42,277 nt of DNA from a virus, in IMG/VR virus record IMGVR_UViG_3300021425_000066, positions 1 to 42,277 of that record; one strand, given 5' to 3'. The notes under the pieces are model-generated. The model had not been told where the DNA came from. It made no database searches and was given only the letters and a program-made list of their open reading frames with translations. The translations under genes were made by a program, and so were the position numbers. Positions 1 to 42,277 of the stretch are shown here, piece after piece; position 1 is the stretch's first letter; every line of letters starts with the position of its first letter.

Positions 1-1789
1 GGTAATGAGCACGGGCCACGGAGGCGGGGACTTCTTGGGACTTAAAGTTTGATAGATCAAAAGTTGCGCCGCCTCCGGCTGAACGGAGCCTCAGGAGCGC
101 GCCTGCCCCTGTTGCACGCAAATAAACATCAAACCAACCATTACTATCTATTGACGCATCCTGAACCGCATAATCACCAAGACCAATTTGTAGTGAACCA
201 CTTGAGTAATTTTCAATATAACCGGAGAGACGATACCAAGCGCTTGCTGTAAACGCATGATCTGTAAGATCATTGTTTTGGCCAGCAGCAGTGTAATTAT
301 AAGTCTGACCATCAGCGCTTGGGTTAAGGTTGGGGTAGAGGACTTGTTTGACGGAGGAATTATCAAAAAGAATGTTGCATGCTCCAGCGCGTCTAAAACC
401 GAAATCAGCACTGATGGCTGTAAAAGTAAGTTTTTTTATGCCTACGGTATCGTATTGAGCAGCGACTAATGAGCCGTTTCGCACTTGTATTGTGCCGGAA
501 ACCTTTTCTATAATCTCAAACTCAACTTCGTAAACTTCTCCAATCGTGAGAACACCCGTTTGCTGCATGTAAGGAGCGCCTGAACCATCCGCAATCATTC
601 GGATTGCGCCAGACTCTGCCGTTAAGGTGTTACTTCCATCTGTCCCTGAGACAGACCAAGAAGACAAACCGTTCGCAAAACCGCCGTCCGTCAACAACTC
701 CGGCCCCCGCTCATCAAACGCGGTTAGGACTTTGCGGATGGAGAGCGTGAAATCACCTGTTACAATAGCATTGGGCCGGATCGCAACATTGCCATTTCCG
801 GGGATAACATCGACTATTGCGCTTGCCGTTCCCGAAGCACCCGACGACACAACTCCGGTTGTGTTGAACTCCTCAAGGTCAATTCGAACAGAACCTTGCG
901 TGACGTTAGCCCATACCAAAATGACTTCGTATCTGCTTCCATACTCAACCAAGCCATTTTCAACCGTTCTGTTAGTTGTAGAAGAAAAACTAAAGGTATT
1001 TTCACTTTGAGTAATCCCCGTTGGGTTTGACCACCCAGATTCCGTAACTAGCTCCTCCCCCCGCTGCCCATTATCCGTAAGCGCAGCAGCTGTCAGGTCG
1101 GGATCGTCGAAAAGGACAGGTCGGGCAGAATCAGATGGGGCTATCGCGTGGTGGCCGGGGATTTCTTTGACGGAGATGTTGTCGATGGTTGCTTGATAAG
1201 GAATAGTGCCGGAATTTTCTGAGGAAATCCCAAAAACATCTGATGATGTTGCCGCAACAAACGTATAATCAATTGTTCCTGATCCAGCGGTAACAAATCT
1301 AGAATGTGTGTAGACAGTTCCCGCTACGCCAAAACGAATTGATCCAGCAGTTACCACGTAATCGGCAGTCACTCTATATCGACGTCCCGCAGTGACCGAA
1401 AGCGTTTGGTTGATTATAATATTAGGTGCTGTTGTATCCAAAATTGCAACACCGCCACTAATTGACCACCCTGCATCTTTGGTCCAATCACTATCGGTAT
1501 CAAACGTCCCATTAGTCACCAACTCAGTCGCCCCAGCCAGATAATCCTCTGCGGTCTTGCCTCCGAACTGTGAGGTGTCCATCATGACCCCAACAGGATC
1601 ACCCACCACAGGCTGTCCACCGGAACCGTCCGTACCTACGCGAAGCGAAGTCAGATCAGCAGGGTTATAGAAGACGTTGGTGTTGCCGGCAGTTTCTTCT
1701 TGTTCTAGAAGATTCTTAAAGCGGGTAAATATATTACCAAAGCGTCGAAAGTTTCCTGCTATAGAAGCAAGAAGAAAACGGCGAAACAT
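1..1789 (-). CDS. Partial tail fibre-like protein with repeated carbohydrate-binding-like modules
   Basis: An open frame runs from the ATG at 1789 to the window edge with no stop, so at least 596 residues are present and the C-terminus is missing. Translation shows a basic N-terminus beginning MFRRFLLASIAG, then repeated beta-rich modules that each open with a line such as ELVTNGTFDTDSDW, EELVTESGW or ELLTDGGFANGLSSW. That opening is typical of carbohydrate-binding modules in tail fibres of marine phages. The start codon overlaps the stop of the 423-aa fibre gene (TAATG), so the two are translationally coupled. A role in host-surface binding is inferred from the module type and the position at the end of the baseplate-fibre operon. 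Confidence 0.75.
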   Translation of the reverse strand, partial: MFRRFLLASIAGNFRRFGNIFTRFKNLLEQEETAGNTNVFYNPADLTSLRVGTDGSGGQPVVGDPVGVMMDTSQFGGKTAEDYLAGATELVTNGTFDTDSDWTKDAGWSISGGVAILDTTAPNIIINQTLSVTAGRRYRVTADYVVTAGSIRFGVAGTVYTHSRFVTAGSGTIDYTFVAATSSDVFGISSENSGTIPYQATIDNISVKEIPGHHAIAPSDSARPVLFDDPDLTAAALTDNGQRGEELVTESGWSNPTGITQSENTFSFSSTTNRTVENGLVEYGSRYEVILVWANVTQGSVRIDLEEFNTTGVVSSGASGTASAIVDVIPGNGNVAIRPNAIVTGDFTLSIRKVLTAFDERGPELLTDGGFANGLSSWSVSGTDGSNTLTAESGAIRMIADGSGAPYMQQTGVLTIGEVYEVEFEIIEKVSGTIQVRNGSLVAAQYDTVGIKKLTFTAISADFGFRRAGACNILFDNSSVKQVLYPNLNPSADGQTYNYTAAGQNNDLTDHAFTASAWYRLSGYIENYSSGSLQIGLGDYAVQDASIDSNGWFDVYLRATGAGALLRLRSAGGGATFDLSNFKSQEVPASVARAHY

Positions 1790-3060
1790 TAAGCAAGATC
1801 TCCGGTGAGAGTAAATGTATTTGCGGCAGTCTTAATAATAGAAGCAACTGAGAACTGACCAGCAGTAGCAACAACTGCGCCACGAGAGTTTAGCGTAACT
1901 CCAGAGTCTGCGGTAAATGTTACTGTTCCAGCGCCAGTTTGTTCAAAGGTAATAGTTGTTCCGATTGGAAGAGCTGTAGTCGTATCAGAAGGAACTGTTA
2001 ATGTAATAGCTCCAGCGTTATTCAGTTGAATATAACGGTCAGCATCGGTTAATGCCGGCGTGTATGTAGTTCCGGTTTGAGTATTGATAGGGTTATTAAG
2101 GCGAAAAGAACCATCAACTATAACATCAGAGCCAACATATATATTTCTAACTCTATTTCCAACTGCACCAATATCTCTTAGGTTATCTGATCCATATGTA
2201 GAAAGGTTACCGGTTGTTGTTATAGCCCATTGACTTCCACCGCCTGTTCCAAGCACAAGAGGTAATGGAGAGCCAGTACCAGCAGATTGAGTATTTAACT
2301 TTACGTTGGTTGAGCCAGCAGTAATAGTAAATCGCTCATAATTAGAAGCGTCAGTATAGGTGTTATATACACTTAAAGATTGAGCATTGGTAGAATTACG
2401 TTGAGCCAATTGGTTATCAGCGTCTTGATAAAGTCTAGTATTTTCGCCGATGCTAAAGTAACCAGCTGGCTGGACTTGAACTTCTCCAGTAGATAATAAG
2501 ACCGTAAATCCAGTGGAGTTAAAAATACTATGATTTGCGTTTGATCTACGTATTGTAGGTTCTGTATTATTAAATGAAATTCCGCTGCCAGCTGCCAATC
2601 CAACCGGCGAAGTAATAGCAAGAGTAGATATTGAGCTATTGCCTACAACTATTGTGCCAGTAGGCTTAACGCTCATTTTACTTGAACTATCAACACGTAA
2701 GTCAAGAAGATCAGAGCCAGCACCAGACGCAGTGTTAGTTATATCAAGCTTAATGCCATCAAAATCTGTAGCACCATTATTCCATGTTGCGGTTAGATTA
2801 GAAACATCAAAACTTGAAACTGCCGTAGTCACAAAAGCAGTCGTAGCAACTTTCGTACTATTATCACCGGTTGTTGGAGTGGCAGCAGTCACAATACCAT
2901 CGACATCAACCGTAAACTTTTCAACGCCACCAATTTGAAGATTAAGTAGCTTAGAACCAGAAGCAGATGCAGTATTCGTGACATTCATCTTAATGGCATC
3001 AAATACGCTTGATCCATTATTCCAAGTATCTGTTAGGTTATAAATGTAAGATTCTGACAT
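1789..3060 (-). CDS. Tail fibre-like structural protein (423 aa)
   Basis: A repetitive, Thr/Asn/Gly-rich protein with no enzymatic motif. The N-terminal half holds two copies of a unit containing LT(D/A)TWNNG, FD(A/G)IK and NTAS(A/G)(S/A)GS. The middle has LAQRN(S)TNAQ and NTYTDASNYER, which recur in the 1610-aa fibre encoded at 9882-14714. The C-terminus (LTDADRYIQLNNAGAITLTVP) resembles the beta-structured ends of marine phage fibres. A perfect late-promoter box lies 28 bp upstream, so it can be transcribed separately from the baseplate genes. The fibre role is inferred from composition, repeats and context. Confidence 0.8.
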   Translation of the reverse strand: MSESYIYNLTDTWNNGSSVFDAIKMNVTNTASASGSKLLNLQIGGVEKFTVDVDGIVTAATPTTGDNSTKVATTAFVTTAVSSFDVSNLTATWNNGATDFDGIKLDITNTASGAGSDLLDLRVDSSSKMSVKPTGTIVVGNSSISTLAITSPVGLAAGSGISFNNTEPTIRRSNANHSIFNSTGFTVLLSTGEVQVQPAGYFSIGENTRLYQDADNQLAQRNSTNAQSLSVYNTYTDASNYERFTITAGSTNVKLNTQSAGTGSPLPLVLGTGGGSQWAITTTGNLSTYGSDNLRDIGAVGNRVRNIYVGSDVIVDGSFRLNNPINTQTGTTYTPALTDADRYIQLNNAGAITLTVPSDTTTALPIGTTITFEQTGAGTVTFTADSGVTLNSRGAVVATAGQFSVASIIKTAANTFTLTGDLA

Positions 3061-3087
3061 TGATTGTTCTCTTATACGATTATAGTC

Positions 3088-3095
3088 TATTTATA
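3088..3095 (-). promoter_or_regulatory. T4-type late promoter box TATAAATA
   Basis: A perfect minus-strand TATAAATA in the 35-bp gap between the gp7/gpI-like gene and the 423-aa fibre gene, whose ATG is at 3060. The spacing gives a normal short leader. In T4 this box is recognised by gp55/gp33-modified RNA polymerase, and a gp33 homologue is encoded at 25081-25329. Confidence 0.75.
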
Positions 3096-4052
3096 TTACG
3101 TTGTTATGATAATACGCGCTGGTCTTTGTTTTTGTGTTATTCTTGCACCTGCGCCAATCGGATCAAAGTCTGAAATAGGATTATCATGGAATGAGTTAAT
3201 GGCATACGTACTCTTTAATAGATTAATATTGACATCTTCAAAGGAATACGTTTGAAGTGAAGCTGCGGTTTGTACATAATGAATAATTTTTTGTATAGTC
3301 TGAATCGATGCACCCATAGCGTGTGCAGCCGAAGATAGAACTAATACGCTTGCATCTACTATTTGGAAACCAGGAACTACTGTCGGTGACCGAGTTAAGA
3401 ATGGGAACTTTGCGAGTGAAGCGATCTCAACTTCACCAAATACATTCCACCCCGCAGGATGAGCTACTTTCTGGAATGTATCTCCCCAGTCAACAGATGA
3501 CACACCCGACTTAATAAGGTACGAGTATATCTGATAATAATAGTCATCTTGAATTACCATTGTAGTTTCGTCAATATGGCTATTCACATTGTTATATCGT
3601 GATTCCGTCGTATTATAATCTCCGCCATCGACAATAAGTATATTATCTTTCGGATAACTAACTTCTGAATCACTATTAAGAAAGACTCGAAAGTACATTT
3701 CAATCGCAGCGCGAGTACCCTTTGACTTATACCAATACTCAAAGATACGAATTGCAAGAGAGTCGTCAACCGAAGATAGATCAGGAAATCCTAAACCATA
3801 TTCGTTGTCTTTCATAATCTTTGCATATTCTTCTTCGGTAATATCAATATTACGTATGTCACGAAGCTTATTGATCAGATCGCCAAAGCCCTCAGTGTCT
3901 TGAATATATTCAATGTACTTTTCTAGAAACTGTACAAACTTTGGATATTCGGATTGATAAAAGCTTGGTATTGACGCTGCCGCAGTAGACAGCTCTACCT
4001 TCGTAGTACCAGGCTTTTGATCACGAATAATCAGATTACGTTTATCGGTCAT
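3096..4052 (-). CDS. Baseplate wedge-associated protein, gp7/P2 gpI-like candidate (318 aa)
   Basis: The protein follows gp6 with an ATGA overlap (4049-4052). Residues 25-130 carry a pattern known from marine T4-like phage baseplate proteins: an opening FYQSEYPKFVQFLEKYIEY, then D(I)xNIDITEEEY, then a segment around RIFEYWYKSKGTRAAIEMYFRVFL leading into YPKDNILIVDGGDY. This resembles the N-terminal part of gpI-type baseplate proteins, which T4 represents as gp7. It is far shorter than T4 gp7 (about 1030 aa). The assignment rests on gene order (gp25, gp6, then this) and that pattern; a generic structural protein remains possible. Confidence 0.5.
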   Translation of the reverse strand: MTDKRNLIIRDQKPGTTKVELSTAAASIPSFYQSEYPKFVQFLEKYIEYIQDTEGFGDLINKLRDIRNIDITEEEYAKIMKDNEYGLGFPDLSSVDDSLAIRIFEYWYKSKGTRAAIEMYFRVFLNSDSEVSYPKDNILIVDGGDYNTTESRYNNVNSHIDETTMVIQDDYYYQIYSYLIKSGVSSVDWGDTFQKVAHPAGWNVFGEVEIASLAKFPFLTRSPTVVPGFQIVDASVLVLSSAAHAMGASIQTIQKIIHYVQTAASLQTYSFEDVNINLLKSTYAINSFHDNPISDFDPIGAGARITQKQRPARIIITT

Positions 4053-5836
4053 AAGGTATCTTTTGTAGCAGTGACTGTAATATTGTTTTCATCAAACCGA
4101 AGAAGGATATTCTTATCAGGGTTGATTGTATTTTCGTTTGCGGGTATCACTGAAACACGGATACCATTAACCGAATCGCTAATTGATGATGGAGAAAACG
4201 GAATGATCGAAACTATGTTCGTAGTTAGATCAATAGATCCCGCGTCATCAACCACAATAATATCACCGCCAGCACCTTTCCGGAAAATTTCCAGTTGAGT
4301 AGTGCCAGTCTTATTTCTTAAATTACATGTATAAGCAACATTATCAACAGTATACTCAAATTCATCAGAAGATAGAATATAATCATAGTTGCTCGGTGAT
4401 GAAATAGCTTCAGTGAATTCTAAATCATATCTTGCGGCGGTGTTGAGAACCGGAATAAATCGTTTTTGCAATCGAATCGAAGCTGCAGATGATAGTATAG
4501 CCACATTTGATTTGTCAATCGCAGACGTCAGAGAAGATAGTCTAAACGGTGACTGGAATCCAAGAAGATTCGTAGTACCGAATGAGATAATTTCATTCTT
4601 TACCGCGGTATCAAGTTGCTGTTCTGTCAGTGTTGTCTTCGAATCATCATAGAATATGTTAGCTGATATCTCAAGGAACTGAATCGTTGGATCAATAAGC
4701 TCCGGAGTGATTGACAGAATAACACGATCGTTTAGAGTATTTTCTAATAGCTGAGATTTCTGTGCAGCATTCAATGCATCAGCTCCAACTGGCTTAATCG
4801 CAATGAACACTTTACCATACTCCGGAGGATTTGCTCTCTGCCCACCGTATACATTAATTGATTCTACATAGGTAACAGCGTTTTGAATGAGAGCAACAAA
4901 GTCGCTTTCGGTTACAGCTCTATCCTGAGAAGCAAAGCTTTTCGGTGCATTGAATCGGATTGATTCAATTGATTCTCTTTCGGCTCCGCCATATGCAGAT
5001 GTTACCGTTGCTGCACTTAAGCTAAGACTGTCTACCGTTACGGTTGTTCCAAAAATAGAAGCACCGTTTGATTCATTTGCGGTTGAGCTTAAGTATGTCA
5101 CTTCAATAATCGAACCTTCGGCCGGGACTTTACCGATCTTACCATCGCCAAATGTAATTTCATAAAAGCCGTTTGCGGATTCGTTTAAAAAGTATATCTC
5201 TTGATCTAGCGCAAAGTCTTCAACCTTTGTCGCCAATCGATATGAAGTAACAGAGTTTGACCGTAGTCCATCGCGAATAACAATATTGATCGAATCAGTG
5301 TATACGTTCTTATCAGGTATGACATAGATTGGATTATCATTCGTATCAGAGTCTACAATAAACCGCTTTTTAATGAGTGTACCTTCGTAAACATCAATGT
5401 CTTCGAAAATAAAATTAGCGGTTTGATCAGTTGTATATTCATCTAATGTATAAAACGAATATGTAGTATTATCTGTTGTAGTTGTAAATCGTGTGTACTT
5501 CGGAAGTGTATATGATGCAACACCACTTGCGCCAATTACGGTAACATCTAACACGGCTCGAGCAGAGTTACGAGAACCAGGTAGATAGTTAAGGCTTTTA
5601 GCGTGGGATACTACAGATCCACGTAACTGTGCCGAATCAAGGAAAGCTTCATTCAGAGAGAAGTTAGCGGTCAACGCTTTCATATGCGTATCATAAGCTA
5701 GAACATCAAGGATCGCCGAAAGACCAGAGCCTTCAAAATTATAGTCATTAAACTCACCTGAATCCTTAAAGTAGGTCTTCAGGTTCTGTTTAATTGACGT
5801 AAAATCAAGTTGACTTGGTGTAATACGTGTTGCCAT
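4049..5836 (-). CDS. 6: Baseplate wedge protein gp6
   Basis: A 595-aa protein matching the T4 gp6 / P2 gpJ family. The N-terminus has TPSQLDFTSIKQNLKTYF, GSGLSAILDVLAYDTHM and LNEAFLDSAQLRGSVVSHAK, a signature of gp6 in marine T4-like phages. The central part includes the gpJ-like stretch around FNAPKSFASQDRAVTESDF. In T4, gp6 dimers form the inner ring of the wedge and surround the hub. It is coupled to gp25 upstream (TAATG at 5836) and to the gp7/gpI-like gene downstream. The ATG at 5836 gives a start matching the family. Confidence 0.93.
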   Translation of the reverse strand: MATRITPSQLDFTSIKQNLKTYFKDSGEFNDYNFEGSGLSAILDVLAYDTHMKALTANFSLNEAFLDSAQLRGSVVSHAKSLNYLPGSRNSARAVLDVTVIGASGVASYTLPKYTRFTTTTDNTTYSFYTLDEYTTDQTANFIFEDIDVYEGTLIKKRFIVDSDTNDNPIYVIPDKNVYTDSINIVIRDGLRSNSVTSYRLATKVEDFALDQEIYFLNESANGFYEITFGDGKIGKVPAEGSIIEVTYLSSTANESNGASIFGTTVTVDSLSLSAATVTSAYGGAERESIESIRFNAPKSFASQDRAVTESDFVALIQNAVTYVESINVYGGQRANPPEYGKVFIAIKPVGADALNAAQKSQLLENTLNDRVILSITPELIDPTIQFLEISANIFYDDSKTTLTEQQLDTAVKNEIISFGTTNLLGFQSPFRLSSLTSAIDKSNVAILSSAASIRLQKRFIPVLNTAARYDLEFTEAISSPSNYDYILSSDEFEYTVDNVAYTCNLRNKTGTTQLEIFRKGAGGDIIVVDDAGSIDLTTNIVSIIPFSPSSISDSVNGIRVSVIPANENTINPDKNILLRFDENNITVTATKDTL

Positions 5837-6273
5837 TACCGCAATCTTTCTAGACTAATGTTAAGTTCTTGTGTCTGTCTTGTTTCTTTTACTTTAAAAA
5901 CCAAATTGATGATAAGAGTATTATCATCGCCTGAGATATTTATACTCATTACTTCTGCCCTTGGCTCATTATTTGCAATTGCATTCTGTATTTGCGTTTT
6001 TGCCTCTTGCATCGAAAACGGTGTTACATTTTCAAATAGAAGATTTCGTAGATCTGAACCATAGAATATATTGAATGGCTTCTCATAAAAGTTAGACAAG
6101 ACAATGTTACGTACCGCTTGTTTAACAGCGGCCGCATCTTTTACTTTATAAATGTTACCCGTATTTGGGTTCGCTTCAAATAGCATATTAATATCGCTAT
6201 AGTCTCGATTACGAGAAGTAAAGATAGAACCACTATTCAGATTAGCATCATCACTCGAATATTTTCTAGCCAT
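5836..6273 (-). CDS. 25: Baseplate wedge protein gp25
   Basis: A 145-aa protein of the gp25 family (the fold also found in type VI secretion TssE). Visible hallmarks are FYEKPFNIFYGSDLRNLLFE and the C-terminal beta segment DDNTLIINLVFKVKE. gp25 helps seed sheath assembly on the baseplate wedge. It overlaps the preceding gp5-like gene by 8 bp and shares TAATG with gp6, so the gp5-like, gp25 and gp6 genes form one translational unit. The length is close to T4 gp25 (132 aa). Confidence 0.92.
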   Translation of the reverse strand: MARKYSSDDANLNSGSIFTSRNRDYSDINMLFEANPNTGNIYKVKDAAAVKQAVRNIVLSNFYEKPFNIFYGSDLRNLLFENVTPFSMQEAKTQIQNAIANNEPRAEVMSINISGDDNTLIINLVFKVKETRQTQELNISLERLR

Positions 6274-8248
6274 TTGTATAATCCTCTATGTTGTTCGAAA
6301 CGACTTGGTGATTCCATTCCGTCTCAACGATTTTACGGTTATTGTCTTTTGCGGATATTAAAAGTGTAGGCTCATTCACTCCCGCCGGATCATAGTCAAT
6401 ATAGCTCAAAACGATTTTATCGAAGATAAGGTTATTCATTGCCCACTGTGCAACATCAAAGTATTTTGAATTGTCATCTCCCGGAAACTGTAGACCAAAG
6501 CCTAAGCCCTGTGCTTTCTGAATAGCAAAGGAATCTGGATCGATCTCTTCGTTTTCATACAGTTGATAGAACCCTTCTGATATCGTAAAGATATCTCCAT
6601 ACTCTGCACGAATCTTTTCGAGAATACCATAGCAAATGAACTGTATGTTCTGTGCTATATCGACTTCGGTAAGACCAAGTTGTGGTACAAGCTTAGATGA
6701 TTCTGCATCTGATCCTAGAAACTGAGATAGCTTAAAGTTCGGCGATAGCTTCTTCGATCGAGGCGGAGTCTCAGTAATTTCCATAAACGTTGGAATGACT
6801 ACATTCAGATTCGTGCCAAGCTCACGGTTAAATGATGATATCGCCTTTGTTCCAGGTGATAATCGCTTTTCACCAGAAGCAATATTTGTTTTTGCGCCAG
6901 ACCTTGAAGAGTTAGGCTGATTCGTCACAGTGATTGTATCTAATACAGAACCTAAACCAATCTGATCAACCAGCCATGTACCATTCTTATAGAGTGTACT
7001 ATTACGGCAACGGGAAGTAACTTCAGAGGTTGATAGCTTACGCGTATTAAAACCACCATTCACGACCGAACGATCTAAATTAATAATAAGACTCGGTGAA
7101 TTAGTCTTGACATCAACAACACCTAAAGCCGAAGTTGGCTCTACTGTTCTCGCATCTGCCGAATCTGCGGTATCCGGTGAAGGAGATGTCGGAGATGCTG
7201 AACCATCCGGAGCAGCACCAGCAGTATCTGCATACTCAGCTTTCTTTGCGGTACCTTCGAATGTAGGAGCATGCATAGATGATGCCGTCACTTGCCCGGT
7301 AAAGTCAGCGGTCGATGCACCAACAACCGTACCACCAAAGTCAACATCACCGGATGTTTTGATCGTATCGAGATGAGCATCTGCACCAAAGAATTCATTT
7401 GATACTACTTTACCAGAACCAGCATTTCCTTCTTTGTCCGTGCCATCAACCGTAATAAGGCCACCAAAGTAAGACATCTGTACTTCACCATATGTTCGAG
7501 TAGAATACGTTCCTTCACCCGTAAATGAGAAGTTGCCGCCGATATTCACGGTCTGATTGCCAGTGATTGTCTGATTATAGTTCGATAGATTATAATGAGT
7601 TGTGTTACCACGTGTCTGTTCAAATCGATTACCGGTTACTTTCTCGTCTAAGTTGCCGGTGACCTTAACGTTATGGTTACCGTTAACTTCAAGATTGTAA
7701 TTGCCATGAACGACCTGATTCATATCACCAGATGTTTCAATATTTGTATCGCCCCTAACACGAATATTTGCATCTGATTCTACAATGATATTGCAATTAC
7801 CACGTGCTATAATGTTATGGTCTGATGCCGAGACTGCATACGTATTACCTTCGGATATGAATTCCATATCTCCATTAGTATGCAGTGTAACTCTAGAACC
7901 ATTTCTATGTTTAATGTTAATACGCTCAAAGCCAGGAGTATCGTCATACTCAACCATATGGCCACTTGGCGTTTCGGTAACACTATTATGAGGATATTGT
8001 GGATTGATATTCGATGCAGTTGGCAATACAATATCTGCAGAATATGCAGATGCATCAAGTGTCTTAACCGGAAGTCGATTATTCTTATTCGTAATAACCT
8101 TTGTAAGGGTACCAAGGTTTGAGCCTTGACCATCACGATATTGAATATGCGGATGCTCACCTGTCACATCCTGAAAACCTTCAGTAACCTTTTTTACGAG
8201 GTCACGAAAGTCATTCGTAAAGATAAAATCCTCCGGATCGCTAGACAC
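6266..8248 (-). CDS. 5: gp5 C-terminal (needle beta-helix) protein with degenerate M15-like tail domain
   Basis: A 660-aa protein starting at GTG 8248, which overlaps the upstream stop (TAGTG). Residues 85-130 contain NPQYPHNSV and HMVEYDDTPGFERI, the gp5/VgrG motif before the needle. Residues 130-245 are short GN-rich repeats (GNYNLEVNG, GNHNVKVTG, GNQTVNIGG) of a triple-stranded beta-helix. There is no OB fold or lysozyme domain; those are in the separate protein at 14714-16192. Residues 501-650 align by eye to the M15 endolysin at 27091-27552, but every zinc-ligand position is changed. In T4 one polypeptide carries OB, lysozyme and helix. The needle function is well supported; the terminal domain's role is unknown. 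Confidence 0.82.
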   Translation of the reverse strand: MSSDPEDFIFTNDFRDLVKKVTEGFQDVTGEHPHIQYRDGQGSNLGTLTKVITNKNNRLPVKTLDASAYSADIVLPTASNINPQYPHNSVTETPSGHMVEYDDTPGFERINIKHRNGSRVTLHTNGDMEFISEGNTYAVSASDHNIIARGNCNIIVESDANIRVRGDTNIETSGDMNQVVHGNYNLEVNGNHNVKVTGNLDEKVTGNRFEQTRGNTTHYNLSNYNQTITGNQTVNIGGNFSFTGEGTYSTRTYGEVQMSYFGGLITVDGTDKEGNAGSGKVVSNEFFGADAHLDTIKTSGDVDFGGTVVGASTADFTGQVTASSMHAPTFEGTAKKAEYADTAGAAPDGSASPTSPSPDTADSADARTVEPTSALGVVDVKTNSPSLIINLDRSVVNGGFNTRKLSTSEVTSRCRNSTLYKNGTWLVDQIGLGSVLDTITVTNQPNSSRSGAKTNIASGEKRLSPGTKAISSFNRELGTNLNVVIPTFMEITETPPRSKKLSPNFKLSQFLGSDAESSKLVPQLGLTEVDIAQNIQFICYGILEKIRAEYGDIFTISEGFYQLYENEEIDPDSFAIQKAQGLGFGLQFPGDDNSKYFDVAQWAMNNLIFDKIVLSYIDYDPAGVNEPTLLISAKDNNRKIVETEWNHQVVSNNIEDYTNG

Positions 8249-8496
8249 TACTCTTTACTTTCCACTGGTTTCTTTTTAGTCTTTTCTTTTTCGATCTCAT
8301 GGCTAATGTTCATCTTAACATATACGCCATATGCTAATTGCTCAGCCGCCTCAAAAATATTTGCTTCTTCTGAAATAATACGAACATGATCTGCATACGC
8401 CGGATTATTCTTACGAGTCTTTGTTCGAAAAGGATTCGTAAAAGTAATTGATCGCGCTTCAGTATCAATCTCGAATTTACATTTTTTCTGTTTCAT
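8248..8496 (-). CDS. Conserved-type small protein of unknown function (82 aa)
   Basis: The protein is charged and soluble-looking, with a Lys/Glu-rich C-terminus (KEKTKKKPVESKE). I do not recognise a family. It is the first gene after the late box at 8513-8520 and its stop overlaps the GTG start of the gp5 needle gene, so it is probably made late and in step with the needle. A chaperone or small baseplate role would fit but is not shown by the sequence. Confidence 0.7.
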   Translation of the reverse strand: MKQKKCKFEIDTEARSITFTNPFRTKTRKNNPAYADHVRIISEEANIFEAAEQLAYGVYVKMNISHEIEKEKTKKKPVESKE

Positions 8497-8512
8497 ACCA
8501 TGCCTTTATCTT

Positions 8513-8520
8513 TATTTATA
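8513..8520 (-). promoter_or_regulatory. T4-type late promoter box TATAAATA
   Basis: A perfect minus-strand TATAAATA just upstream of the 82-aa gene (ATG 8496). It would drive the 82-aa, gp5 needle, gp25, gp6 and gp7/gpI-like genes independently of the large fibre genes upstream. Confidence 0.75.
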
Positions 8521-8522
8521 CG

Positions 8523-9152
8523 CTATAAGAGATCATACTCTGCTTCAAATGAAGTGGTAAAGTCTCCCGCAAAAATCTTTGCTGCTGCGTTAGCTTCGGC
8601 TTCAAAACACTTTTGAACATGCTCATAAACGAGCCGTGACCATTCCAGAATTTCATCATTCGTGGTCATCCTATATGCAATGACCTCTTCGCCATCAACT
8701 ATCTTTTGACACTTCCAATTACTAGCATTAGTCCGTAAATTATTGTTTATGGCAGATACTGTTGAGTTCAAACGCAGTTGGCTGTCTAAGTCAGTTGCAA
8801 TATGCCACATTTGGCCATTAGCGTCAGTCCATTGTAAGCCATTCGTTTCAATATCATATCGTGTACCAGCAGCTGACTCTAACAATAAACTTTTTGCTAG
8901 TTCATTAGGAAGGTCTTCCACTGCCCAGACTTGGGTCCAACTACCATCGACTAACTCGACTGATAATACTAACTTGTGAGTTAGTGCATTGAAGTTCGGT
9001 CTTGGCGTTTTCTTAACTTTAAATACACCCCACTCGGCGTATAGATCATCCGATATATTTGTAGGGAATGACGTATTTGGATTTTCCCGGCGAAAGTTAT
9101 CAATGTGATACTCTTCGGGTTCACCATTGTTGTTTAGTTTAATATAGTCCAT
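8523..9152 (-). CDS. DUF4376-type tail fibre-associated protein (209 aa)
   Basis: The C-terminal half (about residues 95-195) fits the DUF4376 pattern found in phage tail fibre and fibre-assembly proteins: GTRYDIETNGLQWTDANGQ, then a helical region with LRLNSTVSAINNNL, then AYRMTTNDEILEWSRLVYEHVQKCF. The N-terminus begins MDYIKLNNNGEPEEYHIDNF, as in short proteins placed after fibre genes. It lies downstream of the 1610-aa and LamG-like fibre genes. A role in fibre maturation or attachment is inferred. The family name is from memory. Confidence 0.7.
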   Translation of the reverse strand: MDYIKLNNNGEPEEYHIDNFRRENPNTSFPTNISDDLYAEWGVFKVKKTPRPNFNALTHKLVLSVELVDGSWTQVWAVEDLPNELAKSLLLESAAGTRYDIETNGLQWTDANGQMWHIATDLDSQLRLNSTVSAINNNLRTNASNWKCQKIVDGEEVIAYRMTTNDEILEWSRLVYEHVQKCFEAEANAAAKIFAGDFTTSFEAEYDLL

Positions 9153-9160
9153 TTTATCCT

Positions 9161-9889
9161 CTATAAAGTAAATCCGGCTGAGTTAGCAGACCCAGACGCA
9201 AGAGCAAACCCAGCTGAGTCTGAGCCGCCGCCACCGCCTGTTGTCGTGGCCGTAGGAAAAGATGAAACATCCTGCGCGCTGTCAGCAAACCAATATCTAA
9301 TCTCGTCAATAGTCCCAGTAAAAGTAGCCTCATAAGTGCTTCCAAGATCAACAACACTACTATTCGGAGTACCAAATCCAGATCCGGCGCTACCGTTAAC
9401 CGAGCCAGTGCCTGTTGCAGTATCAGATCCTAACGAAACAATACTACTCGCAGAACCTATACCGCCGGGCTGGACGTATAGTGACATTTCACGTAAGCTA
9501 TCATCAACTTTCATATAGTATGTTGCGTCAGAACCTGTATATGAAGAAATACTGACTTCGAGATGTGATGTTGATGTACGAAAGTTTCCCCAAGATCGTC
9601 CTCCGTTGTATGCGCGTGCTCTCATTGTGCCAGAGTCAACCCCAATAGCAATACCGGTTCCGCCCGATCCGCCGAATTCAATAAGTAGCCCATTATCCGA
9701 TGCGCCAATATTTGCATCAATAGCAATAAGAGTGTCCCAATGATTAGTGGTTCCAGGTATAGTAGATGGAAATGAAGTAACGGTATTATCCGGTGCACCA
9801 TTAATAGTAATGATATCGGTTTCATAGTTAATGCTGCTGCTAGTAGCGACAAAGTTACGAACTATGGTCTGCATATGTTGATTAAGCAC
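9161..9889 (-). CDS. LamG/concanavalin-like fibre-associated protein (242 aa)
   Basis: A beta-rich protein resembling a LamG-type jelly roll: WDTLIAIDANIG, GLLIEFGGSGGTG, MRARAYNGGRSWGNF, then TFTGTIDEIRYWF near residue 200, a common closing strand of LamG domains. A Gly-rich linker and a short repeat (SAGFALASGSANSAGFTL) end the chain. The start chosen is GTG 9889, with GGGAG 8 nt upstream and overlap of the 1610-aa stop; an ATG at 9874 is in frame but lacks a Shine-Dalgarno sequence. It is probably a glycan-binding virion part. Confidence 0.65.
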   Translation of the reverse strand: MLNQHMQTIVRNFVATSSSINYETDIITINGAPDNTVTSFPSTIPGTTNHWDTLIAIDANIGASDNGLLIEFGGSGGTGIAIGVDSGTMRARAYNGGRSWGNFRTSTSHLEVSISSYTGSDATYYMKVDDSLREMSLYVQPGGIGSASSIVSLGSDTATGTGSVNGSAGSGFGTPNSSVVDLGSTYEATFTGTIDEIRYWFADSAQDVSSFPTATTTGGGGGSDSAGFALASGSANSAGFTL

Positions 9890-12800
9890 TTACGTAACTC
9901 CCATACAGATCGGATCCGACCTTCCATAACTGAATAACATTATACCCAGTCGTCGCCAATGTAGGCGCAAGCCCGCCTGGCCAATAGATAGTAGGCCAGG
10001 TAATAGTGAAACCTGTGCCATCATCAATCATTAGAGTAACGTACTGGCCGGTAGTTAAGCTCTCGGTAAACGTGGTATTGCCTGTCAGTGTCTTGTATTG
10101 GATTGTTCCATTGTCTGGATCAATATCCGTGCCTGTTAAGTTATAGACTTGTTCACCGACCGATCCAGCGATTGACAAGGTGCTGTCAGCTGAACCGGAT
10201 CCGATACCGAGTTTACCGTCTTGGGTAAACACGAAACGGTCTGTAGCGGTCCCACTAACGTCACGGATCTTCAGATCCCCGTTAACGAGGTCAAAGTAGT
10301 TGATGTTACTCGAATGGTACATCCGCAGGTCGTTACTGGTTCCAAGTTGAAGTTGGTGTCCATCCTGGAACTCAAGACCCGCGTCTGGGGTCCATATGAT
10401 TCTTATGGCGTTGCCGTTTGCTCCATCTCTCCAGCGCCAAGTGCCAGAGTCCAAATCCATATAAGCGTCGGTGCCGTTATATTGGAATGCCCAGTCACTT
10501 CCAGTTCCGAGACGAAGTTCCTTGGAATCTAATATTTTAAAGGCAGCATTTGACGTAAGTAGGTTCTCTTCTACTGTGAAATATGTGGTCAACCCGAACG
10601 CAACGCCACTTGTCAGGCCAGACCCGACTTGAAACTCCATCATACCGCCCGTGGTAGAATCAGTGTTGACGCGTATACGGCCCGCGTTGCCGGTCTGTTC
10701 GGGCGTTTGCGACCTATGGTTAAATGTCACACTCGCGTTACCACCGCCGTCGTTATGAGTAAGCGATACACCACCACTGCCAAGGCCAGCAGTAAAATAC
10801 CCTGTAGTTGAATATGTTCCAGTACCCGAGGTTTTGCCAGTTAGGTCATTAAATGCGACAGACACGCCGGACAGTTCACCTTGGACATACGCAGTCGTTG
10901 CGATTTGTGTCGTGTTGGTCGAGGCCGCAGCCGTAGGTGCCGTTGGTGTGCCAGTCAAAGCGGGTGAAGCAAGGTCGGCCTTCGTACCCAGTTCGGTAAT
11001 GATATTTGTACCACCGACTGACAGAGTACCCGGACTGTCAATAGTAATCCCATGACCGTTGAGTAACTTGAGGTCACTGTTAGTCAGACGAGCTGCAATG
11101 ACATTCGAACCATTTGCCTTCACCGCAAACTCAATAAGACCGTCTTCAGTACCGTTAGTTACGTCCGAGGCCTTACCAGTAATCTTAGCGTATACAACTT
11201 CACCCGACGTATCATTGTCACCTTTGAACTTGATCTGACCAAGATAGTCACCGTCATCAGGTGAGGCAGACGTGCGCACAAAGTCAAGGATAGGAGCTGC
11301 ATCCGATGTATCATTCGCAGTAGAGAGTGTCATAACCGGTGACGACGTACTCGTATTCGATACAGCCAGAGTGGTACCATTCCATTGGAAGTTCGTATCA
11401 CCTTCGATTGTACCGTCACCGGTCCATACACCAATCTGATTATCGACCGGAGTACCCACCTTGGATACGTCACCACCACTTGCCGTAACCGCAGTGGTCT
11501 GTGTTGTACCATCTGGGAACTTAATGCCACCAGTAGTAGACTCAATAACTCCAGTAACAGTTAATGGCGATGAAGGCGAATTAGTTCCAATACCAACTCT
11601 GCCATCATTTGCTGCGACGGCGTTAATAGTAAGGATCTTATCTACATGATTCCATGCTGCTCCATCATAATAGAAGCCACCGAAGTTAAAGGTAGCTGCA
11701 TCTCTTGTGCCAACATTATTTCGAAAACTAATCTCGGCAGTTCGAGCTGAACTATTATTAATATATGGTTTATAATATGCTAAAGATCCAGAACTTACGC
11801 TTTTAATTGCTTGATTATCAACGACTTCTGCGCCATTTGCAAATACTGGAGAGCCATCAGAGGTAATGTAAAAATCGCCAGGTAACGTAAAGTTACCTCT
11901 TCCGATCATAAAGTAGCCATCATACTGACCAGGCTCTCCGATCTTTATAGACCAAAGACTTCCGGAGTTAGTCCCGTCAGTATTTTCTAATGCAATGACA
12001 GGTGCCGCAGCATTATCGCCTGACAAATGGAGCTTATACAATGGTGAAGATGTTCCAATACCAACATTACCATCATATGCAATATTAAATACTACGTTAT
12101 TACTAGCATCTTGGGCATGAAATAAATCTGTACCTGAAGCAGTACTTTTTACACCCATAACAGCAGGATAAGCTCCAGCAGAAGTTGCATCATTAATAAA
12201 TTGGTGTGCAGGATAAGTACCTGCTCCAACTCCTCCAGAACCTCTTTGTCTATATAGCAAAGCTCTATTTGCAGTATCTACAAACGCTACTTGTTGATGA
12301 TCTAGTCCCTGACAAATATTAACTGTTGCTCCTCCGGTACGAGTAACTTGTATGCCTCCGGTACCAGCACCACAATTTTCAAGTGTAAGAGCATAAATGT
12401 TTGTTCTATTACCTCCATCAATAGTAGTGGTATAGTTTAACTTAATTTCACGCTGTGTTCCTGTGCCAGCTGCTTCAGTACCAACGACAAACTCATTAGT
12501 ATCCCACTTTAAAATACCACGTTCATAGTTAGAAGCATCTGTGTAGGTGTTGTATATATGCGCACCAGTTTCCGTAGTGCTATCAACTACTGTTAGGTTA
12601 CTAGTAGGCGTAGCACCACCGATAACAACATCACCACCGCCTTGAACAAGAGTAACATTACCACCACTCGTATTATTTAAGTCTAGACTTGCATTAGCAC
12701 CGCCATACGTGTCATTCGTATTAATACGCATTTGATAGCTACTATTAGTAATAATATCGCCACGATATCCAGCGCCACTAAATTCAATACCAGCTGATCC

Positions 12801-14714
12801 ATTGCCATTAGATGCTAGGCGTAAATGTGCATCATTCGTACTATCATTCGTAAGTCTTAATTCATTTGTTGTAGGAAATAATTTCCAACTGCCAGTGTTA
12901 TTTCCATATTCGAATTCAATTGCTTCGTTTTGTTTATTTGCAATCGTTCCATTACTCGAATAGATCTTAATCTTACCGACAGTATTTGATGCACTACCAA
13001 CTTCGAGAAGTGTTATGTTATTGAACGATCCGGAAGTTGTATTTCTTGTTGGAGAGTTTGTTTCAGGTGTACCACCACCAGCAACAACCGCAATATTATC
13101 AGTGTATGATGTTGTTGTATTATCATTAATCGTAGCAATATAAAGTCGATAAAAACCACCGACATTGCTTTGCGAACCACGATAAATCTTACGTGCAATA
13201 ACACGTGAATCAGGACTAACCGGAATTGAAGTTAACTCAATCTGATCACTTGACGCAGAAGCAATCGTAGTGCTAAGAGGAGATTCAGTTGTTTCGCCAA
13301 GCGCAGTAACATACGTAACTGAATAGCGAATATTCGTATCAGTTATATTACCAGGGGTTCCACTGATTGTTGCGGTAAGAGCAGTCGTCGGAGCGGCAAT
13401 AAAATCAAAGTCATATTTACCGGTAAGAGTCGTAAGACCATCTTTATCAATATTGAAAATATTATTAGTGTCAAGATTAATGTCAACAATCTTAGAATCT
13501 GCAGCACTATTCGTATCAGTAACATTTAGCTTAAAAGCCGTAAATGTTGTTAAAGCACTATCAAAAGTAATATTACCTTTAAAGGGTTCTGCAGTACTAT
13601 GTAGTGTATTTTGTACTTCTAGTCCACCACGTTGTATCAAAACATTTTGTGGGAACACAATTTGATTGCCAATAACTCTAAATACATCACCAACGCCAGA
13701 AGATGCAAGTCTCCAATAGTTACTTTGTTGACGATAGAACTTAAGCCAATTTCCTCCAGCGCCATCACTAGCAAAAGTAAGATCACCGTCTACAAAAGCA
13801 TTAGTATTAACTTTAAGATCTCGTTTTGTACCAGTACCGAGTGCTTCTGTTCCCACAATAAACTCATTAGTATCCCACTTTAATGTACCCCGCTCATAGT
13901 TAGAAGCATCAGTATAGGTATTATAGATATTAAACGTCTGAGCATTTGTACCATTACGTTGAGCAAGAGTATTAGCCGCATCTCGTTCTAGAACTAGGTC
14001 AGGTGTTTCCCACCAGGCAGAAGTGCCATTAAAATGAATACCTTTACCGCTCGCAAGTGTTAAACCACGCGTAGCGTGCAAGGAGGTTCTATTATCCGAT
14101 ATAATAAATGGGGCTGTAAGCCTTTGGGCCTCGACCTGGCCACTATTAGCACCGGTTATTTGAACTCCACCGCTAATAAAGCTAGCTGTGCCAGTAGTGG
14201 CTAATTGCGATCCGTCCCATGTTAGGTTCGCATCACCTTCGATCGTATCTGCATCTGTCCATATTGCCAACTGATTATTTGACGGTGTACCCGAAACATC
14301 AACGAAACCATCTCCACCACCTGATACCGTAAGATTCAATGTAGCATTACCCAAATCAGTAAGTGTAACTGAACCGGTTGCATCACCTGTTACGGTAATA
14401 GTTGGATCTGGTAGGTTTGTAAAGTTGTTAAAGTCTAAATAGTAATCACCGGCCTGGTTATTGAGCGTATCGGCATTTCCGCCTGTTGCAGTACCAGTTG
14501 TTCCATCGCCAACGAGATCTGCAATATCAGGAATCGGTACATTATTTGGATCTGGTATTGAAGGGAAATTAATCGGATCAATTGTTGGAAGAGTAATGCC
14601 ACCAGCCGGCGCAGCTTTTACCTTTGACGTATCAATCGACGGAGTCTTCTTAGGCTCATTAGCACTCGGTATAATAAATGCTGTTGGATCTAAGAGCTTT
14701 AATTTATCTTTCAT
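9882..14714 (-). CDS. Very large modular tail fibre protein (1610 aa)
   Basis: The largest gene in the window. The N-terminus (MKDKLKLLDPTAFIIPSANE) leads into Pro-rich and then beta-repeat segments. Repeated elements include N(I)YNTYTDASNYERG(T/I)LKWDTNEF(I/V)VGTEA near residues 265 and 730, GVWTGDGTIEGDTNFQWNG and its relative near residue 150, and GNVGIGTSSPLYKLHLSG typical of long phage fibres. The C-terminus ends LWKVGSDLYGSYVSA; no S74 endosialidase-type chaperone motif is visible. GC content changes sharply inside the gene: 28 of 60 bases in 11161-11220 against 19 of 60 in 12841-12900, suggesting modular exchange. It is coupled to the spike gene upstream (TAATG). Confidence 0.85.
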   Translation of the reverse strand: MKDKLKLLDPTAFIIPSANEPKKTPSIDTSKVKAAPAGGITLPTIDPINFPSIPDPNNVPIPDIADLVGDGTTGTATGGNADTLNNQAGDYYLDFNNFTNLPDPTITVTGDATGSVTLTDLGNATLNLTVSGGGDGFVDVSGTPSNNQLAIWTDADTIEGDANLTWDGSQLATTGTASFISGGVQITGANSGQVEAQRLTAPFIISDNRTSLHATRGLTLASGKGIHFNGTSAWWETPDLVLERDAANTLAQRNGTNAQTFNIYNTYTDASNYERGTLKWDTNEFIVGTEALGTGTKRDLKVNTNAFVDGDLTFASDGAGGNWLKFYRQQSNYWRLASSGVGDVFRVIGNQIVFPQNVLIQRGGLEVQNTLHSTAEPFKGNITFDSALTTFTAFKLNVTDTNSAADSKIVDINLDTNNIFNIDKDGLTTLTGKYDFDFIAAPTTALTATISGTPGNITDTNIRYSVTYVTALGETTESPLSTTIASASSDQIELTSIPVSPDSRVIARKIYRGSQSNVGGFYRLYIATINDNTTTSYTDNIAVVAGGGTPETNSPTRNTTSGSFNNITLLEVGSASNTVGKIKIYSSNGTIANKQNEAIEFEYGNNTGSWKLFPTTNELRLTNDSTNDAHLRLASNGNGSAGIEFSGAGYRGDIITNSSYQMRINTNDTYGGANASLDLNNTSGGNVTLVQGGGDVVIGGATPTSNLTVVDSTTETGAHIYNTYTDASNYERGILKWDTNEFVVGTEAAGTGTQREIKLNYTTTIDGGNRTNIYALTLENCGAGTGGIQVTRTGGATVNICQGLDHQQVAFVDTANRALLYRQRGSGGVGAGTYPAHQFINDATSAGAYPAVMGVKSTASGTDLFHAQDASNNVVFNIAYDGNVGIGTSSPLYKLHLSGDNAAAPVIALENTDGTNSGSLWSIKIGEPGQYDGYFMIGRGNFTLPGDFYITSDGSPVFANGAEVVDNQAIKSVSSGSLAYYKPYINNSSARTAEISFRNNVGTRDAATFNFGGFYYDGAAWNHVDKILTINAVAANDGRVGIGTNSPSSPLTVTGVIESTTGGIKFPDGTTQTTAVTASGGDVSKVGTPVDNQIGVWTGDGTIEGDTNFQWNGTTLAVSNTSTSSPVMTLSTANDTSDAAPILDFVRTSASPDDGDYLGQIKFKGDNDTSGEVVYAKITGKASDVTNGTEDGLIEFAVKANGSNVIAARLTNSDLKLLNGHGITIDSPGTLSVGGTNIITELGTKADLASPALTGTPTAPTAAASTNTTQIATTAYVQGELSGVSVAFNDLTGKTSGTGTYSTTGYFTAGLGSGGVSLTHNDGGGNASVTFNHRSQTPEQTGNAGRIRVNTDSTTGGMMEFQVGSGLTSGVAFGLTTYFTVEENLLTSNAAFKILDSKELRLGTGSDWAFQYNGTDAYMDLDSGTWRWRDGANGNAIRIIWTPDAGLEFQDGHQLQLGTSNDLRMYHSSNINYFDLVNGDLKIRDVSGTATDRFVFTQDGKLGIGSGSADSTLSIAGSVGEQVYNLTGTDIDPDNGTIQYKTLTGNTTFTESLTTGQYVTLMIDDGTGFTITWPTIYWPGGLAPTLATTGYNVIQLWKVGSDLYGSYVSA

Positions 14715-16192
14715 TATGTTCTTCTTCTCGAAGGCTGAAGTTCTTCGCCGTTACCTGTCCACTGAGGATATTTATTACTTATGTAAGAGACAACATCGAA
14801 CTCGGGATCTGATCTATTGCCAGGCTGAACATCAGCATGACCGCGAACAAATGAATCCGGAAAGACCTGTAACCATGCACTAATGAATAAGTCAAACGCA
14901 TTCCACTGCGCAGTTGTAAATGTAGAGGCTGATCGTTGGTTTCCACCTTGGGCACTCGATCCAACTTTACCACCAATAAAAGAAATACCGATTGTAAAGT
15001 TATTGAACCCTCTACCGCTTGAGTCTTTAGCAGAAGTATGTGCACCGGTCTTTTTAATATCACGACCTAAACTAATCCCGCCATTGCGTAATAGAACAAA
15101 GTGATATCCTATTTCGCTGAATCCGGATTGTTTATGCCAGCGGTCAATCTCGGCCGCATCTGTATTCATATTTTCGTATGTATCTGCATGGTGAATAATA
15201 AGTCCACGAATACGATTGCTACCTGAAATACGAGCATCTCTTCCTTCTTCGAAGTATGTGGTCAGCTCTTCCTTTGTTTCAAATATCTTGCCGATCTCTC
15301 CATTTCTAAGTACGTTCGGAGGTTGACGTGAAAGGAATTGACCAGCAGAATCGCCTACGACCTTTCCATACTCGGCCATGGCTTGCTGGGCATATCTTTC
15401 CCTTTGGGGTCTTGTGCTATTACCTCTTCGAAAAAAGAGTTGTGCAATCGCATTTGCGGCATCCTTCTCATTATCGATATCGGTAGTAACAACCGAAGAG
15501 TAGTCTTCTCCGATAATATTTAAAACGCCGGTTGCCTTTTTCGGTGAGTAGTTACCAAGCAGACGATCACATATAAACTCTATTTGTGTCTTAAGATCGC
15601 TTACGGTTTTGTTTCTTTCGTTTGCATATTTACGAAGAAGCTCTACATCATCACGTTCGAACTTACCAATACCGAGTGCTTCTCCATTAAAGGCTTCGGA
15701 ATCAAACGAAAGCTCATTGACATCTGCGATCGCCCCAACCAGACCAGCGGCTTGTATATTTGTTAAGCCTTTAGCACGTGCAAGTTTAAAGATTGCTTCG
15801 GGTATACTCGTTCCAAAGTCATCTATCTCCATTTCGTTGATCGCTTCCTCGATTGAAAGATCTGTTCTTTGAGCCTGTGAGGTATTTTTTGGACCAGACA
15901 AAGACCCCAATACGAGAAACTGCTGCTTCATATCCGGATCAAGATAAACGCCATATACAAGTGAACCAATCTTAAGACCAATCGGCGATGTACCTACACC
16001 AGAAATCGATGCAGACGTAACAGGCATCATAACCTGTGACCAGGGCAAATCTGTAATTGGCAAGCTTTCCATATTTACGGTGTGTAGACCATAGACACGG
16101 ACTCGAACTCTGCCAGATTGAGTAGGATCATTAATATCTTCAACTACACCGATGCCCCAGTTCGTTTTAGATCCGTAATAATCAGTGGACAT
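14714..16192 (-). CDS. 5: Baseplate spike protein: gp5-like OB fold, tail lysozyme and amidase_2 domains (492 aa)
   Basis: Residues 1-100 form a gp5-type OB fold (NWGIGVVEDINDPTQSGRVR, then GSLVYGVYLDPDMKQQFLVLG). Residues 115-280 resemble the phage tail lysozyme (lysozyme_2) family with AIFKLARAKGLTNIQAAGLVGAI. Residues 325-475 are an N-acetylmuramoyl-L-alanine amidase (amidase_2) domain: IIHHADT with His334, GYHFVLLRNG, GAHTS with His385, and GHADVQPGN with His452 and Asp462 as likely ligands. It should cut peptidoglycan during tail penetration. T4 gp5 has a lysozyme and helix instead; here the helix is in a separate gene and an amidase is added. It is translationally coupled to the gp27-like hub gene (TAATG at 16192), as expected for gp5-gp27 partners. 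Confidence 0.85.
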   Translation of the reverse strand: MSTDYYGSKTNWGIGVVEDINDPTQSGRVRVRVYGLHTVNMESLPITDLPWSQVMMPVTSASISGVGTSPIGLKIGSLVYGVYLDPDMKQQFLVLGSLSGPKNTSQAQRTDLSIEEAINEMEIDDFGTSIPEAIFKLARAKGLTNIQAAGLVGAIADVNELSFDSEAFNGEALGIGKFERDDVELLRKYANERNKTVSDLKTQIEFICDRLLGNYSPKKATGVLNIIGEDYSSVVTTDIDNEKDAANAIAQLFFRRGNSTRPQRERYAQQAMAEYGKVVGDSAGQFLSRQPPNVLRNGEIGKIFETKEELTTYFEEGRDARISGSNRIRGLIIHHADTYENMNTDAAEIDRWHKQSGFSEIGYHFVLLRNGGISLGRDIKKTGAHTSAKDSSGRGFNNFTIGISFIGGKVGSSAQGGNQRSASTFTTAQWNAFDLFISAWLQVFPDSFVRGHADVQPGNRSDPEFDVVSYISNKYPQWTGNGEELQPSRRRT

Positions 16193-17583
16193 TATACAAT
16201 ACCTTCTTGGATTTCACCATCTGTTTCAGCCGCTGAGCTATCGAGCGAAGATGTTCTCTTAAGACGAAGTGTTGCGATATACACTTCTCGGTTATTCGTA
16301 CTATTAAACGTAAACTTATGGCATACGTTTGATATGAGATACTTACCAGAATACTTTTTATCAATCACTTGATCTGAAGTGTTAACAGTCATCGAAGGAT
16401 CAGGCTTTGGTATATTTATCGATATAACGCGACCGATGCTTGAGTTATTTTCCTGAGAAAGCATATGCCAGCCAGGTATGGAAATCTCTGCTGAGTCTTT
16501 CTCAAGGAATAGCATGTTCGCTTCTGCATTTACACCAAGAAAACGATCAGCAATTGTAGTATCTTCATTCAATGCCGGCATATCTTCAAATATACCTGAC
16601 GTACTAATCGATGCATAGTAAGGTATATCAGTATTCTGTGAACTTAGGCTCTGCAGTGTCGATCCGAAGTCATCAATCACAAAATTAGGATCAAGCTGGG
16701 GACCGGCCTCAAGCTCTCGATTTGCGGCAACCTTTTCATTAAAGTGATCGATATAATAGTAGTCTGCACCCGATACTCTATTTCGGAATGGATCAACAAC
16801 CAGTTGGCCAGACTTAATAAGCTTTTCTCGCGCAATACCTAAAATCGTACTCTCTTCGATCGGCGCGTGATCCATAATATGTAAAGCGCCAAGATTAAAA
16901 TCGGTATTGACTGTTGGCGTTTTACTAAAGACCAATGGCTCTTCTTCGTTATTGCGATATAGACTATACAAAGAACGAATGTGCAAACCTTCTTTGAGCG
17001 AAGAAAAGAAAAAGAATGGCTCGCCAAACTCAGTAGTCGTATTATCAAGTACCATCTTTGTAGCTTGTAATGGCCTTACATTTGGGAACAATACCTTTGA
17101 ATTGTCCTTTGACTGCTCAACGTCCCATGCTTCGGGATCAACCTTTAGATAGCTGTTAGCGATAGTCTGAATAATATCAGAGTGATTTCCGGTGAATGCG
17201 CGACTTACATTCAAGAAATTATTAAAGAAGCCATGCGGTTCCATAAAGTGTATTAGATACGATACAGTCGTTTCGTTTATTCTTTTTATGTTCGTTACAT
17301 TCCATACCACAAACTCTTTTTCGAGTTGATAGTCTTCATTGTTCCAAAGCTTTACACGTATTCTTTCATTGCCCATAAGGTTCAACGAAATAATCGATGC
17401 ACTATCAACAACCGCAATTGTACCTGTTACAAACGGTACATTAATATCTTCGAAGAGAGTCATCTCAACCGTAGAGTTTGTTATGTTGAAGAGGAATGGT
17501 TCATCTTCATTACGATAAATGACAAGCGTGATCGCATCATCTAAGATACGAAAGTTATTTGGCTGCTGAACGATATTAGCCAT
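16192..17583 (-). CDS. 27: Baseplate hub protein, gp27-like (463 aa)
   Basis: The position, between gp53 and the OB-lysozyme-amidase spike, and the length (T4 gp27 is 391 aa) fit the hub trimer that binds gp5. The N-terminus shows NSTVEMTLFEDINVPFVTGTIAV, seen in gp27-type hubs of marine T4-like phages. FNNFLNVSRAFTGNHSDIIQTIA resembles the helper domain of gpD/VgrG-type hubs. The C-terminus has KYLISNVCHKFTF. Its start overlaps gp53 by 8 bp. The family link is by motif pattern and context, not alignment. Confidence 0.75.
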   Translation of the reverse strand: MANIVQQPNNFRILDDAITLVIYRNEDEPFLFNITNSTVEMTLFEDINVPFVTGTIAVVDSASIISLNLMGNERIRVKLWNNEDYQLEKEFVVWNVTNIKRINETTVSYLIHFMEPHGFFNNFLNVSRAFTGNHSDIIQTIANSYLKVDPEAWDVEQSKDNSKVLFPNVRPLQATKMVLDNTTTEFGEPFFFFSSLKEGLHIRSLYSLYRNNEEEPLVFSKTPTVNTDFNLGALHIMDHAPIEESTILGIAREKLIKSGQLVVDPFRNRVSGADYYYIDHFNEKVAANRELEAGPQLDPNFVIDDFGSTLQSLSSQNTDIPYYASISTSGIFEDMPALNEDTTIADRFLGVNAEANMLFLEKDSAEISIPGWHMLSQENNSSIGRVISINIPKPDPSMTVNTSDQVIDKKYSGKYLISNVCHKFTFNSTNNREVYIATLRLKRTSSLDSSAAETDGEIQEGIV

Positions 17584-18430
17584 TTTTCAATGACTCTCTG
17601 AACAAGCTGCTAATCTTATTTGCAACAGATGGCACAAGCACTTTGATCTTTGATAGATCGTCATTGATATTTGTATAGTGCTCAAAGAAAGTAACTGTAT
17701 TGTATGGAGAGATGTTAGCGTAAATGTCTGGGTTTGCGGGGTCGTCAAATACTCCACCTGGCAAATCGACTTCACCTTCACTTGGCTCACCTCTAAAGTC
17801 CACTGAATAATCTACATCTGCGTTATTACCATTCGCATCTTCGACATAGTTATATGCGAAATATGCTGGGCTATGAACTTCTGATATAACTAATGAATAT
17901 GTCGGAGATGCAGTGATCGTATCAACAACTGTTTCATTCGGCTGAAATTTTATAGCATTTGTTTTTCGAATAAAGATCTGACCGAGTAAAGGATTCTTAG
18001 CATATACAACACCGGTAGCACCAGAAATCGATCCAAAGATATTAGTGCCAATCGGAAACTGGCCAACAATAACATGCTGCTTATTGCCATTCGAACTATT
18101 TGTTGTTTCGCCAAATGCAACTACACACTCGCCAGGAACGTCCTTTGCCATTTTCTTCAGAAGTTCTTCTTGGGATAGAGGCCATCCTTGATCTCGTATC
18201 TTATCATTCAATAGATAAAATGTCCAATGCAAATCAGTTGTTCCGTATAGCCGTTGAGATAGAACATCTGGCCTTTCGCCATTCTGCACTTGAATTAGAC
18301 GGTATGCAGTTGACTCATCCTTAATATCATCAAGGATTCTAGAATAAAGAGCGATATTCTGAAACGGAGAAGACTCTTCATTCTCGCCAAAGAAATAATC
18401 TACATTTGGAAAATAGCTAAAATATGCCAT
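17576..18430 (-). CDS. 53: Baseplate wedge protein gp53
   Basis: Near the N-terminus is VQNGERPDVLSQRLYGTTDLHWTFYLLN followed by IRDQGWPLSQEEL, the LysM-like gp53 signature that links wedges in the T4 baseplate. The ATG at 18430 (MAYFSYFPNVDYFFG) is preferred over an upstream non-ATG start that would overlap the tape measure gene; it matches the usual gp53 N-terminus and leaves a 13-bp gap. At 284 aa it is longer than T4 gp53 (196 aa), the extra being a C-terminal region with acidic loops, as in marine relatives. Confidence 0.87.
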   Translation of the reverse strand: MAYFSYFPNVDYFFGENEESSPFQNIALYSRILDDIKDESTAYRLIQVQNGERPDVLSQRLYGTTDLHWTFYLLNDKIRDQGWPLSQEELLKKMAKDVPGECVVAFGETTNSSNGNKQHVIVGQFPIGTNIFGSISGATGVVYAKNPLLGQIFIRKTNAIKFQPNETVVDTITASPTYSLVISEVHSPAYFAYNYVEDANGNNADVDYSVDFRGEPSEGEVDLPGGVFDDPANPDIYANISPYNTVTFFEHYTNINDDLSKIKVLVPSVANKISSLFRESLKNG

Positions 18431-18443
18431 TATAATCTTTCTC

Positions 18444-20102
18444 TTAGTAAGCCATAACCGGATTTTGAGCGCTTGCTCTTGATCCACCGCCACCACTTAT
18501 ATTTGACTGCTGATTCATAACAGAAGAGTTATCAACGGTATTATTAACAACCGTAACATTTTGCCGTAGACCAGCATTTAGCATTTCATGTCTTTCTTGT
18601 CTAACCAACAAATCAGATGCGCCTTCATCACCGAGCTCGCGACGTGCAGATCGAATCTCACGATTCATTTCTCTTTCGCGTTCTCGTATAAACCTATTGC
18701 GCTCTCCTCTTTCTCGTCTATTTAAACTTTCCATGGGTCCAAAACGTTCATCCGCTTCAGCCTGAATACGACCTTCGCGTTGAGTGCGAACCATTTCAAT
18801 ATTCTGTTCTTCTACACTTTTCGCAAATGGATTCAGGGCATTGACTTTACCCATCACCCAATCTTGAATTTGCGTTATAGTCTCTCGTATTCCACCAATA
18901 AAGTCTGGGAATATTCGTTCAAGTGCACGTAAAACTAGATTCGGTAGAATAAGAATATACCTAGATACTGCACTAACTAATGCGCTAACCGCGCTAGATA
19001 CTGCACTACCTAATGCGCTAACCGCACCTAATAAATCTCCTTCAAAAATAGATTTGAAAAAGTCTCCTAAATTTTCTAATACGTCGAATATTGGCTTAGC
19101 CGCAGCCTCGAACCATGGCATTATTCTCGCAAATGGATCTTTAATAGCATCAATAAATCCATCTGGAATAAGACCAAAAGTAAGCAGATCGATTAGATCT
19201 ACGATTGAATTAAAGAATCCATCGATTGCACCTACAAAAAATGCTTTGATTGCATCAAAGATAGATCCACCTTCTTGCAATACTTTTACAGAAGCAACTA
19301 ACCCATCAAAGATAGCAATAATCGCGGTTAACGCTTGTCCAAATCCGGGAATTGCCCTTGCTAATGCGAGTGCTGGGCGAATGATAATACTAAAGGGTTT
19401 AAGCAATATGCCAATTGTACTAGCAAACTTTGTAATTATCGATCCAGTTTTACCAGCACCATCCGTAAAACGCTTCATCAGTGGCATATTAAATGCAGCG
19501 CCAATAGACTGAAAGAATGATCCTATTTGAGAAAACACTTTGCCAACGACTGGCACTTTTGTTAGAAGTGGTGCAAGCCCAAAAGATCCTAACCCTAAGA
19601 AAAATGCTCTCATCTTATCAGTAAGATCTTTAAACTTTTCTGATATTTCGCCACCACGCATTTTTAACCATGCGGCAGACAGCACTGGTAAAATAGCCAT
19701 AAATCCTAATAGACCAATTGAACCACCTTTCAAAAGGCCGCCAGCGGCAGCACCTATACCTAAACTTTCTCCGACTGCGGCTGAAGCTATTCCTTCGCTA
19801 GACCTTTTCGTTTCTTGTATGCGATCGCGATTGGGAGCAATCAAATCTTTTATCTGCGTAAACTCTTTTGCTTGCAGTTTTATCATTTCAATAAGAGTAT
19901 TATGAATATCATATAAGATTTGTATGCTAGGATCTTCCCTTGGTGTCTCTTCAATAGCAGGCGAAGTAGGCGGATTCAATAAGGTCATAGAGGTTTTGGT
20001 TTGAATATCCCCATAACCTTCTACTCTATCCATTGAAGCCTGAAGTATTTCTCCTATGGCCTGATTTTTATTTTCATTGTCCGGATTATTTTCATCTGCC
20101 AT
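18444..20102 (-). CDS. 29: Tape measure protein, gp29-like (552 aa)
   Basis: The protein has hydrophobic helical blocks between residues 110 and 400 (GIGAAAGGLLKGGSIGLLGFMAIL, FGQALTAIIAIFDGLVAS), an Arg/Glu-rich coiled-coil-like stretch (RRERGERNRFIREREREMNREI) near residue 470 and a Gly/Ser-rich tail. This is the usual build of a tape measure, and the length is near T4 gp29 (590 aa). Near residue 365 the DNA holds a short direct repeat encoding SALGSAVSSAVSALVSAVS. It sits directly after the tube-like gene. In T4 gp29 sets tail length and is a hub component. Confidence 0.75.
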   Translation of the reverse strand: MADENNPDNENKNQAIGEILQASMDRVEGYGDIQTKTSMTLLNPPTSPAIEETPREDPSIQILYDIHNTLIEMIKLQAKEFTQIKDLIAPNRDRIQETKRSSEGIASAAVGESLGIGAAAGGLLKGGSIGLLGFMAILPVLSAAWLKMRGGEISEKFKDLTDKMRAFFLGLGSFGLAPLLTKVPVVGKVFSQIGSFFQSIGAAFNMPLMKRFTDGAGKTGSIITKFASTIGILLKPFSIIIRPALALARAIPGFGQALTAIIAIFDGLVASVKVLQEGGSIFDAIKAFFVGAIDGFFNSIVDLIDLLTFGLIPDGFIDAIKDPFARIMPWFEAAAKPIFDVLENLGDFFKSIFEGDLLGAVSALGSAVSSAVSALVSAVSRYILILPNLVLRALERIFPDFIGGIRETITQIQDWVMGKVNALNPFAKSVEEQNIEMVRTQREGRIQAEADERFGPMESLNRRERGERNRFIREREREMNREIRSARRELGDEGASDLLVRQERHEMLNAGLRQNVTVVNNTVDNSSVMNQQSNISGGGGSRASAQNPVMAY

Positions 20103-20105
20103 AGT

Positions 20106-20645
20106 TTATTCCCCTGCCTTATGTTCGTAATAATTAACAAAAAACTCAGCTTGTACTTTAATCGGAGTGTTTGCGGTATCATTCGAATATTCAATGCCAG
20201 GCTTTGTTATAGGATAGCATTCATATAATATTGTTTCAGATATCTCATTCCCTTCTTTATCGAGAGAGAAAACGCGAATATCACGCGTTATGTCATCATA
20301 AAAACTAATGTTTCCATATTCGTCTATAATACGAGATAGCCAATCTTCAATATATAATTGAATGACATTATCGCCTGTTTCTATAAATTCGAATCTAGCA
20401 GATGTATATCCATAGCTTGAAGGAAGTGCATAACCTTCTCTTGGACCAGTTTTACGGGCTGCATTCGATTTAACAGAAAAACCAGGTAAAGATACTTTTG
20501 TGCAAAGAAGATTTAATTCAGGACCTGAAGCTTCATTTTGACCTAATGCGCCAAGTGTGGGAAGAATGACCTTATAATGATTTGATTGTTGAATGCCCCG
20601 GCGTCTAGCCAATACACTCTGAAATTCGCTAACGTTTAAAGACAT
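20106..20645 (-). CDS. Tail tube-family protein, likely baseplate-tube junction gp54-like (179 aa)
   Basis: A tube-fold pattern is visible: NHYKVILPTL, LLCTKVSLPGFSV, YGYTSARFEFIETGDNVIQLYIEDW, ISFYDDITRDIRVF and YECYPITKPGIEY. The gp19 tube, gp48 and gp54 of T4 all share this fold. gp48 is encoded divergently nearby and the main tube and sheath genes are outside the window, so gp54 is the likeliest counterpart. It is shorter than T4 gp54 (320 aa), so a gp19-like paralogue cannot be excluded. The start overlaps the preceding gene by 17 bp. Confidence 0.65.
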   Translation of the reverse strand: MSLNVSEFQSVLARRRGIQQSNHYKVILPTLGALGQNEASGPELNLLCTKVSLPGFSVKSNAARKTGPREGYALPSSYGYTSARFEFIETGDNVIQLYIEDWLSRIIDEYGNISFYDDITRDIRVFSLDKEGNEISETILYECYPITKPGIEYSNDTANTPIKVQAEFFVNYYEHKAGE

Positions 20646-21057
20646 TCGAATTAAGTATCCTTCGTGCTTCTTCTGGATTGATCTCTACAAACATATTAGA
20701 ATGTATATCTTTCCACTGGTAATATTTATATGCATCTTTAGCCAAACTTCTTTCATAAAAATAAAATTGTGTAGCTAACATCTTTTGGCCATCATCTGAT
20801 TGCATATGCATAATATATTTATCCATAACCTGTAAAGCAATATCATTGCGTGTAATATTTAATAGATTAAGTCCATATATTCCTCTTGCAATATTATATC
20901 TAGGCACATCAAAATAGATAAATAGAGGATACTTATCTTCTAGCTTTTCTTTATCCTTCACAAGAAAGCTATAAATCCCAAATGGTTTTAATGCATTCTG
21001 GGCGTCTCTCATTTTAGGGCTTCTTTCGTATATAAATTGAGTTGGAAATACTGTCAT
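20629..21057 (-). CDS. Unknown protein in head-tail block (142 aa)
   Basis: Not confidently recognised. The chain is soluble and Tyr/Phe-rich, with a central KYPLFIYFDVPRYNIARGIYGLNLLNI. A similar hydrophobic, Tyr-rich pattern followed by GLNL occurs in virion-associated proteins of marine T4-like phages. It is coupled to gp4 (TAATG at 21057) and overlaps the tube-like gene, so it is expressed with late morphogenesis genes. A head-completion or tail-assembly role is possible only by context. Confidence 0.7.
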   Translation of the reverse strand: MTVFPTQFIYERSPKMRDAQNALKPFGIYSFLVKDKEKLEDKYPLFIYFDVPRYNIARGIYGLNLLNITRNDIALQVMDKYIMHMQSDDGQKMLATQFYFYERSLAKDAYKYYQWKDIHSNMFVEINPEEARRILNSNVFKR

Positions 21058-21509
21058 TAGAACTTTAAAATCCCTGCTTTTTTCAAGAAGTGCTCATCCC
21101 ATATCGCGAAGCGCCATCCCTGTTTCTTTGCGAACTCTTCAGCTGCTTTCCATTTGTTTCTATTTTTAATGTAGGTTACAGATTCTTGCAGGTATCTTTT
21201 ATGGTTTTTGCCCTTTTTTGGTGGGCGTGTTTCTTTTGATGGTTTAATTTCTATAATCCATTTATCACCATTACTCATTTCTAAATATAAGTCAACAAAG
21301 TAACGGTGTGTTCTTTCATCAACCGCATAACGATATGGTATAACTACTTCTTCGGAAGACCACTTTTTTACGTTTACTGTCCTATCACACCACAGAAACG
21401 CAGCCCTTTCCCATGAAGAGCGATATGTAACTGCATCAGCGTTTCCGATATACTTATCAGGATTTTTAACGCGATACTTACCTTTATGTGTTTGCTTACC
21501 AAAATTCAT
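21057..21509 (-). CDS. 4: Head completion protein gp4 (PD-(D/E)XK fold)
   Basis: At 150 aa this equals the length of T4 gp4 (also called gp50/65). It begins MNFGKQTHKGKYRVKNPDKY and contains YRSSWERAAFLWCD and a nuclease-like core: YFVDLYLEM with Asp73, then WIIEIKPSKE with Glu87 and Lys89. gp4 acts after DNA packaging to prepare the filled head for tail joining. The PD-(D/E)XK-like residues suggest a TnsA-type nuclease fold. The gene starts next to a pair of facing late promoters shared with gp48. Confidence 0.9.
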   Translation of the reverse strand: MNFGKQTHKGKYRVKNPDKYIGNADAVTYRSSWERAAFLWCDRTVNVKKWSSEEVVIPYRYAVDERTHRYFVDLYLEMSNGDKWIIEIKPSKETRPPKKGKNHKRYLQESVTYIKNRNKWKAAEEFAKKQGWRFAIWDEHFLKKAGILKF

Positions 21510-21516
21510 ATAAATA
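21509..21516 (+). promoter_or_regulatory. T4-type late promoter box TATAAATA (plus, for gp48)
   Basis: A perfect plus-strand TATAAATA 34 bp upstream of the gp48 ATG. It overlaps the first base of the gp4 start codon and lies 11 bp from an opposing identical box. Transcription would start near 21522. Confidence 0.8.
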
Positions 21517-21527
21517 CCTTTACCATA

Positions 21528-21535
21528 TATTTATA
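21528..21535 (-). promoter_or_regulatory. T4-type late promoter box TATAAATA (minus, for gp4 operon)
   Basis: A perfect minus-strand TATAAATA 19 bp upstream of the gp4 ATG (21509). Transcription would start near 21522, almost the same base pair as the plus promoter, so the two units must compete or alternate. Confidence 0.8.
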
Positions 21536-21549
21536 TTGAGGACTCGATA

Positions 21550-22614
21550 ATGGCTGTTACTTTTGGCGATAGTATAGGTGGTCGATCAGGATCATCAACC
21601 GCTAATGCTTTAACTCGTCGTAATGATGCAACACTGCGCTATCCATACGATTGGAATGCTAAAAGCGAATCTACGGATAGAACAGTTTATTGGTTACAAA
21701 TCGTCGCAAATGAACAACAGATAATCAAAAGCGGCGACACGCTTGGAACTGATACTTCATTTGTTAACGTTGAAAATAGAGGAATCATTGGACAACAGGT
21801 TTGGTTGTATCTTCCCGGAATGTCTCAGACAGACTCTATGAATTATGAAACTCCGGATATGGGATTCTTTGGCCGATCTGCGGTAGAGCTAGCCCAAAAC
21901 CAAGGTGGAGTTTCTGGCGTTGGTGCAGCAATTGGTGAAGGTTTAGATCAATTGGCTAGCACAACAATGGATGTTCTTGACGGAGATAAACAAGTCGGTG
22001 TAGGAACGATTGCTGCTGGGATTGGTATTGCGCAAGCTATTCCTGGAGGAATATTTAAAGGATTAGGAAATATTGCAAGTAGAGCATATGGTATTTCGAA
22101 AGATCCTCATACTATTGCACTCTTTAAATCCGTAGAATTAAGAACACACGAATTTGATTTTACCTTTACGCCAAAAAATGAAAGAGAAGCTAAACAAGTA
22201 GAAAGCATTATTAAGTTCTTTCGTATGTCAGCATATCCTGTTTCGGTTACTTCTGGCGATGCAGGTTTTTCAGTGTCAGAGGAAGATGAGATTGAAGGTG
22301 TTGATGAATCGACTGTAGCCGCAATCAATAGTGGAGCAGCATCTGAAATCGATTTGGCTTTCATTCATCCAAATACATTTAGCTTAAATGCATGGTTCTA
22401 TAATGCTGAAACCGACATGTTAGAACCTCTATCTAAAAAAGGCGTGTTCTATCATGAATGTGTGCTTAAACGCGTAAGTGTTAACTTTGATCCGCAAGGC
22501 GATTTATCTTCTAGACCAGGTGGATATTTTCCGTCAAGCACAATGAAACTAGCATTCAGCGAAATTGAAACACTGAAAAGAGAAGACATACGTAAGCGTT
22601 ATTCTGGCTCATAA
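21550..22614 (+). CDS. 48: Baseplate tail-tube cap protein gp48
   Basis: The length (354 aa) is near T4 gp48 (364 aa), with the same design: an N-terminal tube-like part (LRYPYDWNAKSESTDRTVYW), a Gly/Ala-rich middle, then HEFDFTFTPKNEREAKQVESIIKFFRM and the C-terminal SRPGGYFPSSTMKLAFSEIETLKRED, matching the TLEITMREI-like end of T4 gp48. The protein caps the baseplate and starts tube assembly. It is the only plus-strand structural gene here and faces the gp26 unit, with a terminator hairpin between them. Confidence 0.88.
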   Translation: MAVTFGDSIGGRSGSSTANALTRRNDATLRYPYDWNAKSESTDRTVYWLQIVANEQQIIKSGDTLGTDTSFVNVENRGIIGQQVWLYLPGMSQTDSMNYETPDMGFFGRSAVELAQNQGGVSGVGAAIGEGLDQLASTTMDVLDGDKQVGVGTIAAGIGIAQAIPGGIFKGLGNIASRAYGISKDPHTIALFKSVELRTHEFDFTFTPKNEREAKQVESIIKFFRMSAYPVSVTSGDAGFSVSEEDEIEGVDESTVAAINSGAASEIDLAFIHPNTFSLNAWFYNAETDMLEPLSKKGVFYHECVLKRVSVNFDPQGDLSSRPGGYFPSSTMKLAFSEIETLKREDIRKRYSGS

Positions 22615-22640
22615 AAAAAGAGGGAGCTATCGCTCCCTCT
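22611..22640 (-). terminator. Rho-independent terminator, strongest for leftward transcription
   Basis: A perfect 8-bp stem, GAGGGAGC (22620-22627) and GCTCCCTC (22632-22639), with a 4-nt loop. On the minus strand it is followed by seven T residues (A-run at 22613-22619), so it ends the gp26/gp32 unit. Plus-strand transcripts from gp48 meet the same hairpin with a weaker T-rich tail. The stem overlaps the stop codon of the 43-aa reading frame. Confidence 0.8.
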
Positions 22641-22758
22641 CCTTCATATACTCCTCTTGTTTTTTGAGATCTTCAATATACAACTGAATGTATATTTCTC
22701 TTTCCCATGGTGCTTGGCTCTCTATTTCATCGAACAGCCAATTCATTTTATGCTTCAT
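22627..22758 (-). CDS. Small PWEREIY-motif reading frame; candidate -1 frameshift extension of gp26 (43 aa from ATG)
   Basis: From the ATG at 22758 the frame encodes 43 residues with NWLFDEI, then APWEREIYIQLYIEDL and a charged end KEREER-like (EYMKERER). Such short W-E-R-E-(I/L)-Y segments follow gp26-type genes in other T4-like phages as far as I recall. The same frame is open upstream for 18 more codons, back to the slippery heptamer in the end of gp26. It could be made alone or, more likely, as the tail of a gp26 fusion of about 299 aa. No strong Shine-Dalgarno precedes the ATG. Confidence 0.7.
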   Translation of the reverse strand: MKHKMNWLFDEIESQAPWEREIYIQLYIEDLKKQEEYMKERER

Positions 22759-22805
22759 AATAAAGTTTGTTCGATAATAATTTTCTAAACTATTATAAGA
22801 GAGCC

Positions 22806-22818
22806 CTACGTGAAAAAA
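22806..22818 (-). promoter_or_regulatory. Candidate programmed -1 ribosomal frameshift site
   Basis: Minus-strand reading shows AGT TTT TTC ACG TAG, giving the in-phase heptamer T TTT TTC at 22812-22818 and the zero-frame stop at 22808-22806. In the -1 frame a TAG lies directly before the heptamer, and the frame is then open for 61 codons to 22627. A slip here joins gp26 to the PWEREIY segment. Confidence 0.65.
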
Positions 22819-23525
22819 CTAGATATACCTTCCAATACACGTTTATTATGGGTTCCACAGTTACCGCACACAAACGAAATATCCATTGCTACCTTCGGTA
22901 AGCTTTGAATATACTTTTGTATTTTTTGTAGCTGAATAGCTGTCATAGAGTCAATGAATGCATAGCGCTCATCATAACTCTCATCCGCAAAAACCATAAC
23001 TTCTTCTTCGGTATACACTTTATCGATCATACTGTCAATGACATGAAAGACTTGATCTACTTCACTCATTTCACTCTCAGCGAGATCAAGAGCCTTCGAA
23101 GCATCAAAGCCTTTAAGCGTAACCGAAATACCCCTACCAAAGTCAATACGATTATCGAGCTGTTGATTTAGGTTTTTAATATACGCGCTTTTTTCAAAGT
23201 CAATCGTAACAGTATTTCGTTCTTCACAGCTTTCGCAAGCAATAAGAAGATCTTCTTTTTCTCCGACCGACTTTGATCTCAAAAGAATAAAGATATATTC
23301 TAAATCAAACTCAGTAAGAGTATCGACATCAAAATTTTCTGTCAATACGCATTGAGATACCACTCGCTTAACAGTATCATATAATACTCTAGGCGAATCT
23401 GACTGTGTAGCGATCAGAAAAAGCTTTTCTTCTCCTACAAGAAATGGACGATACTTAATCTTTTCCTTCGTTGAAGGTACAGTAGTATCATACGTCAGAT
23501 TAGAATTGATTTTAGGTAAAGCCAT
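22806..23525 (-). CDS. 26: Baseplate hub assembly protein gp26-like (T4_baseplate family, 239 aa)
   Basis: Family signs are KYRPFLVGEEKLFLIA near residue 25, TLTEFDLEYIFILLRSKSVGE near residue 70 and the closing FVCGNCGTHNKRVLEGISSFF. Two CxxC pairs (Cys97/Cys100 and Cys220/Cys223) could bind zinc. T4 gp26 (208 aa) takes part in building the central hub. The zero-frame product ends two codons after the heptamer T TTT TTC (22812-22818), a classic -1 slip site. It is transcribed with gp59 and gp32. Confidence 0.85.
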   Translation of the reverse strand: MALPKINSNLTYDTTVPSTKEKIKYRPFLVGEEKLFLIATQSDSPRVLYDTVKRVVSQCVLTENFDVDTLTEFDLEYIFILLRSKSVGEKEDLLIACESCEERNTVTIDFEKSAYIKNLNQQLDNRIDFGRGISVTLKGFDASKALDLAESEMSEVDQVFHVIDSMIDKVYTEEEVMVFADESYDERYAFIDSMTAIQLQKIQKYIQSLPKVAMDISFVCGNCGTHNKRVLEGISSFFT

Positions 23526-23528
23526 TTA

Positions 23529-24416
23529 CTAGTCCTCGTCAGCCAACCCTTGAAAGAAGGATAGCGTATCATCATCGTCATCAGACGAATCATCTTCAAC
23601 CGTAACACTTGGTCTTGGTGCTGGCTCATCACGAGCAACGACTCGTTCTGGTTGCTTAGCAGGAAGTGGCGCTTCTTCAGCCTCAATACATAGCACACGA
23701 TTCATTTTAGTTTTCAATTCTGTATAAGACTTAAACTTATCTGGCGCAATGAGTGAGGACAATGGGGTTAGTTTATTATAGATTTGTTCTAGCTGATCAT
23801 CATTTTCTGACAAAGCTTTTTGCTCACGGAAAATAGATTTATCATAGTTGACCCAACCATCGACGTTCGTAATTTTGATATGAAAATCAGCACCATCCCA
23901 AAAATCAAATGGATTTACCGGTGTATCACCATCAAAGACCGGATTCATAGCATCCTTAATCTTATCAAAGATCTTGGCACCAAAGCGATAGAGGAATACT
24001 TTACCATCATTCTCAGGATTAGCAAAGTCTTTAATGACTAGAATATTCGCCACATAATGAAGACGACGCTTTTGTTTACGTGCCACTTCTTTATCGGAAT
24101 CAATTCCAGAGTTCCATAGTTTTGAATTATACTCAGAGACAGGATCATCTTGACCAATAGTAGTCAATGATTTTTCAACATAATATTGACCAGTTGGTCC
24201 TTGAAACCAGTGATCGTAATATGTAATCCATGGAGTAGTTTCGCCTTCGGCGGCGGGTAGGAAACGAATAATTGATTGGCCATTACCGGCTTTATCTCGC
24301 TCAGGTTTCCAATAGAGATCACTATCGTTTGAACCCTGATTGTTATTCTTTTCCATTTGGGTTTTCAGCTTTTCGAGCTCGTTAACACGCGAGCTCTTCA
24401 TAGAGGCAAAAGACAT
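23529..24416 (-). CDS. 32: Single-stranded DNA-binding protein gp32
   Basis: A 295-aa protein against 301 in T4. The N-terminus has a LAST-like KSSRVNELEKL. The core carries RLHYVANILVIKDFANPENDGKVFLYRFGAKIFDKI, the gp32 OB-fold signature, and FDFWDGADFHIKI. The C-terminus is acidic (DDSSDDDDD), the region that contacts replication partners. The zinc module of T4 gp32 (His-Cys-Cys-Cys) is absent; in its place is SEYNSKLWNSGIDSDKEVARKQKRR. It lies next to gp59, its functional partner in loading the helicase. Confidence 0.93.
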   Translation of the reverse strand: MSFASMKSSRVNELEKLKTQMEKNNNQGSNDSDLYWKPERDKAGNGQSIIRFLPAAEGETTPWITYYDHWFQGPTGQYYVEKSLTTIGQDDPVSEYNSKLWNSGIDSDKEVARKQKRRLHYVANILVIKDFANPENDGKVFLYRFGAKIFDKIKDAMNPVFDGDTPVNPFDFWDGADFHIKITNVDGWVNYDKSIFREQKALSENDDQLEQIYNKLTPLSSLIAPDKFKSYTELKTKMNRVLCIEAEEAPLPAKQPERVVARDEPAPRPSVTVEDDSSDDDDDTLSFFQGLADED

Positions 24417-24443
24417 ATAATTTTCCTTTTCGACTTACGACTT

Positions 24444-25046
24444 TTATATATGATTTTTAATGACCTTTGTTGTAAGGTCTTTATATTTATTATAGTTCAC
24501 GTTGAAAAATGCTCCATATTTTTGTATTTTTCTACGGGTAATTGGCCATAGCAATGTGTCATTGCTACGCGCCATATTGAGCCAACGAAAGACTTCATTC
24601 ATAAGTACCGCAGACTCATAACTAATTTCACGCTGATGGATCATTGAAATAATCAATGGGTCAGTTGTGTCATAGTTTTCAACAAAGAGATGATCAAGCT
24701 TCCTTGTAAGGTCAAGTAGCTTTCTCAAATCTTCTTGATAGTGTCGAGCCATATTTTCTCGACGTTTAATGTAATCTTTGACAACGTTTTCATTCTTAAT
24801 AATATCAACTACATATTCGTTATCTTCGAGTACATTAGCGACAATTGCCTTTGACCATTTTTCCTTTGTAGGATAAATCTTACATGCAGTATAGAAAAAT
24901 GAAGCATCATTTCTTCGAAGAAACGAAGTTTCGCTAGCACTAACTCTACCTTGATATTTACGAATATCATAGCTATCAGATTTGAAGTGAGTAGTAATCG
25001 CTACGTAAATTTTATACGCGTCAAAGGGTCTTAAGGCAACTGTCAT
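24444..25046 (-). CDS. 59: Helicase loader gp59
   Basis: A 200-aa protein (T4 gp59 217 aa) opening with RPFDAYKIYVAITTHFKSDSYDIRKY, then FYTACKIYPTKEKWSKAIVANVL and RREN with a helical EEDIR-like YQEDLRKLLDLTRKLDHLF; the C-terminus has ISYESAVLMNEVFRWL. These match gp59, which loads the gp41 helicase on gp32-coated forks. A perfect sigma70-like promoter lies at 25052-25080; its predicted start falls on or next to this ATG, so the message may be leaderless. Confidence 0.9.
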   Translation of the reverse strand: MTVALRPFDAYKIYVAITTHFKSDSYDIRKYQGRVSASETSFLRRNDASFFYTACKIYPTKEKWSKAIVANVLEDNEYVVDIIKNENVVKDYIKRRENMARHYQEDLRKLLDLTRKLDHLFVENYDTTDPLIISMIHQREISYESAVLMNEVFRWLNMARSNDTLLWPITRRKIQKYGAFFNVNYNKYKDLTTKVIKNHI

Positions 25047-25051
25047 AATTT

Positions 25052-25080
25052 ATTATATACCAAAAACAAAAGATTGTACA
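25052..25080 (-). promoter_or_regulatory. Sigma70-type phage promoter upstream of gene 59
   Basis: On the minus strand: TGTACA (25080-25075), 17-bp spacer ending GGTA, TATAAT (25057-25052). The arrangement matches the other phage promoters found here. The -35 box sits beside the gp33 stop codon. It would drive genes 59, 32 and 26. Confidence 0.8.
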
Positions 25081-25329
25081 CTAAAGAAATGAAGATAGAT
25101 TTGCTTTTGAACCTTTTATCATATTCATAGTAAGAGCTTCTTCTTCGATCATGCCCTTTAGTGTTGAATCAATAAGCGATTTAACGTCTGCGGTATCAAT
25201 ATTACGTTCTTCACATACACTGACAACCGATTCAATAACGCCTAATTGTTTTTCGTTTTTATATTTTATAACCAATTCAGAAAATTGTTTACGTGTAAGA
25301 AGCTTTTCTTCTTCTTCAATATCATTCAT
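25081..25329 (-). CDS. 33: Late transcription accessory factor gp33
   Basis: An 82-aa protein from the ATG at 25329 (a TTG further upstream is less likely). It has the gp33 pattern of marine T4-like phages: LGVIESVVSVCEERNIDTADVKSLIDSTLKGMIEEEAL followed by a short basic C-terminus. gp33 links the gp55 sigma-like factor and the sliding clamp to RNA polymerase at TATAAATA promoters, matching the late boxes seen in this window. The start overlaps the 46-aa gene by 8 bp. Confidence 0.8.
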   Translation of the reverse strand: MNDIEEEEKLLTRKQFSELVIKYKNEKQLGVIESVVSVCEERNIDTADVKSLIDSTLKGMIEEEALTMNMIKGSKANLSSFL

Positions 25330-25462
25330 TCTTATTCTCTTCAAAAAATTTATTGCAAAGGAAACAATAATTATCCTTTATATCATGCTCACATTGTGCC
25401 TGGCAACGTTCAACATTCTCGTAGTAAATTGCATAAGCATCAGATAATTCTTCATCAGTCAT
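25322..25462 (-). CDS. Small Cys-rich protein of unknown function (46 aa)
   Basis: ATG at 25462, one base after the stop of the membrane-protein gene, and TGA inside the start of gene 33. The sequence is MTDEELSDAYAIYYENVERC, then QAQCEHD, then YCFLCNKFFEEN. Cys20 and Cys24 with His26, plus the CFLC pair, suggest a small zinc-binding fold. Tight packing on both sides supports it as a real gene. A regulatory partner of gp33 is possible by position only. Confidence 0.75.
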   Translation of the reverse strand: MTDEELSDAYAIYYENVERCQAQCEHDIKDNYCFLCNKFFEENKNE

Positions 25463-25463
25463 T

Positions 25464-25691
25464 TTATTTCCAAAGTAAGAAGAGGCCCATATAAACCGTT
25501 ACAAAGAAAACGAAGCTATCAAACGTTAGTGTCATATTTGAAACAGGAACGTTAGGAATCGCATCCTCTAAGGTACACTCATTTGCTTTAGTATATTCTA
25601 CTATATCTAAGTAGTGTACTAAACCTGAGAGTGCCTTTGTGATAAACCAGGCCACTGCAATAATAGCGCTATAAACTAATAAATCATACAT
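25464..25691 (-). CDS. Small two-helix membrane protein (75 aa)
   Basis: Two hydrophobic segments are visible, near residues 5-22 (LLVYSAIIAVAWFITKAL) and 56-74 (FDSFVFFVTVYMGLFLLW), with an acidic loop between. I do not recognise a family. It is packed between the 375-aa gene (1-bp gap) and the 46-aa gene, in the replication-associated unit. A holin-like or membrane-remodelling function is conceivable but unproven. Confidence 0.65.
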   Translation of the reverse strand: MYDLLVYSAIIAVAWFITKALSGLVHYLDIVEYTKANECTLEDAIPNVPVSNMTLTFDSFVFFVTVYMGLFLLWK

Positions 25692-25692
25692 A

Positions 25693-26817
25693 TTAAATTG
25701 CTTTCAAAATTATACAGTTATCATTTAAACGTGGCGATGCTTCAGATCCCTTTGAATTAATAGACGCAAAGGCCTTTGTTAATTTAGTTATAGCGTCAGT
25801 ACGTGTAAATGGTTTAAGCTGTTCATCCGGCTTACGCAATGTTTTACCATCAGTGGATTGAACATTTTTTATGGTTGAACCAGAAATCTCAAAGCCACTC
25901 GCTGTCGCTGTGAACCAAATGAGTTTTCGATATTTGGTATTAAAGACAAGAAGATTAGCTGCACCCACGATCTTTTCTGGATTAACAGAAACCAATTTGT
26001 ACTCAGACGATTCTCTTTTGTATTTAAGATCACGTATTTGACGAATTGCTGGTGTTTTCTTTTTAATGCGAATAGGAGCTACCCGCGTTGGCTGTGTTGC
26101 TGCACGTTCTACATCACTCAATAACGATTCATATGCCTTTATAATTTTCTTTTGAAACCTAACACCATATTTTTCTTTCGATTCTGAGGTTTTAGCCTCA
26201 GCTATGCGGCTTTCAATCCATGGTGTGACATAATGATTAAGGATTTTACGTGAAGTTTTATTAGCACGTATACGTTCATATAGATTAAAGTCTTCATTGA
26301 TGGCTTTGTTTTCGATAATATGATCTTCAAATAGATATTCTAAATCATAAAGTATATCATCTTGATCATCATACTTTCTAAGCTTCGTTGCAGTGGGCGT
26401 TGAAGCATCAAGCTTACGTTTTGCAATAGCGACTTTACCATTAACAAGAATATTTTTCATATACTCATCAACAAGAGATTGCTGACGTTCGTTTAATGAT
26501 AAACCCCGTTGGCTTAGTCTAATCATATAGACTGGATAAGACGCATAATGCTCAAGAGAAAGAGCTGTTATGCATGACATTTTATCTTTAGACCAACCTA
26601 AAACCTTAGCGTATGCCTGAAGAATTGGCACAAAGTCTTTCTTTTTGTCATACATATAATTATACCAATTAGTCGCATGAGCTAATTGTATATTTTGATC
26701 ATGTTCGCTTAGACCTAGAAAGTCCACATTTGAAAAATCTGGTTCAGTGCCAATGTATTTTGTATCGTACTTACGAGATAAACTTGACTTTACCTTTTTT
26801 GGTTTACGTGCTGCCAT
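25693..26817 (-). CDS. Unknown phage protein (374 aa)
   Basis: ATG 26817 has GGAG upstream and the promoter at 26842-26870 just before it. The N-terminus is basic (MAARKPKKVKSSLSRKY). Residues 45-75 hold NWYNYMYDKKKDFVPILQAYAKVLGW, residues 160-260 are helical and charged, and the C-terminal domain (GAANLLVFNTKYRKLIWFTATASGFEI, then GKTLRKPDE) looks beta-rich. No catalytic motif is evident. Its place ahead of gp33, gp59 and gp32 suggests a DNA-metabolism or transcription role. Confidence 0.7.
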   Translation of the reverse strand: MAARKPKKVKSSLSRKYDTKYIGTEPDFSNVDFLGLSEHDQNIQLAHATNWYNYMYDKKKDFVPILQAYAKVLGWSKDKMSCITALSLEHYASYPVYMIRLSQRGLSLNERQQSLVDEYMKNILVNGKVAIAKRKLDASTPTATKLRKYDDQDDILYDLEYLFEDHIIENKAINEDFNLYERIRANKTSRKILNHYVTPWIESRIAEAKTSESKEKYGVRFQKKIIKAYESLLSDVERAATQPTRVAPIRIKKKTPAIRQIRDLKYKRESSEYKLVSVNPEKIVGAANLLVFNTKYRKLIWFTATASGFEISGSTIKNVQSTDGKTLRKPDEQLKPFTRTDAITKLTKAFASINSKGSEASPRLNDNCIILKAI

Positions 26818-26841
26818 CAATAATCTCCATTCTATAATTAT

Positions 26842-26870
26842 ATTGTATACTAAAAAGGCAAAAAAGTAAA
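26842..26870 (-). promoter_or_regulatory. Sigma70-type phage promoter upstream of the 374-aa gene
   Basis: Minus strand: TTTACT (26870-26865, preceded by G to give GTTTAC), 17-bp spacer ending TTTTTAGTA, TACAAT (26847-26842). It shares the GTTTAC and TAGTA features with the promoter at 33880-33908. Confidence 0.75.
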
Positions 26871-26878
26871 CAGCTAAA

Positions 26879-27094
26879 TTACATTATTTTTGTAATTAGA
26901 TATCCAGCTAGAATAATAACAGCTGAAACCCCTAGCTCAAACCAATCAACGTTATCAATGTCTGTGAACTTACGAACGCTAGTTCCTATTTGAGTAATAA
27001 TGCTCGTTGAAGTTCGAAGGTAAAGTAAAAATCCAACTACGATAAATGTAAATCCAATATAATTTGTTATGATATCAAAAACGGTAGCAATCAT
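26879..27094 (-). CDS. Candidate holin (71 aa, two membrane segments)
   Basis: Two hydrophobic helices, at about residues 10-27 (YIGFTFIVVGFLLYLRTS) and 53-70 (GVSAVIILAGYLITKIM). The start overlaps the stop of the M15 endolysin (ATGA at 27091-27094). Small size, two membrane passes and coupling to an endolysin are the usual marks of a class II holin. The short C-terminus (KIM) is less charged than in many holins, so another membrane role is possible. Confidence 0.55.
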   Translation of the reverse strand: MIATVFDIITNYIGFTFIVVGFLLYLRTSTSIITQIGTSVRKFTDIDNVDWFELGVSAVIILAGYLITKIM

Positions 27095-27552
27095 TCTGAA
27101 ATTCCTTTTGTATATGTTGCTTTGCCATTCGCAAAGGTGGCTGTTAGAACATCGTTACGTAAACCAAAGGGACGATACGATACGTGAATCCATCCTGAGT
27201 TAGTCACATATGGTTTATAGCCTTCAAGAATAAGCTGATCAAACTCTAGATTATCTCTAATCCATGTTGCCACCTCACGGTTATCTACACCTGGCACTTC
27301 AAAGTCTGCGGCTTGGGCAGAACAATGTTGTGAACGCGTAGATCCACCCAGCTTAGCATTTAGCTCTGGGCTTCTATAGCCTGATGAGACGGTGACTGGA
27401 CCAAACTTTTCACGTACAGGCTGTAGTACATTAGTACAAAGATCTTTTATGTCATTGATTAGACCAGACGGTACACTATTGTCAATTCCATGGCGAGTGG
27501 CGGTTTGAGATTTTTCAAACTCATCTAGCCAAAAGTTTGCAGATAATTTCAT
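27091..27552 (-). CDS. M15-family peptidase endolysin (VanY/L-alanyl-D-glutamate type, 153 aa)
   Basis: A complete zinc peptidase M15 pattern: SSGYRSPELNAKLGG near residue 57, STRSQHCSAQAADFEVPG with His76 and Asp83, and GWIHVSY with His123. These residues bind zinc in M15 enzymes that cut peptide cross-links in peptidoglycan. There is no signal peptide, which fits holin-dependent release. The length is typical of single-domain phage endolysins. It precedes and overlaps the two-helix candidate holin. Confidence 0.9.
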   Translation of the reverse strand: MKLSANFWLDEFEKSQTATRHGIDNSVPSGLINDIKDLCTNVLQPVREKFGPVTVSSGYRSPELNAKLGGSTRSQHCSAQAADFEVPGVDNREVATWIRDNLEFDQLILEGYKPYVTNSGWIHVSYRPFGLRNDVLTATFANGKATYTKGISE

Positions 27553-27555
27553 TTT

Positions 27556-28200
27556 TTACTCCGGTACAAAAATATCATCGCGCATAATCCGTTTAGTGCG
27601 CATATAAGAAAATTCATTTTCTACCCAACGTCGAAAGTTACTATCGCCGAGAGGCCTAAACTGTAAATCGCTAAATCCTGGAATAAGTCCTTTATTTTCT
27701 AGAACAATAATTGGCCTACAGCGATCAATAGTATTTATAGCGCCAGCTAAGGCTTCAGCCTCAAAACCTTCAATGTCTAGCCAAATAAGAGAGCAATCGT
27801 CAAGATATAGATTATCAATTGAGATTAATTCAATTTGACCGTTTTCGTCGTTTGAAATGCCGGTAGCGCCTGAATTATTTTCTTCGGTAAACGATACAGA
27901 AGCAGAAGTGGCTTCTGCACCAAGGCCCATTTGATGTAGTGTTACATTATTAGCTTTATGCTTCTTAATATTCTTTTTAGCTAGCTTATGAATTTCAGGA
28001 ATTGGCTCGAACGTGATTACGTTTTCATATTGCTCAGCTAATTTAATTGGAAAGTATCCACAGTTGGCACCGGCTTGAACTACTGTGCCTTTGCCCTTAG
28101 TTAGACTATAGATAAATTCTTGCTTTTGCTTCCATTCATACTCAATGGCTTGAGCTACCTTTTCTTCGTTTTTTGGGTAATGAAATCCGTTATATAACAT
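27556..28200 (-). CDS. FkbM-family SAM-dependent methyltransferase (214 aa)
   Basis: The Rossmann motif I reads VVQAGANCGYFPIKLAEQY (residues 40-58), followed by ITFEPIPE with the acidic residue that holds SAM ribose, and the FkbM hallmark IWLDIEGFEAEALAGA (residues 139-154) and PIIVLENKG. FkbM enzymes O-methylate sugars or polyketides. In phages they may modify glycans on virions or host surface. It is coupled to the 90-aa gene (TAATG) and stands next to the lysis genes. Confidence 0.88.
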   Translation of the reverse strand: MLYNGFHYPKNEEKVAQAIEYEWKQKQEFIYSLTKGKGTVVQAGANCGYFPIKLAEQYENVITFEPIPEIHKLAKKNIKKHKANNVTLHQMGLGAEATSASVSFTEENNSGATGISNDENGQIELISIDNLYLDDCSLIWLDIEGFEAEALAGAINTIDRCRPIIVLENKGLIPGFSDLQFRPLGDSNFRRWVENEFSYMRTKRIMRDDIFVPE

Positions 28201-28472
28201 TATGAAAATACCTTAAAAATTAGTTTGCGGTCTATGACAATAGTGGAAGATTGTGCCGTGGCCATATTTATTACCTTCAGGTCTGCACGGCTAGAGGTTT
28301 TAGAATACGTAATCTCGTTGACAAGGAATAGACTTCCCTGTTCAGGGCCATGGAAACGTACAAAGCTTCCGGTCGTGATTGTGGAATCGATATCGTCATC
28401 GTCGTCACCTTCACGGAGATCACGCATCCAATCATTCATTTCTTCATCAGTCATTTCATGGGGATCACACAT
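28200..28472 (-). CDS. Small acidic protein of unknown function (90 aa)
   Basis: An acidic, Asp-rich N-terminal third (LREGDDDDDIDSTI) followed by a compact beta-like part (FVRFHGPEQGSLFLVNEI, then VINMATAQSSTIVIDRKLIFKVF). I do not recognise the family. It has overlaps or direct junctions with both neighbours, so it belongs to one transcription unit with the methyltransferase. Confidence 0.65.
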   Translation of the reverse strand: MCDPHEMTDEEMNDWMRDLREGDDDDDIDSTITTGSFVRFHGPEQGSLFLVNEITYSKTSSRADLKVINMATAQSSTIVIDRKLIFKVFS

Positions 28473-28715
28473 CTAATCATTATCTCCTATTGCCTCCATA
28501 TGATAAGGGTCAAATGGTCCATCGCTAAACGCATTCTTAAATGCTAATATGTCGTGTGCCATGCCCGTGACGATCACGTCTGGTCCCTTTGGGTCTATCA
28601 GTTCCAGCTGAAGTTTATATTGATTCAAAATGTCAAACAAATCCTGCGCGAGGAGGGTTTCATCTCGTATAATAAACCTCAATCTAAATTTTATCATAGA
28701 TATATATTTTATCAT
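28473..28715 (-). CDS. Unknown small protein with duplicated start region (80 aa)
   Basis: Two in-frame ATGs, at 28715 and 28697, lie in an 18-bp tandem repeat and give MIKYIS then MIKFRLRF. The upstream one forms ATGA with the previous stop and is used here; the downstream one gives 74 aa. The body contains IIRDETLLAQDLFDILNQYKLQLEL and GPDVIVTGMAHDILAFKNAF. Function unknown. Confidence 0.6.
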   Translation of the reverse strand: MIKYISMIKFRLRFIIRDETLLAQDLFDILNQYKLQLELIDPKGPDVIVTGMAHDILAFKNAFSDGPFDPYHMEAIGDND

Positions 28716-28723
28716 AGATATAT
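28689..28723 (-). repeat. Tandem 18-bp repeat over the translation start (2 copies)
   Basis: The unit TTTTATCATAGATATATA (plus strand) occurs at 28689-28706 and again from 28707, lacking only the final match base. It duplicates the ATG and six codons in frame. Confidence 0.8.
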
Positions 28724-28924
28724 GTATCCTTTGTAAGTTACGCCATTTGTCATGACATCCATACAAGCCTTATTGCCATCATAGTATGATATAATTTCTG
28801 CGTAGATGTCTTTATCAGCTTCACTAATTTTCATCACAGCTTCAACCATATCGGCATATGTTACTTTACCAGCACCAGCCTGAATTGGTTCACCATTTTC
28901 ATTATCAATTCTATACAGTCCCAT
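28712..28924 (-). CDS. Unknown small protein (70 aa)
   Basis: The ATG at 28924 (MGLYRIDNENG) is preceded by AAGGA at good spacing, better than the in-frame TTG at 28945. It contains GAGKVTYADMVEAVMKISEADKDIYAEIISYY. A TATAAATA box lies at 28949-28956. No family recognised; the stop overlaps the next ATG. Confidence 0.6.
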   Translation of the reverse strand: MGLYRIDNENGEPIQAGAGKVTYADMVEAVMKISEADKDIYAEIISYYDGNKACMDVMTNGVTYKGYIYL

Positions 28925-28948
28925 AATATAATCCTTATTTGTCAATTA

Positions 28949-28956
28949 TATTTATA
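28949..28956 (-). promoter_or_regulatory. TATAAATA box, possible late promoter
   Basis: A perfect minus-strand TATAAATA 25 bp before the 70-aa gene. The surrounding DNA is very AT-rich (a TATATA run), so chance occurrence is more likely than for the other boxes. Confidence 0.45.
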
Positions 28957-28968
28957 TATAAAATATTT

Positions 28969-29262
28969 TTACGCTATTCTTTCCTGCAGTGACACCATCT
29001 GCTTTGCACTAATCGGACTTGGTTTAATGGATGGATCTGCACACCACTCACGAATGAGATATGCCAGATGGCCATAATATGTATCGATTGGGTCTTTATG
29101 ACATAGGACACTTGCCATGACCATAAACTCGTGAGGCGTAAACCGGTCACTGCGTAGAGTACGAAGCTCGCGATAGTTGTTGAGTCCCATAACCCTTGAG
29201 AGGTTGATGTCCTCATTACGCTTGGTCCAGCGCTGTTGCGTTTTGCGTCTTGATCTAATCAT
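28969..29262 (-). CDS. Unknown basic protein (97 aa)
   Basis: The ATG at 29262 overlaps the stop of the SprT-like gene (TAATG). The N-terminus is very basic (MIRSRRKTQQRWTKRNEDIN), followed by helical segments (FTPHEFMVMASVLCHKDPID, then YYGHLAYLIREW). GC content is higher than in the AT-rich genes around 25000-28000. DNA or RNA binding is suggested by charge only. Confidence 0.65.
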   Translation of the reverse strand: MIRSRRKTQQRWTKRNEDINLSRVMGLNNYRELRTLRSDRFTPHEFMVMASVLCHKDPIDTYYGHLAYLIREWCADPSIKPSPISAKQMVSLQERIA

Positions 29263-29876
29263 TATATAACTCCCTTTGCTGCTCGGACCTTTTCCATCCG
29301 AGTACGATTTGCTAACCATTGCTCATAGGTCTTGGGCTTTTTCTCAGCGCCAACCTGTAGCTTACCTTTCTTAAACTCGGCCAATAAAATATCATGGTCC
29401 TCATCGCTCATAAACTCTTTGACAAGATCAAGGAGACAGTTACGGAACGTACGACCATGGTGCAGGTTGCCAGCCATGTGTGCCATCTCATGGATTACTG
29501 TATAGAGCATCATGGCACCACATAACTCAGTAGTAGAAATCTTCAGCTCACGGTTATAGTAGAACGCCTCACCTGCATACCGATTAGACCGTGTAGGGAT
29601 GACCTTAATAGGACGGTTGAAATATTGTGAACCAATCTTTGGCCTATGGCCTGCAAAGACCTCACTCTTCTGGATACGATCTACCAGGGCTTGGACGTCT
29701 TCGATTGAGTTCATGCGATAGTTAGTGGTGAACTGATTCTCTGCATGGTGCTCAGCCAGATAGACTTTGGCCTTCTCAGAATCACGTGTACGGCTACCCT
29801 TGTTTTGCTTGGAAGAAAACTTCAAGCAGTAGGTGTTATACTCAAGATCCAATATGCCGCCTTCAATCTGTCTCAT
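29262..29876 (-). CDS. SprT-like zinc metallopeptidase-fold protein (204 aa)
   Basis: From the ATG at 29876, residues 125-145 read LYTVIHEMAHMAGNLHHGRTF: HExxH (His129, Glu130, His133) plus His140, the SprT/SPRTN-like arrangement HExxH-x6-H. SprT-type proteins cut DNA-bound proteins or act as peptidases. An AGxAFYYNRELKIS-like strand (GEAFYYNRELKISTTEL) precedes the motif, as in the family. A stronger GC bias than its neighbours suggests separate acquisition. The unit is driven by the operator-linked promoter at 29915-29943. Confidence 0.8.
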   Translation of the reverse strand: MRQIEGGILDLEYNTYCLKFSSKQNKGSRTRDSEKAKVYLAEHHAENQFTTNYRMNSIEDVQALVDRIQKSEVFAGHRPKIGSQYFNRPIKVIPTRSNRYAGEAFYYNRELKISTTELCGAMMLYTVIHEMAHMAGNLHHGRTFRNCLLDLVKEFMSDEDHDILLAEFKKGKLQVGAEKKPKTYEQWLANRTRMEKVRAAKGVI

Positions 29877-29914
29877 TCCACACTCTTCCAATCATCAATA
29901 CTTATTATAGGTAT

Positions 29915-29943
29915 ATCCTATCATAAAACGTCGGGTTTGTAAA
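29915..29943 (-). promoter_or_regulatory. Operator-linked sigma70-type promoter (for SprT-like gene)
   Basis: Minus strand: TTTACA (29943-29938, with a preceding G), 17-bp spacer AACCCGACGTTTTATGA, TAGGAT (29920-29915). The spacer and -10 are identical to the promoter at 30200-30228. A 16-bp palindrome lies 21 bp upstream of the -35. GGGTTT and AACCC flanking the -35 could also pair in RNA. Confidence 0.75.
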
Positions 29944-29964
29944 CCCCTATAATGTATTTTTTAG

Positions 29965-29980
29965 ATTACAAATGTGTAAT
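29965..29980. promoter_or_regulatory. 16-bp palindromic operator-like site (copy 1)
   Basis: ATTACAAATGTGTAAT: half-sites ATTACA and TGTAAT around a 4-bp centre. It overlaps the stop codon of the 66-aa gene and lies upstream of the 29915-29943 promoter in an activator-like position. Confidence 0.6.
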
Positions 29981-30166
29981 CGAAAGGAAGGAATATTTAT
30001 TTTCAAAATCGTTAAGAAGGTGATTTGGAATATATGAAATGATATTAATGGTATGTGTTAGATTTTCGTATGAAATAATTTGGAGTTGATTTTCGATGAT
30101 AAAATCGAAGATTTCGGTAGGAGTTGAAGATGGTTGAATATGGAATGAAATTTTTGTGGTAGACAT
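29966..30166 (-). CDS. Small orphan protein between two operator sites (66 aa)
   Basis: ATG 30166 with AGAGGA upstream. The sequence runs MSTTKISFHIQPSSTPTEIF, DFIIENQLQIISYENL and NIISYIPNHLLNDFENKYSF, suggesting an alternating beta-alpha-beta fold. No family recognised. It has its own operator-linked promoter (30200-30228) and its end overlaps operator copy 1, so it is a fair candidate for the regulator of the cluster, though no DNA-binding motif is evident. Confidence 0.6.
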   Translation of the reverse strand: MSTTKISFHIQPSSTPTEIFDFIIENQLQIISYENLTHTINIISYIPNHLLNDFENKYSFLSITHL

Positions 30167-30199
30167 AATATTTAATATTTCCTCTTTGATTATGTTCTT

Positions 30200-30228
30200 A
30201 TCCTATCATAAAACGTCGGGTTTGTAAA
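30200..30228 (-). promoter_or_regulatory. Operator-linked sigma70-type promoter (for 66-aa gene)
   Basis: Minus strand: TTTACA (30228-30223), the same 17-bp spacer AACCCGACGTTTTATGA, TAGGAT (30205-30200). The palindrome at 30249-30264 lies exactly 20 bp upstream of the -35, and the gap holds TGCATTTT. Confidence 0.75.
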
Positions 30229-30248
30229 TAGGTAAAATGCATTTTTTT

Positions 30249-30264
30249 ATTACAAATTTGTAAT
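30249..30264. promoter_or_regulatory. 16-bp perfect palindrome shared by two divergent promoters (copy 2)
   Basis: ATTACAAATTTGTAAT is a perfect inverted repeat. It is 20 bp from the -35 of the leftward promoter and 20 bp from the -35 of the rightward one, an exactly symmetric arrangement. Confidence 0.7.
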
Positions 30265-30284
30265 CTTTCTAGGTGCATTTTTTG

Positions 30285-30313
30285 TGTACAATCGATGTGG
30301 TTTGGTTTATAAT
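30285..30313 (+). promoter_or_regulatory. Sigma70-type promoter for the YqiA-like hydrolase gene
   Basis: Plus strand: TGTACA (30285-30290), 17-bp spacer, TATAAT (30308-30313), then a leader with AGAAAGGA before the ATG at 30337. TGCATTTTTTG precedes the -35, mirroring the leftward promoter. Confidence 0.8.
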
Positions 30314-30336
30314 CTATATATAGAAAGGATACTGGT

Positions 30337-30882
30337 ATGGTCAATCTTTTATACATTCATGGTTTTGGTAGTGAGTATAAACAAAACAGTGATAAGATAA
30401 AAGCTATTGAAGAGTATGGTTTTAAAGTACATGGATTTACAATCGATTACACTCTTCCTAAGAAAAATTTAATCTCAATGCTCAAGTTTTTCATTCGTGA
30501 AAATAATATTGATTGTATTATCGGAACTTCTATGGGTGGTCATCTAGCCTTAGAAGTTGCCAATGAGCTTTCTATTCCAGTCGTTGCAATCAATCCTGCT
30601 ATTCAACCATATAAAACTTTAAAGGCTGGTAAGCATATTCATCATGTTACTGGTAAAGAGTTTTATCTAAAACAGACTACAGTTGATTCTTATACAGACG
30701 TTACTCATCAAGCAAAAGCTCTTATTGTTTTAAATATGGATGATGATGTGATTTGTCCAAAAGACACAATATATAAATACTCTCAGTATTATAAAATCGA
30801 AAAGCTTAGCTCTGGTGGTCACCGCTGTGATAATATCTTAAAAGCTATGCCATCGATTGTAAACTTTTTCAATCATGAGTAG
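30337..30882 (+). CDS. YqiA/UPF0227-like alpha/beta hydrolase (181 aa)
   Basis: The fold starts LLYIHGFGSEYKQ. The nucleophile elbow is IIGTSMGGHLAL with Ser65; the acid is probably in LIVLNMDDDVI (Asp135-137) and the base is His162 in SSGGHRCDNI. This matches small YqiA-type esterases. The substrate in infection is unknown. It is the first gene of a plus-strand pair and has its own consensus promoter next to a shared operator. Confidence 0.85.
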   Translation: MVNLLYIHGFGSEYKQNSDKIKAIEEYGFKVHGFTIDYTLPKKNLISMLKFFIRENNIDCIIGTSMGGHLALEVANELSIPVVAINPAIQPYKTLKAGKHIHHVTGKEFYLKQTTVDSYTDVTHQAKALIVLNMDDDVICPKDTIYKYSQYYKIEKLSSGGHRCDNILKAMPSIVNFFNHE

Positions 30883-30887
30883 ATCTA

Positions 30888-31508
30888 ATGAAAACATTCC
30901 AGTCATATCTAAAAGAGTCCTTTACGAATTATATCGATAAAGGATTAAATACTGATCAGCGAACTCCTGAATTAGCAAAAGACATATTAGATATTCTACA
31001 ATTCTCATATAAAGATATTGGCGGAATAAAGGGATCAGGATTTAATTCTGCTGAAGATATGATTGCAAACGTTCCATTCTGGAAAATAGATCGACATCCA
31101 GATACAGGAAAAATTTCTTCTGCAGTTCTCTATAAAGATAAAGGTGGTAGAAAATTAGTCGCTATTGGTGGTGACGGATCTAAACGCAGTAAAGATAAAA
31201 TCATGGATGTATTTAGATCTGAATTGGGTCGATCATATAGCGAAAAAAGTAAAAGCGCGTTGGGTTTACTTATTAAAGTATTAGGTGATAACATCAAAAG
31301 CTTTTTAATTAAGCCAGAAAATGCAGGAAAGATTCTTAAAAAAGAAGTAACGCCAATAAGTAATATGGATAATACAGATTTGCCTCAAGACGCGCAAATG
31401 ACATTGTCTAAATATCCATGGATTAAAGACTATGGTTATTTACGTGACATTGGTGGTACACAAACATTTAAAGTTTTATTAGGAACGACTAATATTAATA
31501 TAAAATAG
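30888..31508 (+). CDS. Unknown protein with capsid-targeting-like N-terminus (206 aa)
   Basis: It starts MKTFQSYLKESF, close to the MKTYQEFIAEA capsid-targeting sequence of T4 internal proteins. The body holds DIGGIKGSGFNSAEDMIANVPFWKIDRHP, then AVLYKDKGGRKLVAIGGDGS, a pattern I recall from unknown proteins of marine T4-like phages. No catalytic motif is certain. Its TAG stop merges into the first copy of the tmRNA-end repeat. It might be injected with DNA if the N-terminus works as in T4. Confidence 0.7.
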   Translation: MKTFQSYLKESFTNYIDKGLNTDQRTPELAKDILDILQFSYKDIGGIKGSGFNSAEDMIANVPFWKIDRHPDTGKISSAVLYKDKGGRKLVAIGGDGSKRSKDKIMDVFRSELGRSYSEKSKSALGLLIKVLGDNIKSFLIKPENAGKILKKEVTPISNMDNTDLPQDAQMTLSKYPWIKDYGYLRDIGGTQTFKVLLGTTNINIK

Positions 31509-31539
31509 GCCCGTTCTGTTTCGAGGTGGAACCCATACC
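31508..31539. repeat. 32-bp direct repeat matching the tmRNA 3' end (copy A)
   Basis: It begins GGCCCGTTCTGTTTCGAGGT and matches 31801-31832 at 31 of 32 positions. Copy B is the 3' part of the tmRNA coding piece. Copy A lies between the stop of the 206-aa gene and the end of the 72-aa gene. Confidence 0.85.
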
Positions 31540-31546
31540 TTATGGA

Positions 31547-31765
31547 TTATTTGTTACTTACAAAAGAATTCATTTTGTTGCAAAGTTCAGCAATATCTTC
31601 AAATGATGGAAAGTTAGGCTGAGTAGGAAATACTGGACTTTCTCCTGCATCTTTCTCAGCATGATATTTTTCGTTCATTTGTTGTAACTTAGCATGATAC
31701 TCTTCTATAAGAAATGTTTTAGCTTCCATAAGCATGGAAAATCTAAGTTCATATGGATTTGACAT
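31547..31765 (-). CDS. Small phage protein of unknown function (72 aa)
   Basis: ATG 31765 with CAGGAG upstream. The sequence MSNPYELRFSMLMEAKTFLI followed by EEYHAKLQQMNEKYHAEKD is helical; the end has FPSFEDIAELCNKMNSFV. Proteins starting MSNP(Y/F)E(L/I)RF are familiar from T4-like phages, function unknown. It is bracketed by the two copies of the tmRNA-end repeat. Confidence 0.75.
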   Translation of the reverse strand: MSNPYELRFSMLMEAKTFLIEEYHAKLQQMNEKYHAEKDAGESPVFPTQPNFPSFEDIAELCNKMNSFVSNK

Positions 31766-31800
31766 AATAATCTCCTGTGTGTAATGTGTGTGTCAAATTG

Positions 31801-31832
31801 GGCCCGTTCTGTTTCGAGGTGGAGCCCATACC
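31801..31832. repeat. 32-bp direct repeat, tmRNA 3' end (copy B)
   Basis: On the minus strand this is the end of the tmRNA coding piece, including CCTCGAAACAG, which pairs with the acceptor piece. One mismatch (G for A) separates it from copy A. Confidence 0.85.
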
Positions 31833-32034
31833 CAAGCTACTTACGCAGCAATTGCCAGTTCGACTGGCGAGTTGTCGTTTGCACTTGTCAAACTTGGCTT
31901 TTAACGAAGCCACTCGGTTACCTCTTCGCATCTAATCACGTCCGTCGATCCTAATTCACCCCCATAGTTTTGGTGGAGGTGGAGGGAATCGCACCCTCGT
32001 CCGATCCATGCGTTGAATTGCCTCAACAGTAACA
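31801..32034 (-). ncRNA. ssrA: Two-piece (circularly permuted) tmRNA, tag ANDNSPVELAIAA
   Basis: Transcribed leftward, the acceptor piece comes first: CTGTTGAGG (32029-32021), a T-arm GAGGG-TGCGATT-CCCTC (31998-31982), CACCTCC (31981-31975), discriminator A and encoded CCA (31973-31971). After a 7-nt spacer comes the coding piece, starting GGGGGTG (31963-31957), which pairs over 7 bp with CACCTCC and includes the G3-U70 wobble that marks alanine charging. AGGATCGACGG follows, as in tmRNA. The tag frame runs from GCA (31882) to TAA (31841): ANDNSPVELAIAA. The end CCTCGAAACAG pairs with CTGTTGAGG with a 2-nt bulge, rejoining the pieces. It rescues stalled ribosomes. The ANDN start resembles alphaproteobacterial tags. 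Ends are approximate. Confidence 0.92.
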
Positions 32035-32039
32035 TACCA

Positions 32040-32047
32040 TATTTATC
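32040..32047 (-). promoter_or_regulatory. Late-like box GATAAATA ahead of tmRNA
   Basis: It differs from TATAAATA in the first base only. Predicted start near 32034, just before the pairing strand of the acceptor piece. A matching GATAAATA faces the other way at 32068-32075. Confidence 0.45.
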
Positions 32048-32067
32048 AATCTTAAGACTATGAAAAT

Positions 32068-32075
32068 GATAAATA
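32068..32075 (+). promoter_or_regulatory. Late-like box GATAAATA ahead of the 98-aa gene
   Basis: Plus-strand counterpart of the box at 32040-32047, back to back with it; same first-base mismatch. It precedes the plus-strand membrane-protein pair. Confidence 0.4.
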
Positions 32076-32116
32076 CAATCAGAATATATATTTAATTTAA
32101 AATAAGGCACAAATGA

Positions 32117-32413
32117 TTGACTGAGATCTTTCAATTGATTGCCGACGTAGGCGCACCTATTGCCGGCAGTATTGTTATGGGTTTTTTCATTTTTATTGTC
32201 ATTAAACAAATACTACAAGGTATTATTGATCAAATTTCAACATTAACTATTTTTTGCGTTAGCTTAGAAAATAGAGCTAGAGTCATGTCAAATGAAATGA
32301 TTAAGATAGATCTATTAGTTAGTAACGCGTTAGAAATGCGTCCAGATATAAACCGAATTGCTCGAGCTGAGAACTTTGTTGAAGATAACAAAATTGACGC
32401 GCGGAGAGATTAA
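32117..32413 (+). CDS. Single-helix membrane protein, first of a pair (98 aa, TTG start)
   Basis: From TTG 32117 the product is MTEIFQLIADVGAPIAGSIV, then MGFFIFIVIKQILQG as a membrane helix, then a helical soluble tail. An ATG at 32113 lies at better spacing from AAGG but is in another frame and stops after three codons. The start is therefore uncertain. The arrangement (short N-terminus, one helix, soluble helical tail) repeats in the next gene, joined by TAATG. Confidence 0.6.
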   Translation: MTEIFQLIADVGAPIAGSIVMGFFIFIVIKQILQGIIDQISTLTIFCVSLENRARVMSNEMIKIDLLVSNALEMRPDINRIARAENFVEDNKIDARRD

Positions 32414-32682
32414 TGGTAGAATATGGATTAGTGCAGCTGATTAATAACTATGGATTTCCAGTCGTTGTTATGATTGGTTTGGCATATGTAATATATTATA
32501 TATGGAAATTCATAAATGAAAATATCCAGCCAAAAATAAAAGAAATGCATACCGCTCTTATTCGAGTCATCGATCAAACACGTATGTTAGATCAAGACAT
32601 GATACGACTTAAAGAAAAGATTAATGTAGCTTTAGACTATAAAGAGCAAGAAAAGAATTCTAATCAGAAGAAGAAACCTTAA
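32413..32682 (+). CDS. Single-helix membrane protein, second of a pair (89 aa)
   Basis: MVEYGLVQLINNYGFPVVVM opens the chain, then IGLAYVIYYIWKFINE forms the membrane segment and a charged coiled-coil-like tail follows (ALIRVIDQTRMLDQDMIRLKEK). The pair shares a common plan with the 98-aa gene. Its 3' end overlaps the opposing 59-aa gene by 23 bp. A holin-like or complex-forming role is possible, not shown. Confidence 0.7.
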   Translation: MVEYGLVQLINNYGFPVVVMIGLAYVIYYIWKFINENIQPKIKEMHTALIRVIDQTRMLDQDMIRLKEKINVALDYKEQEKNSNQKKKP

Positions 32683-32839
32683 TAATTCCGTTTTCCCAAT
32701 TCTCTTTTACGTCTTCTGCATAATATATACTTTTGCCCGGCAGTGATCTAGTTTCACGAAGAAAAATAGATTCGCCCTCCATCTCATATAAATCTACAAC
32801 GTAGCCATCAGACGTTAGGCGAATCTCTGCGCTACGCAT
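32660..32839 (-). CDS. Small unknown protein (59 aa)
   Basis: ATG 32839 overlaps the stop of the next gene upstream (TAATG). The sequence starts MRSAEIRLTSDGYVVDLYEM, then GESIFLRETRSLPGKSIYYAEDV, and reads as a compact beta protein. The first of three coupled tiny genes with the same style as the 58-aa one. Unknown function. Confidence 0.7.
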   Translation of the reverse strand: MRSAEIRLTSDGYVVDLYEMEGESIFLRETRSLPGKSIYYAEDVKENWENGIIKVSSSD

Positions 32840-33015
32840 TAAACCATTCCTTTAGATATCACATATCCAGATTGCTCATCGCGAGCTCGAAAGTAAGTTC
32901 CAGTTTTTAGGTTCTTAGTTTGCTTCACGATATCTGAAGTATTAGAGACATGGCAGACTCTTTGCTTTGTCCAACGCTTGCCATCAAATGAGGTTTCAAT
33001 TAGTACACGTGCCAT
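32839..33015 (-). CDS. Small unknown protein (58 aa)
   Basis: MARVLIETSFDGKRWTKQRV opens the chain, then CHVSNTSDIVKQTKNLKTGT and YFRARDEQSGYVISKGMV. Beta-rich and basic. Coupled by TAATG at both ends to its neighbours. The family is not recognised. Confidence 0.7.
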   Translation of the reverse strand: MARVLIETSFDGKRWTKQRVCHVSNTSDIVKQTKNLKTGTYFRARDEQSGYVISKGMV

Positions 33016-33194
33016 TATATTTTTTCCTTTAGTGTGTTTTTCTTTTCTTCAATACGAATTATAATTTCCTTTAAATCAGGAATATTCACTTCATTTAAAG
33101 ATTGCTGATCATATTCAATTACGCCTTGGCCCTTTAAGTTAAATTCATCAATTAATCGAAAATACTCAACGAGCTTACTAAATGAATTATCCAT
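33015..33194 (-). CDS. Small helical protein (59 aa)
   Basis: The ATG at 33194 has GGAGAA at good spacing and is preferred over TTG 33215. MDNSFSKLVEYFRLIDEFNL is followed by DLKEIIIRIEEKKNTLKEKI. Mostly helical; function unknown. Overlaps the exonuclease gene by 8 bp. Confidence 0.65.
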   Translation of the reverse strand: MDNSFSKLVEYFRLIDEFNLKGQGVIEYDQQSLNEVNIPDLKEIIIRIEEKKNTLKEKI

Positions 33195-33852
33195 TTTTAT
33201 TTCTCCACATTTCAATAGCTGACATTAATGGTTTAACCCAATCATCGCGTTTTTCAATAAAAATCTGAGGTGTAGGTGTTTGTTCATTTGCGACAATTGT
33301 AACGAGTTGACTGATAGGTTGTTTAGTTCTTTCTTCCCATGCAATTGCATAAAACGCTTCTTGCATAAAATAATTTTCGATATATTGTTTAGACTTTGGC
33401 TTAGCCGATGTTTTAAAATCAATGATGGATCTTTTACCATCGAAAACACCGACGAGATCTACACGACCAGCTACGCCTAAATATTCTGAGTAAAGAGCTT
33501 GCTCAATGCCATTGACTTCACTGAGTCGATCTTCTAGAGTGTATACAACTTGTTTGTATAAGAACTCTATAAGAGGATTGTCAATCGTAGGTTCAACGTT
33601 TCTCACATGCATTTCTAGGGCATTATGAGTTTGTGTACCACGCCAAGCTGCTTGGCGAGATATTTTCATGGCTTTTTCATAACCAATTCGCTTACGCCAT
33701 TCTTTTAGTGCATCCTCAGATAAGACACTCAAAACAGTCGTAATAGAAGGAAACTTATTACCGTCTGGCGACTTGTATGTCCGGCCGCTTTCTTTTGTTT
33801 CACTAATTAGATCAGCGTACTCAAAATTAAAAATGTTATGCTTATATTGCAT
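33187..33852 (-). CDS. PD-(D/E)XK exonuclease, RecB/MGME1-like (221 aa)
   Basis: ATG 33852 has AAGGA six bases upstream. The motifs in order: FPSITTVLSVL, WRGTQTHNALEMHV (the entry helix with His), VAGRVDLVGVFDGKRSIIDFKTS with the Asp...Asp-x-Lys core, and YFMQEAFYAIAWEERT (the QxxxY helix). This is the layout of phage RecB-like and MGME1-like exonucleases. It probably acts in recombination or host-DNA breakdown. It has a consensus promoter at 33880-33908. Confidence 0.85.
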   Translation of the reverse strand: MQYKHNIFNFEYADLISETKESGRTYKSPDGNKFPSITTVLSVLSEDALKEWRKRIGYEKAMKISRQAAWRGTQTHNALEMHVRNVEPTIDNPLIEFLYKQVVYTLEDRLSEVNGIEQALYSEYLGVAGRVDLVGVFDGKRSIIDFKTSAKPKSKQYIENYFMQEAFYAIAWEERTKQPISQLVTIVANEQTPTPQIFIEKRDDWVKPLMSAIEMWRNKNG

Positions 33853-33879
33853 TATCATTCCTTTTCAATTTATAATTAT

Positions 33880-33908
33880 ATTATATACTAAAACGCCCAA
33901 ACTGTAAA
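33880..33908 (-). promoter_or_regulatory. Sigma70-type phage promoter overlapped by a hairpin
   Basis: Minus strand: TTTACA (33908-33903), 17-bp spacer containing GGGCGTTTTAGTA, TATAAT (33885-33880). CGCCCA and TGGGCG flank the -35 as an inverted repeat, and T-runs follow on both strands. Confidence 0.8.
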
Positions 33909-33937
33909 TAGCCTGGGCGCATTTTTTTAATATATTT

Positions 33938-34360
33938 TTAAAAAAGAGATGGACTACAAGAGGTAGACCGAAGCGCATAAGCCCGGCATATTTCTTTATA
34001 TCTAAGACCATGCGGAAACTTATTTGCATAAGTTTCGCCATTCATTCTCCAACTTTTTACATGAGCAACTTCATGATCTAAAAGATCTTGTAGCTTAGGT
34101 AAACTCTTAATTGCTGTATCTTCTAAATATATTGCTTCTGATCCGTCTAAATATTTAGAAGCTCTTCCAATAACATCTCCCATAACAGCAGGATGATTAT
34201 ATGGAACTACATAAACTTCTGGATATGGTTCAGACAAATGAAAGCGATGGAATGTTTCCATCGCTATTTCTTGTATATTTAAACTATCAGACGACGCTGG
34301 TATACAGCTTACACTCAAAAAGAATAACGAAAAACCAGTTAAGATTCTTCCTATAGACAT
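33938..34360 (-). CDS. Secreted or lipid-anchored HExxH protein (140 aa)
   Basis: The N-terminus MSIGRILTGFSLFFLSVSC is a signal peptide with Cys19 in a lipobox-like position. Residues 95-117 read DHEVAHVKSWRMNGETYANKFPH, giving HExxH (His96, Glu97, His100) and a later His117 as a possible third ligand. A zinc peptidase outside the cytoplasm is the simplest reading; the substrate is unknown. It is the only clear exported enzyme in the window. Confidence 0.72.
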   Translation of the reverse strand: MSIGRILTGFSLFFLSVSCIPASSDSLNIQEIAMETFHRFHLSEPYPEVYVVPYNHPAVMGDVIGRASKYLDGSEAIYLEDTAIKSLPKLQDLLDHEVAHVKSWRMNGETYANKFPHGLRYKEICRAYALRSTSCSPSLF

Positions 34361-34361
34361 T

Positions 34362-34529
34362 TTAGCTTTTTCCGTATTCGTGTCCCGCTACTTGTGTTAA
34401 ACGGTCAACACATTTATCGATAGATGGCTTATTTTTATATAAGCCGAGTGAAACCTCAGGTCTACGCTTTCCGCGGATCCTCCAATTTTTATCGTCCTCT
34501 TTATGCTGCTTTTTAGTGGTTTTAACAAT
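34362..34529 (-). pseudogene. Start-less copy of the C-terminus of the 856-aa protein
   Basis: An open frame of about 55 codons encodes VKTTKKQHKEDDKNWRIRGK, then RRPEVSLGLYKNKPS and VAGHEYGKS, matching the end of the 856-aa protein (VVKTTDADHKKDGYNWRIKG, LYKNKPS, VAGHEFGG). There is no ATG, GTG or TTG; the frame begins TAA ATT GTT. A late-like CATAAATA lies just upstream at 34536-34543. It is best read as a duplicated remnant. Confidence 0.7.
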
Positions 34530-34538
34530 TTAGTCTAT

Positions 34539-34808
34539 TTATGTATAAGACTCCATAACATATACTGTATCATGTCCATTTTCCTTTGCCCACTCTTTAG
34601 CTGAAGCGGCCGCTTGCTGAAAGGTTCCTTTAGCGTGGTGCATATCTTTATGGTCTATATCACCCATCTCCTTATCGCCAAACATCCAAGTACCTTCACC
34701 TTTAGCCTTTTTGCCATGCGCTCTGAGGTAACGTGCGTGGCTAACTGTAATAGCTTCGGTTACTGGTTTCTTCTTCTTACCAAAGAATTCTCTAAATGTT
34801 TGCACCAC
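34539..34808 (-). CDS. Unknown protein with FREF N-terminus (89 aa, GTG start)
   Basis: GTG 34808 follows AGGAG by 6 bases. It begins MVQTFREFFGKKKKPVTEAI, resembling T4 internal-protein capsid-targeting ends. The rest has VSHARYLRAHGKKAKGEGTW, then HHAKGTFQQAAASAKEWAKE, a small basic helical domain. A late box at 34827-34834 precedes it. Confidence 0.7.
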   Translation of the reverse strand: MVQTFREFFGKKKKPVTEAITVSHARYLRAHGKKAKGEGTWMFGDKEMGDIDHKDMHHAKGTFQQAAASAKEWAKENGHDTVYVMESYT

Positions 34809-34826
34809 TATCTCCTGTGTTTAGTC

Positions 34827-34834
34827 TATTTATA
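34827..34834 (-). promoter_or_regulatory. T4-type late promoter box TATAAATA
   Basis: Perfect minus-strand box next to the stop of the 856-aa gene, 19 bp before the GTG of the 89-aa gene. The surrounding TTTAGTCTATTTAT recurs near 34530, at the start-less fragment. Confidence 0.75.
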
Positions 34835-37405
34835 TCAACCGCCGAACTCGTGGCCGGCAACTCTACGCATTTGCTTCTTAAACTCGTTGAATGATGGCTT
34901 GTTCTTATAGAGCTTGATAGTAACCTCGTTACGCCCTTTGCCTTTGATACGCCAGTTGTATCCGTCCTTCTTGTGGTCAGCATCGGTAGTCTTAACGACA
35001 CGACGCTTGTAACCATCTTCCCAAGACTCAGACTTCTTTTTGACACCTTCCATGACCACATTGATACGAGCGGCCAACTCAACAGCTTCGTTTTTTTTCT
35101 TTTTCTTCTTAGCCTTACGTGCCTTTGCAGCCAGGTCCTTATCGGCTCCGCCCCAAGTTCCTTTGGCTTTACGAGTGAAGCTATTGACACGAGCATGAGC
35201 CCATTGCTGTTGACTAGCACCAGGTCTATGACCTGTTTTCCATGCTGCCATTCCACGATTGTAGACTTGCTTGAGAATACCATATGGGATACCAGACTTT
35301 TCAGCCTTTTTCTTTAGGTTCTTCTCAGCTGCAGCTGAGATCTCGTTCAGTTGGCCTGGTGTATCTTTCTTATAATTACGGACCAACTCATCAGTCCCCT
35401 CTTCACCCGCATGAGCAAGGATGGACTTATGCTTTGATGGTTTGGTTTTTGCACGCGCATCACCTGGCGCTGGCTTATATGCCGCTGGATTATCATCACT
35501 CATTTTAGCTTGTTTATTAAACTGAGCTGAACGTTTAGCCTTAGTCGATTTGCTTAATTTTCCACCATAAGTGCGCGTAAGTTTCTCACTTAGTCTTTTA
35601 GCACGTTCGATCAACATACCTTTACGAACTGCGGTATAAAGTTTGTCGCCATTGTACCCTTGTGGTAGGCCAAGTTGGAATGACTCACGGTCACCATTGG
35701 CCGCGGCGATACGCATCTTCGACGCTGACATGCCAGACACGCCTTCTGCGTCAGGGTCACGTTCGCCAGCTGATACGATTTCAAGTGAGTTGAAGTTGTA
35801 GAGCGAGTTAGACATTGTGCCATTGTACTTATTAAGACGCACAGTGTACTCATCGACTCGGTCAGAGCCACCAGCGACGAACTTAACGTCAGTGTAGCCT
35901 TGCTTGTGTAAACTGACTAAGGCTTGAATAGCATCTTTGGCATCGCTTACCACAATGTTGTCAGCATGCTTCGGGAACATGTCTTTCATGAATGCGATCT
36001 TAGTTTCGTATGCGAGTGGGTTCTTCTGGGGGTTTTTGGTCGAGTGGGATGCGTAGATGCGATACTCTCCGCCCTGAGCAACCGATGCAATCTTCTCTAT
36101 CAGCTTGAGATGCCCGATAGTTGGTGGATTAAACCGGCCAAATGTTATGACGATTGACTTGCCCTCGGCTTCGTTCATAACTTCCTCTTTTACTGCTGAC
36201 GGTTTCTGCCAGCCCTTAATGATATCTGGGTTGAAGTTGTTGGTTGAGAACTCCATACGATCGACGAGCTTGTACGCGCCGTTGTCGAGACGGTCAATAG
36301 CAACATAGCCTTCTTCGCCTGTCGCACGGTATCCGTTCTGTGTTAGGAGGAATGTGTCCATCTTCGAAATGGTTTCAAGCTTGCGAATGATAAGGAGCTT
36401 AGCTGCTACGATAGCTTTCTGAAGGTCGAACACCAACTTGAGGTTGGCTTTGTTCTCAGGCGAAAAGAACTTCATGAACTCATCGAGCTTGGCTTGTTGT
36501 GTGGCTTTACCCTTCTCGGTCTTACGCTTCTCGATCTCAGCACCGAACTTATCTTGGATGAACTTGATCAAGCCTTCGGTATGAGCAGCGGTATCGCCAA
36601 TGTTCTGTCCTGCACGAACGAGACGGTTGTTGTAGGTCTCTATGGTCTGTGCAATCTGTGGAGTGTTCTGTATCTCACGGATCGTGGTGCCAGATATCCT
36701 TTGAAAGATCTTACCAGCAATAGAGATGGCTTGAGTAACTTGAGCAGTCTCTTGTGCAGTCATGGTCGCAGTGCCAGACACATCACGGACTTGAGCATCT
36801 TGGTACCACACATCCATCGCCTTACGGAACTCAGAAGCGTCAACATCAAAGGATGCGTTCATGCTCTCAAGGTCATTGCCTTGGTAGCGAGTGTGAAATA
36901 CGATACCTATCTTTGCTGCAGCAATGCGCTTTCCTTCAGGACTTGCAGCATCGACCGCATAGGCAATAGTGTTAGGTTGGAACGTGATATAGTCTTTACC
37001 GCTGATGGTCTCGAACTTCTTGTCACCGTCAGTGAACATCATGTCACCCTGGACGATACCTCGGATGCCAAGCTGTGGAAGATACTTGAGTGCGGTCTTG
37101 AGCTTGTCTGCCAAGTCACCTGAAGTGTCAGCATCAACCTCGGCGTCAGTGGTGTATACCTTTGGGTTCTTATTAAAGATACCCTTCTTCGCAACGAAGA
37201 ACTTACCATCAGCAACTGCAGGATGTGAGCCAGCAAAGACAGAAGGGGCGCCATCCCACTTGACAGTCGTATTAAATCTTTCAGACGTTTGCCCTGCCAG
37301 CATGTCACGAAGCGAACGAAGTGCTTCAATAGCTTGGCGGGTGCCCTCGACACCGTTGTAGAGTACGGCATCTTCGAGGTGAGTCATGTGGAGATTTTTA
37401 GCCAT
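34835..37405 (-). CDS. Multi-domain nucleotidyltransferase fusion: KxDG ligase-like, HxGH adenylyltransferase and basic C-terminal domains (856 aa)
   Basis: Residues 1-385: THLEDAVLYNGVEGTRQAIE and TTVKWDGAPSVFAG, where Lys49-x-Asp51-Gly52 looks like ligase motif I; IVQGDMMF (116-123) and EEGYVAIDR with YKLVDRMEFS (364-387) could be motifs III, IV and V. Residues 416-580: IVITFGRFNPPTIGHLKLIE (HxGH-type, His432) and SGMSASKMR (557-565), an NMNAT/cytidylyltransferase-like domain. Residues 600-856 are very basic, with SGIPYGILKQVYNRGMAAWK and GHRPGASQQQWAHARVN, a domain I recall as DUF5824-like, ending LYKNKPS...VAGHEFGG. A linker reads KEEVMNEAEGKS. The substrate of either site is unknown. It lies in a late operon with virion-like proteins. 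Confidence 0.72.
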   Translation of the reverse strand: MAKNLHMTHLEDAVLYNGVEGTRQAIEALRSLRDMLAGQTSERFNTTVKWDGAPSVFAGSHPAVADGKFFVAKKGIFNKNPKVYTTDAEVDADTSGDLADKLKTALKYLPQLGIRGIVQGDMMFTDGDKKFETISGKDYITFQPNTIAYAVDAASPEGKRIAAAKIGIVFHTRYQGNDLESMNASFDVDASEFRKAMDVWYQDAQVRDVSGTATMTAQETAQVTQAISIAGKIFQRISGTTIREIQNTPQIAQTIETYNNRLVRAGQNIGDTAAHTEGLIKFIQDKFGAEIEKRKTEKGKATQQAKLDEFMKFFSPENKANLKLVFDLQKAIVAAKLLIIRKLETISKMDTFLLTQNGYRATGEEGYVAIDRLDNGAYKLVDRMEFSTNNFNPDIIKGWQKPSAVKEEVMNEAEGKSIVITFGRFNPPTIGHLKLIEKIASVAQGGEYRIYASHSTKNPQKNPLAYETKIAFMKDMFPKHADNIVVSDAKDAIQALVSLHKQGYTDVKFVAGGSDRVDEYTVRLNKYNGTMSNSLYNFNSLEIVSAGERDPDAEGVSGMSASKMRIAAANGDRESFQLGLPQGYNGDKLYTAVRKGMLIERAKRLSEKLTRTYGGKLSKSTKAKRSAQFNKQAKMSDDNPAAYKPAPGDARAKTKPSKHKSILAHAGEEGTDELVRNYKKDTPGQLNEISAAAEKNLKKKAEKSGIPYGILKQVYNRGMAAWKTGHRPGASQQQWAHARVNSFTRKAKGTWGGADKDLAAKARKAKKKKKKNEAVELAARINVVMEGVKKKSESWEDGYKRRVVKTTDADHKKDGYNWRIKGKGRNEVTIKLYKNKPSFNEFKKQMRRVAGHEFGG

Positions 37406-38394
37406 TATATTTCTTTCGTGGTTGATGGAATACTACCGCGTGCGAACACACCGATGCGAGCGTGTGATATACTAACACCTGCAATTGTTGCTCCGCGGTC
37501 GCCGGTATACCGTGCAAAGTAAACACACTCGTATCCAGACCCGGCCGGCGGAATGTCACCGTTAGTGCCCTTATGTGTTGACTCGATAGTGTACACGCCT
37601 TTGCCTACAGGCTTCAGCGTCATTAGTCCTTGATGAAACTCATCGCAGTTATTGATACCCGGAGCAGCGCCATAGTTGACACCATATATAGACATGAGTT
37701 CTACATTCTTATCCTTAACATCTCTAAACACCGATGCCTGCCTTGGTTGGAAACCTTCTGGGTATTCCTTCTGAAGGTCTTCCATAAACTTCTTGACTCC
37801 CGGATTGTTAGCAAATGATGTATGTGAAAGGCCGCCGTATTGTTGAAAGTGCGATGGCTTACTGCCGTCCTTATGTGAGATAAATGCGACTGGGTTTTGG
37901 TTCATATCGATAATTGCAAAGTCAGCCTTCGGAGTTGCTGGAACTGAAATCATTGCAGCGCATTCAACGATGCGGCCAGCAATCTTTACCTTAATGGTTG
38001 GGCTTCCCTCTTTACCAAGAACCTGCTCAAGCTTATTATTAAAGTCGTTAAGTGCTGCGTTCTCTGCCTTGATACGATTTAACCTGTCTTCGCCACCAAG
38101 GTCAGGATCTTTAAAGAAATCACGAGGATATCTGATAGTCATCTCCTGACCATTGAGTGATCTAACCTTCACGTCTTTAGAGAATCCACGAGTTTGAAAC
38201 CCTTGTGCAAATGCTTCAAGCTCAGAAGGATCAATAATGACATCACCCTTAACAGACATGAATGGTTTACCGTCTTTTATTTTGTCTAAGAATATGCCTA
38301 CTCGTGCACCGCCGCGCTTCGTCACATCACTATGAGCAAGTCTCTTGTATGTGTTTTCAAACATGCTTTGCTCGAATTGCTTAAACGTTTTCAT
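37405..38394 (-). CDS. Unknown protein with capsid-targeting-like N-terminus (329 aa)
   Basis: It starts MKTFKQFEQSMFENTYKRLA, similar to T4 internal-protein leaders. The central part reads PKADFAIIDMNQNPVAFISHKDG, then FQQYGGLSHTSFA, a conserved pattern I recall from marine T4-like phages; D...xHK suggests a nuclease-like fold but this is not secure. It is coupled to the 856-aa gene by TAATG. Confidence 0.68.
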   Translation of the reverse strand: MKTFKQFEQSMFENTYKRLAHSDVTKRGGARVGIFLDKIKDGKPFMSVKGDVIIDPSELEAFAQGFQTRGFSKDVKVRSLNGQEMTIRYPRDFFKDPDLGGEDRLNRIKAENAALNDFNNKLEQVLGKEGSPTIKVKIAGRIVECAAMISVPATPKADFAIIDMNQNPVAFISHKDGSKPSHFQQYGGLSHTSFANNPGVKKFMEDLQKEYPEGFQPRQASVFRDVKDKNVELMSIYGVNYGAAPGINNCDEFHQGLMTLKPVGKGVYTIESTHKGTNGDIPPAGSGYECVYFARYTGDRGATIAGVSISHARIGVFARGSIPSTTKEI

Positions 38395-38402
38395 AGTTAT
38401 CT

Positions 38403-39188
38403 CTATTGAGGATTGTCTACTAGGATAATATCAAACGTAGCTGAACACGTTGCTTGCTGTGCAGCCGTTACGTCGATACGGATATCAGTCTTTTCTGGGA
38501 ATACAAGTGGAACTGGATACTCGGTAATAATATTCTGGCCACCGGCTGAATGGAACTGTCCTTTGATACGGAATGTACCACCGAACTCTCTTGCCATCAA
38601 GTTATACTTCATCGCTGAGTTAGTTGATGCTTTGTCTGAACCCACTTGAAGTTTTATTAGGTATGCCGTCTTACCAGCTGGAACTGTGTACACAGACATG
38701 AGAGTCTGGCCATTGTCTTCTATGATCTTCGCAACAATACTACCACCTTGGTTGATGGTCACGTCGGCGTCGTTATTGGTATCGACCATATAGGCACGGT
38801 AGATACGTGAGAAGGTCAACGATCCTGAGGAACCGATCGCAATTGTTTCGTTCTGTAGGTTATAGTCTGCGTCAAGTCCTTCAACGTAAACGTCAGCGCC
38901 TGAGTTCTGAGTAGAGGTTACTGAGATGACACCGTTCGCCGGATATGGATAAACTGCCGTACCACTGTTCCCATCCCATATAGATCCTGCAGTTACGTCA
39001 CCGTCGGTCCCGCCAAACTTATTGATATGGCTATAACCGGTAACGTCACCTGCGGCAATAGGAATGTTCGATGCTGCACCAAATGAGTTAATGATATTGC
39101 CAGCTTGATCGGCCAGCATTACAACTTCATGTATATCGTTATTTCCATTTCCATAGTGTTTACTACGGCCTACGCTATACTGTGCCAT
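38403..39188 (-). CDS. Virion structural-type protein (261 aa)
   Basis: The N-terminus MAQYSVGRSKHYGNGNNDIH is followed by beta-rich text: GVISVTSTQNSGADVYVEGL, SRIYRAYMVD, LMSVYTVPAGKTAYLIKLQV and PLVFPEKTDIRIDV. Such proteins occur as virion components in marine T4-like and T7-like phages. A capsid decoration or fibre-related role is likely. Coupled to the 100-aa gene and under the late promoter at 39510-39517. Confidence 0.7.
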   Translation of the reverse strand: MAQYSVGRSKHYGNGNNDIHEVVMLADQAGNIINSFGAASNIPIAAGDVTGYSHINKFGGTDGDVTAGSIWDGNSGTAVYPYPANGVISVTSTQNSGADVYVEGLDADYNLQNETIAIGSSGSLTFSRIYRAYMVDTNNDADVTINQGGSIVAKIIEDNGQTLMSVYTVPAGKTAYLIKLQVGSDKASTNSAMKYNLMAREFGGTFRIKGQFHSAGGQNIITEYPVPLVFPEKTDIRIDVTAAQQATCSATFDIILVDNPQ

Positions 39189-39490
39189 TAGTTATCTACC
39201 TTTGATCCTGCGCGCCACTGATAACACGACCAATAACCTGCGGTCGTCTTATCTTTTTTCTGATCACACTTATGACGTGCTCTAAAACTTTTACGACGTT
39301 TTGGATCGTCTCTTTTAATTTCAAGATTTGGATCACCGAACCGTACAACCTTTACATTCCCGGTCTTAGGATCCTTAACATATACTTTAAACTTTTTACC
39401 GCTTTTTTCAGAAGTACGAATAGGGTCATTGAGCTTAACCTTACGTCCTTTGTAAGTAGCTTCATTAATGTATTCGGAAAACTTTTTCAT
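39188..39490 (-). CDS. DUF5872-like small basic protein with capsid-targeting-like N-terminus (100 aa)
   Basis: MKKFSEYINEATYKGRKVKL begins the chain; MKKFSEYINEA closely resembles the MKTYQEFIAEA leader of T4 internal proteins. The body has VYVKDPKTGNVKVVRFGDPN, KRDDPKRRKSFRARHKC and TTAGYWSCYQW, the pattern I remember as DUF5872. His/Cys residues could bind metal. Late promoter 20 bp upstream. DNA binding and packaging in the head are plausible. Confidence 0.75.
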   Translation of the reverse strand: MKKFSEYINEATYKGRKVKLNDPIRTSEKSGKKFKVYVKDPKTGNVKVVRFGDPNLEIKRDDPKRRKSFRARHKCDQKKDKTTAGYWSCYQWRAGSKVDN

Positions 39491-39509
39491 GAATAGAACC
39501 TTTCAGATC

Positions 39510-39517
39510 TATTTATA
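39510..39517 (-). promoter_or_regulatory. T4-type late promoter box TATAAATA
   Basis: Perfect minus-strand box in the gap between phoH and the 100-aa gene. It would drive the 100-aa, 261-aa, 329-aa and 856-aa genes as one late unit. Confidence 0.8.
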
Positions 39518-39526
39518 TATGTCAAG

Positions 39527-40237
39527 TTACCACTCAGGCTCAATCTTCATAGATTTAATAAGTTTTTCTTTTGTCATAATAAAATCACGAACAAGATCTG
39601 AACGCACAATATCTTCCCACTTAAATTCTACTTCAGCAAAGTTTGTCATTTCTTCAAGGATTTTTAAAAATGATATGATGGATTTTTTTTCTTCATGACG
39701 AAAAAAGTCTGATTGATAATAGTCACCAGCAAAAATAACTCGACAGTCTTGACCAATACGAGTCATAATAGTATTTAACTCTCGACCATTACAATTTTGC
39801 ATTTCATCAACTAAAACAATTGCATTATCGATAGTTTTACCACGAAGAAATGATGTGATTTCAAATTCAACTTGACCATTTGTTTCCGCGCGCTTAAAGG
39901 CATTATGTGTTTTAAATAATTTTTCGAAAATTTGAATGTATGGAAACTTATAGACTTCAGTCTTTTCATCTTCTGAGCCAGGAAGAAATCCAATATCACG
40001 CGTAGGAACTACTGATCTAACAATAACTAGCTTTTTTATTTCGGGAAACTCGTTGGAAAGAACACATTCCATTCCAAGAGAACATCCCAAATATGTTTTA
40101 CCGGTGCCGGCCGAACCATTTAAAATTAAATTATCGCCATCATCCCAATAATCAACTGCTTCATCTTGACGCCTCGATAGGGATTTTAGTTCTGTCAAAT
40201 CAGTAGATTTTAATTTAGATAATTTAGCTGATGTCAT
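39527..40237 (-). CDS. phoH: PhoH-like ATPase (236 aa)
   Basis: Walker A is GSAGTGKT (41-48) and Walker B is VLVDEMQN (141-148). VRSVVPTRDIGFLPG between them is specific to PhoH. PhoH is a common marker of marine phages and may act on RNA or under phosphate stress; its function in phages is unsettled. The start overlaps the 86-aa stop (ATGA). Confidence 0.93.
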   Translation of the reverse strand: MTSAKLSKLKSTDLTELKSLSRRQDEAVDYWDDGDNLILNGSAGTGKTYLGCSLGMECVLSNEFPEIKKLVIVRSVVPTRDIGFLPGSEDEKTEVYKFPYIQIFEKLFKTHNAFKRAETNGQVEFEITSFLRGKTIDNAIVLVDEMQNCNGRELNTIMTRIGQDCRVIFAGDYYQSDFFRHEEKKSIISFLKILEEMTNFAEVEFKWEDIVRSDLVRDFIMTKEKLIKSMKIEPEW

Positions 40238-40494
40238 ATCTCTGAAACACCTGTGCTTGGAATAGTATTACGTTTGCCTGAACCCTTTTTAATTCTATTT
40301 AAGACTTGTTTCCAACCGTTATCGGATGAAGAGTACATATCTCCTGTAGCTCCATCAACTAGTCTTAAGGGAACAAAAACTCTACTATAACCTTGCTCAA
40401 TCATTTCTTGTTTGAGATTGTCATAATCATCAATTTTACATTCTAAAGTAATTTGCTCTTCGGTATCGTTATGTTCAAATGTATAAAGTGCCAT
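40234..40494 (-). CDS. Small unknown protein upstream of phoH (86 aa)
   Basis: It starts MALYTFEHNDTEEQITLECK and ends WKQVLNRIKKGSGKRNTIPS. The plan resembles FmdB-like small phage proteins (YTF...near the start, F/WKxVLxRIKK near the end), but the usual Cys pairs are missing. Translationally coupled to phoH; late box at 40529-40536. Confidence 0.68.
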   Translation of the reverse strand: MALYTFEHNDTEEQITLECKIDDYDNLKQEMIEQGYSRVFVPLRLVDGATGDMYSSSDNGWKQVLNRIKKGSGKRNTIPSTGVSEI

Positions 40495-40528
40495 AAATGC
40501 CCATATCTTTATGTTATAATTATGATTT

Positions 40529-40536
40529 TATTTATA
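40529..40536 (-). promoter_or_regulatory. T4-type late promoter box TATAAATA
   Basis: Perfect minus-strand box overlapping the end of the 186-aa gene, 35 bp before the 86-aa gene and phoH. Confidence 0.7.
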
Positions 40537-41092
40537 CTAATTGGGGAGAGAACCATTCTGGAACTTTTCTTTTTGTCCAATCCATTTTAAACCGCGTGGC
40601 TTTAGTTGAATAGAACTTGCGATATGAACCAACGATGTCATTATAATTTATGCATTCAGGGTTTGAGCCCATCGCGAGAGGTTGCGGAGTCTTATGACCA
40701 TGAGGAATATTCCTAGGTAGCTTACGCAACCTCTCGCGCAAACGACTATCTGTGCTGTGCGTCTTACCATAGCGGTATGTGTATTCGTCGCAGAGCGCAC
40801 AAAAGTGTATATAATGCCACAGATAGTTGAGGTGTGTTTCACGTGACCATACAGTACAAGGATGATTCATATGAACTGCCTTGTACAAAAGTTGTTCGTC
40901 ACCGCCTTGCATTTCCCAATACTTGACGGTGCGTTTCCCAGACTTAGAGAGCTTAGTAGTCTCTGTCCCATCAAGCATGCGATGGACGGTTGAGAGCATT
41001 TGTGCAGACTCTACGATCATCTTGACTACATGCTTGTCGCACTGCAGCTCAGCAGACTTGATGGGACACGTGTCGAGGACAAACAGATTCAT
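40532..41092 (-). CDS. Conserved phage protein of unknown function (186 aa)
   Basis: It begins MNLFVLDTCPIKSAELQCDK and continues HVVKMIVESAQMLSTVHRML, a pattern familiar from many phages (Cys-Asp-Lys-His-Val-Val-Lys-Met). Later come NHPCTVWSRETHLNYLW, DEYTYRYGKTH and KVPEWF. Databases often leave it unnamed; I recall weak links to DNA-glycosylase-like folds but cannot confirm. A 14-bp inverted repeat lies inside the gene (40673-40738). Confidence 0.75.
   Translation of the reverse strand: MNLFVLDTCPIKSAELQCDKHVVKMIVESAQMLSTVHRMLDGTETTKLSKSGKRTVKYWEMQGGDEQLLYKAVHMNHPCTVWSRETHLNYLWHYIHFCALCDEYTYRYGKTHSTDSRLRERLRKLPRNIPHGHKTPQPLAMGSNPECINYNDIVGSYRKFYSTKATRFKMDWTKRKVPEWFSPQLV
40673..40738. repeat. 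Nested inverted repeat inside the 186-aa gene
   Basis: CGCGAGAGGTTGCG (40673-40686) and CGCAACCTCTCGCG (40725-40738) form a perfect 14-bp stem around 38 nt. The loop holds a perfect 12-bp palindrome AGGAATATTCCT (40703-40714). Confidence 0.85.
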
Positions 41093-41355
41093 GATTCACC
41101 GAAGTTGATGTCAAAGTCACAGTTGCTCCAGCGCGTATGCGCAGCATACGTTGGTTGGCTTACCACTTTTCGAATAAATCCTTGATCGACATGGCGTTGA
41201 AAGGCAAGCTCGGAGATGCGTTCGTAGCTTGAGTGCGGTATGAATACCTGCTCACCTGTTTCACCATTGATCGCAGTATGGATAATGGAGTATCTGTCGC
41301 TATCATCGTCGATCTCAGCTTCATATCTCCAACCTTTGTAATATTCTTTTGTCAT
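41089..41355 (-). CDS. Unknown small protein (88 aa)
   Basis: The ATG at 41355 (MTKEYYKGWRYEAEID) is preferred; an ATG at 41397 lies over the -10 box of the promoter and cannot be in the message. DDDSDRYSIIHTAINGETGE and LAFQRHVDQGFIRKV follow. Operator-linked promoter upstream; ATGA overlap with the 186-aa gene. Not recognised. Confidence 0.7.
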   Translation of the reverse strand: MTKEYYKGWRYEAEIDDDSDRYSIIHTAINGETGEQVFIPHSSYERISELAFQRHVDQGFIRKVVSQPTYAAHTRWSNCDFDINFGES

Positions 41356-41387
41356 CTCGTTTGAACCTCTCTTTTGATTATAGATAT

Positions 41388-41416
41388 ATCTTATCATAAA
41401 ACGCCAGGAAAGTAAA
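41388..41416 (-). promoter_or_regulatory. Operator-linked sigma70-type promoter (for 88-aa and 186-aa genes)
   Basis: Minus strand: TTTACT (41416-41411, with G before to give GTTTAC), 17-bp spacer TTCCTGGCGTTTTATGA, TAAGAT (41393-41388). GCGTTTTATGA and the -10 match the 29915 and 30200 promoters (CGTTTTATGATAGGAT). Confidence 0.7.
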
Positions 41417-41431
41417 CCATTAAATGCAATT

Positions 41432-41447
41432 ATTACACATTTGTAAT
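41432..41447. promoter_or_regulatory. 16-bp palindromic operator-like site (copy 3)
   Basis: ATTACACATTTGTAAT, the exact reverse complement of copy 1 (ATTACAAATGTGTAAT). It lies 15 bp upstream of the -35 at 41411-41416; TGCATTT is in the gap. Confidence 0.6.
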
Positions 41448-41449
41448 CT

Positions 41450-41596
41450 TTATACCATTAACGCCAAAATAAAAAATAATATCATACAGCCAAAAAGAAT
41501 AGCAAATCCAAAACTAGCAACAACACCAATGGCATCCGTTATACTACAGCCCGTAAATAGGCAAATAAGTATTATTAAAATTAAAAGCTCAATCAT
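41450..41596 (-). CDS. Tiny membrane protein, paralogue A (48 aa)
   Basis: MIELLILIILICLFTGCSIT opens the chain, followed by DAIGVVASFGFAILFGCMIL. It is almost entirely hydrophobic, with two likely membrane segments split by a TGCS-D turn. It is clearly related to the next gene upstream, which shares MIELL, FTGCS(V/I)(S/T)DA(L/I)GV and ILFG. Function unknown. Confidence 0.65.
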   Translation of the reverse strand: MIELLILIILICLFTGCSITDAIGVVASFGFAILFGCMILFFILALMV

Positions 41597-41603
41597 CTGT
41601 TTC

Positions 41604-41762
41604 TCATACCAATATTGACATAACAGCCAATGCCGCCACGCCACCAAATAAAACGGTCGCAGCAAACACGATGGCTACACCAAGCGCGTCACTCACACTG
41701 CAGCCAGTGAATCCACCAATAAGTAAAGTGATGAGTCCTACTATAACCAACAGCTCAATCAT
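41604..41762 (-). CDS. Tiny membrane protein, paralogue B (52 aa)
   Basis: MIELLVIVGLITLLIGGFTG is followed by CSVSDALGVAIVFAATVLFG. ATG 41762 has GAGGGA upstream. The same two-helix plan and TGCSxSDAxGV turn as paralogue A, but with different GC content, so the pair diverged after duplication or came from separate sources. Confidence 0.7.
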   Translation of the reverse strand: MIELLVIVGLITLLIGGFTGCSVSDALGVAIVFAATVLFGGVAALAVMSILV

Positions 41763-41764
41763 TG

Positions 41765-41848
41765 TTACTGTCCCTCACTATGATATTGCCACAGGCTAAG
41801 GGCGAACGCCACACCCGAGAGTCCAACAAATACGATCAGTAAATCCAT
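41765..41848 (-). CDS. Tiny membrane peptide (27 aa)
   Basis: MDLLIVFVGLSGVAFALSLW followed by QYHSEGQ: one membrane helix and a short hydrophilic end. TGGAG lies upstream at suitable spacing and the start overlaps the stop of the 20-aa frame (TAATG). Confidence 0.55.
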   Translation of the reverse strand: MDLLIVFVGLSGVAFALSLWQYHSEGQ

Positions 41849-41910
41849 TATAGTATCTCCATCATCAAGTAGCTGGCAGCAGCCATCAGTGTAATCGTCA
41901 GTGCAGTCAT
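41848..41910 (-). CDS. Tiny hydrophobic peptide (20 aa)
   Basis: MTALTITLMAAASYLMMEIL with a very good GGAGAGG Shine-Dalgarno 5 bases before ATG 41910. Too short for homology; the ribosome site and coupling to the 27-aa frame are the support. Confidence 0.45.
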   Translation of the reverse strand: MTALTITLMAAASYLMMEIL

Positions 41911-41931
41911 ATTAGCCTCTCCAGTCTCTCA

Positions 41932-42126
41932 TTAGAAGTCCTCCATTAGAGCAAAGTCATCATCGCCTTCGTAGAAGTCCTCTGCAGGAGTCGGATACTC
42001 GTTGCAACGTAGCATATCTTCTACATCGTCCGTGCTCATGTACTTGAGTGCAGCGATCAACATTTCTTTTGGATCGTAGCCCATTTCTTCAACAAGCTCA
42101 ATTGCGAAATCTCTGTAATCTGTCAT
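41932..42126 (-). CDS. Small acidic protein of unknown function (64 aa)
   Basis: The ATG at 42126 (MTDYRDFAIELVEEMGYDPK) has GAGG upstream and is preferred over the distant in-frame start. ALKYMSTDDVEDMLRCNEYP and a very acidic end (EGDDDFALMEDF) follow. It is helical and acidic, a style often seen in host-interaction proteins, but no family is recognised. Confidence 0.68.
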   Translation of the reverse strand: MTDYRDFAIELVEEMGYDPKEMLIAALKYMSTDDVEDMLRCNEYPTPAEDFYEGDDDFALMEDF

Positions 42127-42148
42127 AGCGTTTGCCCTCTTTGTTAAC

Positions 42149-42277
42149 TTACTCTGGCGACACCATGCGAGCTTGTTCTCGCTGGAAGTCAGCATAGTCC
42201 TCTGAGAGGTCCGCCAACTTAGCTTCCCACTCTTCAAATGTTTCCCACTCTACTGGGAACTCCTTGCCATACAGATC
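42149..42277 (-). CDS. Partial unknown protein, C-terminal 42 residues
   Basis: The open frame enters from the right edge and ends at TAA 42151-42149. It reads DLYGKEFPVEWETFEEWEAK, then LADLSEDYADFQREQARMVS. Acidic, helical and Trp/Glu-rich. The start is outside the window, so nothing further can be said. Confidence 0.6.
   Translation of the reverse strand, partial: DLYGKEFPVEWETFEEWEAKLADLSEDYADFQREQARMVSPE

Follow-up and report, generated by a model that had tools for sequence, protein, structure and literature searches.

A two-piece tmRNA in a T4-like phage fragment, with an apparently phage-only 3' end, a predicted late promoter and a second copy of its 3' pseudoknot

The window, by which we mean the whole 42,277-base virus record that was analysed, is a fragment of a T4-like myophage, and its T4-like proteins include a gp6-type wedge protein, a hub/lysozyme, a tail tube protein, SSB (gp32), the helicase loader gp59, PhoH and gp33. 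By gp6, the closest isolates were C48C1 and Melnitz (35-36% identity), followed by HTVC008M (32%). The features that concern us are as follows.

32040..32047, minus strand: GATAAATA, a T4-type late-promoter-like box that differs from TATAAATA at one position and lies 70 nt ahead of the acceptor-end TCCACCA
31971..32034 (5' end approximate), minus strand: acceptor piece, comprising one inter-piece helix strand, the T-arm, the 3' acceptor strand and CCA (sequence, ARAGORN, Rfam)
31964..31970, minus strand: 7-nt spacer AAACTAT, read from the sequence and presumably removed by processing
31799..31963 (3' end approximate), minus strand: coding piece, comprising the 5' acceptor strand, the tag frame and the 3' pseudoknot (sequence, ARAGORN, Rfam, covariation)
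31841..31882, minus strand: tag frame ANDNSPVELAIAA-stop (ARAGORN; the RF04321 alignment ends at the stop codon)
31799..31835, minus strand: PK1, the 3' pseudoknot within the coding piece (pairs covary across 21 distinct sequences; phage-only 20-mer)
31547..31765, minus strand: ORF72, a 72-aa small protein with Shine-Dalgarno AGGAG (homologues directly 3' of tmRNA; dN/dS)
31506..31541, minus strand: PK2, the tmRNA 3' pseudoknot repeated downstream of ORF72 (direct repeat; relatives; covariation)
25344-25081: gp33 of the window

Divergent from the tmRNA lie two neighbouring, related small genes (32117-32682, plus strand) that both belong to phrog_18771, one of them with an additional weak holin match, and this gene pair has a GATAAATA box of its own at 32068.

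A circularly permuted (two-piece) tmRNA is encoded at 32034-31799 on the minus strand. A sequence-only reading of the window had placed it at 31801-32034, which was right within 2 nt, and had called it a phage-encoded tmRNA with alanine identity, an assignment on which covariance models, ARAGORN, the phage gene context and relatives now agree. The covariance-model search that it had proposed returned scores far above chance for both RF04321 (114.3 bits, E 9.9e-22; gathering cut-off 47) and RF01849 (85.2 bits, E 7.9e-22; gathering cut-off 50), and ARAGORN reported a tmRNA* with the tag ANDNSPVELAIAA. Apart from the pairing of the piece ends, the structural elements that had been named were found, with the T-arm and CCA ahead of the 5' acceptor strand and tag: a perfect 5-bp T-arm (GAGGG/CCCTC, 31998-31982), a 7-bp acceptor stem (GGGGGUG:CACCUCC) whose G3-U70 pair together with the encoded CCA (31973-31971) carries the alanine identity, the 7-nt spacer, and a coding piece beginning at 31963 with a tag frame that has GCA as resume codon and a protease-type end. 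Seeing that most host genes score 200-318 bits with RF01849, we consider the window tmRNA, at 85 bits, to be divergent.

The pairing proposed earlier between the two piece ends, CCTCGAAACAG with CTGTTGAGG, fared less well. It forms completely in the window (9 of 9 pairs) but in only one other of the 27 distinct sequences, most of the others having 6-7 of the 9 pairs, and its mean of 6.6 pairs compares with 5.5 in shuffled sequences; its CCTC half also overlaps one strand of the covarying 3' pseudoknot. The Rfam alignment places the inter-piece helix at GUUAC:GUAAC.

Evaluating that 3' pseudoknot across the family, we found that PK1 can form an H-type pseudoknot (S1 GGGU:ACCU, S2 GGGYUC:GGGCCY), which in the window reads S1 GGGU:ACCU and S2 UGGGCUC:GGGCCCA with a loop containing AACAGAA. 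Over 21 distinct sequences, 8 cells showed two-sided changes (shuffled mean 1.8), and 90% of cells were paired compared with at most 67% in slid controls. The 20-mer of this 3' end, CCACCTCGAAACAGAACGGG, occurred in 66 viral contigs (a count that is not deduplicated, IMG/VR contigs being partly redundant) with the tag sequence directly upstream in 66 of 66, and was absent from 84,980 bacterial and archaeal species genomes, a host sampling that is broad but shallow and in which SAR11-type hosts were not separately identified. A relaxed scan of host genomes for the phage loop hit 7 places, and ARAGORN found no tmRNA at any of them. A longer 3'-end pattern allowing 3 mismatches had zero matches in 398 Pseudomonadota genomes; in a 398-genome draw of that phylum, 140 carried RF01849 above cut-off. 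From these searches, PK1 looks to be a phage-only 3' end. Consistent with a separate lineage, 51 of 53 viral rows in a tree stood apart from 24 host rows, with the deepest split weakly supported (92/39) and the window on a long branch.

Upstream of the tmRNA lies the putative promoter. Among 99 viral permuted tmRNAs gathered without reference to the 3' end, 57 had TATAAATA upstream, 59-75 nt before TCCACCA, where shuffles predicted 2.6, compared with 1 of 24 host tmRNAs, there at 94 nt. The motif was also present in 25 of the 39 distinct contigs of the 66-contig phage-pseudoknot set (0.7 expected), all but one of these boxes lying 67-75 nt before TCCACCA; promoter counts, like those for covariation, are of distinct sequences. 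The GATAAATA box of the window sits at this family distance, such that a transcript start near 32034 would be expected, close to where the RF04321 match begins, and TATAAATA precedes many other window genes as well. Although the box is one mismatch off and the tmRNA of Melnitz was assigned an early promoter by its authors (PMC9004378), the sequence and position of the box suggest that the window tmRNA is under a predicted T4-type late promoter.

ORF72 is conserved: the window and about 60 of the 80 related loci have it directly 3' of the tmRNA. About 50 of the 80 relatives found with a close alignment carried an ARAGORN tmRNA upstream, whose end was in most cases no further than about 20 nt from the start of the ORF, and roughly ten more had a covariance-model hit. 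In a more distant group (A3), an ARAGORN tmRNA lay within 1.5 kb in only 25 of the 70 loci with enough upstream sequence. The wider block is itself syntenic (exonuclease-tmRNA-ORF72-(endolysin)-gp33-gp59), which weakens the linkage as independent evidence of function, so that linkage alone does not prove a function shared with the tmRNA. Judging from dN/dS of about 0.15-0.2 for pairs involving the window, ORF72 is under purifying selection. The family had no PHROG, Pfam or PDB match, and its predicted fold of two helices (pLDDT 87) gave no significant PDB match in a fold search, in which no RNA-binding fold was recognised. An identity with gp33 was rejected, as ORF72 matched neither phrog_254 nor the gp33 of Melnitz and the window has its gp33 elsewhere.

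Beyond ORF72, at 31541-31506, lies PK2, which the sequence-only reading had not spotted and which forms with PK1 a direct repeat of 38 nt at 92% identity. A PK2-type copy after ORF72 recurred in relatives (L306-L326, L353, L351/L352), while other phages had an ordinary hairpin or nothing at that site. Aligned PK2 elements were 95.5% paired compared with at most 58% in slid controls, one S1 pair being seen as A-U, U-A, G-C and G-U, and many copies had a shortened AACAGAA loop with both stems intact, from which we conclude that PK2 in those genomes is not simply part of a tmRNA. As a known Rfam family PK2 found only two chance matches, and a consensus scan, which does not cover pseudoknots, did not list it as a simple intrinsic terminator.

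We consider it most likely that PK2 arose by duplication or recombination of a tmRNA 3' end and was then kept as an RNA structure, an origin and a later retention that are compatible. A tentative alternative for the repeat, which we hold to be possible, is that PK2 is a pure recombination scar with no function: when a cassette made up of a tmRNA 3' end and a small ORF was swapped in, the 3' end of the earlier tmRNA would have been displaced and left behind. Several relatives speak for it: in L261/L248 the element after ORF72 opens with the tag end CTAGCGGCTTGATC and bears the pseudoknot of another lineage, a sign of recombination at the 3' ends of tmRNAs; in L251 (6005-5984, minus strand) two copies of the pseudoknot flank a different small ORF, of 57 aa, that is hydrophobic and has no Pfam match; and in L351 both copies are identical to each other, yet unlike those of others. 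PK1-PK2 identity was also higher within than between genomes (permutation 0.005; 0.07 without L351), a pattern that is only suggestive of concerted evolution. The compensatory stem changes of PK2, and its shortened loop with both stems kept, nevertheless point to a kept structure. We regard as unlikely the proposal that PK2 is a candidate binding site through which ORF72 or another tmRNA-binding factor would exert feedback control: ORF72 adjoins the tmRNA and lies between the copies in many relatives, and its purifying selection would fit, but it has no recognised RNA-binding fold, other phages lack the pseudoknot after it, and adjacency in a syntenic region proves little. Equally doubtful is the broader idea that tmRNA, ORF72 and PK2 make up one functional unit, in which ORF72 would be a tmRNA partner binding the 3' pseudoknot, with PK2 placed in the ORF72 mRNA for feedback or 3'-end control; if true, this unit would amount to a phage-specific trans-translation module.

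For the tmRNA itself, we are confident, short of certainty, in reading it as a functional phage two-piece tmRNA of alphaproteobacterial type, belonging to a phage-carried lineage and made late in infection. Its most likely role, which we infer because trans-translation is established for tmRNA, would be the late-infection rescue of stalled ribosomes using SmpB, AlaRS and proteases of the host; the window genes that were examined did not include an SmpB, so that host SmpB must recognise the phage tmRNA. In the sequence of events we propose, the T4-type late promoter would start a transcript close to the 5' end of the acceptor piece, one that probably runs on through ORF72 to PK2, host tRNA-processing enzymes would cut out the spacer, and the two pieces would be held together by the acceptor stem and the inter-piece helix. 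The CCA end would be charged by host AlaRS via G3-U70, and the charged tmRNA with host SmpB would enter stalled ribosomes, where translation would resume at GCA and ANDNSPVELAIAA would tag the product for host proteases. The phage would gain from the recycling, late in infection, of ribosomes stuck on broken mRNA. The earlier suggestion that a phage copy keeps rescue running is plausible, and a late promoter fits it, but its companion, a phage-chosen tag with a new purpose, gained no support from the proposed comparison with host tags: like these, most of the distinct viral tags terminate in LAA or IAA, which makes degradation the simpler reading.

A decoy or competitor, in which the phage RNA would bind SmpB or ribosomes and thereby dampen host trans-translation or redirect tagged proteins, strikes us as improbable; a molecule with only the tRNA-like domain, as in mycobacteriophage DS6A, can inhibit tmRNA (PMC4131195), but the tag frame is complete and conserved and has protease-type ends, an argument that the tag is used, and late expression is a better fit to maintenance than to early interference. 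That the locus is a recently captured or decaying host ssrA copy carried without function is very improbable, since its low RF01849 score relative to host genes, and the frequency of ssrA as an integration site with ssrA fragments in prophages (PMC9004378), stand against an intact acceptor stem, T-arm, CCA and tag frame, a covarying pseudoknot, a phage late box, viral sequences that cluster apart from hosts and a 3' end missing from the species genomes searched.

Whether a two-piece phage tmRNA had been described, which the sequence-only reading could not say, has a clear answer: phage Melnitz (Methylophilales; MZ577097) was published in 2022 as encoding one, in a survey where 53 of 133 distinct phage tmRNAs were two-piece and 50 of those 53 came from aquatic phages (PMC9004378). 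The class is therefore known, and what is new here is the apparently phage-only 3' end, the predicted phage late promoter and the small gene between two copies of the 3' end. These features, given that none of the cellular genomes searched has this 3' end, suggest that the phage two-piece tmRNA is an old phage gene under a late promoter of the phage and not a chance capture. With the promoter, the pseudoknot and the linked ORF72 in hand, it can be tested directly why phages carry tmRNA. A simple permuted-tmRNA pattern had matches in at least 120 IMG/VR stretches, and RF04321 scored above cut-off in 23 of 45 phage records whose relatedness was judged by SSB or exonuclease; no tmRNA was found in G010 and G011, the two closest records reaching the region, so presence varies even among relatives.

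In the phage tmRNAs L236 and L255, an ORF of about 145 aa fills the spacer between acceptor and coding pieces, with an HNH-type start (HHIIPKHMGG) and a Pfam HNH match (E 0.0033) that is below the Pfam cut-off, such that it looks like a homing endonuclease inside a segment that would be processed out anyway; the same spacer length was seen in L252, L262, L264, L269, L272 and L291. Record G042 has two RF04321 matches about 430 nt apart (L225 and L228, 51 and 23 bits), which may represent a tmRNA that is split or duplicated in part, and L041, L048 and L062 have unusually long predicted tags of 29-31 residues.

One-piece phage tmRNAs, those of the mycobacteriophage Bxz1 group and Bacillus phage G, have the standard, not permuted, gene form. 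What they share with the window is a complete tmRNA in a phage (PMC4131195). Alphaproteobacterial host ssrA (RF01849) has the permuted order, G3-U70, a tag starting AND(N) and a 3' pseudoknot of the same design, but differs in its loop consensus (ACCUGGCAACAGAA vs ACCUCGAAACAGAA in phages) and is without TATAAATA at the phage distance. In Sinorhizobium phage Phosso (PV764938.1), a permuted tmRNA that is unannotated in the record (L127, 2444-3089; RF04321 113 bits; tag read as ANDNVSTKVALAA) is identical to window PK2 over 32 of 32 nt, but has about 400 nt between its pieces, with no clear ORF there, and a single pseudoknot copy. Melnitz resembles the window in its permuted alpha-type tmRNA, its T4-like myophage genome and a similar site between PhoH and gp33/gp59/gp32, and differs in its tag (ANDNYVPVDYALAA vs ANDNSPVELAIAA), in the glutamine riboswitch and early promoter reported there (PMC9004378), and in that the next annotated gene on the strand is gp33, with no ORF72-like gene annotated between.
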